Of a DNA stretch of 64,000 nucleotides, positions 1 to 64,000 are shown piece after piece; the stretch's first letter is position 1, and each line of letters starts with the position of its first letter. This DNA comes from Neelides folsomi. Taxonomy: Eukaryota > Arthropoda > Collembola > Neelipleona > Neelidae. The notes under the pieces were generated by a model. It saw only the letters and a list, made by a program, of their open reading frames with translations, was not told where the DNA came from and made no database searches. Location: NCBI GenBank assembly GCA_034687125.1, contig JAQGBZ010000005.1, positions 186,001 through 250,000 of the forward strand. Reading direction: 5' to 3'. Position numbers and translations under genes: made by a program.

Positions 1-1566
1 CATACAGAGCCCTCGCTTTCCATTTCCTTTTCCCAACATATCCTCAAGGGTAATTTATAAAACAATTATTTTGAGATCTCAACACTGGTCAGTCAAAAAA
101 ATAAAACTACAGCTCTGTACGGAACCTATGTCGAATGTAATTGATTATTTAATTTTAATAGTTTTTTTAAAATAATTTATTCGTAAGGACGATGGCATTT
201 TTCATCCAACCTGTGAAACACGAAAATCGGAATATTTTCCTTGAACCATTCTCCACCCAAGTTTGGCTGACATTATCTGGAATTTGGCTCGCCTTCGTCC
301 TCTCGTTTGGAATCCAATTCAAAATATTGAATTATTGGGTCAAGGAACATAAAAATGATGGGGTTATTATGAAAGAGAAATTCATTTGGGCTTGGGGAGC
401 TATTTGCCAACATGGTATAAATTAACAATAATTATTTGTTTAACTATATCAAGCGTAAAAATAAAACAGAAAAGATTTTGTCTGCTAAATATAATTTTTA
501 ATGAAATATTTAGTTATAAAAGATTTAATTATTTTATAGGATGGCACGTTAGCCCGAATTCAATTTCATTAAGAATTATTTTCTTTTTTGGATATACGCT
601 CGGACTCATAACTTATATTGCTTATTCGGGTTTACTCGTTTCTTCATTTTCTATTTCAACTCTTCCGATTAAATCTCTTGTTGAGTTGGTTTACAGCAGT
701 TTGCCAATAGCTGTAGACAAAACAAGTTCAGCTGCTAAAATTCTTTTAACTTCAATTGTAAGTTAAAGTATTTTTTTGCATATTTTTCATTATAAAAATT
801 GCTTTATCATGATATAAAAAATTCATGTCTGTATATGGCATTATTTTTAAGCGTGTTTAAATTCTTAAAATCTTTATCCAAATTTAATTTTATTTAAGGC
901 TCCGAACAATGGAATTTCAAATTCGACTTATTCAATGCTTGACAAATTGTCTGAGAAAACCAAGAACACTTCTTATGTTCCTTCCAATGAGGGAATCGGA
1001 ATGGTCTTTGATGAAGGAAAAGCCTTTTTGGCTTATAAAACTGTTTTTTACGGGGGCGGACGATCAAGTTTAATGAAAAGTGATCATGATCTTTGTCGAG
1101 TTTCTTATTATTCAATTTCAAAAATTCCATTCCAAAGTGGAATTTTTGTCCCGAAAAATTCTCCTTACAAGGAATATTTCAATAGGAAGTAAGGATTTAA
1201 TTGATTAATTAATTAAGTGTTTAATTAATTGCATAAATAGATTCAGTTAAAAATGTTTTACTTTATTATGATAATGAACCTACAAATATAAACCAAGTTA
1301 AATATTTTTAATTTATGATTTCCAGACTTGTTTTAATGGCAAATTCTGGATTATTAATGCGTTCAAAGATAGAATACGAGAAAAGCTTTGTGCCAGTATG
1401 CGACCAAATAACGAATTCTTTCAATAATTTTGTCACTCTTGGGAAAGATGATATAATCCCAGCTTACATTTTAATGGGTGGAGGAGCTTCATTGTCTTTA
1501 ATTATTCTTATCATTGAATTGATTTTTCATTATGTGCTACATTTCAAAAGCAAACAAATAAAATGA
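1..1566 (+). CDS. Ionotropic receptor (IR/iGluR-like), 3' part
   Basis: This is the C-terminal part of an ionotropic glutamate-receptor-like chemosensory channel; its 5' part lies before the window. Exons: 1-49 (partial), 188-414, 540-757, 899-1188 and 1326-1566. They join in one frame of about 340 residues. Visible landmarks, in order, are the pre-M1/M1 segment (FLEPFSTQVWLTLSG), the pore-loop motif WAWGAICQHGW across the second intron, a hydrophobic M3 (YTLGLITYIAYSGLLVSSFS), the S2 half of the ligand-binding lobe, and a final M4 helix (IIPAYILMGGGASLSLIILI) before a short basic tail. In this family the receptor forms a ligand-gated cation channel in sensory neuron dendrites. The divergent M3, which lacks the iGluR SYTANLAAF motif, points to a divergent IR and not a synaptic iGluR. 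The ligand cannot be inferred. Confidence 0.88.
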
Positions 1567-1870
1567 AATTGTTTTTGTCATGTTATATTTTATTCGTACT
1601 CAAGATATGGAATACCTAATAGAAATTGGATTGTAATTCCCAACAGGTATTTTACACGATATGTTCTAATGGATAATTTGAAGGTCTTATATGCCTCAAT
1701 AAATGACCTAAGACTCATTAGGCTAGGTTAGATATAAGGGTCTGACGATTAGTGTTCTCTATTATGCAACAAGGGGATGCGTGTGACTCGAATGTCAGAT
1801 ATTTCCATCGGTCGTTGCGTAAAATGATAAAGTGAAGAATCTAAGGTTAATGAAGTAAGAATTTTTGACT

Positions 1871-1917
1871 TATCCATGATTCAATTTAACTATATTAGTT
1901 AAATTGAATCATGGATA
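1871..1917. repeat. Perfect 20-bp inverted repeat with 7-base loop
   Basis: Arms at 1871-1890 and 1898-1917 are exact reverse complements starting TATCCATGATTC, separated by a 7-base loop. A weaker match extends a few bases further on both sides (AAGAATTTT against AAAATTCTT). It lies in the 543-base gap between the ionotropic receptor and the next gene, where I see no coding signal. It could be the remnant of a small inverted-repeat transposon or an RNA hairpin; nothing decides between them. Confidence 0.8.
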
Positions 1918-2109
1918 TAAAATTCTTGAAGAATTTGCGACGACCTCGGCAATTATTTAATCATTTGTTGAGGTTATTTCATGCTTTTTATTACCCATGC
2001 CTCAGTCGTTTTTCAATTTTTCAAATTGGTTTTATTTCATGATTTTTAATCGAAAGGAGTGAATGCATTGTTTGACTTTAAAAAGTGATTTTTAAAATGA
2101 GAGCATCGT

Positions 2110-2940
2110 ATGGATATGGATATTAAACGACAATTAGAAGAGATTTTTATATTCAGCTCAAGGGTGATTGTAATTCACGTAGTTAAAGTTTCATTAAAAT
2201 CATAAGTTAAATCTATTTCAAAAGTTTAACACATTTGCCGATCACTTTAAAAAACTTTTTTAATATTTAAAAAAAATTGGAATTGATTTTGTTGTTTCTA
2301 TTGATTTTCGTATTTTGGTTAATAATTATTTAGTTTTTTGAGGTTAATTAATTAACCATTAATATTTTCTTAATTTTTATCGACCTGCTCACAAACTAAA
2401 CCTGCCGTTTGATGTATTGTATATGAAAATCGGTTCAGTGGTTTGGGAGGAGATAGCTTCCAACCATACATACACACATACAGGTCAAAAGCATACTCCT
2501 TTCGGCAAAACCTCAGTCGTAAAAATAAAGTTAATAATTTCAATTAATAAAACAAACAGTTGTTTGAGTCGCATAGTGTGAATTTAATTTGTAAAATTAT
2601 ATTTTAAACTTTGCAGTTTAAATTAAACCCTTTTAGACAAATTGGCTATTTAGAATACCGACTTTTGAGATTTTTTAAACTTGACAGAAAAAATATCGAA
2701 CCTCTTGCAAATCAATGCACTGAAGTAAGAAATTAAATAAAGATAAGTAGATAGTTAAAAATTACAATAATTTGAATCAAAAATATATTTTCAAATCATA
2801 TTAATGCAATTTAAAGAATCTTTAAAGTTGGTTTGTTTGTTATTGACTTATTGATTTAATATTTAATTAAGGTTTTAGTATGGCACACTAAAGACGATAT
2901 TACTATTCAAGACCTTCATGGAAGTTTGACAGTTTCATGA
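2110..2940 (+). CDS. Unrecognised small three-exon protein, 76 aa
   Basis: Three short open exons join in phase 0: 2110-2163 (starts MDMDIKRQLEE), 2617-2724 (FKLNPFRQIGYLEYRLLRFF, ends NQCTE before GTAAGA) and 2872-2940 (VLVWHTKDDITIQDLHG, stop TGA). All borders are GT-AG and the total is 231 bases. The composition (charged and amphipathic, no signal peptide) looks coding, and exon 2 is well framed by TTTGCAG and GTAAGA. I do not recognise a family. Exon 1 is the weakest part; the true start might be elsewhere. Intron 1 holds a degraded dispersed repeat at about 2395-2495. A polyadenylation-like AATAAA lies about 200 bases downstream. Confidence 0.42.
2395..2495 (+). repeat. Degraded retroposon-tail-like repeat with CATA tract
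   Basis: The block begins with a stretch resembling the GAAAATCGGTTCAGTGGTTT tails seen next to TACA/CATA tracts in many arthropod dispersed repeats, and then runs into CATACATACACACATACA. It sits in an intron of the small gene around it. The family (non-LTR tail or SINE) is a guess; only the tract and the motif are seen. Confidence 0.3.
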
Positions 2941-3159
2941 AGGAAACGACCAACTTGAGATATTTGGCTAATCACAATTATCTCAGACGAAACCTCTCAT
3001 TTTTAGAACCCAATTTTGTAGTTTTATAAATTAAAAGTTAAGCATTTAATCAAAGATAAATATTAATTACTTTATGTTTTACTTAAATAATTTCACAAAC
3101 ATGATTTCTTTTTTGAATTGTTTTATTGTTTTAAAAGTTTTTAATAAATGATGTTTTAA

Positions 3160-4137
3160 TCATTTGTAATGGCGTTTTGAATCTCGTGTTGAGAATATTG
3201 ACTTAGGGCACGATTTTGAGTATTCCATACAATCTCCATCCTTCCCATCAAGTTCAGATTTTAAGTATTGTGGTAAATGAGTTTCTGCATACATTGATTG
3301 ACTAACCCTTTAAAGATTACATTTTACTTATTTTACATCAAATCTTTAGAATAATTTATTAGTAATTAAGATTTTGTATATTTATAATTACGTGAAGAAT
3401 AAAGTAATGAATTCTCCAAAAAGTCCATATCCATCTACTAGCGGCACTTGATGTATTTCACAAACTGCCCTTAGCAAACACGGTCGTCCATCAAATCCAA
3501 AAGAACTCAATAAATTTTCAATCCTTGGAAAAATATAAGCTCGTTCGCCTCCATGAAAATTCTCTGGACCCGGAAGAGACAAAATTGATTTCTTCTTTCT
3601 ATGACCTGAAGAATGAGATTGGGTTGATTCACTCTTGGTAGAATTCCCACTACTGCTTCCATTTCCTCCTCGACCAAATGGATAAGCTGGAGGCCAAGGA
3701 TGTCGATCAGACGTCCAACCCAAATCATCAAATCTCACTAAAATTATAAATTAAGTTAATTAACTAATAGCTTTAATTACAATTAGAATGTCAATTAATG
3801 ATATTTTAATGATTAATTATGTTTTACTAAAAAATTGTGTTCCCAATTGCATATTTGCATTTAACCCAGTCGGTGCTTGGCGCACAAGTGGAAGTTGCAA
3901 TTGTGGTGCAAGAATAATGTATGAACCCAATGGCATTATAAATCTTCGGTTCGAATACCACACAACCCGTTTGACCCTTTTTTTAACTTCTCCACTTAAA
4001 CTTGTGTTGAAAAAACTTTGGTTCGGTGTGCTGCGTACATTTAACTCTGTTGTGGGAGGGGAATATAGGATGATGATAAGTGTAGTGAAACTGATGGAAA
4101 AAATATTAAATCTGATCCAATTTATAATTTTTCGCAT
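3160..4137 (-). CDS. DM4/DM12-family secreted protein
   Basis: Exons on the minus strand: 4137-3828, 3737-3392 and 3301-3160, giving 265 residues. The N-terminus is a basic, hydrophobic signal/anchor segment (IFSISFTTLIIILYS). Then comes the family's early strand motif (RRFIMPLGSYIILAPQLQLP). After a Ser/Gly-rich linker (about 150-180) comes the Cys-containing core: IFPRIENLLSSFGFDGRPC, LLRAVCEIHQ and GLFGEFITLFF. The third exon supplies the family's C-terminal half (DGKDGDCMEYSKSCPKSIF) with further Cys residues. It was found by noting that the second exon's apparent stop directly follows a GTAATT donor. The DM4/DM12 family is arthropod-specific, secreted and of unknown function. The intron phases agree and the total is divisible by three. 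Confidence 0.85.
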
Positions 4138-6269
4138 TTTATTAAGAGTAACTGTTTGAACTGAACCAATTTAAGCTGGATTTGTTATAAATATTAGGTC
4201 TACAATAAAGATGTTGAGAAGGTGTGAAGATTAGTGGAAAGGAAAGGTGTTTGAAAAATAGTTTAACTCTGGAGAGGAAATTGAAGTTCAAAACAATTCA
4301 TTTACATAAACTGACTCTGTCTACATTTTAAATTCATAAGCGCTCTATATTCGACTCAACTAATGAACAATTTTAAGAAATTGCCAATTGCAAATCTCAA
4401 AATGTTGTCAAATGCGCATTGTGGAAGGTTCTAAATGTTTGCAAATAAATGCAAATTGATCTTTTAAAGAATTAACCCACATTCAATAATACTTACTTTT
4501 CTCGTAAATATTTCATTTTTACCATGATATTCATACACAGTCATCCATGTACAGATACTTCATTATTCACTCAATTTCGGCTTAAGAATAATTTGGATTA
4601 ATTATTAAAAACTCCTTACATATCAATTAAATAAACATTGTAATTAAGTAGATAGGTTTCATATAATATTTATTTTCGAGACATTTTTAGTTTTTTAGAC
4701 TTTATTTGCTCACTTCCAAGGATTTGAATCTTTTAAAATTTTGGAGCAAATATTTCATAAATTTTATTTTATTTAATAAAAAAGAAAGGAGCAATGACTC
4801 TTCCAAAGTTCTGACGTTCTAAATTGAAATAATTATAGTATAGTTAGTAATAGCGCAAATAAAGTTAATGTTCCATTTCAAGCTGTAGATAAATACGTTA
4901 CAAACGTCAGTTCTTGATTGCCACGCATATGATTTAAGACAATTATTAATTATATTTCAGGATGCGGAGATTTACTGACTATCGTTTCTCATCTTTAATC
5001 CTCTCCGCTCCTGAGGTCGTTAAAATTGTATTAAAACCACAGAGCTACAGGATTGTGAATTTACTGACTATAAACCATATCTTGTTTCTTTCATCGTGTA
5101 ATTAGCTGGTTGGGTTAATTAGTGTTATTATCTAATTACCTCTTTAAATCCACTTGTGGGGGTTGAAACTCTAAAGATAACCTTTTAAATACAAAATTCA
5201 TATAAAATTATTAACAACTTACACTATATGCTTTATACCATACAATATATAGAATAATTGTAAATGTATACAAGTATATGGAAATATGTAATATTAGATA
5301 ATACTATTTTAATATTTATAACAGGTAAATAAATATACCCTGTAATAAGACAAGGTATTACAAAATAGTAAAGCCAAAATTAAACGGTTTTCTTTTATAT
5401 AATCATTTTTCTTATCAAAAGATAATTTCATACAATTTATGACTTTATGAATATAATTTCCTGAAAAAATGCTCACATACTCATAATTCATTATTTTCAT
5501 ATTTTATTTTTATGCATCTCATCATTAGTTTCAGTTTTAGCACAATATTTTTGCCCAATAATATTGAATGAATGTGGAAAATGTGGAAAACCGGTTTTTA
5601 TGTAACATCATTGTGGTATAGTGGAACAAGTCATCTACTTCTTAGATGAAACCTTTTTATACGAAGCTATGAGCGTTAAAGGATTTTCAACCTGCTGGAC
5701 TTTTTTATATTCAGTTCCATGTGTATGGATGTGAAGGAGCGAGACTGAGGAAAGTTTAATAAGAATAAGGCAAATATAAAGGAACAATTACACTCCTATT
5801 GTGTTTTGTGGATTGGTGTATATAATCTTATATGGTTCACCTCTTCCTCTTCTTCCAACCACTTGGTTGGTCATAGGCATGGACTTGTAATTCCAAGGGG
5901 GTTTAACACAGACGGGGTAACCTTCGGATCGGTCAAAGTCAACTCACTTTCAGCCTTAGGAACCTCATTTGAAAAATACCTGTGGAACTCTCCAGTTTTT
6001 CATTCCAAGTGAGGCAGTAGGTTCATTTAACTCAAACTACAACCCTCTTCACCTATCAGTCTCACCAATCCTCTCACACATGTTACAAGTGTCAAATTTT
6101 GCTCATATTTAATCCTAGCTTATAAATATAATTAAATTATTGAATTAAACTTAATTGGAATCAGTATTAAATTATTATTATTACAGTGCTATTTGTAAAT
6201 TGTAATTGAATATTTGTTGTGTAAAGTTGGTAAAATTGTTCCAAATTGTATAAGATTGAAAATTTTATA
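4138..6269. other. Intergenic, no supported gene
   Basis: AT-rich spacer between the DM4/DM12 gene and the prolyl hydroxylase. The only stretch with more balanced composition is about 5840-6010, open on both strands for roughly 40-65 codons (minus strand: VPKAESELTLTDPK). It has no convincing start, splice partners or homology, so I do not call a gene. A short tRNA A-box look-alike near 5613 has no B box. Confidence 0.6.
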
Positions 6270-8824
6270 ATGCCAAAATTCATTGTGATACTTTTCCTCC
6301 TTGTTCCTGTCTTTGCTTATCAAGACGGAGATGGGCCTTTGGAATATGATCGAGAAGGGGAAGCTCCAGAAGAGCCAATTCCACTCGTTACTGTTTCACC
6401 TGTCGCACTTACCAATTTAGCAAGAACCGAAATTGAAATTCATAAATATTTGAAAGAATATGCAGAGAAAATGGAAATTAGAATGAAAGAAGTAAAAGCG
6501 TAAGTTTTTCTTTTTAGCAAATGGTTAGTGAGTCAGTGAGATGAACTTTGTATTAACATAAGATGAATTATATTTAACTGATATTTAATATATAAACTAA
6601 CAAGATAATTAAATATTTATAAAAAATATTTTTTGGTTATTTGGTATAAAAAGTTAAAATTGATTTTAATCCAATTTAACCTGTTATCTCATTTAGCTAC
6701 ATTGAAGACTTTGAAGAGAGCAGTTTGAAAGGAACGTCGAATTTTGATTATGGTGAGAATGAAGTGAGAAGAGCAGCGGACATCGCAGCTCATCCATTCA
6801 TGACGTTGAGAATGATTAGGAGATATTCAAAGAGTTTGGGGAAATTGCAATATTTAATTGAGCAAAAAGTCGAACAAGGTAAATTAATTAAATTATATAA
6901 AATTTTGGCATCTTATTTAAATAGTTTGAGTAGGTTTGAAAATTTAAAATTGCTCATTGTTAGATTTCATCAATAAGATGAAGAAGCTTCAAGGGAAGCG
7001 TCTTTGGCCAACACATTCAGAATACACAGACGTTCTCTTTAGCATTTTCAGACTCCAGTCAAATTATGAATTAGATCTACTAAAGGTAATTTTAACTTTT
7101 TAACACTTCAAAATTTAACTAATAAATTAATAAAATAATCCTGTAAAATGTGTTAACAAATGGAAATAATGAAACTGTAAAATAAGTTAACAAATGGATA
7201 TAATTTTAATTTAAATTATTAAAATTATCGGCGTTAGGTGTTTATTAGGTTCTCAATTTTTGTTTTATATTTTTAGTTCTCTGATGGTGAATTAGACAGC
7301 CAATTAAAGTCCAAAGTGAGTTTAACTTCCGAACAGAGTTTAGAAGTTGCAAAGTTCGCCATGGACCACGATTACTTCACTCTTGCCATGGATTGGCTCC
7401 AATACACCAAATCTCAGTTGTCTCCAACTCCCAATGTCCACTCAATGAGCTCAATCGGAGAAAAGGAAATTGAAGCAGAAGTTGAGAAACTGATCCAAAA
7501 ACACGATGCAAATTGGGACGAATTGAACAAAAACCAAAATTTTAATTTCATCTATTCTTCCAAAATGAACCAAAGTCATGAAGCCCCATTAAAGAAAATG
7601 ATCCAGCATTCAATTGAAGTCCGAGACGCTCCAGAAGGTCTCAATGTGCCATTGGATAACATGCAAAAAGACTTTTTTGCCCTTTGTAATGGGAAGAACC
7701 TTCAACCGGAATTTGTTAAAGCACGGCTTTATTGTTGGAACGAACATTTTAGTCATCCGTACTGGGCCATTAATCCACTCAAATTGGAGCTTTTGAGTGA
7801 TGATCCATACGTGGTCCAAGCTTACGATTTTATCGGCTTTAATTTCAGCAAAGAATTGAGAAAAATGTCTGTGAGGTATTTGGAGCCCCCGCCGCCGTTG
7901 ATGGGTTCTTCGGCCACTCCAAGATCCGCAATGTATGCATGGTTGGGAGATGAGGAATTTCCTGAGTTGGAACCGTTCATTCGGAGGATCGAACATTATT
8001 CGGGGCTTAAAGCCCTTGGCCAAAATGCATCAACTCACCTTCAAATTGCTTCATATGCTTTTGGAGGTTACGTATCACCGCATTGGGATTCTGTAAGACC
8101 GATTATTATTTATTTATTTAATCATTTTAATATTGTTGATTGGAATTCTTTATTAGTTTAAATGTTCATTTATACTAAAGATAGATGAATTTACAAATTC
8201 ATTTTTATTTAAATAGTACGGAGAAGGATATGATGATCCAAAAGGCGATCGAGTCATGACTGCATTATTTTATGTAAGTTTAATGTTAATCATTAATTTT
8301 GATATTACATGAGTTTTAAATGCTGTTTAAATATTAATACCTGCAGGTAGATGATATAAATTAATTTGGTTTTATATGATTTTATGTTTTAGCAGTGTTG
8401 GATTATTTAGATTTAAACTTTGATTTTAAATGTGTTTAGTTAAATGAGGTAACAAAGGGAGGATTGACTGCTTTCCCTTTGTTGGGACTGAGCGTGAAAC
8501 CTGTTAGAGGATCGGGTGTGTTTTGGTATACGGCCAGGGACGATGGAGAAGTTGATGACAGAATGTTACACGGAGCTTGTCCGGTCATTATCGGTCAAAA
8601 GTGGAGTAAGTTGAATACTTTAATTGATAAATTTAAATTATAATTTAATTAACCATTATGAGTGAGTTAGCTACAACAACCCTATTCCTTCAGCGTTGTT
8701 TCAATTTTAATTGTTTTAAATATTTCCAGTCGCTACAAAATGGATTCATCTCAATGAAAACTTTCTCAATAGACCTTGTCCAAGATATCAAAGCTATCAA
8801 ACACATGAAACATTTAAGTTTTAA
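6270..8824 (+). CDS. P4HA: Prolyl 4-hydroxylase subunit alpha (collagen type)
   Basis: ER-lumenal 2-oxoglutarate/Fe(II) dioxygenase subunit that hydroxylates prolines in collagen-like chains, normally paired with protein disulfide isomerase. Exons: 6270-6499, 6697-6878, 6964-7085, 7277-8092, 8217-8273, 8440-8605 and 8730-8824; 555 residues, the usual length. I start at the second in-frame ATG because it opens directly into a signal peptide (MPKFIVILFLLVPVFA). The order is: helical N-terminal domain, peptide-substrate-binding TPR-like region (about 165-200), catalytic double-stranded beta-helix. The iron triad is intact: HxD at 447-449 (HWD) and a distal His at about 513 (DRMLHGACP). Lys at about 523 (GQKW) is the 2-oxoglutarate ligand. 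AATAAA follows at 8969-8974. It is a single copy here. Confidence 0.95.
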
Positions 8825-9144
8825 TTTTTTTAATAATGAATTGACTCTTGAAGAAGAAGCAGAATAGAAATTTTACTGAGTTATTTTATCTGTATCTGTA
8901 TCTGTACATGTCCTAATTGACTATAATAATTATATTTATTTTTTAATTAACTAACTTTGTACACTTATAATAAAATGGACAGTTTGGTATGTTCATTGAA
9001 ATGATAAAAGTAAGTCATGGAAATAAAGAAAGGAATGAAGGAAAGAACCAAAAATCCAATTTATCCCATTAGCCATTTATTTCCGATTCTTCATTTTCAC
9101 GCAAAATTTTTCGTTTTCTCAATTATCTCGACCTTTGACCTACA
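8825..9144. other. Intergenic: 3' UTR and upstream region
   Basis: Holds the presumed 3' UTR of the prolyl hydroxylase gene with AATAAA at 8969-8974, and the short upstream region of the next gene. No other signal was seen. Confidence 0.6.
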
Positions 9145-9864
9145 ATGAGCTACGGAGGATACAGCAGCAATCCCTTCGCCTGGAACTCTTCACCACCCCC
9201 ACGCAACATCCGGGGACGATTGAATAACACGAACAACGTGAGGAGCGATTGCAATTGGCAAGGATGCAGCAACGGTCAATGCCAAAGCCCTTATTCCCAA
9301 TCTTTCACAAATAGTGAGTTTTTCAAATTAAATAATTATTAACAATTGGCATAATGCTAGCGAACAAAATTAACGTTCATCAAATAATCAAATCAATTGA
9401 AATTCTTAATATTTAAAAATGTTTATATTTAATTTTAATTGTTGTTTTATTTCTTAGTGGGTGCTGGTGCAAGTCCTTCATGGGGATGTTTCAACATGGG
9501 AGGAAACACATCAATGAATCTCTTCGGAGCTCAACCAAAGGCCTTCATTGCGAGTAATAATGGATTGCAGGGTAATTATAATTGTAATCCTAATTAATTT
9601 TCTCCAATTCAATTTTCTCCAATTTCGTTTTGATTTAATTGTTTGTCCAATGACTCCTTGACAATTTAAATTTAATTAATTATTTTGGAACTTTTAGGTA
9701 GCCAAATGCAAATCCCATGTCAATTGACTGGACCTGGAGGATCCGGTACGAATTTCCCGATGCCTCACATGCAACCCGTTTCCATTAAAGTCATCGCCCC
9801 ACCCGGTGGAAATCTCGGCGGAGCTCCGATCATGATCAACCCTTATACCAACTTGGGTCAATAA
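9145..9864 (+). CDS. Small Gly/Asn/Pro-rich protein, 149 aa, unknown function
   Basis: Exons 9145-9313, 9458-9571 and 9698-9864 join in frame (phases 1 and 1) and end with a stop before AATAAA at 10015-10020. The protein starts MSYGGYSSNPFAWNSSPPPR and is rich in Gly, Asn, Ser and Pro with a few Cys (CNWQGCSNGQCQ, WGCFN). It then has a Pro/Gly-rich C-terminal part containing VSIKVIAPPGGNLGG. There is no signal peptide or membrane segment and no domain I recognise. The low-complexity composition suggests a disordered or structural protein. The splice borders and shared frame make the gene itself fairly secure. Confidence 0.68.
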
Positions 9865-10605
9865 TCTCTCTCCTCAATTCCATTTAAAAATTGTCCTTGT
9901 CCTTCCTTATGAACTCTAAATTCTTTTTTGTAAATATTTTTGTAAATATTTATGTAAATAAGTCAACCCCAACAAAATTTAATGAGAATACTTTTTATTC
10001 CTTTAATTGGATTCAATAAACATCAAAATGTCTCATGGAGAAAGTTCCAAGTACCTCATTTATTTGCAATATTTTATACTTTACACATCTAACATTATCT
10101 AATTTAAATAGATTCTAACAATCAGCTATTCTACAACATTGAGTCACAATTGTGATTAAAATTCAATTTAAATTTCATAATTGTAGATTTAGTTTTAAAG
10201 ACTTAAGGCTAAAAAACAATATAACAATCCAGTCTGAAATGTTTTAGAATGAATTCATAAAACGCGAACATGGATATTTCCTTTGTTGACTTTCAGTTTT
10301 AAATAATTATTTGAGACTTCGTTTGACTATTTTGACTAAATACTACATTTTATTTTGCTAATATTGCTAAATTAGTCATTGTTATAATGTTTGTGTTTAT
10401 TCTTATGTACAATTGGTGATTTTAACTACATTTAGCTAATTGAGTCTTTTTCTAATTAGGTAAACTCTTTCTACTACTACAATAAATGTAAGTTCTTATT
10501 AAAACTATTCTGATTAAACTATTCAACTATTCATGATAAATATATTTCTCAGATTTAATGAAGATTTAAAGAAGCTGACTTATTGTTCTTGAAGGAATGG
10601 AGAAT
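9865..10605. other. Intergenic between convergent genes
   Basis: AT-rich convergent 3' space. AATAAA for the plus-strand gene lies at 10015-10020. Nothing else was seen. Confidence 0.6.
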
Positions 10606-12197
10606 TCAATCAACTGCAATTTTGGCTGATTTTCCTCCTGGATTCATGAAGAGAAGAAGAGCAACTCCACCCATGACATAACCAGTCCAATTGTATCCTC
10701 CTTTCTCTTCCTACAATTAACAAATTAATAAAATAACACACTTATAACTGTAATTAATTTTAATTAGAAATTTTTAATAATAATTAAATTAATAATTAAA
10801 TTTATTACCTTCAACTCCATATTCTTCTGATTCAACTGATTGAAGAAATTCTTTGTCTCCATTTCTCTCTCAAAGTCCTGGATGAGAATTCTTTCTCCTC
10901 CCTTTCCATCAATTCTCTCTCGTCGCTCTGCATTGACTTGTCGAGAAACTCGGCGGTTTTCCTTCTCGAAAATTCTATCTTGAGGAATTCGAACATCTCG
11001 CGAAGTCACCTTTGAGTCAAGACGAACTCGGTCAAGATCTTCTTTCGAGATTCTCCTCGTGTTTTCACGAACCTCAGGAACAACTCGTCGCTCAGCAGAG
11101 CGGAAATCCTCACGAGAGGCAATTCGTCGTTCATCTCTCGTTTCTCTTGAAACTCGTCGACTTTCTCCACGAACTTCTTGAGATCTTCTTCGCTCAGCTA
11201 CTCGTCTCTCTTCAGATCGAACCTCACGATCTCGAACTTCCGACCTTGATCGGCTCTCTCGGATATTACGGCTTCGTTCTTCAGATCGAACCTCACGACC
11301 ACGAACCTCAGATCTTGAACGTTCCTGGACATTACGGCTTCGCTCTTCTGATCGAACTTCACGACCACGAACCTCAGATCTTGATCGGCTTTCTCTCGCA
11401 GCAACAGTTCTCCTTTCCTCAGACAATCGAGACAAGCTTCGTCGGTCTGAATTAATTTCTCGTCGGTCTTCATTAGGGATGGATCGTGTTGATCGGACAA
11501 GTCTTCGGTCTTCGTTTCTTGTTTCTCTTCTTTCGGAAACATCCCGAACTCTTTTCTCCGGAATCTCACGGACTCTTCTCTCAGGAACATCTCGGACTCT
11601 TCTCTCAGAATTGTCTCGGACTCTCCGCTCGGAATTATCTCGGACGCGTCTCTCAGGAACATCTCTGATCCGTTCGTTTCTCTCCTCCCGTACAAAACGC
11701 TCACGTTGGAGTCGTTCAGGTGTTTGACGTGCAACCCGCCGTTCCTCACGAACTTCTCTCGTCACTCGTCGTTCATTTTCTCTTGAAATTCGTCGACTAT
11801 CGATTTCCCTCCTCTCTCCTTCGTTCCTGACCTCACTCTTTACATTCCTCACTTCTCGGTTGACTCGCTCCACTCGGCGTTGATCTTCCACACGAATTTC
11901 CCTCCCAACTCGGCGGGTCTCAGAAATCCGCCGTTCTTCAATTCGGCGCGAATCCTCTCGGTTGATATTCCTCGTCGAGGTTTCAACCCTCTCCTGATCT
12001 TGGACGATCCGTCGGGTCAAAATGTCATTCCTTTCTCGACCCAATTTCCCATCCGTCCTCACATTCCGATTCCATTCCCTTGTGAAAGAGTCAGAGTCGC
12101 TCCTCACACGGCTCTCCAACCGACGTGTCTCTAATGAGGAAACGGCGAGGATCGCTGCTGCTGAGACGATGAGAAGACCAAGGAGACAAAACTTCAT
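10606..12197 (-). CDS. Secreted Arg/Glu/Ser-repeat protein with C-terminal membrane-like segment
   Basis: Exons 12197-10809 and 10710-10606 (minus) give 497 residues. The start is the ATG opening MKFCLLGLLIVSAAAILA, a clear signal peptide. The next ~430 residues are dominated by short degenerate repeats such as ERRVRDNSERRVRDVPE and SRSEVRGREVRSEERSRN, so mostly Arg, Glu, Ser and Val. The second exon was missed by simple ORF reading. It supplies a short C-terminus with a hydrophobic run (GYNWTGYVMGGVALLLFMNP). I do not know the family. The protein is probably extracellular or in a secretory compartment, with charged repeats that could form a long helix or bind polyanions; that is inference. 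A TATA box sits upstream at 12253-12260, suggesting a strongly, perhaps tissue-specifically, transcribed gene. Long antisense ORFs here are composition shadows. Confidence 0.78.
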
Positions 12198-12252
12198 CTC
12201 CACAAGAGTCAGCTCTCAATTTTGTATTGAGCTCAACAAGAGTTCCAGCTCG

Positions 12253-12260
12253 CTTTTATA
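12253..12260 (-). promoter_or_regulatory. TATA box of the Arg/Glu-repeat gene
   Basis: Minus strand reads TATAAAAG. A TCAATAC initiator-like site lies about 30 bases downstream, followed by the ATG at 12197. The spacing is right for a focused promoter. Confidence 0.65.
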
Positions 12261-13129
12261 CTCTTCAAATTCATTTCCAAACCTCATCATTTCTTATCCT
12301 AATCGAATCGGATGAGTGGGAAGGATTTTATGACAATAAATCAAACTCACCATTATTCCTACTATGATTCAACCATTTTAACCCAATGGTTAAACCCAAT
12401 TTGAGGAAGGAGGAGAAAAGGGAGAGAAAGGAACTGAAATAAGGAGAGTTGCCAATTGGAATCATTCAACCGTTCTATCATCAAATCCCATGCAAGGTCT
12501 TTGAGCAAACCTCAGTCTTCTCCGCTCCATCCCAAATTCCAATTTCCCTTCTTCACTCAAATTACAAATTGGTCTCATAAATATTCCTTGGCTATTTAGT
12601 AAATTCCTCCGCCTTCGGAGAAATGAATGAAAATCTTCGGAAGGAGATTAACAGAAACTCATTCATAAATTTTTTCGACAGCAGCTCAAACGGATGACGC
12701 AAATAAAAACTTGATGGGAAAATGAAATTCTTTTTTGAGCATTTTAAAAATAGGAATTTTTAAGTATTAAATATTTCGATAAACTTGAATTTATTTTTAA
12801 TGAGGAGTATTTATTCAATGAAATATTTAATATGGTTTACAATTCATACATACTGGATAATTGTAAGAATAATAATTTAATTTTCCTATTACCTAATATA
12901 CGTATTCTGTCTGGATATTTTCAAAGATGAAGGATATATTTAATATGGAATTAACATTATAGGTAATAACAATTGAAATAAATTAAATTACGTAAGTAGT
13001 AATATTTGCTAGATATGTACAACTAGCTCACTTAATAAACAATTTAGGAAACGATTTAATGCATAAAGGCCAAAATTTTGACCAGAAAAGTTCTAAAAAA
13101 TGTTGTGAATTCAAATATTAATTAAACTA
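12261..13129. other. Intergenic, upstream of the Arg/Glu-repeat gene
   Basis: AT-rich spacer between the TATA box and the MITE. No coding signal found on either strand. Confidence 0.55.
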
Positions 13130-13502
13130 TAGTTCATTCCCCAAATCGGCGAAGGTGAGTTTGAAAACCCCGCATATAATTTCCAGAGATACGAATTACA
13201 ATTTAATGGTGACAATTAATTGTAGTATTATGCAATATTTAAACCAATTCATTACTCATCTACAAAATATATACATAACTATTTCAATAACATTTCATTG
13301 CATTTGAATTTTATTGATGTTTTAATGCAAAAATAAAATAATGAAATTGAGGCCAAAATATAAAATAAACATTAAACATTTTCAAAAACAATATAAATTA
13401 GCATTACTACAATTAATAGTAACAGTGAAATTGTAATTCGTATTTCTGGAAATTATATGCGGGTTTTTCAAACTCACCTGCACCGATTTTGGGAATGAAC
13501 TA
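13130..13502. mobile_element. MITE with ~85-bp terminal inverted repeats and TA target duplication
   Basis: The ends (13130 to about 13215 and about 13418 to 13502) are near-perfect inverted repeats starting TAGTTCATTCCC. They share blocks such as GGTGAGTTTGAAAA and CGCATATAATTTCCAGA. The element is flanked by TA on both sides (13128-13129 and 13503-13504), as expected for Tc1/mariner-type insertion. The 373-base body is AT-rich with no ORF, so it is a non-autonomous MITE. It lies just 3' of SPT6. Confidence 0.88.
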
Positions 13503-13611
13503 TAGGAGATTAGAACTTACAATTAGAAATTACTCAAGAATTATAAAAATACTGTAAAGAATTAATTATCACTGAATTAATGTATACAGAAGTTTAATGA
13601 ACGAAGGGAAT

Positions 13612-16600
13612 TTAATCCCATTCGTCCACAATTTCCTTTTCTGATTTGGAAGGCTCCATTTTTGGCGTGTTCGGATACATTGGAGTTTTCCTTCTCGGCA
13701 ATTCTTTATTTGGCAAATTGAGTACATTGAAAGGATTATGTCCTTGTCCTCGTTTGATCCCACCAACAACACTTCCAGTCTCAGTTTTTTCTTCAATTAA
13801 AATAATTATACCCAACAAAAATAAATATTATGAAATTTAAAATAAAAAAACTTACGGATAAAAACACTTGGCGCTGAAATTGCCAGAGTAGGACCGGGAG
13901 TTATTGCAATAATCGGAGTTTTTCTATCATATGGAATTTGTCCAGCCGCAGGAGTTCTTTGAGCAACCATACTTACAGATGTTGGTGGAAGTCGTCTAAG
14001 CCTCGTAACATCAGACGCTGCACTTCTAATTGAAAATCCTCCCGGGCTTCTATGTCCGAAACTGAGGACACTGGTCGCACCCATTGTTGAGTTTGGTGTT
14101 GCCTCAACGGCACTTCCAATCCTTACATTCGGCGGTGGTTCCAAGTAATGTATTTTGAAGTAGTCAAGCAAAAGAACGAGACTTCCAAATGTCCGTCCCC
14201 TATATCTGAGTCCATTGAGAGTCAAAGTGATGTATTCATGAAATATTTTCCTATTTGGAAGATAAGAGAGGAAAAATCTCCCTCGATATTCCCATGATGG
14301 ACAAATGACATAATGGATCTTGTGTAAATTCTTCTCTTGTTCTGATCTCAAATAATTTTCAATAAGATGCCGTTCACCTTTCCCTAAAACTTGATAATAT
14401 TTGTAGTTGATGAGCTCTCGAGCAAAACCCGCCATTGGATGAACAAATCGAGCAATGATTTCATCTAAATCTTCATATTCCTCATCTTCAATCCAAAGAG
14501 ATCGACCAATAGAAAAAGCATTTTCTTTCTTCATCTCTTTCACATTCACATGTTGAATGATTTTGTCTGTCACTTTCCAACTCACAGTTAAATTGTTAGG
14601 ACCCTATGAATCAAATAATATCATTAAAAAATAACTAATCATTGACCCAAATGACAATCATTACAATTATGAAATTAGAATTATTATTAAATTAAATTAA
14701 ATGTGTCTAATTAATGTATCTAATATAATTAAAATAATGTTTTATTGGGAATTAAATAAATTCAATTACTTTGCTCGACGGTCTTATAATAGATTCCCCT
14801 TGATCCATCACAGCCATTATTCTCTCCGACTCCTCATAAGAAAGATTATGAAACGATGGATGAGTAATAGCTCTCTTCACATATGACACTTTGGCCTTCT
14901 TTTCCATTCCAAGCTTTTCAAGTTCCAAATCCAATTTCTCAGCAGTTTCATCAAAATATGGATCTTTGTCGATTTTGAACTTACACTCAATATCAAGCAA
15001 TGAAGTGGAATTGCTCTCACAACAAACCATGTAATTGTCCAAGTTCACATCCTTCACTCGACAAATGATCAATTGACCAATTTTGACGCGATCCCATGGA
15101 TTTTGAACTTCTTTGTCAGAGAGCTTATGGATTAGAATCATTCCACTCATTTCGTTTTCCAATTTAATTCTCACAGCAAAAGCTTTCCCAGGGCATTCGT
15201 TCTTATCAAAATGTTCCCAGATTTCCGGAGCACCGGAGAAACCCGAAAGGAAACAATTCCCACAATACCAATCTGTGTCACTTCTCCGTTTCGGATCATC
15301 TTCCAATGATTCCCCTTCTTTCTTCTTTTTATAAATTAAGTCGACCACATATGCTAAAAACAAGTCAATTTCATTGAAATTTTAAAATCTATGATATATT
15401 TTAAAAATAATTAAAGTTAAAAAGATTCGATAAAAATTCATTAAAGTAATGATTAACATTAAAGTATTAATTTATATATAAAGTTAACCTCGAACAAGTT
15501 TTCCTGCATACAACGAAGTGGGAGTTTCCTTTGTAATAATTTTGAACAATTCCTGAGGAGTTGGAGATTTGTATGGTGCTCTAACTTCCTTGAAACGATG
15601 AATAAGTTCATAGCGAATATCCTGCAAAGTGACCCTCTTCGATCCAAATCCCTGTCGTTGTAATTCAGCAGCAAATGCATCAAGATCCAAATCATTAAGT
15701 GTCCCAGGATCTTCAAGAATTTCATCAAGAGCTCTTGAAGGTTCAATTTCATCATCATCATCATCATATTCCAAAGCATCAACGGCCATCTTCCTCGCCC
15801 AGTCATAAGTCTCAGGATGAATTCTTGTAGAGTCCAAAGGCTCATTATAAATTTCAGAATCTTCTGATCCTTCGAGCACAATCTTAATGAATCCAGAACA
15901 ATTGACAAATACAATTGGACCCATATGAGCTTTCGTAATGAGTAACGCTCGGTTTTCCACTTTGTAATTTAGAGCTTGAAAGGTTCGTAAAATGTATCTT
16001 GCTTTCCGAGGCCCAAGACCCGAAACATAATTAAGGAGTGTGGCAATCCTTGGGGTTCTCAAAGCATCATTTATATTTACTCCAACACCTCCTACCCAAT
16101 CAGTCATCACACCATTGAAAAGATCAAGAAGTTCTTCAGAGTTCACATGTTCCTAAAAATTCAAAATTGATATTAGTATCATCAATATTAATCATCAATA
16201 TTAAGGAATTTGAAAATTCATTTTTTTCAACTTAAATTCAACATTAAATTCAACTTAAAACAAAATATTCAAGTTAATTATTATTACCAATTAATAAATT
16301 GGTAATATTAATTAACTAATTAATACGTAATCTATTATAAATTTACCTGCATTGGATGAAATTTAACGCAAAGAAGTTCATCATCACGACTCGCAAGCTG
16401 AGCAATTTCCAACAAAGGATTTTGAATTCTCCGTCCAAGTGAAACGGCTTCTTTGAGTAAAGCAGGAAATTCTTTGAATTCATCAAACTTGTTCGAATTT
16501 CCAATCACTCTTGAAATATCCGAGTCCATAATTTCCACCCCAATTTTAGGAAATCCCTTTTCATTCATTAATTCTTCCGTGATGGCCAAAATATCTTTTC

Positions 16601-19600
16601 TTAACTTCAAAGCCTCATTCGAATCTCCTCCAATGACAATTACATGAGGTTTGTGGGCTTCAATGAAGCGTTTGACGTTCTTCATGTCCTTCTTTTTCCC
16701 ATGACGAAATTCCTCAATTCTGGAATTGATGCTTTTCAATAAATGGTTGAGTCGGAGGAAAGCAGCGGGTTCGCCGTCAGGTTGAAGACAACAAACAAAA
16801 GAGGCCGAGAGCGGGTCAAGACCATAAGCTACAGAAACGACTCGGACTCCTTTAGAACAATCCCACACTTTGTCTTTTCGAATGTCTTCTTCTTTTGGGA
16901 GATATGGAGCAGGCTAAAAAGTTAATAAGTTACAAATAAATCTCAATATAAAAATTAAATAAAATTCTAATTTTAAAGTAAAAAAATGTTATACCGAAAC
17001 ACATTTAACAAATTGAGCTCTGCATCTCAATAGAACGAAATCTTTTGCCTCACGAAGCAATTTTGTTCGCATTTCCTTCTGAAACGCCGGGACCAATTGT
17101 TTCACATATGCTTCCGTCACGGCTCTTCCCCTCAACTCATTCCATTCAAGAGCATCTTTGTAATACTCGTCCTGAAATTAATATAAGGCCCAATTAGGAC
17201 AATTAGTCAAAGTAATACCTTATTATACTTAGTCATAATTTTACAAATATTTGTATGTAATGAAGATAAAATAATTATCGACATTTAAAAAAACTTTACT
17301 CTAAAAAAGAGATCCTTCATTTCTTCCAAAAAAGTCGCCTTTTCTCTTCCTTTCAAATTTTCTCCAATGGTCAACACAATCAATTTGTTCTCTTCAGCAA
17401 TCACATATTTGAGAAATTCGTCCTTTTTTAACAAAGTCACTGGCTTGTTTGTTAAATACTTCACCCTATTTGAAAAAAGATAATATGATATTTAATAAAC
17501 TTGTCAAATTAATTTATTTTTAACCAACTCAATGTCAGCATTTAAATAATGCCTGAAATCTCTTAAAATAAATTCCGATAATTTCTAATAATTTTGATTT
17601 AAATTAAATTTATTATAGTTTATGTACAATTCGTTAAGCAAGACGTTTGTACCTATATAATATTAAAACACAAAAATAAAATAACATTACTTGAAAAGCG
17701 GTGAAGTTTCATCAATTTCCCTTCTTCCTTTCGGAGTTGGGCGGATGGAAAATGTGGCTCTGTTAAAAAACTCTTCTCTCAACGTTTGTCTCACCAGTGG
17801 CTCCGCGCTCAATCGAGTTCCAAGAACATAAACGGCCGAAGTCAACACAGTTTCAACAGTTGGTGAAAGACTGAAAGAACAAACACAAATAATATAAATT
17901 TCAAATAAAATGAAAGATTAAATTATCAATGGCATAATTTACTACGGAGAAATGTAAGTCTCAGCAATTTGCATTGGTCCCATGTTGTATTGGACAACTT
18001 CATTCTTCTGATATCCGTTCTTCAAATTCTCCCCATACTCTGCAGAAGACAATCCGAATTTACTCACAATAGAATTGAGACTCAATTTCCTAGTGCAAAA
18101 TGCATAAGGACCAAATCCAGCCTTCATTTTCTTTGACCAAAACAATCCTTCATCAAATTGTTCTCCTGTTTTCTTATGCAAGTACAATTTCACAGGCTCA
18201 ACAAAATCAGAATAGTTGATGTTGAAAAGGATATTGAAATCTTCAAGTTCCTCAGTAGATTTGATATTAAGGATCATTTTCAAATCCTCGTCAGTAATCG
18301 GCCGGAAATCGGGTTGCTTTATTTCGACTCTCGCAGAATTATCAATCATCTCTTGAGTTGTGTATTTCATGAAAACGCTCTTGGTCTCATCGTCGTTTTC
18401 TTTGTCATCAGTCTAAACATTTAATAGTAATAGAATAAATTAAATATAAATATATTTAATCAATTAAAAAATTAATCAAAATTAAATAATGAAAACAAGA
18501 AGAGAACCTTAGTAAGAAAGTCGTGGTATTCTTTGACATGGAAAAACAACATGTACAACTTTTCAACTCTCTTCTTTAATTGACAAAACTTTCCATCCAG
18601 ATTGTAAATGTCCCATAAGTCTTCAGTGAGCAAACCCTTTTCATCATCACGAATTTCTTGTTCCAAGCCTTTACAATCTCCTGAACCGATCAACTCCTTC
18701 CGATAAGCAAAAATGAAAGGAATGTCCAAATTCAGATTTTTGATGCATTCGAGAACATTACGAATCTTCTCAAGTTTCATTTTACGTGAAGCTGTTAATA
18801 AATTAAATGAGTGATCAATGGTCATCAATTATTGACAAATCTACTAATTAACTATTAATTAATTTATTAGATAATTTTTATTTTAAAAATGATTCGGAAT
18901 AATATTAAATCAATTTTAAAATTAAAACAATTAAAATATTTAAAATAATACCGATTCTTCTTTGTTCTGATGTTATTTCAGGTTCGGCATTCTCATCGAC
19001 CTTTGGAGTATCTTCTCCATCCCATGGGTCCTGAATATTTGCAACTCCAATGTCAGATTTCGATTTTGATTCATCATCGTCTTCGAGGTTTATAATTGGG
19101 ATATCCTCTTCCCATAGATCAATCTCTTTCTCGACTGGTTTATCCTCTGGTGGTTTTTCTGGTGCGGAATCACTCCAAGATTCCTTCACGATCGATTCGC
19201 TCAACAGATCCGTCCTGATGTTAATTAGAGGCAAAGTATTTTCATAGGAATCTTTAACCACAGACTCGCTCAAAATATCGTTCCTAATGCTAATTAGCGG
19301 CAATGTTGGTTCGATCCACGATTCTTTCACGACCGATTCTGAATCAAGAACTTCATTTGCTTTTTGTTTAGGAACAGGCTCGATCTTTGGTTTTTCATTT
19401 TCGGAGATAATTGGTTTTTCATCCATTGGTTCATCAACACCAGAATCTTCGTCTTCTGCCATTTTATGTACATTCGTGGGCTTATCTTTTTTGACAGATT
19501 TATCATCTTTCTTAGCCGAAACCTTTGGTTTGTTATCAACAGACTCATCCAAGTGCCAAGAATCTTTTTGTGGAGATTCGACATTTTTCTTCGCTGGTTC

Positions 19601-21312
19601 AGGTTCGTCCCAGGAATCTTGTGACTTTTCAGCGTTTTTCTTTACTGGTTCGGATTCGTCCCATGAATCTTCTTGCAACTTTTCAGCATTTTTCTTTGCT
19701 GGTTCGGGTTCGTCCCATGACTCTTCTTGTGGCTTTTCAGCATTTTTCTTAACGGCAACATCAGGAACGTCCCACGAATCAACTTTAAAACTTTCAACAA
19801 CAGGATCATCCCAAGAATATTCATTCGGTTTATTAGCCTTTTTTTCTTCTGGTTGATCCCATGAATCTTCCTTCACCTTATTTTGAGTCTTTTCTTCAGG
19901 TATGTCCCATGATTCTTCCACTTGACCAGCCTTTTTATCTGATTCGTCCCAATCAGGTTTATTCCACCCGCAACCTTTAGGCGATGATGACACTGCCTGA
20001 AACATTTTAGTCAGTTGTTTTTTAGACTGTGGATCTTTTTTATTTTTGGTCTCAAGAATGTCAAGAATCCACTCGGCTTCTTCGTCCAACTCCATGTCAG
20101 TCGCTCTTTGAATGGGAACTGGACGCAATTGGAATCTTTCTGGAATGTCGTTCATCTTAATTTGAACTTCTTCCTCAGTAAGTCCCATACTTTGAATCTC
20201 ACTTGGTTCGTAAATCTCATGAATTGGTTTTCGATTCTTCTTTCGCTTCTTTTCTTTCTTTCGAAAAATGCTAAAAAATGAATTGAATTATTAGAAAAGA
20301 AGCATAAATATAATGAAATACAGAATATTTATTTATTAAAATGAACCTCGCAGCCTCATCGCTTTCTTCATCCTCATCATCTTCATCATGAGGGACTATA
20401 GCTTCGCCTGTGTTGATCTTTCGGATCTCATCATAGTCGAAATCAATCCCAAAAACATCTTGTGCTTCTTTGAGATATGGATTTGAGCTTTTGCTCCGCC
20501 GTTTTTGTCGGGCCATTTTCAAAGGCATGTCATTGTCATCAACAATAAAGTCATCAGTCTCTGATTCGGACTCATCAGTTAAAAATTCTCTTTCAGGGTG
20601 TAGCTTTGGCATTCTTCTTAAATCTTCTTCCTGCAAATTATTATATTTACAATGGATGATAACATGTTACAGAAGAGGAGCACAATTAAAATAATATTGT
20701 TTATATTTTACATTGTCTGATCCATCAAAAAGATCAATCGCAATGGCGTCCTTATCAGTCACTTTCTCCCCAGTTTCATCATCGGAATCCTCAGCTAGTT
20801 GCTTCACTCTTTTGAATTTCTGCGATTAAGATACAAAAATTAAATTCTTCGAATAAATAAAGTTCACTTCCCATCCATTACCTTTTTGACTCTAATTCCC
20901 CAATTTTCAGCGAGAAGTTCGTAGTCGTCATCTTCGAGACGATCATCCTCGTCATCTTCGAAGCTTACTCTCCGCTTTTTACTTTTAGACTTATCATCTT
21001 TTTCCGCGTCGCTATCCACCAGCATCTCGTCAAGAGAATCATCTTCGGCGATTGCCATATCTTTAAAATTTAAAAATATTACAATCGAATTACTCAACCG
21101 AGGCTCATAAATGAATTAATACAAAGATCAAATTAAGAATAACATTAAATGACACATATCAGTCATATCACACAGTGAATAAATTATCAAATTATAAAGC
21201 ATGAATTTCATTTACCATCTTCGTTTTCTTCATCCATTGATTCATGATCTTTTTTGTCCTTTCCGTCTTTTACTCTTCGGACAGAGTCCAGCTCTTGTGC
21301 CTCAAAATCCAT
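13612..21312 (-). CDS. SUPT6H: Transcription elongation factor SPT6 with Trp-rich repeat insert
   Basis: Nuclear histone chaperone and RNA polymerase II elongation factor. Fifteen exons (minus): 21312-21216, 21060-20882, 20819-20712, 20630-20347, 20270-18952, 18791-18508, 18412-17946, 17870-17691, 17465-17300, 17171-16995, 16913-16347, 16152-15489, 15353-14770, 14603-13856, 13790-13612. They sum to exactly 2000 codons plus a stop. Order: acidic N-terminus, conserved LDEEAEW block (~285), helical core (PFIFAYRKE), YqgF-like domain (~1090-1275), HhH repeats (GLGPRKARYILRTF), DLDLDAFAAELQRQGFGSK block, S1-like domain, then tandem SH2 (RPSSKGPNNLTVSW; YITLTLNGLRYRGRTFGSL). The C-terminus is short, ending VDEWD. 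Odd: residues ~320-660 are an acidic insert with about a dozen Trp units (SWDEPEPAKKN tandem copies, also GCGWNKPDW). The expected animal sequence after AEW is missing there. Confidence 0.95.
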
Positions 21313-22681
21313 TTTGCATCAATTATCCAAAAGCTGTAAAAAATCTATGCAACCACCACTCTTCTGCAAGAAAGGAATAATGACAATAAGAAGTTTGATA
21401 AAGTGGACAACGTAATTACGCAATTCGGTAGGCATTGACAAAAATGACAAGGTGTAAACTTGAAAGTGAAAATTACGTTGAGGTTTGAAGTAGCGGTCAG
21501 CCCAAGGTCACTCTATGGCTCTACTCACTAGATTGTCTAGACGCAATATATAAATTATGAGCAAAGCAAATTATATTTGATGGTAATAAAATAGTTTCTC
21601 GGAACAAAGAGAAAATAATGGAGAAATGGCAATTTTGGCAAAACGGCCCAAGGTCGAGGTCTCGAGGTGAACGTCCCATTCAGCTTCAGCAATTGATCAC
21701 GAGTGAAAATTGCAGCAAATACAAAACGTTCTAGAAAGAATTTCAATCTTCTCAGTATTTATAACTCTGGCATTCTGTGGGGCACTATTGGACATTGGTC
21801 AATCTCATCAATTCATCAATTGGCTTATCCCATCAATATCCTTTAGCGTTCCTTTTATACTATAAATTAAAATTCTATGTTCAATTAAGCTCTAATTGCG
21901 ATTGAGGAGAAATCAATATATAAATATTTATAAAATAAACAAATATTGGTTCGGATTCGGGTTTATTTAGCAAATGCCCTATTTGATATTTGGCGTTTTT
22001 ACCGTTACCTCTGTATCTGATCATGCCCTACCTTTTAATTACATTCTATTTTATCTTAAATAATGTAGGTCCTTTTATAATGAACGATGACATAAGTGAA
22101 CAATTTTATGACATATTAGGAAAATACAATGGGGGATCGAATATTGAAATATTGAGCATGCGAATGGCATTTTTGTTTGCACGTTTGAATATTCAATATA
22201 ACTGATTTGTCTCCCTATGCTATTTTGAGGTGAGTGAAGCATGGAAGCGTGACAAAAATAAGGAGGATTGGAAATGAGACATCATAATCAATTTAACTAA
22301 ATAATTCAAAGAAAAAAGTTGCCCACTCGGCCCCTCTTTCTCATGTCTTGCCACTCGAAATAAAAAGGAAGTGAAAAGGGGTCATTTTATGTCCACTTAT
22401 TGTACAGTGTTCGTAAAAATATAAAAATTTGATATTTATTGCTATTGCTAAAATATTTACAAGTAATATTTCTTTCCAATTACTATCATCAATTGCCCTT
22501 TAATTACAGTTTTGAACAGATCGAACTAATTTTAATTGACGCTCAATTCCTTATATTTACTCAAATTTCTATTTAAAAACTAAATCTAAATTGATCATTA
22601 ATAATAAGTTATATCCATTTTAATAATTACTTTCACTCCTGCAGAGGTTACTGCTGTCTTGATTAACCTCATGAATCAAAG
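21313..22681. other. Intergenic between divergent genes
   Basis: Contains the presumed promoters of SPT6 (minus) and the SRPBCC-like gene (plus). An open stretch at 21990-22205 (about 70 codons after a possible acceptor; MNDDISEQFYDILGKYNGG) looks mildly coding. It has no clear partner exon, so I leave it uncalled. Confidence 0.5.
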
Positions 22682-23430
22682 ATGAAGTACGGATTTGGAA
22701 TCAAAATGCTTTTTGCCTTTTTGGCCGGAGGAATCGCAATATTGTACAAATATCCCTTTGCTGTAGCACCACCGTCTCAACTTGAGATCTCCACTATGGT
22801 TCATTTACCTCGACACTTTCTCTTCACTTACCTCACCAACATTGACAATATTCCTCAGGTAAACTAATTAAATTATAGATGTGTATTAAAGTGTAATTTG
22901 ATCTATTTTAATAAAATTCAAGTACTTCACATGGGTTAAACAAATCAAAGAAGATGACAAGCGGAAGCGTTCAGTTGGCAAATCCTACTCTTTCATTATC
23001 GACCTTCCCTTCATGGGTCAACACAAGAGGAAATTCCGAGTGAGTGACGTCAGAGAAGGTCATTGGATTGTCCTTAGTGATGAAGGGGTGAAAACGGAAA
23101 TTCAAATTATGCTCAGCAATCCGGATAAACATCAAACACATTTAACGTTCAAAATCAAATACAAGAAGAGATCCGCCCTTTACGAGGTTCATAACAAGCT
23201 AAATAATAAGCTTTATAACTAAATGAGCTTAATAAATGTTATATTTTAATAAATAGCTTACATTTGGACGCTTATTAAAGCGTTTGACCAGAGGACAACT
23301 TGAGAGTGCCGAAAGAAGGATCAAACGTCTTTCAGACCAAAAGTTTCGCGAATGGACAAAAGGAACATCTGCATTTATGCCACAAAGTGAAAGCATGGAG
23401 AAGTCCAATAAAAACAATATTACTAAATAG
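22682..23430 (+). CDS. Membrane-anchored START/SRPBCC-like protein
   Basis: Exons 22682-22858, 22923-23186 and 23257-23430 join in phase 0 to give 204 residues. It has an N-terminal hydrophobic anchor (IKMLFAFLAGGIAILY), then a compact domain. That domain opens with a ligand-pocket-like start (HLPRHFLFTYLTNIDNIPQY), continues through strands (YSFIIDLPFMGQHKRKFRV; VKTEIQIMLSNPD) and ends in a long basic helix (GRLLKRLTRGQLESAERRIK). This layout is typical of polyketide-cyclase/SRPBCC lipid-binding folds. The fold call is by pattern only. Exon 3 ends in a polar tail. A second small membrane-protein gene follows in tandem about 380 bases downstream. The ligand and compartment are unknown. Confidence 0.65.
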
Positions 23431-23812
23431 CCATAATTTGCCAATGGTGTCTTTTTAAAGTAAATAGCTTTAATCTTCTTCGTTAGTATCGAAATATACT
23501 TCTTGCATTTTAATCATTGTTAGTTAATTTTATTTATTTAATTAACTTAAGTTCGTCTCTTTTTGACATAATGATATCTAATGAAGTATTCACAAGTTTC
23601 ATAAACCGTTATTTCCACATAAATAAAACAAGAGGGAAAGATAAAACACAATGGATTGTTTAAAAATTTTAACTTTTAGTTAACTTTTAAAATAAATGTC
23701 TTTGCCTAATTGTGAATGAAAGTTAATTGAATAGAATAAGTTGCATTATAAAATTAATTCTAAATGGTAGATGGAATGCCATAATTTGGTCTGGATTAAA
23801 TCTAAATTTAAT

Positions 23813-24467
23813 ATGGAAGAAGCCGTGGTAAGCTAAATTAACCTATTATTAATCTAATTGTAGGATTTGATGAATACTTATATTCTAGAATTTAAACTTT
23901 ATAAATAATGGTCTCCTTTTCAGAGATACGAAGTGAAGATGATGGGCCTTAGCATCGGAACAGGATTATTCCTAACTTTCATCTCAAGATTAATGCTTTT
24001 CACAACAAAGCCTATTTATCTGATCTTTTACATTGTGGCGTCTCTCGGCATCAAAGCTGATGACAGAGCTTATCCCGATTTTGAACCGATTAAATTTGAT
24101 TTGGTAAGTTAAATATAACACGAATTGATTAATTACTTGACTTTATCTCATTGGAAGTTAAAGAGAAAATATTGAATACCATTGTTAAACCTACTGTACC
24201 TAAGATAAACGATATTTATTTAATGATTAATAAATTATAAATATTTAGGTTCGACTCGGAGTTGATTTAAGCATTATTTTCATTTGCACAGCAGCTGAAA
24301 TGTATTGGATTGGAGTAGAAAAAGAAAAGATTGTGAAGCCAGAGGACTTAATGAGAATATACGAAACATACATTTGCCTTTTTGCTATCATCTTCATCTC
24401 GACAATTAGATGCTATACAAACTTGATGACGTGCTTCCTTAAATTTTTTACATCACTCAGATTTTAA
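23813..24467 (+). CDS. Small multi-span membrane protein, 137 aa, unknown
   Basis: Exons 23813-23827, 23924-24103 and 24249-24467 join in phase 0. The first exon codes only for MEEAV, so the gene is easily overlooked. Four hydrophobic segments can be seen: MGLSIGTGLFLTFISRLML, PIYLIFYIVASLGI, VDLSIIFICTAAEMYWIGV and YICLFAIIFISTI. A polar loop (DDRAYPDFEPIKF) lies between the second and third. No family is recognised; the topology suggests a tetraspan-like integral membrane protein. The shared frame, good acceptors and codon quality support a real gene. AATAAA occurs shortly after the stop (~24550). Confidence 0.65.
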
Positions 24468-24596
24468 TTAATCGCTACTCAATTAGTTAGACTATATTTA
24501 TGCATAATGATTTTTCCATATTCAATAATGTGTTATCTGATCGTTGTCCAATAAATTGTCTTTAAGTTTTACTTTGTGCAAAGATTTTATTAAGAT

Positions 24597-26623
24597 TTAT
24601 AATTTTAATTTATCATTTTCTTTCTGAGATAAGATATTTAAAACATTTTGAAATCGAGCTATTGTCATTTCTTCTCCGAACAATACAATCAATTCTGCAA
24701 CTGGAGGTCCTTTCTAAAAAATTCAAAAAATTAAGAAATGAGATATTTATTTTTTAAATATAATCTTAATAAATAACTAAATTAAAAAAATTATTGATAA
24801 ATACATTTTTATTAAGAGTTTTCAATCTTATAATTATGATAAAATAAATAGATATTTTTCTAATTATGTACCTCTGATCCAGATAGTGCAAGCCTTAAAT
24901 TCCTCATGAGTTCTTTGATTCCAAATTCGTTAGCAAGTTCGTTTAAAATCAATTGAACTGGTTTTCTCTTGAGATCTTCAATTAAAGTATTTAGTACATG
25001 AAGAGGAAGGGTGAATTTATTTAAGATATCTTCAGTCCGAGGAATTGACCAAATATATGAAAAAGCTTCATTTGACAATTCTGGAATTCGATCAATTCTT
25101 TCCTTGTAAATGTTCATCACTTTCATAATGTAATCATCGCTCAGCTCCGAATTGGAAACCATTTCTTTAATTTCTTTAATTAACTTAGGAAGTTCTTGAG
25201 GCGAATTAAGTCTTCGATGAATCTCATGCCTATTGAATTCCTTTAAATGATTCCAATCCAATTTTGTAGGATATGATGATAAATTGTCAATTTCAAACTG
25301 GAAATTAATTTAAATTGTCAATTACACTTTACATTAAAAGAACTTATAAACTTAATTAAAATGATCAAATTATAATTTTTAAATTCACTTACTGAATCGA
25401 CTAGTGACTCAAATGAAGGAATATTTTCGAGTTTATTCTGGGGATGTTTCGTCATAAAATTAGCAAGAGCAATTGGGTAATATCCTCTTTCCCGAAATGA
25501 CGCAATTGTTAAACTTCCTTGCCTCTTTGAAAATTTAGTTCCGTCTGCATTAAGGAGAAGTGGAAGATGACCAAATTGGGGAGGATTCCAACCAAATGCT
25601 CTAAAATAATTTAAATTCACAATTACAATAAAATAATAATTTTAAATATTTTATAAACCATTATTTAGAATTCATTATACTTGTAAAGTTTTAAGTGTTT
25701 AGGTGTCGAAACAAGCCATTCTGCTCCTCTAATCACATGAGTAATCTTCATTTCATGATCGTCGACAATATTAGCAAAATGGTAAGTGGGAAATTGATCC
25801 GATTTAATTAAAATAAAATCTCCTTCTGGATCATAATGCAATTTCATCGTTCCTTCCACGAGATCATGAAATTGGGTGTCTTTAGGCTCCTTTGGGATTT
25901 TAAATCGAATACAAAATGGTTTCCCTTCAGCCTTGTTTTTCTCCACTTCATTTCGACTCAAGTGTCGGCATTTATTGTCATAAGTTGGTTTTTGCCTCAA
26001 TTTCAAAGCTTCTTTCCTCAGGAGGTCAATTCGTCTTTCTGTGCAAAAACACTCATATGCTGATCCTCTCTCAATGAGTTGTTGGATATGAGTTGAGTAA
26101 ATGGGAAGACGAGATGATTGTTGATAAGGGCCGTATGGACCTCCTTTGAGAGGACTTTCGTCTGGAGGAATTCCAAGCCATTCAAGTTCACTTTCAAGTT
26201 GGGTCGCAGCTTGAGGAACAAGTCGTGCCTGATCAGTGTCTTCGATTCTTAGAATGAATTGTCCTTTACCTTTTCTGGATATTAACCAATTGACTAATGC
26301 TGTCCTGTAGCCTCCCAAATGTAGAAAGCCTGAAATTGTAATTTTTTATTAAATTCGACGAAGTTGAATAAAATGTTTAAAAAATTTATATTAAAATTAA
26401 ATCAAATTTTAAATGACAGGATGTTCATGGTAGTTTTATCTTACATTTAGTATAAAAAAGGAAATGTAACGTGTATAAATAATTGGGAAATAATAATAAT
26501 AATAATCCAAAGTTATGTTATTTTACCTGTAGGACTTGGAGCAAATCTAACACGAGGAGTTTGACCGGATGTCAATGTCCTTATAAATGATCTGTTAATT
26601 TTAATAATTTTTAAAATCCTCAT
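24597..26623 (-). CDS. EARS2: Mitochondrial glutamyl-tRNA synthetase
   Basis: Class I aminoacyl-tRNA synthetase charging mitochondrial tRNA-Glu (and, in the discriminating/non-discriminating family, possibly tRNA-Gln). Exons (minus): 26623-26527, 26329-25681, 25600-25393, 25297-24872 and 24713-24597; 498 residues. The first exon is a basic, Ser/Thr-containing leader fitting a mitochondrial presequence. The HIGH-type motif SPTGFLHLGG spans the first intron (about 29-38). Further family blocks follow: ILRIEDTD, YQQSSRLPIY, the Cys-containing YECFCTERRID, and VIRGAEWLVSTPKHL. The KMSKS equivalent is KFSKRQG (about 270-276). The C-terminal anticodon-binding helical region is complete and ends KEND-KLKL. 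No motif is damaged. Confidence 0.95.
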
Positions 26624-27575
26624 TTTCTTTTCGGAATTTCAAGTTAAAAATATTTTCCTTTTCCTTCCCTCCGTCTATGCCAAAATCCTGCCTTGCATAT
26701 AGCATTGAATTCATCAAAGTAGCAACTCTGACACTCGTAAATCTTTTTTGCTTGATTGAAAAATGAACGTTCAAAATTAGTTCAGTTGATCTGAATAAAC
26801 TTACGTATGGAGGAAGTAATTGTATTTAAATAATTATAAATATTGGAATTTTCATTCAAGAAGAAAAGAATTAAGATCACCAAACTGTTATTCGAGTACA
26901 TATTTTTGCTATATATGCTTTAATTTTATGCTTTAAAGAGCTTTTAAAGTGCTAATAATCAAAAACCTGAAAATTGTATAATTAATTTGTCTAATCGGTA
27001 TATTTGTATAAGTAATAATAATGCAGAATTTTTTAATTTAAACACACATGAACATTTACAAAGTACAATACATTAAAGGGCCCTTTCAAGTAACGTCTAG
27101 CCTTCAGACGTACATAATTTGATCTTTTGCCTTATAATTTGTTCATTTATCTTTTCTATTAATTGTAACTTTTTACAAGTACAGGTTCAAGTTTACATTT
27201 AAAGGACAATAGAGCAAATAATATTTTATTGGATGCAATTATACATTATATAATTAATAATTGAGTTGTTTTCTCATTTATATAATAGTTTAAAAACATT
27301 TTATAGGTAGTAAAATAGACATTTTATTCATAAAAGGTTAAATTTTTATATCACATTGTAAATCTTACATTTTTGTTTTGATGCAAGGTGTCAGATTGTT
27401 TAAATTTTTCATTTAAATGAGATTTCATTTCACTGGTAAATTGTTTAAGAATTACAAATATAATGCGCAGCTTTGTGTTATACTTGTGAACACGATTAAG
27501 AAATTGAAATTCATCTAACTAAATAACTACGCGAAGCCAAAAGCGTGATTAACACTAAAAGAATCACAGTGAATT
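26624..27575. other. Intergenic, AT-rich
   Basis: Upstream of the mitochondrial glutamyl-tRNA synthetase. No coding or RNA-gene signal found. Confidence 0.55.
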
Positions 27576-27762
27576 TGAAATATTGAAGGATATGCAATGT
27601 CTCCAACTGATAGCGAGCGTGAGATTTTACATTTTCACCTTTCATTTGACATTCACCAAATCATGTACAAGTTGTATACTGCACGAAACAAGCACATGAA
27701 AAGTATATGAAATTCAGATATTTATATTAAGCTTTGTGTCAAACAGTCCAATTAGCATTTTA
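27576..27762 (+). repeat. 187-bp direct repeat, copy A
   Basis: This block (starting TGAAATATTGAAGGATATGC, ending CCAATTAGCATTTTA) is identical, base for base, to 34748-34934. The orientation is the same and the copies are about 7.2 kb apart. I see no terminal inverted repeats, A-tail or flanking target duplication. It is not protein-coding in either place. Confidence 0.95.
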
Positions 27763-28104
27763 ATATTAATAATCGATTAGCCAAATAATAACTAATGCGA
27801 AACTCGTCCTTTTCAAACTTGATTTTAAGCAGAAAAGATTGAAGGTGAAAAAATAATATTGGTATATGCTGTTGTTAGTGAATGTTCAGCATATTTATTA
27901 TAATTCATACAAAGTACAACTATTGTAATACAACCTATAATGTAAGTTTAAATATTAACTAAATACAATATGTTATGTATATGTTACAACATAAAAACAC
28001 ATGATGTGCGTCTTACTGTAAAATGTAAATCAGGCGGAATTGTATTTTTAATAAGAAACGGAATAAAAAGGATTATAAAAAAACTCTTCTAAAAAAGAAT
28101 ATTT
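27763..28104. other. Intergenic, AT-rich
   Basis: AT-rich spacer between repeat copy A and the short ORF at 28105. No feature seen. Confidence 0.5.
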
Positions 28105-28284
28105 ATGTCTCTGCTCTGTCTATCATCCTTGTCCTATGCGTTGTATACTGAGAAGATTGCGGAAGGAAGAATATATTGTCACTCCGAGTCCTTAAAAGAA
28201 GATGGAGGAAGCTTGAAATGTCCTTCAATCCCACAATCAAAAAATACGCTCAAGAAACCTATTTATTTTAAGTATAGAATATAA
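28105..28284 (+). CDS. Possible short secreted peptide ORF, 59 aa
   Basis: A single-exon ORF starts MSLLCLSSLSYALYTEKIAE, which reads as a short signal peptide. It is followed by a polar segment with two Cys (IYCHSES, SLKCPS). The composition is less AT-driven than its surroundings. There are no splice sites, homologue or promoter I can point to, so it may be chance. Confidence 0.22.
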   Translation: MSLLCLSSLSYALYTEKIAEGRIYCHSESLKEDGGSLKCPSIPQSKNTLKKPIYFKYRI

Positions 28285-29046
28285 AAAATAAATAATCCAC
28301 TCTCAATGCCACAAGCCAAAATTAATTATTATAAAAATTATTAAGTCATTTTTCATACACAACAGAGATGCGCTTACATAAAAAAAATCTATTTCCAAAA
28401 AAGTACGTTTTTAGTAATTAATGTAAAAAATAGTAAAACCCCAATTACCAAATAATCGTAATTAATATCATGTAAGAAAATTAAAAATTTTCTTAGATGA
28501 AAAACGAATGTAAGAAAGATAAGAAATAAGATAACTAACAAATTAGTAGGTGTGTTAAATAAACCCCATGATGTCAACTACAATATAAAGATACAGACAA
28601 TAAAAATAATAAATAGGTAACAATTTAATTAAGTTGTAGCATTTAACATACATGAACAAGTGTGCAAATGTTAGGTTTACTATTTGTAATTAGACAATGA
28701 AACTTGTCGAGTAATTGGGGAGCGGAAGGATAAAATAGAAGAGGAGCATTGAAACTGCAAGTGACGAGGAAGTGGAAGACTCGTTCACCCCAATGTACAA
28801 AAAACGATTATATGTTTGATCTCTACTTGGCGAACAGCGTGTATGCAATCAACGTTGAGCGTCTCGACGTAAAAGGCTTGACCTTCGAGGGTTGATTCTA
28901 TAGATCTAGCTAGAGATGATTTATTCCTTTAAATCGTCGACCTTCTCATCCGGTCAGCTCTAGGCCTCCCTCTTGGCCCGCACTCCAACATAAATTGTAC
29001 AGCCGAAGAATGGAGGTTGCAAAGGGTTTCAACAACGGGAGTTGAG
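28285..29046. other. Upstream region of the cuticle protein gene
   Basis: The proximal part (about 28690-29040) is distinctly richer in G+C than the rest of the spacer and leads into the TATA box at 29047. It is likely promoter and enhancer sequence. A 62-codon AT-rich hydrophobic ORF on the minus strand (28389-28577) is not credited. Confidence 0.5.
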
Positions 29047-29054
29047 TATAAATA
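29047..29054 (+). promoter_or_regulatory. TATA box of the cuticle protein gene
   Basis: TATAAATA lies 97 bases upstream of the ATG at 29144. That leaves room for a start site about 30 bases on and a short 5' UTR, the usual arrangement for cuticle genes. Confidence 0.75.
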
Positions 29055-29143
29055 GCGAAGCTGGAGTCACACAACTTCATCACAACTCTCTCATCTCTTT
29101 CTTCATCCTCATCTCAAAAATCTTCAAAAAAACCTCCTTCATC

Positions 29144-29678
29144 ATGCAAGCCGTGAGTATTAATTTTGAAATCAAAATCAAAATTTTGAAAAATACTTTT
29201 TTAAGAATTATTTCAAAAATTTTCAAAATTTTAATTGTGATTAATAATTTAGATCGTCGCTGCTCTTTTCGCCGTCTTGGCTGTTGCCAATGCTGGACTC
29301 CTCGCTGCCCCAGTGGTTCATTCAGTTCCATTGGTTCATGCTGCACCAGTTCCAGTTCTCCATGCGGCTCCAGTCGTCCACACCGTTCCAGTCGCTAAGA
29401 CCGTCATTGCTCCAGTTGCCGTCTCACACTCAACCTTCTACCGGTAAATATAATTATCATGTGTGCACATGAGTATAGTGACCATATGAATCAGGATCAA
29501 ATGAATCTTTTAAAAAAGACGATCATTGAAGTATTTAAATAATTTAATTAAATTTTATTTACATTTTAGTGCTCCAGTCGTGAAGGCAGTGCCAGTGCTC
29601 CACGCTGCTCCAGTCGTCCACACCGTTCACGCTGCTCCACTCATCAAGACTCACGCTACTTCAGTCCTCATCCACTAA
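29144..29678 (+). CDS. Cuticle protein with Ala-Ala-Pro-Val-Val-His repeats
   Basis: Exons 29144-29152 (MQA only), 29253-29443 and 29570-29678 give 102 residues. The intron directly after the first three codons is a hallmark of arthropod cuticle protein genes. A signal peptide (MQAIVAALFAVLAVANA) is followed by a low-complexity mature chain of Ala, Pro, Val and His. It carries repeats such as HAAPVPVLHAAPVVHTVPVA and APVVKAVPVLHAAPVVHTV. There is no R&R chitin-binding consensus, so it belongs to the low-complexity AAP(A/V)-type structural cuticle proteins. It is likely secreted by epidermis and moult-regulated; the latter is inference from the family. A TATA box is present upstream and AATAAA follows at 29820. 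Confidence 0.88.
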
Positions 29679-30144
29679 ATTGAGATTAAGGAGAGAAACT
29701 TTCTTTGACCATCTTTGGAAAACGAACTTTTATATCTTAGTAAATTATGTCTCTCATGTCGATATTTTTCATACGCTCTCTTGAAGTTCAACTTACTATG
29801 AACAAAATTGGTTTTATGGAATAAAAACAAAATCTTGTCAATTTTTCAAACATACTCAAAAAAATCTCAAAATTTATTCATTTTATTTACATCTAATAAA
29901 CACATCGTTTTATTGTTGAAGTGGTTTAATTCCGTTTAATATACGATTTGAATATTCTTTTTTGAATAAATAACTAAATTATATATAAAAGTATTTACAT
30001 GTTTATTAAAATTTCAAAGTGGATTACATCCATTAAATATAATCAATTTATTTATTGTTTACTATAATACATAGTTAATGTCTATAAACTAAATATTTAG
30101 AAATTGGAAGAATGATACTGTTAACATTTGACAAAATACATTAG
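29679..30144. other. Convergent 3' region
   Basis: Holds the 3' UTR of the cuticle gene (AATAAA at 29820-29825) and the 3' side of the prolyl oligopeptidase gene. No further gene. Confidence 0.6.
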
Positions 30145-33100
30145 CTATGAATCAGGTACTTTTAATTCATCAATTGTTTTGAGATCTTGAGAAGATTTGA
30201 ATGAATTTGAGGAACCAGCTTGGGTTGAATTCCTCGCGTCGTATTTGGCCAAACTCGCCTTGTCAATTTCAATCTTCTCGCTTATCCCTTTGTATTGAAT
30301 TTCCAAATCCTTTGACTCAACAATGAAAGAGAAAATGGCAACCAGTTCATCAATCTAGAATTATTAGCAAATTAATAATTTCAATATTAGCAATGCAGCT
30401 AATGTTATATCTTGTGTTAATAACATTGAGTCAATATTAGGCTAAATAATAAAGAGCAATTAATTATCGCAAGTGTCAGTAAATAAATAAAATTTTAAAG
30501 TTGTTCATAAAAATTTATTAAAATTATTTTATTTTGGTAAAAATCAATTGTAACAGTTTTTTATGGATCTAGTAATGTTAATCATTTCATTATTATAAAT
30601 ATAAGTCAATTAAGCCAACTTGCAATTTTAAACACGGGCTTCCTCTTTGTCAAATGTCCAGTGTTGGTGTCAACCCGAAGCAAAAATGGATTTTTCTGAT
30701 TAAAAATAACAATAAATAGATACATTCATGAAATAATGATAAATATCATTTAACATCAAATAATGATTATATCATCCATTTCTATTTAACTTAAATGGGA
30801 ATGGAATAAACAAAGGAAAGTTGTAGTCATTAAAAGATAGAAAGGGAAGGTAAGTTACATCAAATTTTAATACACTATAATACAATATAATTTTATGTGT
30901 CGTAAATCACCTGTCGAGGTGAAGACCCGATCGTATGCTGCAACTCAGCAATGAACTTGTAAGAATGCAAAGGACTCACGCGGTCATCGTTGTCACCTAT
31001 AGATACAAAAGCATTTAGCGTAAAACAATTAATTTCTTACTTTTCCTCCTCCACACTCCAAAGCCTTAAAATGGGTCTCTATAAAGGGAACCAGTGATAA
31101 GGAGAACTGGTGGATATTGAACATCCTCCTTCAATGGCAAATTAACATTGTGGAGTGGCGAGTATTTGATCAATGCTTCAAAGTCAAGGGGATCTTCTGA
31201 TGAACCATATTCGGTCACCCAGGCGTGGCCAATTTGGAATTTGTGGAATCTTAACATGTCCATTACGCTTAAAATAAACAATAATGTATAAATTAATATT
31301 ATTATTTTATTAAAATCAGATCAGTTACAATTTTATAATAATAGTTACCCCATGTGAGCAATGACACATCCATAAAGTTCAGGACGTTGGTTCATACAAG
31401 CTGCAACCAACAACCCGCCATTTGACGAACCATTAATGATCAATTTCCCTGGTTTGGTGTAATTATGAGAAATCAAATATTCAGCAGCTGCATGAAAGTC
31501 ATCAAGTCCTACTTGTTTATTTCGCCCTGTTCCATCATACCGCCAACTGTCCCCATACTCTCTATATCAAAATTAACCAACATTTCTACACATTAGTCGA
31601 ATTAGTCAAATAACCGTTTTTTAAAGTTTTTATCAAATTACTAATTAATTACTGTTTAATTTAATTTTTGTATTTAAATATGGATGATAATGAAATTAAT
31701 TGACTTATTAATTAATTGATTGATTGATTGGAAAGGTTTAAAGAAATTCACAAAATACCCGCCTCCTCTTATATTAGCAATTGCAACAACTCCATTGAAG
31801 ATTTCCATAAAAGTGAGTCGCTTTTCGGAGAACGAGGGTTTGATGGTTGCTCCAAATCCTCCATAGCCTTGTAATAGACAAAATGAATTTCCTTTAAGAC
31901 GAGCGTTCTGAAATAAATTATATCATATTTAACATAGAGGTAATATCAAGGGATAAAGTTCTGATCTACTAACAAATTAGGATTTAAATGACAATATTAG
32001 TAAACATTATAATAATTTTAAATGGCTTTAAAAATATCCTTTCTCACTCCAGGATGAATGATAAACATTGGAATTCTCTCTTTATCTTTACTCGAGTAAA
32101 AAACTTGTTTCACTACGAAATTCTCGCAATTGCAATTCCCAACGGCAAGATCTACAAAGAGCTAAGAATGATAAATTATAAGTCGAGTTGAATTCAAGAT
32201 TAATTATAAAAGTTAATGATATTAAAATTTTGATGTAGAATAAAATATGTATCGTATGTATGATAGAAGTTTCATGAATGTTTACCTTTGCTTCAGGAGA
32301 TTCTTGGTTAAAGTTAATTGAGTAGATTCTCCCAGGAGTCAAAAAAGATTCAAACTTGAAGAAAAATTCTCCAGTCGTTCGCCCACCGGACCAATCCACA
32401 ATTGATCCAAGTTCTAATGGAAATTTTAACAACATTGAACCGTCTTTTAAACTCCATAGCTCAAGAGTATCTGTGACATCAATTGTTCGAGCAATTATCG
32501 CCTTGTCTCTATGAAGTAAATGAATTAAATCCATGTATTGTTTAAATGAAATAAATCCAGTGAGACAAATTGATGATTTAATTAAGATTTTCTTAATGAA
32601 TGTTCAAGGTTAAATTACTCATTGACAACTTTGGCTTTTGAGAGAACACTTTGGGGGTCTTCGGGAATCAGCGTTTTCCATTCAGATTCATTTGGTTTGT
32701 TGAGATTAATCAAAATCAATTTGTAGTTGGGAGCATTTTTATTCGTTTTGAAAATGCAATTAGATCCCATATAAGTTGCAACATACTGGATGTAAGAAAA
32801 ATTAACAATAAATGAATTTGTGTAAAAGAACCTATAATTTAATAGCTAACTTACAACAAAAATGGCTTCGAATTTAGTTACAACAGGAACGAGATTAAGT
32901 CTTTTCGGAACGCCATATCTTTGAAATTCAAGCTTGGCGAAATAAAAAAGATTGTTTTCTGATCCAGCTCTTGGAGTTAAAAACACGTATTTGCCACAAT
33001 GGGATACTTTAGGATTTCTAAACATACATCATTACAGAATCACAACATTAACCCGAATAAACCTAATTTTAGTAATTATATTTAGTATATTTAGTAATTA

Positions 33101-34195
33101 GTAATTTTGAATTTAATTATTTTTAAATTAAAGTTAATTCGGCTATCTCTCTTTTTGGTTTACGAATACATTCTTAATCGTGGATTGTTTGGAAATTCCG
33201 CCATCACTTTGTCTTTCCATTGTGGAGTTCCCAGTGAATGGTAATAAAGCCGTTGGTTTGATAACGGTATTGAATCTTCATTTGTTCCATCATGATCAAA
33301 ATAAGCCTAATTAAATTAAATATTCTATATTAATATTAAATAAATATTAACATTTTGAAATTAAAAATGTTATAGAAAATTATAATGAGGTTGTGGAACT
33401 AACGGCATAAAAAATTCCTAAGCTGTCCGGTGACCAGAAAATTACTGAATATTTGACCCGTGTCAATTCGTCGCTGAGGATTTTCTTTGAATTCACGTAC
33501 ATAAACTTAATTGTGATCCAATCAGACCCAGAGTCAGAAATTCCAAAAGCGAATGTTTCTCCATTATGTGAAAATTTGTATCCAGTGAGTGAAATACTTC
33601 CGTCATCACTTAACACATTTGGATCAAAGAACTTCTGAGGTTTCCCTTTTAAACCTTCACGGAAATAAACCGCCCTAAATAGTTTTAATTCATTAACATA
33701 TTAATATTATGTATTAACGATTAAGTGGATCGATGAATAAAAAACGCATGGGGATAATTTTCGAATCTAAAGTTAAAATTATAGATTTCCATGTTAAAAT
33801 AATTATTTAAAAATTTTATCAATGGCTCACGGATGGTTTTCTAGTCCAAAGCTTATCAGGGAATAATATTTATTCCCTTTTTTAATGGGACATCCTTCGT
33901 TTCGGGTATCGAAAGTGAGCTCAAGCTTCTTCCGGATTTTCTCCTTGTGAACACATTTTTGTAGATAAGAATTTGTGAGATTTGATTGTTCAGAAGTGAA
34001 TTTGGTCACTTCTTCCGACTCGGTCTCTTCAAGCCATCTGTATGGATCTTTAACCTGCGTTTTGAAATTTAATAATTTAATTAAAAAGCATGAAAAAATT
34101 AAAGATTATTGTTTTAAATTAAAATGACATTTTACATAGATTCCGTGATAGTCATCAACGACTTTCTCATCTCTTTTTACTTTCGGATACTCCAT
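30145..34195 (-). CDS. PREP: Prolyl oligopeptidase (S9A), intact copy
   Basis: Cytosolic serine peptidase cutting after Pro in short peptides. Fourteen exons (minus): 34195-34136, 34054-33831, 33674-33404, 33306-33170, 33017-32855, 32785-32619, 32508-32286, 32161-32048, 31907-31759, 31561-31349, 31267-31092, 30996-30911, 30695-30624, 30354-30145; 754 residues, frame closed. Order: N-terminal [16 protein letters not shown] and DPYRWLEE, seven-bladed propeller, alpha/beta-hydrolase domain with QGYGGFG and NIRGGGEYGDSW. The nucleophile is in NGSSNGGLL (Ser ~549), the acid in [12 protein letters not shown] and the His in NTGH (~675). The canonical GHGxGKP following the His is here [10 protein letters not shown] polar C-terminal extension of about 45 residues exceeds the usual length of ~710. 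The last intron uses a GC donor (ATT|GCAAGT). Confidence 0.93.
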
Positions 34196-34452
34196 TGTCT
34201 AAATAACTCTTAAATGTTAATTAATAAACTATAAATACAAATTATTACTTTAAATTTTATCTAATAATAGTACAAAAATATAAAAATGTTCATTATCCGG
34301 AAAATTGTCTTACGATACATATTATTTAGTTGTCATATATTTTATTCTTTTTTGTCCATCAAATACTTTTGCTCTTTCATTCTCATAAAATAAGTGTAAT
34401 CCAAATTAATCCAAATTAACAAGTATAGTAAATTAAAGATAACGGAATAAAA
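34196..34452. promoter_or_regulatory. Shared bidirectional upstream region of two PREP copies
   Basis: The 257 bases between the ATG of the intact copy (34195, minus) and the ATG-like start of the broken copy (34453, plus) must hold the promoter of the intact gene. They may once have served both. No TATA box is evident. Confidence 0.45.
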
Positions 34453-34747
34453 ATGGCCTTTGAATATCCTCATGTGCGAAGAGATGAAAATATCAAACAA
34501 GAATTTCATGGAGTATCTATAAGGCGGAATTTCAAAATAAAATTGATCAGAATTGTTTCAGAGTATTTTTAAAGTCAAATTGTTAATTTTGAACATTAAA
34601 TTCTTTAATCATTAAAAATATTTAAAATTCCAATTGGATTAATATATTATTAGGATTTCCTGTATCCCACAGAGGATGAGGTCGGAGAATCAGAAGATGA
34701 CTTTGACTGGGTCGAGTCAAATGTCGGAGCAAGAGACAATCCAACAA
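34453..34747 (+). pseudogene. 5' fragment of a broken prolyl oligopeptidase copy
   Basis: Exon 34453-34512 codes MAFEYPHVRRDENIKQEFHG, a clear PREP N-terminus, and is followed by a GTATCT donor. A second open stretch starts at 34654 after an acceptor (DFLYPTEDEVGESEDDFDWV). It could match the DPYRWLED region in a degraded form. It runs directly into repeat copy B, where the reading frame stops. The rest of the gene resumes only at about 36870. The identification of the second exon is uncertain; that of the first is good. Confidence 0.62.
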
Positions 34748-34934
34748 TGAAATATTGAAGGATATGCAATGTCTCCAACTGATAGCGAGCGTGAGATTTT
34801 ACATTTTCACCTTTCATTTGACATTCACCAAATCATGTACAAGTTGTATACTGCACGAAACAAGCACATGAAAAGTATATGAAATTCAGATATTTATATT
34901 AAGCTTTGTGTCAAACAGTCCAATTAGCATTTTA
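34748..34934 (+). repeat. 187-bp direct repeat, copy B
   Basis: Identical to 27576-27762, in the same orientation. This copy abuts the degraded PREP 5' fragment and forms the edge of a region where several PREP exons are missing. See copy A for its properties. Confidence 0.95.
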
Positions 34935-35348
34935 TTAAATCATCAAAACGAGCTCGAATTTTTTTCTCCTCCGAGGGCAAAGGGAAGGGATGAGAAAATT
35001 ACTGTTGCTTTCAGACCTCAGGTGTATCTCAGGTGGACTCAACGGATGAAGGTGCTATACGCCAAGACATACAAGTATACACCCAACCCAAACACACCCT
35101 CTTTCATTCTTATGCCTTCGTACGTTTTAGATATTTACATACATACCTATCCATGCATTTTTGTATAATACTAAATACTTAAATGCCGTTAATGTATTTT
35201 TACTAATAAAGGTTTTAATAACTATTTTTTTTGTTTTTTGTAATTTTATTTTATTTTTTTGTAATTTTATTTTGTTTATTTTAATTATTACTTCGCTTCA
35301 TCATGGAAACTGCTCAAAGCTCCATTCTTGATTCCTGCTCAACGATCT
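34935..35348. other. Spacer inside the broken PREP locus
   Basis: The first ~170 bases are open on the plus strand (NELEFFSPPRAKGRDEKITV, then FRPQVYLRW). They have a somewhat coding look, but no start, partner exon or family. The rest is AT-rich with T-tracts. No gene is called. Confidence 0.45.
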
Positions 35349-36032
35349 TCAGTATTTTATCCCTTGGATGCCTGCAGCCAACGCAATTGCCGCCTCTGAG
35401 ACATCCTTAGCGAACTATTATACAAAAATTAAAATGAATTAATTAATTAACTAACCAACATTTTTTATATTTGTTAGTAAAATTGTTTAAAGTTTTGTTA
35501 ATAAATCCATTTATTGCTGCTACATGAATATTTATTATTCTACTAATTATTGTATCGGGTAATCCCTACTCCATTAATTAATTTCTTCTGGTTTTTGCCA
35601 CTCTTGCCCTCACCATTAACTAGTTAATGCCATTATATATATAAATTACTATTTCAATTAAAATATAATGGGCAATCAATGTATGAAATGATAAAAATAA
35701 TTACTGTTTGAAGGCTCATAACGAGAATTTCCCTTTTGTCTCGTCCTTCGTCCTCTTCCTTAGCCTCATTTGCAGAAGTGTCAACTTTCTCACTTAATCC
35801 TCTGAACTCTTGCTTATTTTGCAGAAGAGTGTCAACTTTCTCACTTAATCCTCTGAACTCTTGCTTAAGTTCCATCAGAGTTTCCCTCAGCTCTTTTAAC
35901 GTCCCAATTAATTCCAATTCCGCTGCCTAATAAAAATCAATTTATTAATATGATAAACAAATTAACAAATTGACACATTTAATAACGAATATTTTTATTA
36001 TTTAATACTAAATATTTAATCTTTTTTACCAT
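35349..36032 (-). CDS. Small coiled-coil protein with duplicated 17-residue unit
   Basis: Minus strand exons: 36032-36030 (the ATG alone, followed at once by GTAAAA), 35926-35705 and 35414-35349; 96 residues. The chain begins M-AAELELIGTLKELRETLM and shows heptad-like Leu spacing. It carries two copies of EFRGLSEKVDT spaced 17 residues apart, then an acidic segment, and ends with FAKDVSEAAIALAAGIQGIK. No signal peptide or domain known to me. The ATG-only first exon is inferred because no other in-frame ATG precedes exon 2; an internal Met at codon 14 is an alternative start. It lies on the opposite strand within the gap of the broken PREP copy. Confidence 0.52.
35778..35867. repeat. Tandem duplication, 39-bp identical blocks 51 bp apart
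   Basis: Blocks 35778-35816 and 35829-35867 are identical. The 51-base period equals 17 codons of the coiled-coil gene here, so the frame is kept. Confidence 0.93.
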
Positions 36033-36410
36033 AGTAAAACGTGGTATTTGTGGGCTTACACGAACGCTAGAGGAAAGAGAAAAATGTGATTCTCTCATAA
36101 ATCAATTCAGATTCACACTAGTTTACCTTATTATTTCCTTTGGGTCTGGATACATTTCATATGTAGACGTTTCCAGGTATTTTATGAATATGTCTCCTGG
36201 AAGACGAATCTTTTAAATTCCCCTAATTAATGGAAATAAGAAGACGTTGTAAGTAAGGAATTGTCTTATCTATTTATTTCAATGTTATCTATTAGAATCT
36301 TGGAGCATCGACTAACAACACGAGAGGAATCCAAATAAGATAAGTCGCGAGTTTCCAAATGAGGCCCTCCACTGTCCACTATCACCAAGTCTTAATAAAT
36401 ACAATTGCTT
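36033..36410. other. Non-coding spacer upstream of the coiled-coil gene
   Basis: Upstream sequence of the minus-strand coiled-coil gene, lying within the gap of the broken PREP copy. No exon of either is seen here. Confidence 0.5.
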
Positions 36411-36444
36411 ATAAGTATGTATACATGCATGTATACATACTTAT
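36411..36444. repeat. 34-bp perfect palindrome
   Basis: The 17-base arm ATAAGTATGTATACATG is followed immediately by its exact reverse complement. There is no loop. The surroundings are rich in TATAC/ATAC repeats, so simple-repeat origin is likely. Confidence 0.9.
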
Positions 36445-36869
36445 TTATATATTACTGATAGGTAGGTTTAAACCTTATATTTATAATATATTTACTTTTA
36501 TAAATACTATATACCTTTCCATATTCATTTATTGTAAAGGGTGAGTATATGGTGTATATGATATGCCAGGAGGAGAATGGAATCTTATTTTCAAAATACT
36601 TTCTATTCTATATTTATTCGAGTAAAAGGTCGCCTGGCCGTTTTCGAATTATCTATCCAAATAAACTGGCGAGACGTTTATAAAAGAAATACATACATGA
36701 ATAACGCAAAGGGAAAAATAAAATATTTAATAATTTTGTTTTGAAATGGGCGGAGAAGCTTAATAGATTAGATAGATATACATATGTAGGTAGTACCATA
36801 CCTAAATAATTTGTATGTATGTATTTAAGCTTTGACTGCTTTAGTAAAGAAAATGGAATAAAATGTAAT
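36445..36869. other. Non-coding spacer before PREP pseudogene body
   Basis: AT-rich with short TA/TATG repeats. The PREP exons for roughly residues 45-190 should fall between 34.7 and 36.9 kb but cannot be found. Confidence 0.5.
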
Positions 36870-39800
36870 GAAAAAATATTTAAAATTGCCAGACGTCCTC
36901 CAAAAGATCAAATTCTCTGGAATTCATTGGACTCATGATAATAAAGGAATCTTTTACAGTGAATGTAATTCATAATTTGATTAATCTTGTTGAAGTTGTT
37001 ACTTAATTAATTAATAATTAATTTTCTAAATATATGATTTTTAGTGCTACAAAGACGATGATCATAAAGATGAATTTGAAACTGCAGCGTTGATTAATCA
37101 AAAGTTATTTTATCATTTTTTGGGAACTGAACAACCTGAGGACATATGGTTCAATTTGACAAAGGATCAAAATGGAGAATGTAATTTTATATATCATGAA
37201 TACTTGTAATTTATCATGTTATTTGGAGAACGCAATTATCTTTGTTAATATTTGCATATCTGCTGTAAATCTGTAATACATACTTTAGCCATTCATGGTA
37301 CGATTTTTTTAATGTTGAATTTCAGAAACGCACAAGTGTCAAATTGCGGAAATTACGTTATCGCGACTCCAAGGGAAGGACTTGAGAGAAACTTGATCCT
37401 CATTGCGAAGATAGAATATGATAATTCAACGGGAAGACCTCAAGCCCTCAAATTCACTCATGTAGTGAACGAGTTTGAAGCGAATTATTCCGTAATTATT
37501 TTTTATCCCCCAAAACAGTTTTTTATTTAAACTTTTATTGCGTTTTTATTGTTAACGCTCTTATAATTACAAGAGTTTTAAGATGTACAAGGTAAATGAG
37601 ATTTAATAAACTCAATTTAGTACATTACAAGTTTCAACGGACCAAATTTTTTGTTCCTTACAAATCTGCACGCTCCAAACTACAGAGTTGTTTCCATCAA
37701 CCTTGAAGAACCAGAAGAAGCCAAATGGAAAACAATTATTCAAGAAGATCAATTAGATCCCAACACTTATGCCAAAGCTTTAAAGAGTGAGCTTTTATTG
37801 TATTTAAACCTTACAGAGATTCACCATTTTACTACAAAACATATAACGATATTAATTATTATTTAAAGGTTAATATTAATTAAGTAATTTGACTTTAAAA
37901 TGAATTCCAGAAATGAGCTGATTGTGATTCGCATGCATGATGTTGCCGACACATTGAAGCTTTATGATATCAATGGATTGCCCCTTAAGAAATTCTCCTT
38001 TGGTTTTGGGTCAATCGTTGGGAAAAGTGGAGGAAGAAGACAAAAGGGGTTTTATTTCAAAGTGGAATCTTTTCTTGAACCAGGAACCATTTACAAAATT
38101 GATTTTAGTGCTGATTCATATAAAGCAGAAGTAATTTTAATATTATGTTTATTTAATAATTTACAACTCAAAAAATATTCAGCCGTTTTAAAATTTAATA
38201 AAAAAATATATCTTTTTCAAAGATTTAAAAATAACTAGATATGAGGTTGTCCAACTCTTTACTTATTACTTATTATAATGATTGGTGATATCAAGGAATG
38301 ATTTTACCAATATAAAATGAGTTAATTTTGATTGGATTTCTATAAATAATAGATTTACCATAAAACCAAACATCCGACCCTTGATATCAAAGAACTTGAC
38401 CAAATGTTTGAGTCAAAGCAAATATTTTATCCAAGTAAGGATGGAACGCATATTCCAATGACTATTACTAATAAAAAGGTAAATATTACTATTTAATGGT
38501 AGTATGGTAGTTTATAGTCTTGAATCTTATTTATCCATTAGTATTCAATTCTTGGTTTTAATAAGGGATTTGTGCAAAATGGTGAATTTCTATATACAGC
38601 GGATTCAGCACAAGTGTCAAACCTTATTTCTCCCCGAGACGAATTGCCTTCATTTTGGCTACAAATGGAAACCGTTCTGTTGCAAATATTCGTGAAGGAG
38701 GGTTTGTAAAATATCGAAACAACACCAATTTAATCACTTGAATATCTAAGAACATGTTTAACTTAAATCTAAAGCTGATTTGTATAACAATGATTAAAAA
38801 GCTAAGTTTATTCTTTTTTTAGAGAATATGGAGAAAGTTGGCATTCCAAGGGTTGCAGAAAAGATAAGCAGAATGGAATAGATGATTTTCTCTCCGCTAC
38901 AGAATTCCTCATTGCGAATAATTACACCAATTCGGAGAAATTAATTGCGAATGGAGCTTCCAATGGAGGACTACTGGTGACGGCTGCAATGAACCAAGAC
39001 CGTTTGGAGCAATTATTTCTTAAGTTGGGTTAGATTTAATATTCCTTAATTTAAGATTAAATTAGTATAAATAGATTTAAGAATTTGGGTATTTATTAAA
39101 TGTAAGTAGAGTACTCATTTTAAAATTTGCATTATCTATCGAGTATATCATCTGGGAAATTCCAATGAATCTAATCTTCCCCAATCATTTACCTAATCAA
39201 TAAAATAAATTTTGTTAAATATTTTGTTCAGCGTTCATGATATGCTCCGATTTTCTTATTTTTCAATTAGCCATGCTTGGAAGACAGAATATGGTGATCC
39301 AGAGGACTTCAAAGTTCTTATTAAATATTCCCCATTGCATAATGTGGAAATGCCTGAGAATGAAAATACTCAATATCCTGCAATTCTTCTCACGACAGGT
39401 ATAAATTTGACTTTAATTAAATTGTTAAAATATCTATGTTATCTTTAATACACTTATAACTTGCTGTATGTAAAAAATATCTTCAAGTTTTAAATGATTA
39501 GTGATTTAACATTAATTTTTCCTTTATTTGAAGCTGATCATGATGATCACGTTCCATTGCTTCATTCCTTTAAGATGATTTCCGAACTTCAATACAAAAT
39601 TGGGAAAAATACAAGACAGGTTGGAATTTTATGAATATTGTATTCTACATTAATGATAAATCTTGCAGAATTTTCATTCATTTTTAACTATCTTTCTAAA
39701 TTATCAGCTTAAATGCTGATTTACTGTTTCAAGATATTTATAATGTAAGTGTTTTCAAACAAACCCGATATTACTTCGAGTTGAAACTAACGCTGGGCAT

Positions 39801-40020
39801 GGATATGGAAAGCCAACATTGAAAATTGTAATTAATAATAATGTGTTTTATTTGTTTTATTTTATTGTATTTTATTTAAAATGTACATGAAAAGAATACA
39901 GTAACTTTATAATTGTTTCAATTTAGGTTGAAGAACTCAGACATTTTCTCTTTCGTTTTCGAAACATTGAAATTTACAGCAAATGAAGGAAATGGATATT
40001 CCACAATTCCCATTAACTAA
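36870..40020 (+). pseudogene. Body of a broken prolyl oligopeptidase copy
   Basis: PREP-like exons in the correct order: [20 protein letters not shown] (~36874), INQKLFYHFLGTEQPEDIW (~37040), CGNYVIATPREGLERN (~37330), YITSFNGPNFLFLTNLHAPN (~37620), ELIVIRMHDVADTLKLYD (~37912), QIFYPSKDGTHIPMTI (~38350), VANIREGG (~38670), NGASNGGLLVTAAMNQ (~38950), HAWKTEYGDPEDF (~39270), ADHDDHVPLLHS (~39535), TNAGHGYGKPTLKI (~39800), SDIFSFVFETLKF (~39930). Ser, Asp and His motifs are all recognisable and the His motif is canonical. However, the frame shifts inside the exon near 38600, again after the nucleophile exon (about 39000, with an in-frame stop in the expected frame), and in the last exon. The exons for the first propeller blades are absent. 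It is a host-gene pseudogene, fairly young, divergent from and next to the intact copy. Confidence 0.85.
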
Positions 40021-40394
40021 ACGAAAATTTAAGATTGAAACTCTGAAATGGAAAAATTATCTGTGAATGTAATTATACGATTGAAACTACCAAAATTAAC
40101 ATTTGAATTACTATGTATTATATACACAACCAAATTATATCTGTACTGGGTATATGTAAATCAGTAGAATAAAATTATTTTATAATTAATCATAATTACA
40201 AAATATTTACTTAAATTTTTATATATTATGTTAAAGTTGATAAAGATTGTTCATAATTAAAAATGATACGTAAATATATCAGCAACTTTAATCTTAAAAT
40301 AAAATCTATAAATATAAAGTTAATTTTTATAAAATCATTCTGGTAATCATACTGAAGATGTTTTCATGCATTCCTTTCCTTTTGTGAATCAGTC
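40021..40394. other. Intergenic, AT-rich
   Basis: Convergent 3' space between the PREP pseudogene and coilin. Nothing further seen. Confidence 0.55.
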
Positions 40395-42058
40395 TTATTG
40401 AGAAGGAACATGATGAGACGAAACTTCTACTCCATTGAGGTCTTCTGAAGGTAAGGGAAGTAATTTAGGATTGATCAAGAGATTGAACAGAATCAAATCC
40501 AAATTCGTACATTCTGACTCCACTCCTTCCATGTCATGTTCCTCTCCATCTTTTGAATAATCAAGCTCAAAGATTCCCGATCGAGTCACTTTCTCTTTTT
40601 CTATAAAAATAATAGTGGTACTTTTTAGTATTTCAAGTACTTCCTAGAATTTCTTTAGTTTTAAGTCTTTTAAGTTAAATGTAAATTATTATTATTTATG
40701 TAAACTCATTGTTAGTGTTTACTTGTATAAGTGAGCTTCAAGCTTTCAGTTTCCATTTCAATCGAATCAACAATTGCTTCTCTGTAGTTCGAAAGTCGAG
40801 GATTGTAATTCTCTCCAAGATCAATGATCTAAAATTTAAAAAATCTCAAATATAATATGCTATTAGTGGCTCCAAAATGTTATGATTAATGTTATTGATA
40901 GTTCAAGATTTTAAAACGAAAATTATTTCTTATTGAATTAATGTAAAATTAACTAATCAATCAATTTACTTTTATTTCTTACTTTGAAAGCAATTTTATC
41001 GCCAACCGAAATTTCATTAATATTTTTGATCGCTTTGTAACTCTCGTAAGTTTCCTCTGAGGTTTCTCGCTTTGTCTCGACCTTAATTGGTGAAATGATG
41101 GAAGTCTCATCAAAGACAGACATGTCGTAAACCACAGGAACCAGTTCAGCTCTATTGAGGAATTTTGGAAGAGCAGGGGTGTCAGGTCCACGACCCTTTG
41201 ACCCTCCAATACCTCGTGCACTCGCATTGAAAGTGACCTTTGAGTTCTTCAAAGACGGCGGAGTTCCAGGGGTTGTGAAAACTATCTCAGAATTCACTTT
41301 CCCAAGTTGGCCATTCTTGACAAATGGAGAAGATCCGGCATTGTTAGTGGTCACTTCGAGATTCCCATTGATACTTCCATCAGTTGTATCACCCGACTCT
41401 TTGATAGTTTCAATCAGAGCTTTGTTCTTTGATCGATAGCGACGTCTTCGTCGTTTAGCGGCGACTGTGAGGAGAGAATCGTCGAAATTTTCACAATTAT
41501 CAGAGTCATTTTGCCCATTGGTTGCTTCGAGGACTGACAATGAATCCACGTCAGCGAAGGCAACGTTCAGATCATTTGACCCATTGGGAAATGGAGTCGA
41601 AGAAAGGAAGCTTGGCGCTTTTGCGATAATTGGTTGAGGACTCTTTTTCTTTTTAGCTTTATCGATCGGTTCTGTTGGAAGGACTCTATAATAAAAATAA
41701 AATTATTAAATATTGTAAGATTGATAAATTGATATGAGTGTTATAAACATAAATAATGCAGAAATTAAATAAATTTTAAGTTAATTGTAAAATGAATAAA
41801 AACTTACTCGATGGGTCCTTTAATAGCGTTAAAAATGAGAGCATCATCTGATTCTAAAAGTCGATATCCAGAAAAGACAAACTTAAAATGAGAAGTTGGC
41901 TCTTTGTTGAAAAATGTCCTTGCGACGTGACGTTTGACATCTTCGACCGTCCTTGCTGAAATGGGCTTCAAGATGAATATCCTTGGATCACGATTATCGC
42001 ACAAATGTGGACTAATGTCAAGACGAAGCCCAACAAGTTCCTCTGACTGGTTTCCCAT
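40395..42058 (-). CDS. COIL: Coilin-like Cajal-body protein
   Basis: Exons (minus): 42058-41808, 41685-40983, 40828-40723 and 40600-40395; 421 residues, frame closed. The N-terminal ~80 residues match the coilin ubiquitin-like self-association domain (GLRLDISPHLCDNRDPRIFI ... VEDVKRHVARTFF ... FSGYRLLESDDALIF). The middle is basic and disordered, with KKKKSP and a strong KRRRRRYRSKNKA tract fitting nuclear/nucleolar localisation. The C-terminal part has the coilin Tudor-like signature split by an intron: EISVGDKIAFK then IIDLGENYNPRLSNYREAIV, which is coilin's YxPE-SDYREA-type block. Coilin organises Cajal bodies and snRNP maturation. Assignment rests on both ends agreeing with the family; the middle is not conserved. 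Confidence is good but not absolute. Confidence 0.82.
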
Positions 42059-43034
42059 CTTCTAACAAAATATACAAATCTCTTTGTTACTCCATGTTAA
42101 TTGTATGCATAAATGGTGATTGCAAATAAGGATTAACATAAAAGATAACAATTTTGCCGCATACCGGTAAAATGGCTCCGAGACCCGGATCAAATCTACA
42201 AACCTTCAAACTGTATTAAATCTTGCACTTATATAAATACTTATGAACAACGACGAATGATTACCTTACCCGTTATAGTATAGGGTCAGTTTGTTATTAG
42301 CTAAATCCTTTTAATTTTAACGGGTATTTAGGAATTGGAAGGAACGTGCAAAATCAAACTCAAAACTCAACTGACCAAATTGCAATGAGCAAGAAAGAAG
42401 GAAAGAGCGAGGGAATCTAAAACTCAAATTCAATGCCGCTCTTGCAAACTACTTTTAGCTAAATTCAATTTCCACTCCGGGAACAATTTGTTGAACCATT
42501 AATTTAGAATCATTTTGCAATCTTCATGAATGTATTGTTAATTCTGGATTAACCTGCTTATCGATATTTAATGTGATTATAATTACATCCCTCAGATAGT
42601 TTATTATTCAATCCACTATTCGCCCCTATTTCACATTCAAGATGAGTCACATAAGATTTTAGTCAATCTTTTCAAAAGGTAACAAAAATTAAAATTCGTT
42701 ATAAATTTTCATAATTAATTTTCTCCAAATGTTATTTCATAAAATTATATTTTTTAATATTAATTAAATACACTATAAGAATTTTTACATTATCTTCTTA
42801 AAATAACATAGCCTTAAAGATTTGTGGTTTTAAAGAATTTGGTTAATGAAGTTGGTTATAGCAGTAATTTTATAATCGAAATGTGTTTTGTCATAGGAGT
42901 CCTTGGAAATCATCGAATAACAAAAGAACAATTTGAAGGGCTTAAGATTCTCTTCAGATTCTCTTCAGAGAGAATAAAACAGTTCGAGATACACAGAGAC
43001 TTCATTTTGGGAGTAATTTGAGGACCAGAATATA
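42059..43034. other. Intergenic between divergent coilin and TMX2
   Basis: Shared upstream region of coilin (minus) and TMX2 (plus). An open stretch at 42824-43021 precedes the TMX2 ATG but shows no homology and ends in a stop, so it is not called. Confidence 0.55.
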
Positions 43035-44130
43035 ATGGCACCTTTAAAAGACGAGTTAAAAGGGTTCCTTCATTTGTACTACTTGGCCAATTTCCTCCTA
43101 TGTTTGTCATTCCCAGTATGCAAAGTTATGAGTCCAATATGCGATGTCCTCTTCGAGGGCGAGTGTGAATTTGACATGAGACAGATGGAGATTTTGTTCT
43201 TTCTCCTTATCGTCGTCATGATCCGGGCGAGGAAAACTGGGTCCATGACCTTCGTCTCCTACTTCAACAACTCCTTCATATACTGCAAAGTCGCAAACCT
43301 CGTCCTTTGGTTCCTTGAGTACAAGCCTTATGGATTAACTTTCGCCATTTTATTTTTCTGTAAGTCCTTTTAAATACTATTTACATAAATTGATCTAATG
43401 ATTAATAATTTATTTTCAATATTTAGATATTACAATTTCAACTTTTAATTTACAAGCTTTAACTTACTTAGTTAGAAGCGTTAAATTCTTAAATGAGATT
43501 TATTAATTATTTAGTGCAAGGATTTCTTCTTCCTCAACCTGTTTATGGTGGCCCACAAAATGTAATTTACTTCCGAGACAAGAACACTTTTAAAGAAGAA
43601 ATTTCCAGAGATGTTGTTTGGCTCATTGAATTTTACACTGCTTGGAATCCCTCATGTGTCAATTTTGCACCTATTTTTGCCGAACTTTCTGCCATGTAAG
43701 ATAAAAATCCAAGAATTTTATATTAACTGATAAATTAACGACAATGTAAATATACGATATATGTATCATTAGATTTGGATATATTGAATATTTATTAATA
43801 TTTGTTTCTTATTGTTTTGCCAGATATACTACCCCAAGTTTAAAGTTTGGAAAAGTTGATTTGGGAAGATTTCCTGATATCGGAGCTGATTATGGCATTA
43901 AAGACTCAGCTTTTAAATCCCAACTTCCCTTCCTTATGCTTTTCAAGAACGGAACTGTAACTTTGTATCGGCCAGTTATCCAAGCCGGGAAACTCGTCAA
44001 GTTTCACTTCAATAAGGAAAACATCATCTTTACTTTTGATCTGAACAACTTGAAGGAACAAGCCGTTGCTCGTGATGCCGCAGAAAAGAAAGAGAAGAAA
44101 GAAAAGAAATCTCATATTAAAGCTGATTAA
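43035..44130 (+). CDS. TMX2: Thioredoxin-related transmembrane protein 2
   Basis: ER membrane thioredoxin-family protein. Exons 43035-43359, 43515-43695 and 43824-44130; 270 residues. Structure: an N-terminal membrane segment (YYLANFLLCLSFPVCKVM), the family's lumenal block CEFDMRQMEILFFLLIVVMI, a further membrane pair (CKVANLVLWFLEYKPYGLTF), then the thioredoxin-like domain. The domain includes VIYFRDKNTFKEEISRD, WLIEFYTAWNPSCVNFAPIF, KFGKVDLGRFPDIGADYGI and the cis-Pro loop QLPFLMLF. The active site reads NPSC, with only the second Cys of the usual CxxC. This is normal for TMX2 (SNDC in human), so a classical oxidoreductase role is unlikely. The C-terminus is a Lys-rich tail (KKEKKEKKSHIKAD) in the place of the family's KKxx-type ER retrieval signal. 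Spacing across the first intron matches human TMX2 residue for residue. Confidence 0.93.
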
Positions 44131-45832
44131 TTAAAAATAATTCTAGAATATAAAATTTTAGTCACGGACCCTTTGCATTTCAATTTATATTTTCAACCTT
44201 TCTTCTTTAACAATCCTCAATTACTCATCTTAATGTTAGACGCTATTAAATTGTGTATATAAAATTGTAGTTACTTATATAGACGCATTTATGTTTTGTA
44301 GTAAGTTTTATTAGTTGTGTTCAAACCGTCTGTTGAGGTTTTACTTAAATGCCTATTTAATGTACTTATCAAGTATTGATATCAACATCGTTTAGTATTT
44401 AAAAGTACCAACTTCCTATAATTCTTAACTATCCAAAAATTATTTTAATCTAGCAATAATAGAATTGACAATTGAAAGTTAAATCTTAATTGACAAATAT
44501 TGCCAATGCATTTAAAAATAATTGACTGTTCTAAACGGGTCTAAAATATCAAATTAAGTGTTTTCAGTTTCCACTTGTCTCTTTGCTAATAACCCAATTG
44601 ATACAGTTTTGAACTATATTAATCAAACATGATGAAATGAAGATGCATAAAGTACAATGGCGTCTTATTAAATGTTTAATTGACAAAAACGAAGTTGAAT
44701 AAAAAGCCTTTTTTGATTTACCCTTTTAATGCTTTAATTCTTTATCTTCAAACTTACCATTGTTGTCCTTTTACATAGTTAATCCAGGACATAATCTTAA
44801 ATTCAGTTTATAAAGTTTAAACCATGCTCATATTTCAAAAGGAAATTAAACGCTTCTTATAATAACATACCAAAGCTCTCATTAAACTTATTAAATTATA
44901 ACCATAAATCTCGATTTATGTCATATTATATTTCTATCACATACATATTATTGACAAACCATTATTGCATAAAACTCAATTGAATCTTATTATATTAGCT
45001 TAAGCGTTCGGTAAAGGTATAGGACTCCGGACTTCTATACAAGTGTACTTGGTTTGTTAAAGGATGCATAGTGTCTTCAGAAAACGACCAGTTTATAATC
45101 CATCAATGAAAAGCATTGACAATGAGTTGAAGTAAAAAGACGGAAGTGATGTTTTAAAAGAAAGAAAAATGGGAACAATTACATAAATAATAAATTGACA
45201 TGGTCGGAATTGAATCCTCCTCTTTGGGCATTGAACATTAGAAGTAGAAGCCATTTGAATGTATAATAAGTGTAGAGGCAAAGTACATAAATATAGTGCC
45301 TTTATTAAAGCATGAAAACACTGTGAGTTTCAAGAACTGGAAAATTTCTTCGTGGAACATTTCATATAATATCTATACACATGTCAATTTGAGTATCGGA
45401 AATATTCCACTTTCAACTCCTTCGATTCCTTTGCTATAAAAACTCGCCCTCATTCCCCTTCAAAGTTCAATTCACATGGGATATATTTGATACTCCTCTT
45501 TACTTCACGATAACTTGTATAACTATAATAAAAGTTATAAAATGGACTACCATTGAAAAAGCCTTTTTATACTCTGAGGTATAAAAAGAAACCCGAGGAG
45601 TATTAGATAATTGTGGAGAGAATACAACACCTCCATTTATTTTTAATGTCTATTTCCTATTTCTTCCAGCTCGACCAACTCCACTTGTCTTTATTTCATG
45701 TTTTTCTCTGATGTTCGTTTCATTTGCCATTATTGGGAACAGTCGAACGATTGGGGACCGTGCTGGTTCAACTTCTCAGAATACTTTTATTTGCATTCTA
45801 CTTCAGACAGAGAAAAGGTTTCTTGAATCCTC
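44131..45832. other. Intergenic, AT-rich
   Basis: No gene found. A TATAAAA with a plausible initiator (about 45435-45475) lies 400 bases upstream of the next gene and could be its promoter with a leader exon. That is only a suggestion. Confidence 0.5.
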
Positions 45833-46835
45833 ATGGGTAAGAAATTCTAACAAGCATTAAGAATTGGTATTTTTATTGTTTTGATAAATGTACTTCGCAA
45901 AAATACATAATATTAGCTTATTTATTAATTTAATTTGTTTGTTTTAATCAAATCTTAATTTAACATTAAACAATGGAGCAATGGATTATTAAAATTTTAA
46001 AGAATAGAGCTGAAAGCTAAATAATGAAATTTTGAATGATTTAAGATTCTTTTGGTGAATTTCCTCCTGCTAAAAGAGGACGAGGACGACCAAGATTGGA
46101 TAATCCACCTGTAAGTTTTAATCATATGCCGAGGGGAACACCAAACGTTCCAAAAATTCCATTCTACGGCTCACATTTTGCTGAAAGTTCTGCGTCGTCT
46201 GATGGTTCACATTAAATTAAATATAATTAACGACATTTTTAAACTATATTCTTGATGTATCATGATCTTTTTTTTAACTTGAAAAAAATTAAATAATATA
46301 ACATGATTAATTAACAATGGTTGGATTTTTAGTTGGTGAGGAATTTCTGGACGATATTTCAGACAAGTTGAAGTCGTACACTCGATTCCGAAGAAACAAC
46401 GAGCTCATTGCTCATGTCTTTTCTCGGGTTATCCTCCCGACAAGGGCCAGTTTTACCCGAGAGGATATTTTGCACGAACATAAATACGACATTCAGAGGA
46501 TTCAAATTCTGAGAGATAGGATTAAAAGAGCCAAAGCTCATTTGGTAAAATAAGATAATTTTATATTTAATGAGCTAAAATGTTAATTTTGTATATGGTA
46601 AACCAATGAGAAATAATAACGATTATTTTGCATTCAGACCAGGATCAACAATGAAATTCAAGCATGTGAGGAAACCCAAGCCAAAAAACTAAAAGAGATC
46701 GAAACCTCCCGGCAAGCCTTTGAGAAAGCTTATGAAGAACAATGCAAGGAATGTCCCTTCAGAATTGGCACGTTTTCAGCAATGGTCGAAGATCAATACC
46801 AAAAATTGAAAATGGAAAATGGAATTTTTTCATAA
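45833..46835 (+). CDS. AT-hook and coiled-coil nuclear protein, 190 aa
   Basis: Exons 45833-45836 (ATGG only), 46046-46204, 46333-46544 and 46638-46835 close in frame. The N-terminus contains an AT-hook (AKRGRGRPRLDN, about residues 9-20), so minor-groove DNA binding is likely. Then follow a Ser-rich linker, VGEEFLDDISDKLKSYTRF and a long helical/coiled-coil half (IQRIQILRDRIKRAKAHL; EIQACEETQAKKLKEIETSR). There are two Cys near the end (EEQCKECPF). I do not recognise the family. Two alternatives exist: exon 2 read through its donor encodes a 56-residue AT-hook peptide ending SDGSH, and the helical part alone could start at an ATG at 46317. The spliced form is preferred because phases match at all three junctions. 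Confidence 0.58.
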
Positions 46836-47084
46836 GCAATTTCATAAACATGTCAAAGTTTTAATTCCTAAAGGTTATCATCGGATATCTTCAAGTTAGA
46901 CTTTTTATAACGTTTTTTTTACATTTAAAGTAATTTAATGTTAATAATTTGCCAATAATTAATAATTAACAATAATTTTGTTAACAATTTTAATAAGCAA
47001 TTAATCAAATATCACAATCAAAAACAAGAATTTTTACTCAAAAATCTTTAAAACAAAAACATTTCATTTTCATACAACTCTAAT

Positions 47085-49030
47085 TTAGCGAGCATTTGAA
47101 TAAATATGCTTTGATGGAAAAGCACGGAGAATGAAAGCAATGAGCAAACCCGCTGCAATTCCGCTTACGTTCCCAGCTATGCAAAATTCAGGATTAATGA
47201 TGGCATGAAGAAGAGTTTCCAAGATTGGAACCCAAGGGGCCCATCTTGATGACAAGTAGACAGGGAAGAGGCCAAGGAGGAGTGAAGGCTGATAATAACG
47301 TGGTTCGTATAAGTAACAAAGGATCATCCGCAACCCGCAATTTACACCTGAGAGTTAAATATAAAAATATAACTCACATTTAGTTAAATGTTGAACAATT
47401 TAAATATTATAAATAACATTATTTTGATTTTAAAATTACAGTTTCCCATCCGCTTAAGTTGATTATTGTTCACAATCATAGAAAATTTTAATTACTTGAA
47501 AACCCATAGCTTGTATTTGACAAGTGAGTTTCATCTCCATTAAAACAACACAAAAAGGGGCTCAGCGCCACGTAAAAGCAATTTGACAAAATCCCAAGTA
47601 ATGAAATAATCAAAGCAATTGGTTTCCTCTTAAGCTTATTCTCAATTAAGGACCCTGTTTGACATTTAATCTTAAGCTCCATTAAACATTAAATAATTAA
47701 TTCAATCCAATTAATTATTAATAAACCAACAAATGCACTTAATTAATTAAATATTAATATCAGTAGCTAGTTAATTATCTATAGAATTAAGTAATGGTAT
47801 TATTAATAGTTTTATATATATTGATTATTTATTAATTTAATTAATGACCCGCGCCGTAGAGAGCGGCAATGCTCATGAAGAGATGAAGATATCCAAAATG
47901 GAAATAATGAGAGACGAAAATCCTCCACAATTTCCCCTTTCCTTCAACAATTTCATCATAGTTAATTCTCACGTTCTCATGCGTCATCTCGCCTTTAAAG
48001 GCAAATGCCAAAACCTGATAAACATTTTTCAATTTATGATAAAAGATCAATTACCACCTTTTAAATCTATTTAATAATAAGTAGAATCATGCATATTTTA
48101 ATTTAATTCTGAGCAGTAATTTAATTTCATTTTCACCTGGATGAGGACAAACAATAAAGTAATGATTGGCAAGGAGGAAATCCAACGAGGAAAAAATTCT
48201 TCAAATATAAGATAGGAGGTATCATTAAAATCCAAATCTCTCGCGTCGTCATTGATCCAATCCCCAATGTCATAATTGTCCACATCTCCACGCCCACCTC
48301 CGACCGGATCTTCTGTTCTTGGAGGTTCAACAGGAAGGTTTTGTACATTTAATCTCGGTTCAGGAATGGCCATTGGCTCATGGTCAGAATCCTCTAAATT
48401 AGAATCCTCCGTCGCTGTGTTGAAATCTTTCGAATTCAACAGAAGGTTTACATTGGAATCCTCCGTTAAACTTTCAAGTCCTGATTCTTCCTCGAATCTT
48501 TCTCTGATCAACCTTGTAAGTCTGGACAACCGCGTGTCTTCATTAATCCGCTTCACACCCAAAACATCTTTACGACTTTGGTAATTTAACAACCTTGGCG
48601 GTTTGATGATTTCAATATCAGACTTCTCTTCATCTTCGTCGTTTGTTTGGGTCGCCACTTGAACCGAAGTTTGTGAACCAGCTTTTGGGTTCATTTCATC
48701 AGGAACGATAGAATTATTTAATTGTGATTGGCGAGCGTAGACGATGTTTCCTTCATAATCGAATTGAATTCCGTTCACCACACGTTTGGCCATTGTGTTC
48801 AAGAGAGTTGATGGGGGGGAGAAAAGGAATTGGAACTCTTTGGGCTTTTTTGTTTCTAGGTTGTCATTTGAATCCTTTGGTTCTTCTGACTCCTCTGGAT
48901 CATTTGGACTTTCATTCTTTTCTTTGGTGGCGGTTGCTCCCTCAGGGGATAGAAGTGGGCGGTAAACATATTTAGCTTCCAAACTCACATTTTCAGGTGT
49001 TGTTTTTTGAGTTTCATGATTTTCGGACAT
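47085..49030 (-). CDS. RHBDD1-like rhomboid with acidic N-terminal extension, probably inactive
   Basis: Exons (minus): 49030-48137, 48014-47849, 47654-47496 and 47347-47085; 493 residues. Residues 1-~275 are a polar, acidic, disordered extension (EESGLESLTEDSNVN; RTEDPVGGGRGDVDNYD). The membrane part then starts FFPRWISSLPIITLLFVL and follows RHBDD1 order: lumenal loop with SHYFHFGYLHLFMS, GSLIENKLKRKPIAL, the serine helix GFSSVNCGLRMI (Ser 406, in place of GFSG), RWAPWVPILETLLHAII and the last helix IAGNVSGIAAGLLIAF. The catalytic His of the family (GHLAG) is Asn 466 here, and the conserved loop Asn is Ser. The nucleophile is kept but the dyad is broken, so a pseudoprotease role is likely (client binding, as in iRhoms/derlins). 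RHBDD1 relatives act in ER-associated degradation. The start is the ATG opening MSENHETQKT. Confidence 0.78.
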
Positions 49031-50317
49031 TTTCAAACTTAAAATTTCGAATCAATTCTGATAATTTTCATTGGACTTGCATTATTTGATATTAACTAAT
49101 ATGATATAATTAATAACACATGCAAAATTTTGTAATTATAGCGTTAAAGTTAGGATAACTTGAATTTAAATCTAATAAAAACTAATGTAATATAGTTTCA
49201 AAAGTTTCAAAATTAAATAAATTGTTAATTTATCAGTTAAGTTTATAGCAACATTGATGAAATGATTCATACGCCATAGTTAAATCTCTTTTAAGCATCA
49301 ATCCTAATAAGTGCATAATATTATCAAAGACGCCTCTATGTAATCTGCAGTATGGATTTACAACAAGAGCTGTATTCAGCATTGCATTGTAAACGAAGCT
49401 TTAATAAATATAAAGAGAACGGCATTATTTATAAAAACTTGCTTATCCCAATCTATATAGTGTGAAATAAAGATGATTAAAAAACAGTAAAATTATGGAT
49501 CAATTAATTTTACAAAATTAAATTTAACTTCGTAAAAAGTACGGAGATTTGAAATTAAAAATTACCTTTAAATAAATGAAAGATGTAGAATTCATTAAAA
49601 AATAACTTTTGTATAAACAATTTCATAAATGAGTTAGATTTTTGAAGTCGAATAAAAAACAAGAAAACTGCCTGTGTTATTGAATAGGAAAATGGAAATT
49701 TATTTAAACTAAATTATCGTTAAATTTTATTGGGAGATTAAGTTTTTTCTATTGTATTTTAATAGGCCCAAATATAATACATAAAATAAATTATCCCATC
49801 CTTTGCATATTTCTGCTAAATATGAGGAAAAAATTACTAGATAACAATGAATTGACGTTTTTAATTTTTTTGAAGTTTATCAATTAGGAAATAACTACTT
49901 TAAATCAAATACCGCCCATGTACAGATTTAAAAACTAATTAACAACATTATAAAGATAAAACTCCATTGCTCATCAATAATTAATGACATTGACACTTTT
50001 TAAAATGCTTCTCAAATCAGGTTATAATTATGCATTTCGATATAGCAAGTAAGCTAGCAGTCTACAAAGAAATGACGGCGATTGTAAAGTTGTTTATCTA
50101 TTCTTGTCAAATCATCTTTTAAATTCAAACCGACGTCTCGGTTCTAACATCGTAAATAGTAAAATAAAAAAATCTACGCCCTGATTTGCAACACAATAGC
50201 ATAAGGCTATTGAAATAAAGTAAGCCGAGATAAACGATTCTCAAATGCTTGAAATAATCATTTTATCCTTCACTACATTCAAATTAAAGCCTGTTATTCA
50301 AAAATGCTTTTGTCTAA
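49031..50317. other. Intergenic, AT-rich
   Basis: Upstream of the rhomboid gene and 5' of the hAT element. No coding or RNA signal found. Confidence 0.55.
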
Positions 50318-50325
50318 TGGAATTA

Positions 50326-51160
50326 CAATGCCGTAACAGTGATGAGCTGAACTGAGACAAAATCTCAGGGCCCCCGAGGATTTTAGGAATTTGTTGTATA
50401 TAATATTGAGTAGTGAAATAAATATTAACACTAGATAAAATTAACTATTTGATATATTTATGCAATACAAACATCTAGTAATTGTCCCAAGAATGCAAAT
50501 TTATATCATTTATGAAGTAATTGTGTATAAAAATTTAAGTTTAAAAAATTTAAGCCTTCGGCTTTATGCATATAACTTATCTTACAGAACCACAAATCTT
50601 TATAAGATAAATAACTAATATTTTAATAAAACCAATTAGTGCGGATTAAACTTACGTTTATCGTCTTTTCATAAAATTTTGTTTCGGGTGTGAGATACAC
50701 GTAGTTAATGAGTTTTGTTTCATAAAATTACATACATATTTTATTATTTGATACTATTTGATACTTGAAAACAAAAAAAGGTACTTTTTGCTAGCTAAAT
50801 TTTGGATTGAAGACTATGCTTCTATAAAGTTTTTAACACTACATCTCTAAAAAAAATAGTTCGGGACCTAACGGTCCCGGTATTTTGTCAGATTCGTTGA
50901 AATTTTTGATTGGAAAATGCGTTGAAAATGGTCATTTTTATGGAATTTTACAAGTTCGGAAAGATAGGGTCTCCCTCTCCCCAAACAAATTCTCCCGAGA
51001 AGTCTCCCTTTAGATTTGTGTTGTCCCTTTGAACACATCCCTAATAGCTATGTGTATTGTCATTAAATAGATAAAAACCAAAAATTAAAATTATGGTTCT
51101 GGGGTGGGGGCCCCCGATCGAAATTGTATCAGGGCCCCAGGTTTAGTTGTTACGGCACTG
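50326..51160. mobile_element. Non-autonomous hAT transposon with 8-bp target duplication
   Basis: The ends are CAATGCCGTAACA (50326) and, as reverse complement from 51160, CAGTGCCGTAACA. That is a 13-base terminal inverted repeat with one mismatch, of hAT type (CAGTG start). It is flanked by an exact 8-base duplication TGGAATTA at 50318-50325 and 51161-51168, diagnostic for hAT insertion. Both subterminal regions carry GGGCCCC-rich blocks, out of character with the AT-rich host. The 835-base body has no transposase ORF, so it depends on an enzyme elsewhere. Confidence 0.92.
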
Positions 51161-51168
51161 TGGAATTA

Positions 51169-52438
51169 TTGATGAGCTTTGTTTGGACATATAGGGATTC
51201 TTCTCTCTTCAACTAACAGCTTCAAAATGTCTTAATCTACTACTCTTAAAGTTGTTATAATAATGTATAGGAATAAGCATTCGTTTATTATATTAACAAG
51301 TGGTGAGAATCATTCGCGAATCACAAGGCTTTCCATTTTACGAATTATGTTAAATTATAACTACTTTAATATATTCACTTTTATATAACCTGTATCTATG
51401 TATTATGATTCAAATAATGCTCCTATTTGAATTTGAACATTACACCAATCCCACAATCACACATAGGCTAAAGCAATGTTAAAAGCATACATGTCCTTAG
51501 TTGAACTCATTGTTATTGTTAGTTTAACTAGCATAAATGAACTTACATGATGACAATGTTGAGGTTGAGTTTTAAAAAACCCTCATATAATTTAACAATC
51601 AACTCTTCTATATTCTAATGTTGTAAAAGTAGTCAGAGTTGAGTCTTTGTGATTGTGAGTTCCATATGTGTAAGTATTACAATTACAATGCATATTTGGG
51701 AACATTCTTGGAAAATAATTAAGGAACATCTACCAAAAAGCATATACTGATACACGGATATTAGTTATCTATAATAGGTAGCAGTGGAATTGGAGTTATA
51801 TACTATAGTTAAATGGTTATTAGTCTTATTAGAATTAAATTCAATTATTGTGTAGACATTAGTTCAAACTTCAAACATATTCTAATGAGGTATAAGTGAA
51901 TAAAGACCCTGGTATATTTATCAGACAAGTGTTGGTCGTAATGAGTTAATAAGTTATAATTAATAACAACACTACTAACTAACATTAAGTAGTATATTCA
52001 ATTTCTAGAATTCTTTTCACAGTAAATGTTTTCAATTTGCATATATAGGGCTAGAGACTAATAAGGTTCTTCCTTATTTCCACGCTCAAGTAAGGTAATA
52101 GAACACGTAGTTTGGTCGAGAGAGGCTAATGATCAATTAGTTAAATAGAGAAGAGCGAAAGTATTCAACAGTGGAGTATATTTAGACCAAGTAACATTGA
52201 GACATTGAGAGTCCAACATCAAGTGTGGATTGTTGGACGAGGCGTTGACGAGGGACTTAATACCATTTTGAATCAATCTAACCAATTATTCTCTCATCGA
52301 AGTCAAGGGGAAAATTTGATTATTAAAGGAAATTGTCATTGGGGAGTCTTATTGGGTCGAGTGGTATTTGTTTATTTGAGGACTGGGTTTGGGACCAAGT
52401 GGACGTCTCTGTGAAAATCATTTATACTTCGAGTCATC
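51169..52438. other. Upstream region of the amino acid transporter
   Basis: AT-rich up to about 52050. The last ~380 bases are richer in G+C and probably contain promoter and 5' UTR of the transporter. No separate gene. Confidence 0.5.
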
Positions 52439-55400
52439 ATGGTCTCGGTTTTCCAAAAGTTTTTTCGAAGAAAGGTTTTAGACAAAAATGAAGTTAGTTC
52501 AGAACTTAAACGAATCCTCACGACCTTGGACCTCACAATGCTTGGGATTGGAAGCACACTGGGACTTGGAATTTATGTTCTTGCCGGGTCTGTGGCAAAG
52601 TTACAAGCTGGACCAGCCGTTGTCCTCAGTTTCTTTGTCGCTGCAGCCGCCTCCGTCCTTGCCGGTAAGTTTAATATTTATTATATCATTATCAGTGCTA
52701 AAAATTAGTTTATTTAAATAAATTCATAGTTTTATCTACTCCAAAATTGAACAAAAACTAGTTTTATAGCAAAAATGCTTTTTTAAAGTTTACTTTAAAT
52801 ACAATTAAAAGGATCAGAATTGATACAGATAGCATAATGATATTTCCCCAAGACGTATTGATAAGTATTATTGGTACTTGTGCATGTTACTTATAAAATG
52901 AGGAAGGGAAGGAAAACCCAATGGAAATACCTTACACTCACAATACAAATACAAATATAAAGTATTAATAAATAAAAGACATTTTAAAATAAGATAACTT
53001 TATTTAACTTTTCTAAGAATTTGAAATCTTGAAATAATTAAGTAGTTGATTATTTAACGTTCTTTATTTGTCCATATTATGTATGTTATATACACTTATT
53101 AATACATGGCATAATAAAATCGTTTTTTATTCGATATAAATATTGGTCATATGAAGTAAGATACCTTCTATTTTTAAATGTATTTAACCATTTAACGATC
53201 TAAATGATCGATGCTTAAGGTTTAGAAAGAGTAATTTTAATTATAAGTAATGTATTTCCTTCTTAACTCAATTTACAAATAACAATAAAGATTATGAATT
53301 TGATTATTAAAGAGAGATTTAATGAGAATGAGAATTTGAAACTTAATTTTTAAAAGGGCTTTGCTATGCGGAATTTGGTGCTCGGGTTCCCAAAGCTGGT
53401 TCTGCCTATATCTACAGGTCATTTAACTTCCTTATTTATAATAATTTATTAGCTTTAAATCAATTACTATTAATAAGCTCTCTATATTTTTTTCTTCCAG
53501 CTATGTTTGCGTGGGAGAACTTATAGCCTTCATAGTCGGTAATAAACATTCTTATGAACTCACAGCTCATGCAGACATTAAAATAATATTTATTTAAATC
53601 ATTATTTATTTTTATTTAGGATGGAATCTGATAATGGAATATGGTGAGCTGGTCAATTAACAATTATATATCTAACAGACTATTAAATATTTAAATATCA
53701 AATCAAACTAAAATATTTTTTTCAGTCATAGGTAATAAAACTTGTCCCATTGTCAGTAAAATATGAAAACAGAAAAGATAAGAAATTCTTTAAAATTCTT
53801 TAGCTCATTTAAAACATGAAAGTATTTAATTTTAATATGCTTATTTGTTAATTAATGTTAGGTGTTGCGAGTGTGGCCAGAGGCTATTCTGGCTATGTGG
53901 ATTCTCTCTTCGACAAATCAATGCAGCACGCATTTCGATCTATTTTGCCAATAGACATTGAATTCATTTCTCCTTACATTGACTTCTTTGCTTTCGGAAT
54001 AACTCTCGTCTTAACCGGTAATTCAATCACCAAAAGGTTGGCCATAAAACCTAACGAGAAAACTTTTCTCTTATTATCCTTCTAGTCATTCTCGCATGTG
54101 GAGTCAAAGAGTCGTCCATTTTCAACAACATTTTCACCGGACTCAATCTCATTGTTGTTCTTTTTGTCATCGTCGTTGGTTCAATTAAAGGTCAAAAATT
54201 AAGGAGATATTGACAATTAAATGAACCCGTTTAGCAGAGTAGAATAACAGTTATAAATTTTAAATGGTGTGTTTCTTATTTAATTTGTGTGTATTTTAGC
54301 GAGTCCTTCCAATTGGGCCCTCACTGGTGATAATCATACCAACTCCAGTAATGCGAATATTAACATTGTGAAGGGCGAGGTTGGAACTGGAGGGTTTGCT
54401 CCCTTTGGGTTTGCGGGGGTGATGGCTGGAGCGGCCAAATGCTTTTACGGATTCGTGGGCTTCGACTGCATTGCCACGACAGGTGAAATTAATGAAACTA
54501 ATTAGATCCGAGATGAATTCTCCTTTCCCCTTCCTACAAGTTCAAAGAATACATACATTGGATCTAATTCGTTCGCTCATATTGGTCCAAACCCAATGAG
54601 CGGTAAATTGGTCCTTGTAAATTATTTTATGCCCCTCTTATTCCCATTTTTGTACTTTTATTAATATTACATGTATACCATGTTAAATTATACAAGAATT
54701 GTATTTACTATAAGAATTGTATGATATTAATACAATACAGTATTATACAAGTAGATATTATACAATATTATAGAAATACTGCATTTTATAAAATTGATTA
54801 AGTATATATTGATTAATTTATAATACAATGTATATGATGTATGATACTTCTATGTAATATGGTATATTAAGGAATTGTTGAGTTCATAATGTCAAATGTT
54901 GTGTATTTGTGTGTTTTACAGGGGAAGAAGCCAAGAATCCCCAACGAGCGATTCCCCTTGCAATTATTTTTTCGCTTCTTTTCATCTTCCTGGCTTACTT
55001 TGGGATTTCGACCGTTTTAACAATGATGGTTCCCTATTATTTGCAGGTAAGCGATTTTGAGTACAACTTTGACCAAGAAGTTGGGCCAAAAGTTTGAATT
55101 GGAATTGTATTTCAAGGATCCTGATGCACCATTACCATACGCCTTCTCCTACGTGGTGAGTTTTGGACTAGGAATACATCGAAACATCCCCAAGAAACTT
55201 TCTCATCCTTTCATTCCCTTTCCAGGGATTGGACTTTGCAAAGTGGGTCGTTAGCATCGGAGCTCTCTTCGGCCTCTCCACAAGGTTCTTACATAACCAA
55301 ACACACGTTCTCCGCCTCCTTCGAGAAAGTCCACTCAATTTGTAATTTTATTCGATTTAAAGTTTGCTGGGCGCAATGGTAAAACAAACACTTCCTCCGC

Positions 55401-58400
55401 TCTGACTTTCCCAATCTAATAAATACGCTGAGGGCAGTTCCCGCTGCCACGAGTCATCTTCTCCATGGCCAGAGATGGGTTACTCTTCAACTTTCTGGCA
55501 AAAGTACATCCCAGGTTCCAGACCCCCTTCGTGGCCACCATCATCTCGGGGACCTTTGGAGGTTCGTTCTCCCAAAAGCCTTCAATGTCCTCATCAATTT
55601 TATATTTAGGACTCATGGCCGCGATGTTTAATCTCGATGCTCTCATCGACATGATGTCTATTGGAACTCTTACTGCTTACACTCTTGTCGCTATATGCGT
55701 TTTGATTTTAAGGTTCGCGTTTTGATTTTATGGTTCATAAACCAAAAAATCAACCAATTATGACCAAATCTTTCATTTTGGATCTTTCAGGTACAGAAAG
55801 GATGAAGGAGGTGAAGATGACGTGGACGGAGTTTTAAATGATGATCCCACTACTACGGGCAGTTATCTTAAACAAATGTTCAATAGTTCAAATTCTGAAG
55901 CTCCCACAAACCTTTCAACGAATTATTCAACATTGAATATTATAATTTATTGTAAGAATGCCATAATTAAGAATTACAATATGAATTGTATTCAGGTAAT
56001 TTAAATTGTTGATGATTTTGGCAATTCCAATTTACAATTTTTATATTAACATTCTTAGGCATTCTTACCATTTGTTTCTGCGCTTTGGCATTTTTTGGCG
56101 CAGATCAAATTTCTAATGGAAATCCAATCGTTATCATTTGTCTTGGTTTGAATCTCAACTTCTTACATTAAAACTTTATTGCATATAATTCATCATTCAT
56201 ATAACGTTAATTAAAATAAATGATTTAGTTCTTGTCGGAGCTGCTATGATATTACTTTTGTCGTCTCTGCATTTTCAACCAGTTTCAAGAGTCAAATTAT
56301 CTTTTAAGGTAAATTTACTATTATTTTAAGTGTTTTATTTAGAGTTTAGCTAAACCCACAATGTATGCCAATTATGTAAGATACATATTACATGAATGAA
56401 ATACCATGCATAAATTTGACCATTTGGAGAATATTCTTTGTTAGAGGTTTGTACTATATTTGTATTAGCATTGTTTATTTTGCAGGTGCCCTTTGTTCCA
56501 ATCATACCTGGACTGAGCGTAGTGGCGAATGTATACTTGATTATGCAATTGGGTACAGCTACATGGTTGAGATTCGGAGTCTGGATGGTCATTGGTTTCA
56601 TAATCTATGGATATTGTCTCATCAGCGGGAATGCGGACCGAGGATTCGAAAACCAAGGAGCAAACAATGAGAGCTTCGAAGGGGATAACGGAAGAAAATA
56701 TTCAAACGTCTCTCTAACTGGAATTAAGGGGGCTTTTGAACTCAAAGAACCATCAAGAGACACCACAACAACAACTCCCAATGACAATAATAGGAAATCT
56801 GGAAATGAGAAAAGTGACAGAGAAGGAAAAGACACAGTAAATGGAGTTTTGCATGATGTTCCTTTAAAAGACGAAGCTTCTAAAAGTGGACCAAAAATGG
56901 CCAGATTGCACAAAATTTGCCAAAATATGTTTAAACCAAAAGTTAGCGAAGAAAATAAACAAACTTCCAGTGCGAATGATTCAACTAAGGAAAAATCTGA
57001 TTTTAGGCAATCTGTTAAGAAATTCCTTGTTAATAAAACACAATGGCTCAAAAGAGAAAGCATGAATTCGGATGAATATAAAAACTTGGAAAAAATCCTA
57101 AAGAATTATGAAAAGAACTACGAAATGAAACCAATGAAAGATGGCCAGGTTGAAGGAGCCGCTGCTTTGATTGTAGACGCCGTAATTAAAGTTGCTTCTT
57201 CAACAATAGAAATTGCAAATGTGAACGAAGTTGCTCAAAATTGTTTAGCGAATGTTGAACACTCCGATCTTACTCCGGTTCTTATAGATGAAGAAACAAA
57301 GGAAGTGATCAGAAAGGAAAATAAAAGGTATTTTTTTTAATAATTTCCAAATAGTATTCACATTTTACATATTTTGATTTTATGTATTTTATATATTTTT
57401 CCATTTTACATATAATAATTACATTTGTAATGGTTAAGCTTTTCATGTATAGGAATACTATGTAAACTTTAACGTATTTATAACTACATGGTTATGGGAT
57501 GTTATACAGAGTCAAAATGTAATACATTAAAAGATAATCTTTAAAATTGTTTTAGGATTCAAGAAAGTTTAATCTCCAAACCAGGAAATGAAACAAATCT
57601 CGAAAGTGTTACACTGAAAAAGTCATTATTCCTAATGAAAAAGTTTTTGGAAGATGTTGAAAAATCTCATCAAATGGCTCAAAAGTCACTATCAGAATCT
57701 AATCTTAACGAAGATGATGAGAAACAAAACATTAATTTCAAAATTGGAGATTCTGATTCCGATGAACATGAATATGGTTCTCCCCCATATGACAAAGGCG
57801 TTAAAGGAGAATTCTTAAAATCAGCTCTCAAAAAGTCCGGTGGACCAGAAACGTTAAAAGTGAATAATCTGTCTAAAGAGAAAATGGAAAGAAAAGCATT
57901 GGAAAAAACCCAGCAATTTCACGAGATATGCCAAGAAACATTGAACTCGGAAATTCCAAGCGAGAAATCCGTTTTGAGTTCTCCATTAGGGCGTCGGGAA
58001 ACTGTCGAGTTACTTCGGAAATTCCTCGCTAATAAAAAGAACTGGAAGGGAGGAATTGATGTGGAATTTGAGCCACCGGAATTGCCACCTGAGGAAGTTC
58101 TCCATAGGATGATCGACATTCATGAAGATGCTCAGAGAAGTTTCAACGCTTTCAATAATAAAACAAATGAGTTTGATCCAGCAAGGCTTTTGCTAACTGT
58201 TGCTCATATTCACAATTCGGCTCAAAAATCTCTCAAAAATGAAAAGAATGATGAGTCTTACATTCTTCTTGTCACTGAAGAAGCCAAAGCGGAAATACGT
58301 AAAGAAAATAGCCGGTAATAAATTAAACACTTACTAAACATAAATACACATCATTCTATTGTAATTGGATAATTTATGCTTATTTACAATGTAATTTAGA

Positions 58401-59169
58401 TTTATTGGGTTTATTTTTATTCAGGATTCAAAATAAACTTGCTCGAGAAAAATTGGTTAAAATGAAAAATTCTAAAGTTGAACTTCAAATTCAAAACCAA
58501 TTTAATGATAACATGGCTCTCATTCATAATAAAGCCCAAGCGGCTTTCAAAAATAAGCAGATCATTAAAATCGAAAGTCCTTCTTCGGAATCTGGAGAAA
58601 CTGAAAGTTTCATCTCTGGAACAGATGATGAGAGCGAGAATTATCTCCAACAAAAACCAAGATCAGACAGGAAAGTTTCATTCACTCATGAGGAATATTT
58701 CATTCCGGAGTCGACAATTAGCGAAGATCAAAGTTCGGATTTCTCTTGTTCTTCGTCTGGGTCCGAGTCGCCTCCAATGCAGGTCAAATCAATTAAAGAC
58801 CGAAGACCAACAATGGCTGGTAAAGAATTGCTCCAACAGCTTAAAAACCGTTTTGGTGGATTTGATTCAGAGGAAGATGAGGAGGAAGATACTGAAGATG
58901 CGGAAGAAGAAACTGAAAATAATTCCACTTATGGAAGTGAGGAAGAAACCGATGTGGAAAACGTGTCCGATTTTAAGCAAAATAACAATTCCAAGAATCA
59001 GAATCGTGGGTTGAAGGCCCAAAGTGGAAATACGAGATTTGAATCGTCTGATGAAAAGAGTTTGTCAGAGGCAGAAGCAGCCGCGGTGGTTCCCTCCAAA
59101 AGAGCAAAACCGCCAAATGAGAAACCTAAAAACGTTACTTCAATGCTCGAACAGGGAAAGAGCTTTTAA
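52439..59169 (+). CDS. Cationic amino acid transporter (SLC7/CAT) with ~730-residue repeat tail
   Basis: Plasma-membrane APC-family transporter for Arg/Lys/ornithine. Exons: 52439-52664, 53357-53417, 53501-53538, 53620-53643, 53726-53731, 53862-54017, 54086-54190, 54300-54482, 54922-55046, 55117-55155, 55226-55284, 55363-55378, 55438-55561, 55610-55712, 55791-55951, 56059-56145, 56229-56308, 56486-57327, 57556-58314, 58425-59169; total exactly 1312 codons plus stop. Residues 1-~580 are the CAT core: [77 protein letters not shown] and the last helices ending YGYCLISG. Exon 5 is six bases (TCATAG) and exon 12 sixteen. Residues ~580-1312 are a cytosolic, charged tail. It has two related units (~671-812, RLHKICQ...EVIRKENKR; ~932-1065, QFHEICQ...AEIRKENSR), then an acidic Ser/Glu region. 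Ordinary CATs have far shorter tails. Confidence 0.92.
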
Positions 59170-59997
59170 TTGTTTTCAACCACGAAGGGAATCGTTTTAA
59201 TTTTCAATTTATAACCAATAATTATAATTATGTAATTATATGCATGAGTTTTAAATTATATGTCACCTAATTGCTCGATAATTGGTTTTTAGTTTACTTT
59301 CAATTTCATTTTCCATTCAATTTTAGTATCCTTACAAAATGCGTAGTGTTATCTTTAATGTTATAGTGAATAGTGTTAAAAAATTAACCAGTTAATGAAT
59401 TTTCTGTATAGGTAAATTACTATTTAAATAAATACCTGTTCAATAATTGATATTACACAATATTTATGAAATGTTTTAATTGTAATTCTTCATAATAATA
59501 TATTTCAGAAGTTGATTCTAGCACTATGATCTTAACTATGAAGTTCATAATGATTTACATACTTTATCCAATTTGTCAAAACTTTTATCTTTTAAACAAT
59601 AAAAATACAAATAATTTTTAATTTTATCATTAAATCACAAAGTCATGATGTCCTACTTTATTTGTACCACATGTTTGAACTATTCGTACAATTATGCCAA
59701 CTTAATTTAAACTGTGTGTTGAAATTATTCAACCCATTCTTCCTGTTTGACATGCGAATTAATGGATTCGATCACAACTCACGAGATTTCCCCATTTCAA
59801 ATTGAGATAGTAAAATTGTAATTGGAGTCTTTGTCCTAAATATTTTCATCCCTGCGTGTCTAAACGGTTAAAATTAAATTAAATGTGTGTAGGGGTAAAA
59901 GCATAAATAAAGCTCAGGTTGGAATAACGAAATAAACATAATACCTTCCTCAAATTAATAATTCATACGAAGGAGGATTCTTTCCGCAATTCCTCAG
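59170..59997. other. Transporter 3' region and spacer
   Basis: Contains the 3' UTR of the transporter gene. Otherwise AT-rich with no gene. Confidence 0.55.
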
Positions 59998-60093
59998 GAA
60001 CCTGAGAAGCTCGGGTTGTTTCCTCAGAATAAATGGGATCCTTTTAAAATTTTCGACAAAGAAAATATTTGCGAGGCCATCAAGTTGATGAAT
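59998..60093 (+). other. Orphan exon-like open block
   Basis: A 96-base block sits between an acceptor (TTCCTCAG) and a strong donor (GTGAGT). It is open in phase 0 and reads EPEKLGLFPQNKWDPFKIFD then KENICEAIKLMN. Its composition is clearly more coding-like than the surroundings. I find no companion exons within about 800 bases on either side. It could be an exon of a gene with long introns or a leftover of a lost gene. Confidence 0.33.
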
Positions 60094-61045
60094 GTGAGTG
60101 GTTCTCTAAACCATTGTTTTCCCTATTAGAATGAATCTCCCATATAGGAAAAAAAAGTATTAAGGAATTTCCTCCAACAACTCTCAACAGTTTTTTAGCC
60201 CCAAGGTGCGAAATGGAATCGAGATAAATAAATGTGAGTGAAATGAAACCGCGATGAGGCTCCGAGTCCTAAAGACAAACAAAGTAAATAAGGAATTGGC
60301 AAACTCTGTTCTCAATTGACTACCGAATCGAGGCCCGTTCTCATCCTAAGTGCAAAGCAAACTTTAATGTAATCCGAATCTGTAACTGAGTGTGTTTTGT
60401 GTATGCTAAAGCTCTTTCCATAAGATAGGGAAAACCAAAAAGAGAATTCCTCTCAGGCAAGCAAACAGAAAGTCTCTTTTGTATGTCTCTGAGACTGCGT
60501 CCGGTTCCCACACGGAATAAAAACTCACTCAATCCGCGAATTCCGTTCTGTTCTCTTTCCGACCTCGTGCGAGTTTGAAATCATACCCGGTTTTCACAAT
60601 TCCAATAAAACTTAAACATCTTCCATTTCCCATTAAATATCTTCCCATGATAAAATAAATCCTTATTAAATATCTCAATTCAACAAATTTCACCAAATCC
60701 CCTAAGAGCAAATTACTAACAATATTACTACACAAGAAATAAATACTTATTTTGTAAGTGAATTTGGAATTTACAGGATCTGAATTATTCTGAAAGGATA
60801 ATTTACAACTTATAAATTATAAGTGAAAGTTCTCTACCGTTTAAATATTTATTACAACACATTTAAATAAACATTAAACATAAAGTGGTATGAGGATTGG
60901 GGGTGAAGTTTAACTGATGAACTGTTAAAGAAACCATAAACCCAGGGAGTTAAATTCCGAGGATTTTGTTCAACTCTTGTGAAGACAAAGAAATGTGAAG
61001 GTGGAAAGATGTGGGACAGATGTCAAGAGAAGGAAACTCTTTGAG
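60094..61045. other. Spacer, possible promoter region
   Basis: No gene recognised. The sequence at about 60220-60560 is richer in G+C than elsewhere and could be regulatory for the putative exon at 61046. Confidence 0.4.
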
Positions 61046-61112
61046 ATGATGGAGCGTTCAACATATCTCTTCTTGGTTGCTGGAACTTTTTTAAGCAGCT
61101 TTTTATTTGAAG
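61046..61112 (+). CDS. Possible signal-peptide first exon of a gene continuing beyond the window
   Basis: ATG at 61046 opens MMERSTYLFLVAGTFLSSFL, a textbook signal peptide. It is followed by a GTAAAA donor in phase 1. Secreted and cell-surface immunoglobulin-type genes often have such a first exon followed by long introns. A weak candidate for the next exon is 62923-62977, which starts after CATTAACAG in a compatible phase and reads DPMALWHFTGVTIYPLNH. Nothing further is seen before the window ends, so this stays tentative. Confidence 0.33.
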
Positions 61113-64000
61113 GTAAAACTTTCCCCCACGTATTTAAACTCTCCAAGTAACATCTTTCTGCATGACATAAGTATCAAATCTTCTGAATAATATTACTTTT
61201 ACAATTTTTTACATAATGTATGGTTTATGAAATTATGTGAATTTAACATAATATGTTATTTTTTAACAAACATTTAGGTTAAAGAAATAGTTAGGGAAAC
61301 ATGATTATTAATTTAGATAAATTGCATATCGGATGTATGTACCGTGTAACATTGCTGATATAAGTTTAAAGGCTAGATGTTATAACCTTTTAGTTTCAGA
61401 TATAACTCTCATATAACTTATGTTCTCATCTTCTTGAGTTGATGCAAAGTAAGGGCAAGAACAACCTTAGAAGTTTAAGGTGAAAGTTGGTAAAGTTGAG
61501 CAACAAAAGTCATTGAGTTCACAAAATAATCTTTCATCCTGTCTTGTTAAATTGTGAAGAGCAGAGGGAGGGAAAGATGAGAAAGCAGCCGTTGTTATAC
61601 AAATTGTAATTAAAAGAAAACAAAATAAGTTAATTAGAACGGCATTAGTAAGGAACCTTCAAAGGCTTCACAACCCAAAACGTATAATCGAATAATAAGG
61701 GGATTTGTCCTCCGGAGATCCGCTGCGTATTATTACGGTATTATCAAAAGACTTTTTTTCCTCCTAAGCTCCAAAAAACGAGGACTTTTACTCATTGGGA
61801 TATATAAAATTTCAGGGTTCGGAATATGCATGAGGGGTGAGGGCTTTGGTATCTCTCACTCCCATTAGCCGGTAGTTACGAGCCTATAAAGAAAAGTTTA
61901 TCTTTACATCCTCATTAGGTAATTGTCTTTTGGCTCATTCACTCTTATCATTATCTGGGTTAAAGGGAAAAATGGGTTTGGCCGGAGAGAGCGCCAGGAG
62001 GAGGGAAGGAACTTTATTAAAAGGCATTTGAGCAGAAGGCGAAGTCAAGGGCCACGGAATGGCCCAAAGCTTTTAAGCTCAAAACTTGAATTAACAAACA
62101 TGAGGATTGGAATTAGAGGGTTAAAGTGACTGTAATTAAGAGTCTAACATTCATTAGCAAGAATCTTGTTTCATTTTCATTTTCCGGCTTCTCTGCCTAT
62201 TAAAATCATTAGACCTGAACTTATTTGACTTTTATGTTCGCCAACCTCACACACTTTCTTTCTCATGCCCTTCTTGTCAATTTCCGAAACTTTGAATCGT
62301 CAAAGATAAGCCCTCACCTTTCTATACTTCATTGGCTCTTTTGAACATTATTAGAACAACCATGGGACAATCTCCAATAATTGTTATATTTTATCTGTAT
62401 GATTAGCTAACTATTCTATAATGACTAATTTTCAAAGTTTAAGATTTGTACAAAATTCGTAGAGTTTATACGATTTGAGAACTTGAATGAGCTTGTATAA
62501 ATTAGTATACAAATTGTAACTGAGGATTTGGAGAGGATTGAAGTTCATTATTTTAATAGAGTCCATGTATTAGGAAGGGAGTCCAAAGGGGTATTTTTCC
62601 CTGTTTCCGGCTGACTCCCCATCTCCATACAATATTCATAAATCGGAATGATTTACAAACAACGAGCCCATATCATTAGAAGGGAATGAACTGTGAAGAA
62701 CCGGGATACGGTAGGATTTGAAATATGAGACGACTTGCTTCCAAAAGATCCTCATTGAACATCATAATTGCATCGTAAATTACGCTCACCATCCATAGAC
62801 AACATATCATATCTAATGTTCTAAATATGGGGCGTTCAACGCTACGCGAATTGCAATTTGGACTGAGGACGAAATTGAAATGTTCTAATATCCATCCTTT
62901 TGTTTCCTCTTTTCATTAACAGATCCCATGGCCCTGTGGCACTTCACTGGTGTGACAATTTACCCTTTAAATCACTTGTATGTACAATTTACTTTAGAAC
63001 GCAAATACATCTATCCGACGTACGATAATTCATATGTATGATAAAGATGTGTAATTTTACGTGAATAATTAATTTTTCATAAATATGTACAATAATTGTT
63101 TTCCAAAGCTGAAAATATAAAAAATAATTTTTTGTGGGTTTGTTAAATTTATGTAACTTAAACATACAACTTTACATTACATTTACGTAACGTTTACATT
63201 CAACTTTAACTTTTATGTTGATGCTAACTTAAAATATCATCCTAAACATTATCATTTGAATGGTTTCTTCCTTAATCATCATTCAAAATTAAAGAAATTT
63301 ATTGGCCATTTGAAACATTATGCATAGAGTCGACTTATCGACTATTTTATTAGGATATTATGTTCATTGCGATAAGGCACAGAATGATACAAAACATATT
63401 TCGTTCATCATCCTCGTTAAACCTTTACTTTACACTATTAATATTGTAAGTCACATACAAAGTATAAGAACTGCTATTACTACATTAACCAAGTTAATTC
63501 GTACATAGTTCATGCATTAGAGAAGATGTATAAAGTTAATGCACATATTATAGATATTTATTTACTTAAATATGTTCTATAAAACATACGTAGAAGGAGA
63601 AAGCGATGTATCAAACTCAAGTTAAAACAACATTGGTAAACTATGCAGAGGAGAGATTCGTGCTAAAGTGTTCATTTAGCTGCTCGAGAATAATTGGTCT
63701 CATAAATACCAGGATGAAGAGATTAGCAGTTGATGAATTAAGAGGACGAAAATAAAATTTCCGCAAGATGTATAGCTTTATCATACAAATACAAACTCCT
63801 TTCCTTTAAGCATATCTACAAATACAGAGGAAATTATCCCTTCTATTGTTTGTTCATGAAGAGAATATAATTTACTGAAGTGACATTAAAACTACTTATA
63901 ACACTCAATATAGATACCCGGGTATTTTCCGGAATATTCTATATATAGCTATCATCTACTACATCCTACTCTGTACATATAAGTAGGAAATAAATCAAGT
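61113..64000. other. Gene-poor 3' end of window
   Basis: Apart from the weak exon candidate at 62923-62977 there is no coding signal. A 68-codon ORF at 61923-62129 is Arg/Lys-rich by chance composition and is not credited. If the exon at 61046 is real, this is its long intron. Confidence 0.45.

Follow-up and report, generated by a model that had tools for sequence, protein, structure and literature searches.

The Argonaute hook of plant SPT6L lies at the C-terminal end of the protein. The elongation factor SPT6 is highly conserved, and animals reportedly possess only its canonical form, without an AGO hook; the tryptophans of such hooks are by definition "mostly GW and WG", the criterion being at least three motifs with a Wsearch score of at least 6 (PMC10991848). 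Given this statement on animals, a parallel to plant SPT6L at the locus described here would be new. Tryptophan repeats do occur in SPT6 outside plants, as Physarum SPT6 has five WG/GW repeats, although the part of PMC9864664 at hand mentions no SWDxP array. In Bombyx Gtsf1L a tryptophan followed by an aspartate (W99-D100) lies in a disordered tail, and this C-terminal Trp-Asp motif of Gtsf serves as a docking site for an extended Tudor domain and also strengthens the binding of Ago3 (PMC10711660).

The window, that is, the whole stretch of 64,000 nucleotides analyzed, contains an SPT6 gene together with other repeat-rich frames. Human SPT6 is the best PDB match of the encoded protein (E 4.2e-68), and five of the seven pieces searched have Pfam matches (HTH_44, YqgF, HHH_7, HHH_9, S1, and SH2_2 above cut-off, in addition to HHH_3), so that HTH, YqgF, HHH, S1, and tandem SH2 domains are all represented; a genome-wide search found SPT6 at one locus across the whole assembly. 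The gene and the pieces that concern us are as follows:

13806..21312, minus strand: SPT6 gene, which extends at minimum from its start codon (ATG, 21312) to the tandem SH2, inclusive, on the basis of in-frame exons 1-5 and domain matches
21312-21216, 21060-20882, 20819-20712, 20630-20347, and 20270-18952, minus strand: SPT6 exons 1-5, with GT/AG borders and in-frame joins
18952..20270, minus strand: SPT6 exon 5, with one frame open
18472..18828, minus strand: open frame with SPT6 exon 6, matching positions 32-108 of 117 of the Pfam HTH_44 profile (E 3.9e-12)
18952..20065, minus strand: Trp-rich insert (residues 292-662), which ends where exon 5 ends, delimited by human SPT6 alignment, composition, and Trp contexts

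The alignment with canonical animal SPT6 (human, PDB 6gmh/6ted) covers the core domains as well as the acidic N-terminal region. In particular, residues 16-292 align to human residues 38-324 (domain i-Evalue 1.5e-41) and residues 668-751 to human residues 358-426; the second piece is weak alone (i-Evalue 2.4) but is backed by the recognition of exon 6 as SPT6 HTH by Pfam. Between the two pieces there are therefore 375 residues where human SPT6 has a linker of 33, a net gain of 342. Most of the HTH domain is encoded in exon 6, and the insert joins this domain at its N-terminal edge. At the level of sequence, these results confirm the Trp-rich insert in exon 5 that the first-pass annotation had reported: its departure of about 340 residues agrees with the net gain, and the motifs it quoted are all found in the insert.

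If the array were intronic or spliced out, the insert would be a prediction artefact, and intron 4 does have an off-consensus donor (GTTCATT). We consider this exceedingly improbable, because the GC content of the insert (0.397) is exon-like (0.397-0.436 in five SPT6 exons and 0.138-0.290 in five introns) and its coding frame runs through 371 codons with no stop. The other two frames hold 11 and 52 stops, and none of 200 mononucleotide shuffles of the insert stayed open. Two donor-like GTRAK sites within exon 5 carry no weight for or against splicing there, as GTRAK describes just one of the five real donors.

The 371 amino acids of the insert include 97 aspartates and glutamates and 56 lysines and arginines, and the insert falls on the disordered side by charge-hydropathy. 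Ten of the 14 tryptophans follow a serine, ten are followed by D or E, and seven stand in SWD; glycine adjoins only one. Nine consecutive tryptophans, from Trp 330 to Trp 461, are evenly spaced, to a degree over their eight gaps that was equaled by 1 of 20,000 random placements, and 10 SW or 7 SWD were reached by none of 10,000 composition shuffles. The repeats within the insert are these:

19541..19927, minus strand: main array of seven SWD units plus one other SW unit, spaced 13-19 residues apart, Trp 344-461, from Trp contexts and core versus spacer divergence
19582..19750, minus strand: 54-base tandem repeat of 3.2 copies inside the main array, from Tandem Repeats Finder
19073..19342, minus strand: second, weaker repeat family, SESVVKESWIEPTLPLISIRNDIL plus two diverged copies, read by eye

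One diverged copy in the second family has tyrosine in place of tryptophan. The four tandem copies of about 18 residues noted earlier are a fair reading of the 3.2 copies of the 54-base unit.

The first-pass annotation interpreted the insert as resembling an Argonaute hook, and this interpretation is partly supported by the sequence. What stands is the likeness to plant SPT6L, in which SPT6 is again the host protein and the tryptophans again lie in a disordered segment rich in them (PMC10991848): here, 14 evenly spaced tryptophans occur in an acidic, disorder-like, repeat-bearing region. What fails is the glycine context, since 13 of the 14 tryptophans lack an adjoining glycine whereas those of a hook are mostly next to one. 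Furthermore, unlike in plant SPT6L, the insert borders the HTH on its N-terminal side, the motif is SWD rather than WG/GW, and the lineage is an animal one.

The seven SWD units combine a conserved core with diverged spacers, as would be expected of an array of short linear motifs. At S-W-D, pN is 0.00 and pS 0.89 (silent change is saturated), a pN that is partly built in because SW or SWD was itself the criterion for choosing the units, whereas in the flanks (-9 to -3 and +4 to +7) pN is 0.54 and pS 0.57. Some flank columns are also low in this set (+4, pN 0.25; +9, pN 0.18). Among the first four units (Trp 344-389) flank pN is 0.62, yet in all four the +1 residue is D and the +3 residue P. 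The spacers thus look unconstrained, and the pattern is consistent with constraint on the core; homogenisation among tandem copies could also have caused the likeness of the cores. No related SPT6 was confirmed in scans of viral and prokaryote collections.

Based on these features we favor, with moderate confidence, the hypothesis that the insert is a flexible, multivalent array of short linear motifs that docks a nuclear partner. Tandem duplication within a loop that adjoins the HTH domain on its N-terminal side would have given rise to such an array, with approximate [DE]SWDxP units, one every 13-19 residues. A possible though rather unlikely explanation is instead that a length-tolerant loop expanded neutrally or nearly neutrally, by slippage and unequal crossing-over, to yield a motif with no partner. 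The genuine 54-base tandem DNA repeat, the location in a linker with a short counterpart in human SPT6, the seemingly unconstrained spacers, and the other repeat-rich frames of the window all agree with neutral growth, which accounts poorly for the persistence of SWD amid saturated silent sites, even between units with unlike spacers (the units having been chosen for SWD).

Further evidence against neutral expansion comes from a second gene. We scanned the 75-Mb genome with exact patterns and a reversed-pattern control. Codes for DSWDxP (Asp first, Ser as TCN) occur at 20 sites, of which 3 are in SPT6, 11 in a gene encoding a SAM/RGG protein (C164), and 6 are single sites in frames of 21-54 amino acids; the reversed control gave 0. 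Three-unit WDxP arrays of pattern-allowed spacing gave 13 overlapping matches, 4 in SPT6 and 9 in C164, and again 0 in the control. The exact-pattern scan of 75 Mb thus found three-unit WDxP arrays in these two genes only, a new observation that argues against neutral expansion. Of two protein queries, one likewise returned SPT6 and C164; the other, the C164 array, recovered C164 alone and missed SPT6, so the scans are insensitive to loose variants and other loose arrays are possible. The C164 protein has 21 SWD, with serine codons TCN in 16 and AGT in 5; these two codon groups are not joined by one silent step, which also speaks against neutral expansion.

Both proteins carry tandem [DE]SWDxP units, but C164 differs from the SPT6 insert in its 14-residue period, its RGG and SWEDRGG repeats, and its SAM domain. 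Glycine adjoins 6 of its 45 tryptophans. Common ancestry of the two arrays was assessed by spacer similarity only, and the spacer likeness is not significant (shuffling gave a score at least as high in 29 of 500 cases). The nearest PDB match of the SAM domain is Polycomb Sfmbt (E 1.7e-5), and this domain points to a possible chromatin role of the C164 protein. A genome scan for WG arrays gave 208 matches versus 50 in the reversed control and was too noisy. Among the matches listed is a cuticle-like protein (C51) with a WGEPEKVWSEPEK array and WxEP repeats, whose frame ends in what we take to be the arthropod cuticle chitin-binding consensus. This cuticle-like array cautions against equating tryptophan arrays with Argonaute.

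With a true Argonaute/Piwi hook, the SPT6 tryptophans would enter the Trp pockets of an Argonaute in the nucleus, and elongation would be linked to small-RNA silencing, as has been proposed for plant SPT6L. The genome does have eight Argonaute loci, and three of the four compared (C288, C213 (1-8500), and C34) are nearest to Piwi proteins. The one Ago-clade locus compared (C26), however, retains 4 of 11 Trp-pocket residues of human AGO2, and no miRNA-type Ago1 was seen by a genome search that may miss genes or stretches of sequence. Pfam Ago_hook and RdRP searches of the genome gave no match; because no control genome matched either, absence is not established. Two Gtsf-type zinc-finger loci are present.

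In published work, two or three tryptophans are enough to bind one AGO (PMC10991848), and GW-protein binding by PIWI-clade members is cited in PMC12477606, the same text describing PIWI-clade Trp pockets as highly variable. When the Gtsf motif carries the W99A change, Vreteno is no longer bound and Ago3 is bound less well, but Gtsf1L differs from the SPT6 array in having a single, unrepeated motif in its C-terminal tail with I98 rather than serine before the tryptophan (PMC10711660). Taking into account the tryptophan array in an acidic SPT6 segment and the plant precedent on one side, and the single adjoining glycine and the cuticle-like array on the other, we regard a true hook as very unlikely; the sequence lends little support to Argonaute as the partner. 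A related conjecture, decidedly unlikely in our judgment, is that SPT6 independently evolved a glycine-free tryptophan hook ([DE]SWDxP) that, together with C164, recruits a nuclear silencing factor of Piwi or Tudor type to the elongating polymerase, which would parallel plant SPT6L by different chemistry.

Casein kinase 2 recognizes S-x-x-[DE]. Six of the ten SW units fit this pattern, and in the docking hypothesis phosphorylation of the serine before tryptophan may for this reason tune binding. Phosphorylation could alternatively be the main function, with the kinase modulating contact of SPT6 with Spn1/IWS1 or histone binding, but this seems quite unlikely: the constant tryptophan and the even spacing would be left unexplained, four of the ten units have no acid at +3, and the Spn1-contact region presumably lies upstream, in exon 4, outside the insert. 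There is nonetheless a precedent in yeast, where phosphorylation of the Spt6 N-terminus by casein kinase II strengthens Spn1 binding (PMC12053661).

The array might also extend the N-terminal histone chaperone function of SPT6 as an aromatic-acidic, histone-binding tract. Histone-chaperone motifs with aromatic anchors exist, and D or E follows 10 of the 14 tryptophans in what is a known histone chaperone. We find this highly improbable, as the 129-residue array has 38 acidic and 19 basic residues and its spacers are lysine-rich (AKKNAEK), a composition unlike that of a simple acidic tract.

In the docking hypothesis, a Trp-pocket domain of the nuclear partner would most likely dock weakly on each SWD, and some eight such sites would jointly grip the partner firmly and tether it to elongating RNA polymerase II. 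One common nuclear partner probably reads both the SPT6 and the C164 arrays, given that the scans found the same array in one other gene only. From a long strip of motifs at the SPT6 HTH we would predict that elongating polymerase II has a specific partner; should this prove to be a Piwi or Tudor protein, elongation-coupled small-RNA silencing would have arisen a second time.

In keeping with the arthropod origin named in the first-pass annotation, the mitochondrial contig of the assembly (C742) has a gene order that we take to be the ancestral arthropod order.

SPT6 is encoded on the minus strand of the window, and its first five exons join in frame.

SPT6 exons and the repeat segments of exon 5 (window coordinates)
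21312-21216, minus strand, exon 1
21060-20882, minus strand, exon 2
20819-20712, minus strand, exon 3
20630-20347, minus strand, exon 4
20270-18952, minus strand, exon 5
20065-18952, minus strand, Trp-rich insert (residues 292-662)
19342-19073, within the insert, second, weaker repeat family read in the sequence (three copies, Tyr replacing Trp in one)

One conserved piece of the protein matches human SPT6 (E 4.2e-68) and has a single genomic match in the assembly (75.1 Mb, 840 contigs). HTH_44, YqgF, HHH, S1 or SH2 domains were recognized by Pfam on five of seven further or flanking SPT6 pieces, the other two (17942-18412 and 20271-20666) giving no Pfam match. Human residues 38-324 align with residues 16-292, ending at EEAEWIL, and human residues 358-426 with residues 668-751, a segment that is weak alone (i-Evalue 2.4). 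Between these blocks stand 375 residues compared with 33 in human SPT6, hence a net gain of 342, in agreement with the first-pass annotation, which described a departure of about 340 residues from animal SPT6 in exon 5. The return to the SPT6 core that it described is likewise borne out, as the exon of residues 668-751 is the SPT6 HTH by Pfam (profile positions 32-108 of 117, E 3.9e-12). Based on the human alignment and Pfam together, the insert borders the HTH domain on its N-terminal side.

The SPT6 Trp array is real. The stretch between residue 292 and the end of the exon is 371 residues long and contains 14 Trp, where roughly a dozen isolated Trp units had been claimed; Ser directly precedes Trp in 10 of the 14, Asp or Glu directly follows in 10, and Pro occupies +3 in eight. 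Nine Trp between residues 330 and 461 are spaced by 14, 16, 16, 13, 19, 18, 17 and 18 residues, an evenness equalled in one of 20,000 random placements, and the observed SW or SWD counts were reached in none of 10,000 shuffles. The reading frame through the insert is free of stops, and its GC content (0.397) resembles that of the five exons (0.397-0.436) rather than that of five measured introns (0.138-0.290). Across seven SWD units, pN is 0.00 and pS 0.89 (silent change saturated) in the SWD codons, compared with pN 0.54 and pS 0.57 in the flanks (-9 to -3, +4 to +7); these units were chosen by the presence of SWD, homogenisation among tandem copies may affect the comparison, and some flank columns also have low pN (+4, 0.25; +9, 0.18). 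A less selected view comes from ten SW units, in whose selection columns +1 and +3 played no part: D occurs at +1 in seven and P at +3 in seven, and pN at these columns (0.34 and 0.36) does not reach the 0.58 found in the flanks of the same ten units.

The main new fact is that this motif is common to SPT6 and a second protein of the same genome, encoded on contig C164.

C164 gene (coordinates within L025, a stretch of this contig)
3474-3725 and 3989-6148, plus strand, two exons in frame, 803-aa protein

Genome-wide, DSWDxP (Asp first, Ser as TCN) is encoded 20 times: three times in SPT6, 11 times in C164 and six times singly, the single sites lying in frames of 21-54 aa. A control with the pattern reversed gave no match over the genome. 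Similarly, a scan for three WDxP units within the allowed spacing gave 13 overlapping matches, of which SPT6 has four and C164 nine, and its control gave none. When the SPT6 array served as a protein query, the matches were SPT6 itself and C164 (E 2.9e-5). The C164 array recovers C164 alone, so loose array variants may escape such scans. The C164 protein carries RGG repeats and 45 Trp; it has 21 SWD and 13 SWE motifs, and Gly adjoins six of its Trp. Its SAM domain falls slightly below the Pfam cut-off of 23 (SAM_1, 22.4 bits, E 1.6e-4), and the nearest PDB chain is the Polycomb protein Sfmbt (E 1.7e-5), the remaining five matches having E 0.07-0.26. An array of the same kind as that of SPT6 is present in this one other protein, perhaps chromatin-linked. 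The spacers of the two arrays have no significant likeness (29 of 500 shuffles scored at least the observed value), and common descent is therefore not demonstrated. Ser is encoded by TCT/TCA in 16 C164 SWD motifs and by AGT in five, which suggests that Ser beside Trp arose there more than once.

The SPT6 array is most likely a multivalent docking strip. The first-pass annotation had likened it to an Argonaute hook of the GW/WG type; the Trp array stands, but Gly adjoins one of the 14 Trp, and membership of the GW/WG family thus fails on the sequence feature tested, although the array may still act in a hook-like way. Furthermore, a Trp-array frame with a WGEPEKVWSEPEKNWGEPERVWG stretch occurs on contig C51 (L075, C51:50600-52200, minus strand), and this frame closes with a likely arthropod-type cuticle chitin-binding consensus. 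Trp arrays are therefore possible in proteins unlikely to meet Argonaute. Piwi-domain matches in the genome number 27 and fall into eight places on seven contigs. Four of these places were compared with the PDB: the nearest proteins are Siwi and Piwi for C288, Piwi-like protein 2 for C213 (1-8500), Piwi for C34 and AGO2 for C26. By eye, C31, C101 and a second C213 locus appear Piwi-like, and C680 resembles a fragment of C26. No clear miRNA-type Ago1 was seen among these loci (several Piwi-like, one Ago2-like, one fragment) and the genome search gave no RdRP match, neither absence being proven. The Trp pockets of human AGO2 are lined by positions 587, 590, 591, 650, 653, 654, 659, 660, 694, 695 and 698; C26, the one locus compared at these positions, is identical at four of the 11 (590, 650, 653 and 698). 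PMC12477606 describes strong conservation of these pockets among metazoan AGOs and high variability in the PIWI clade, and also cites reports that PIWI-clade members bind GW proteins. We consider Argonaute a possible partner of the SPT6 array, though an improbable one that we do not favor.

Plant SPT6L carries an AGO hook, whereas animals and others have canonical SPT6 alone, without the hook (PMC10991848), and Physarum SPT6 has five WG/GW repeats (PMC9864664). No Trp array in an animal SPT6 appears in the titles or abstract openings among the matches listed for SPT6 with Argonaute, hook or tryptophan, or with PIWI or piRNA. The nearest binding mode to the Trp-Asp core in the literature cited is that of Bombyx Gtsf1L, whose W99 and D100 dock into a hydrophobic pocket of a Vreteno extended Tudor domain, W99A also weakening Ago3 binding (PMC10711660). 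Phosphorylation of the N-terminus of Spt6 by casein kinase II enhances its binding to Spn1 (PMC12053661), and Tetrahymena Ema2, which is required for transcribing lncRNA during small-RNA-directed DNA elimination, raises SUMOylation of Spt6, this SUMOylation itself being dispensable for lncRNA transcription according to a section title (PMC10830130).

Elsewhere in the genome, Gtsf-type CHHC zinc fingers occur at two loci, L058 (C540) and L059 (C10). The window also encodes an Arg/Glu-rich repeat protein (10764-12215, minus strand) whose start (MKFCLLGLLIVSAAAILA) resembles a signal peptide and whose frame contains 24- and 66-base tandem repeats. A short, coiled-coil-like frame (35654-35926, minus strand) has a 17-residue coding duplication (QEFRGLSEKVDT...). 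Contig C742 (L056, L057) is mitochondrial, with 15,157 bases and the ancestral arthropod gene order.
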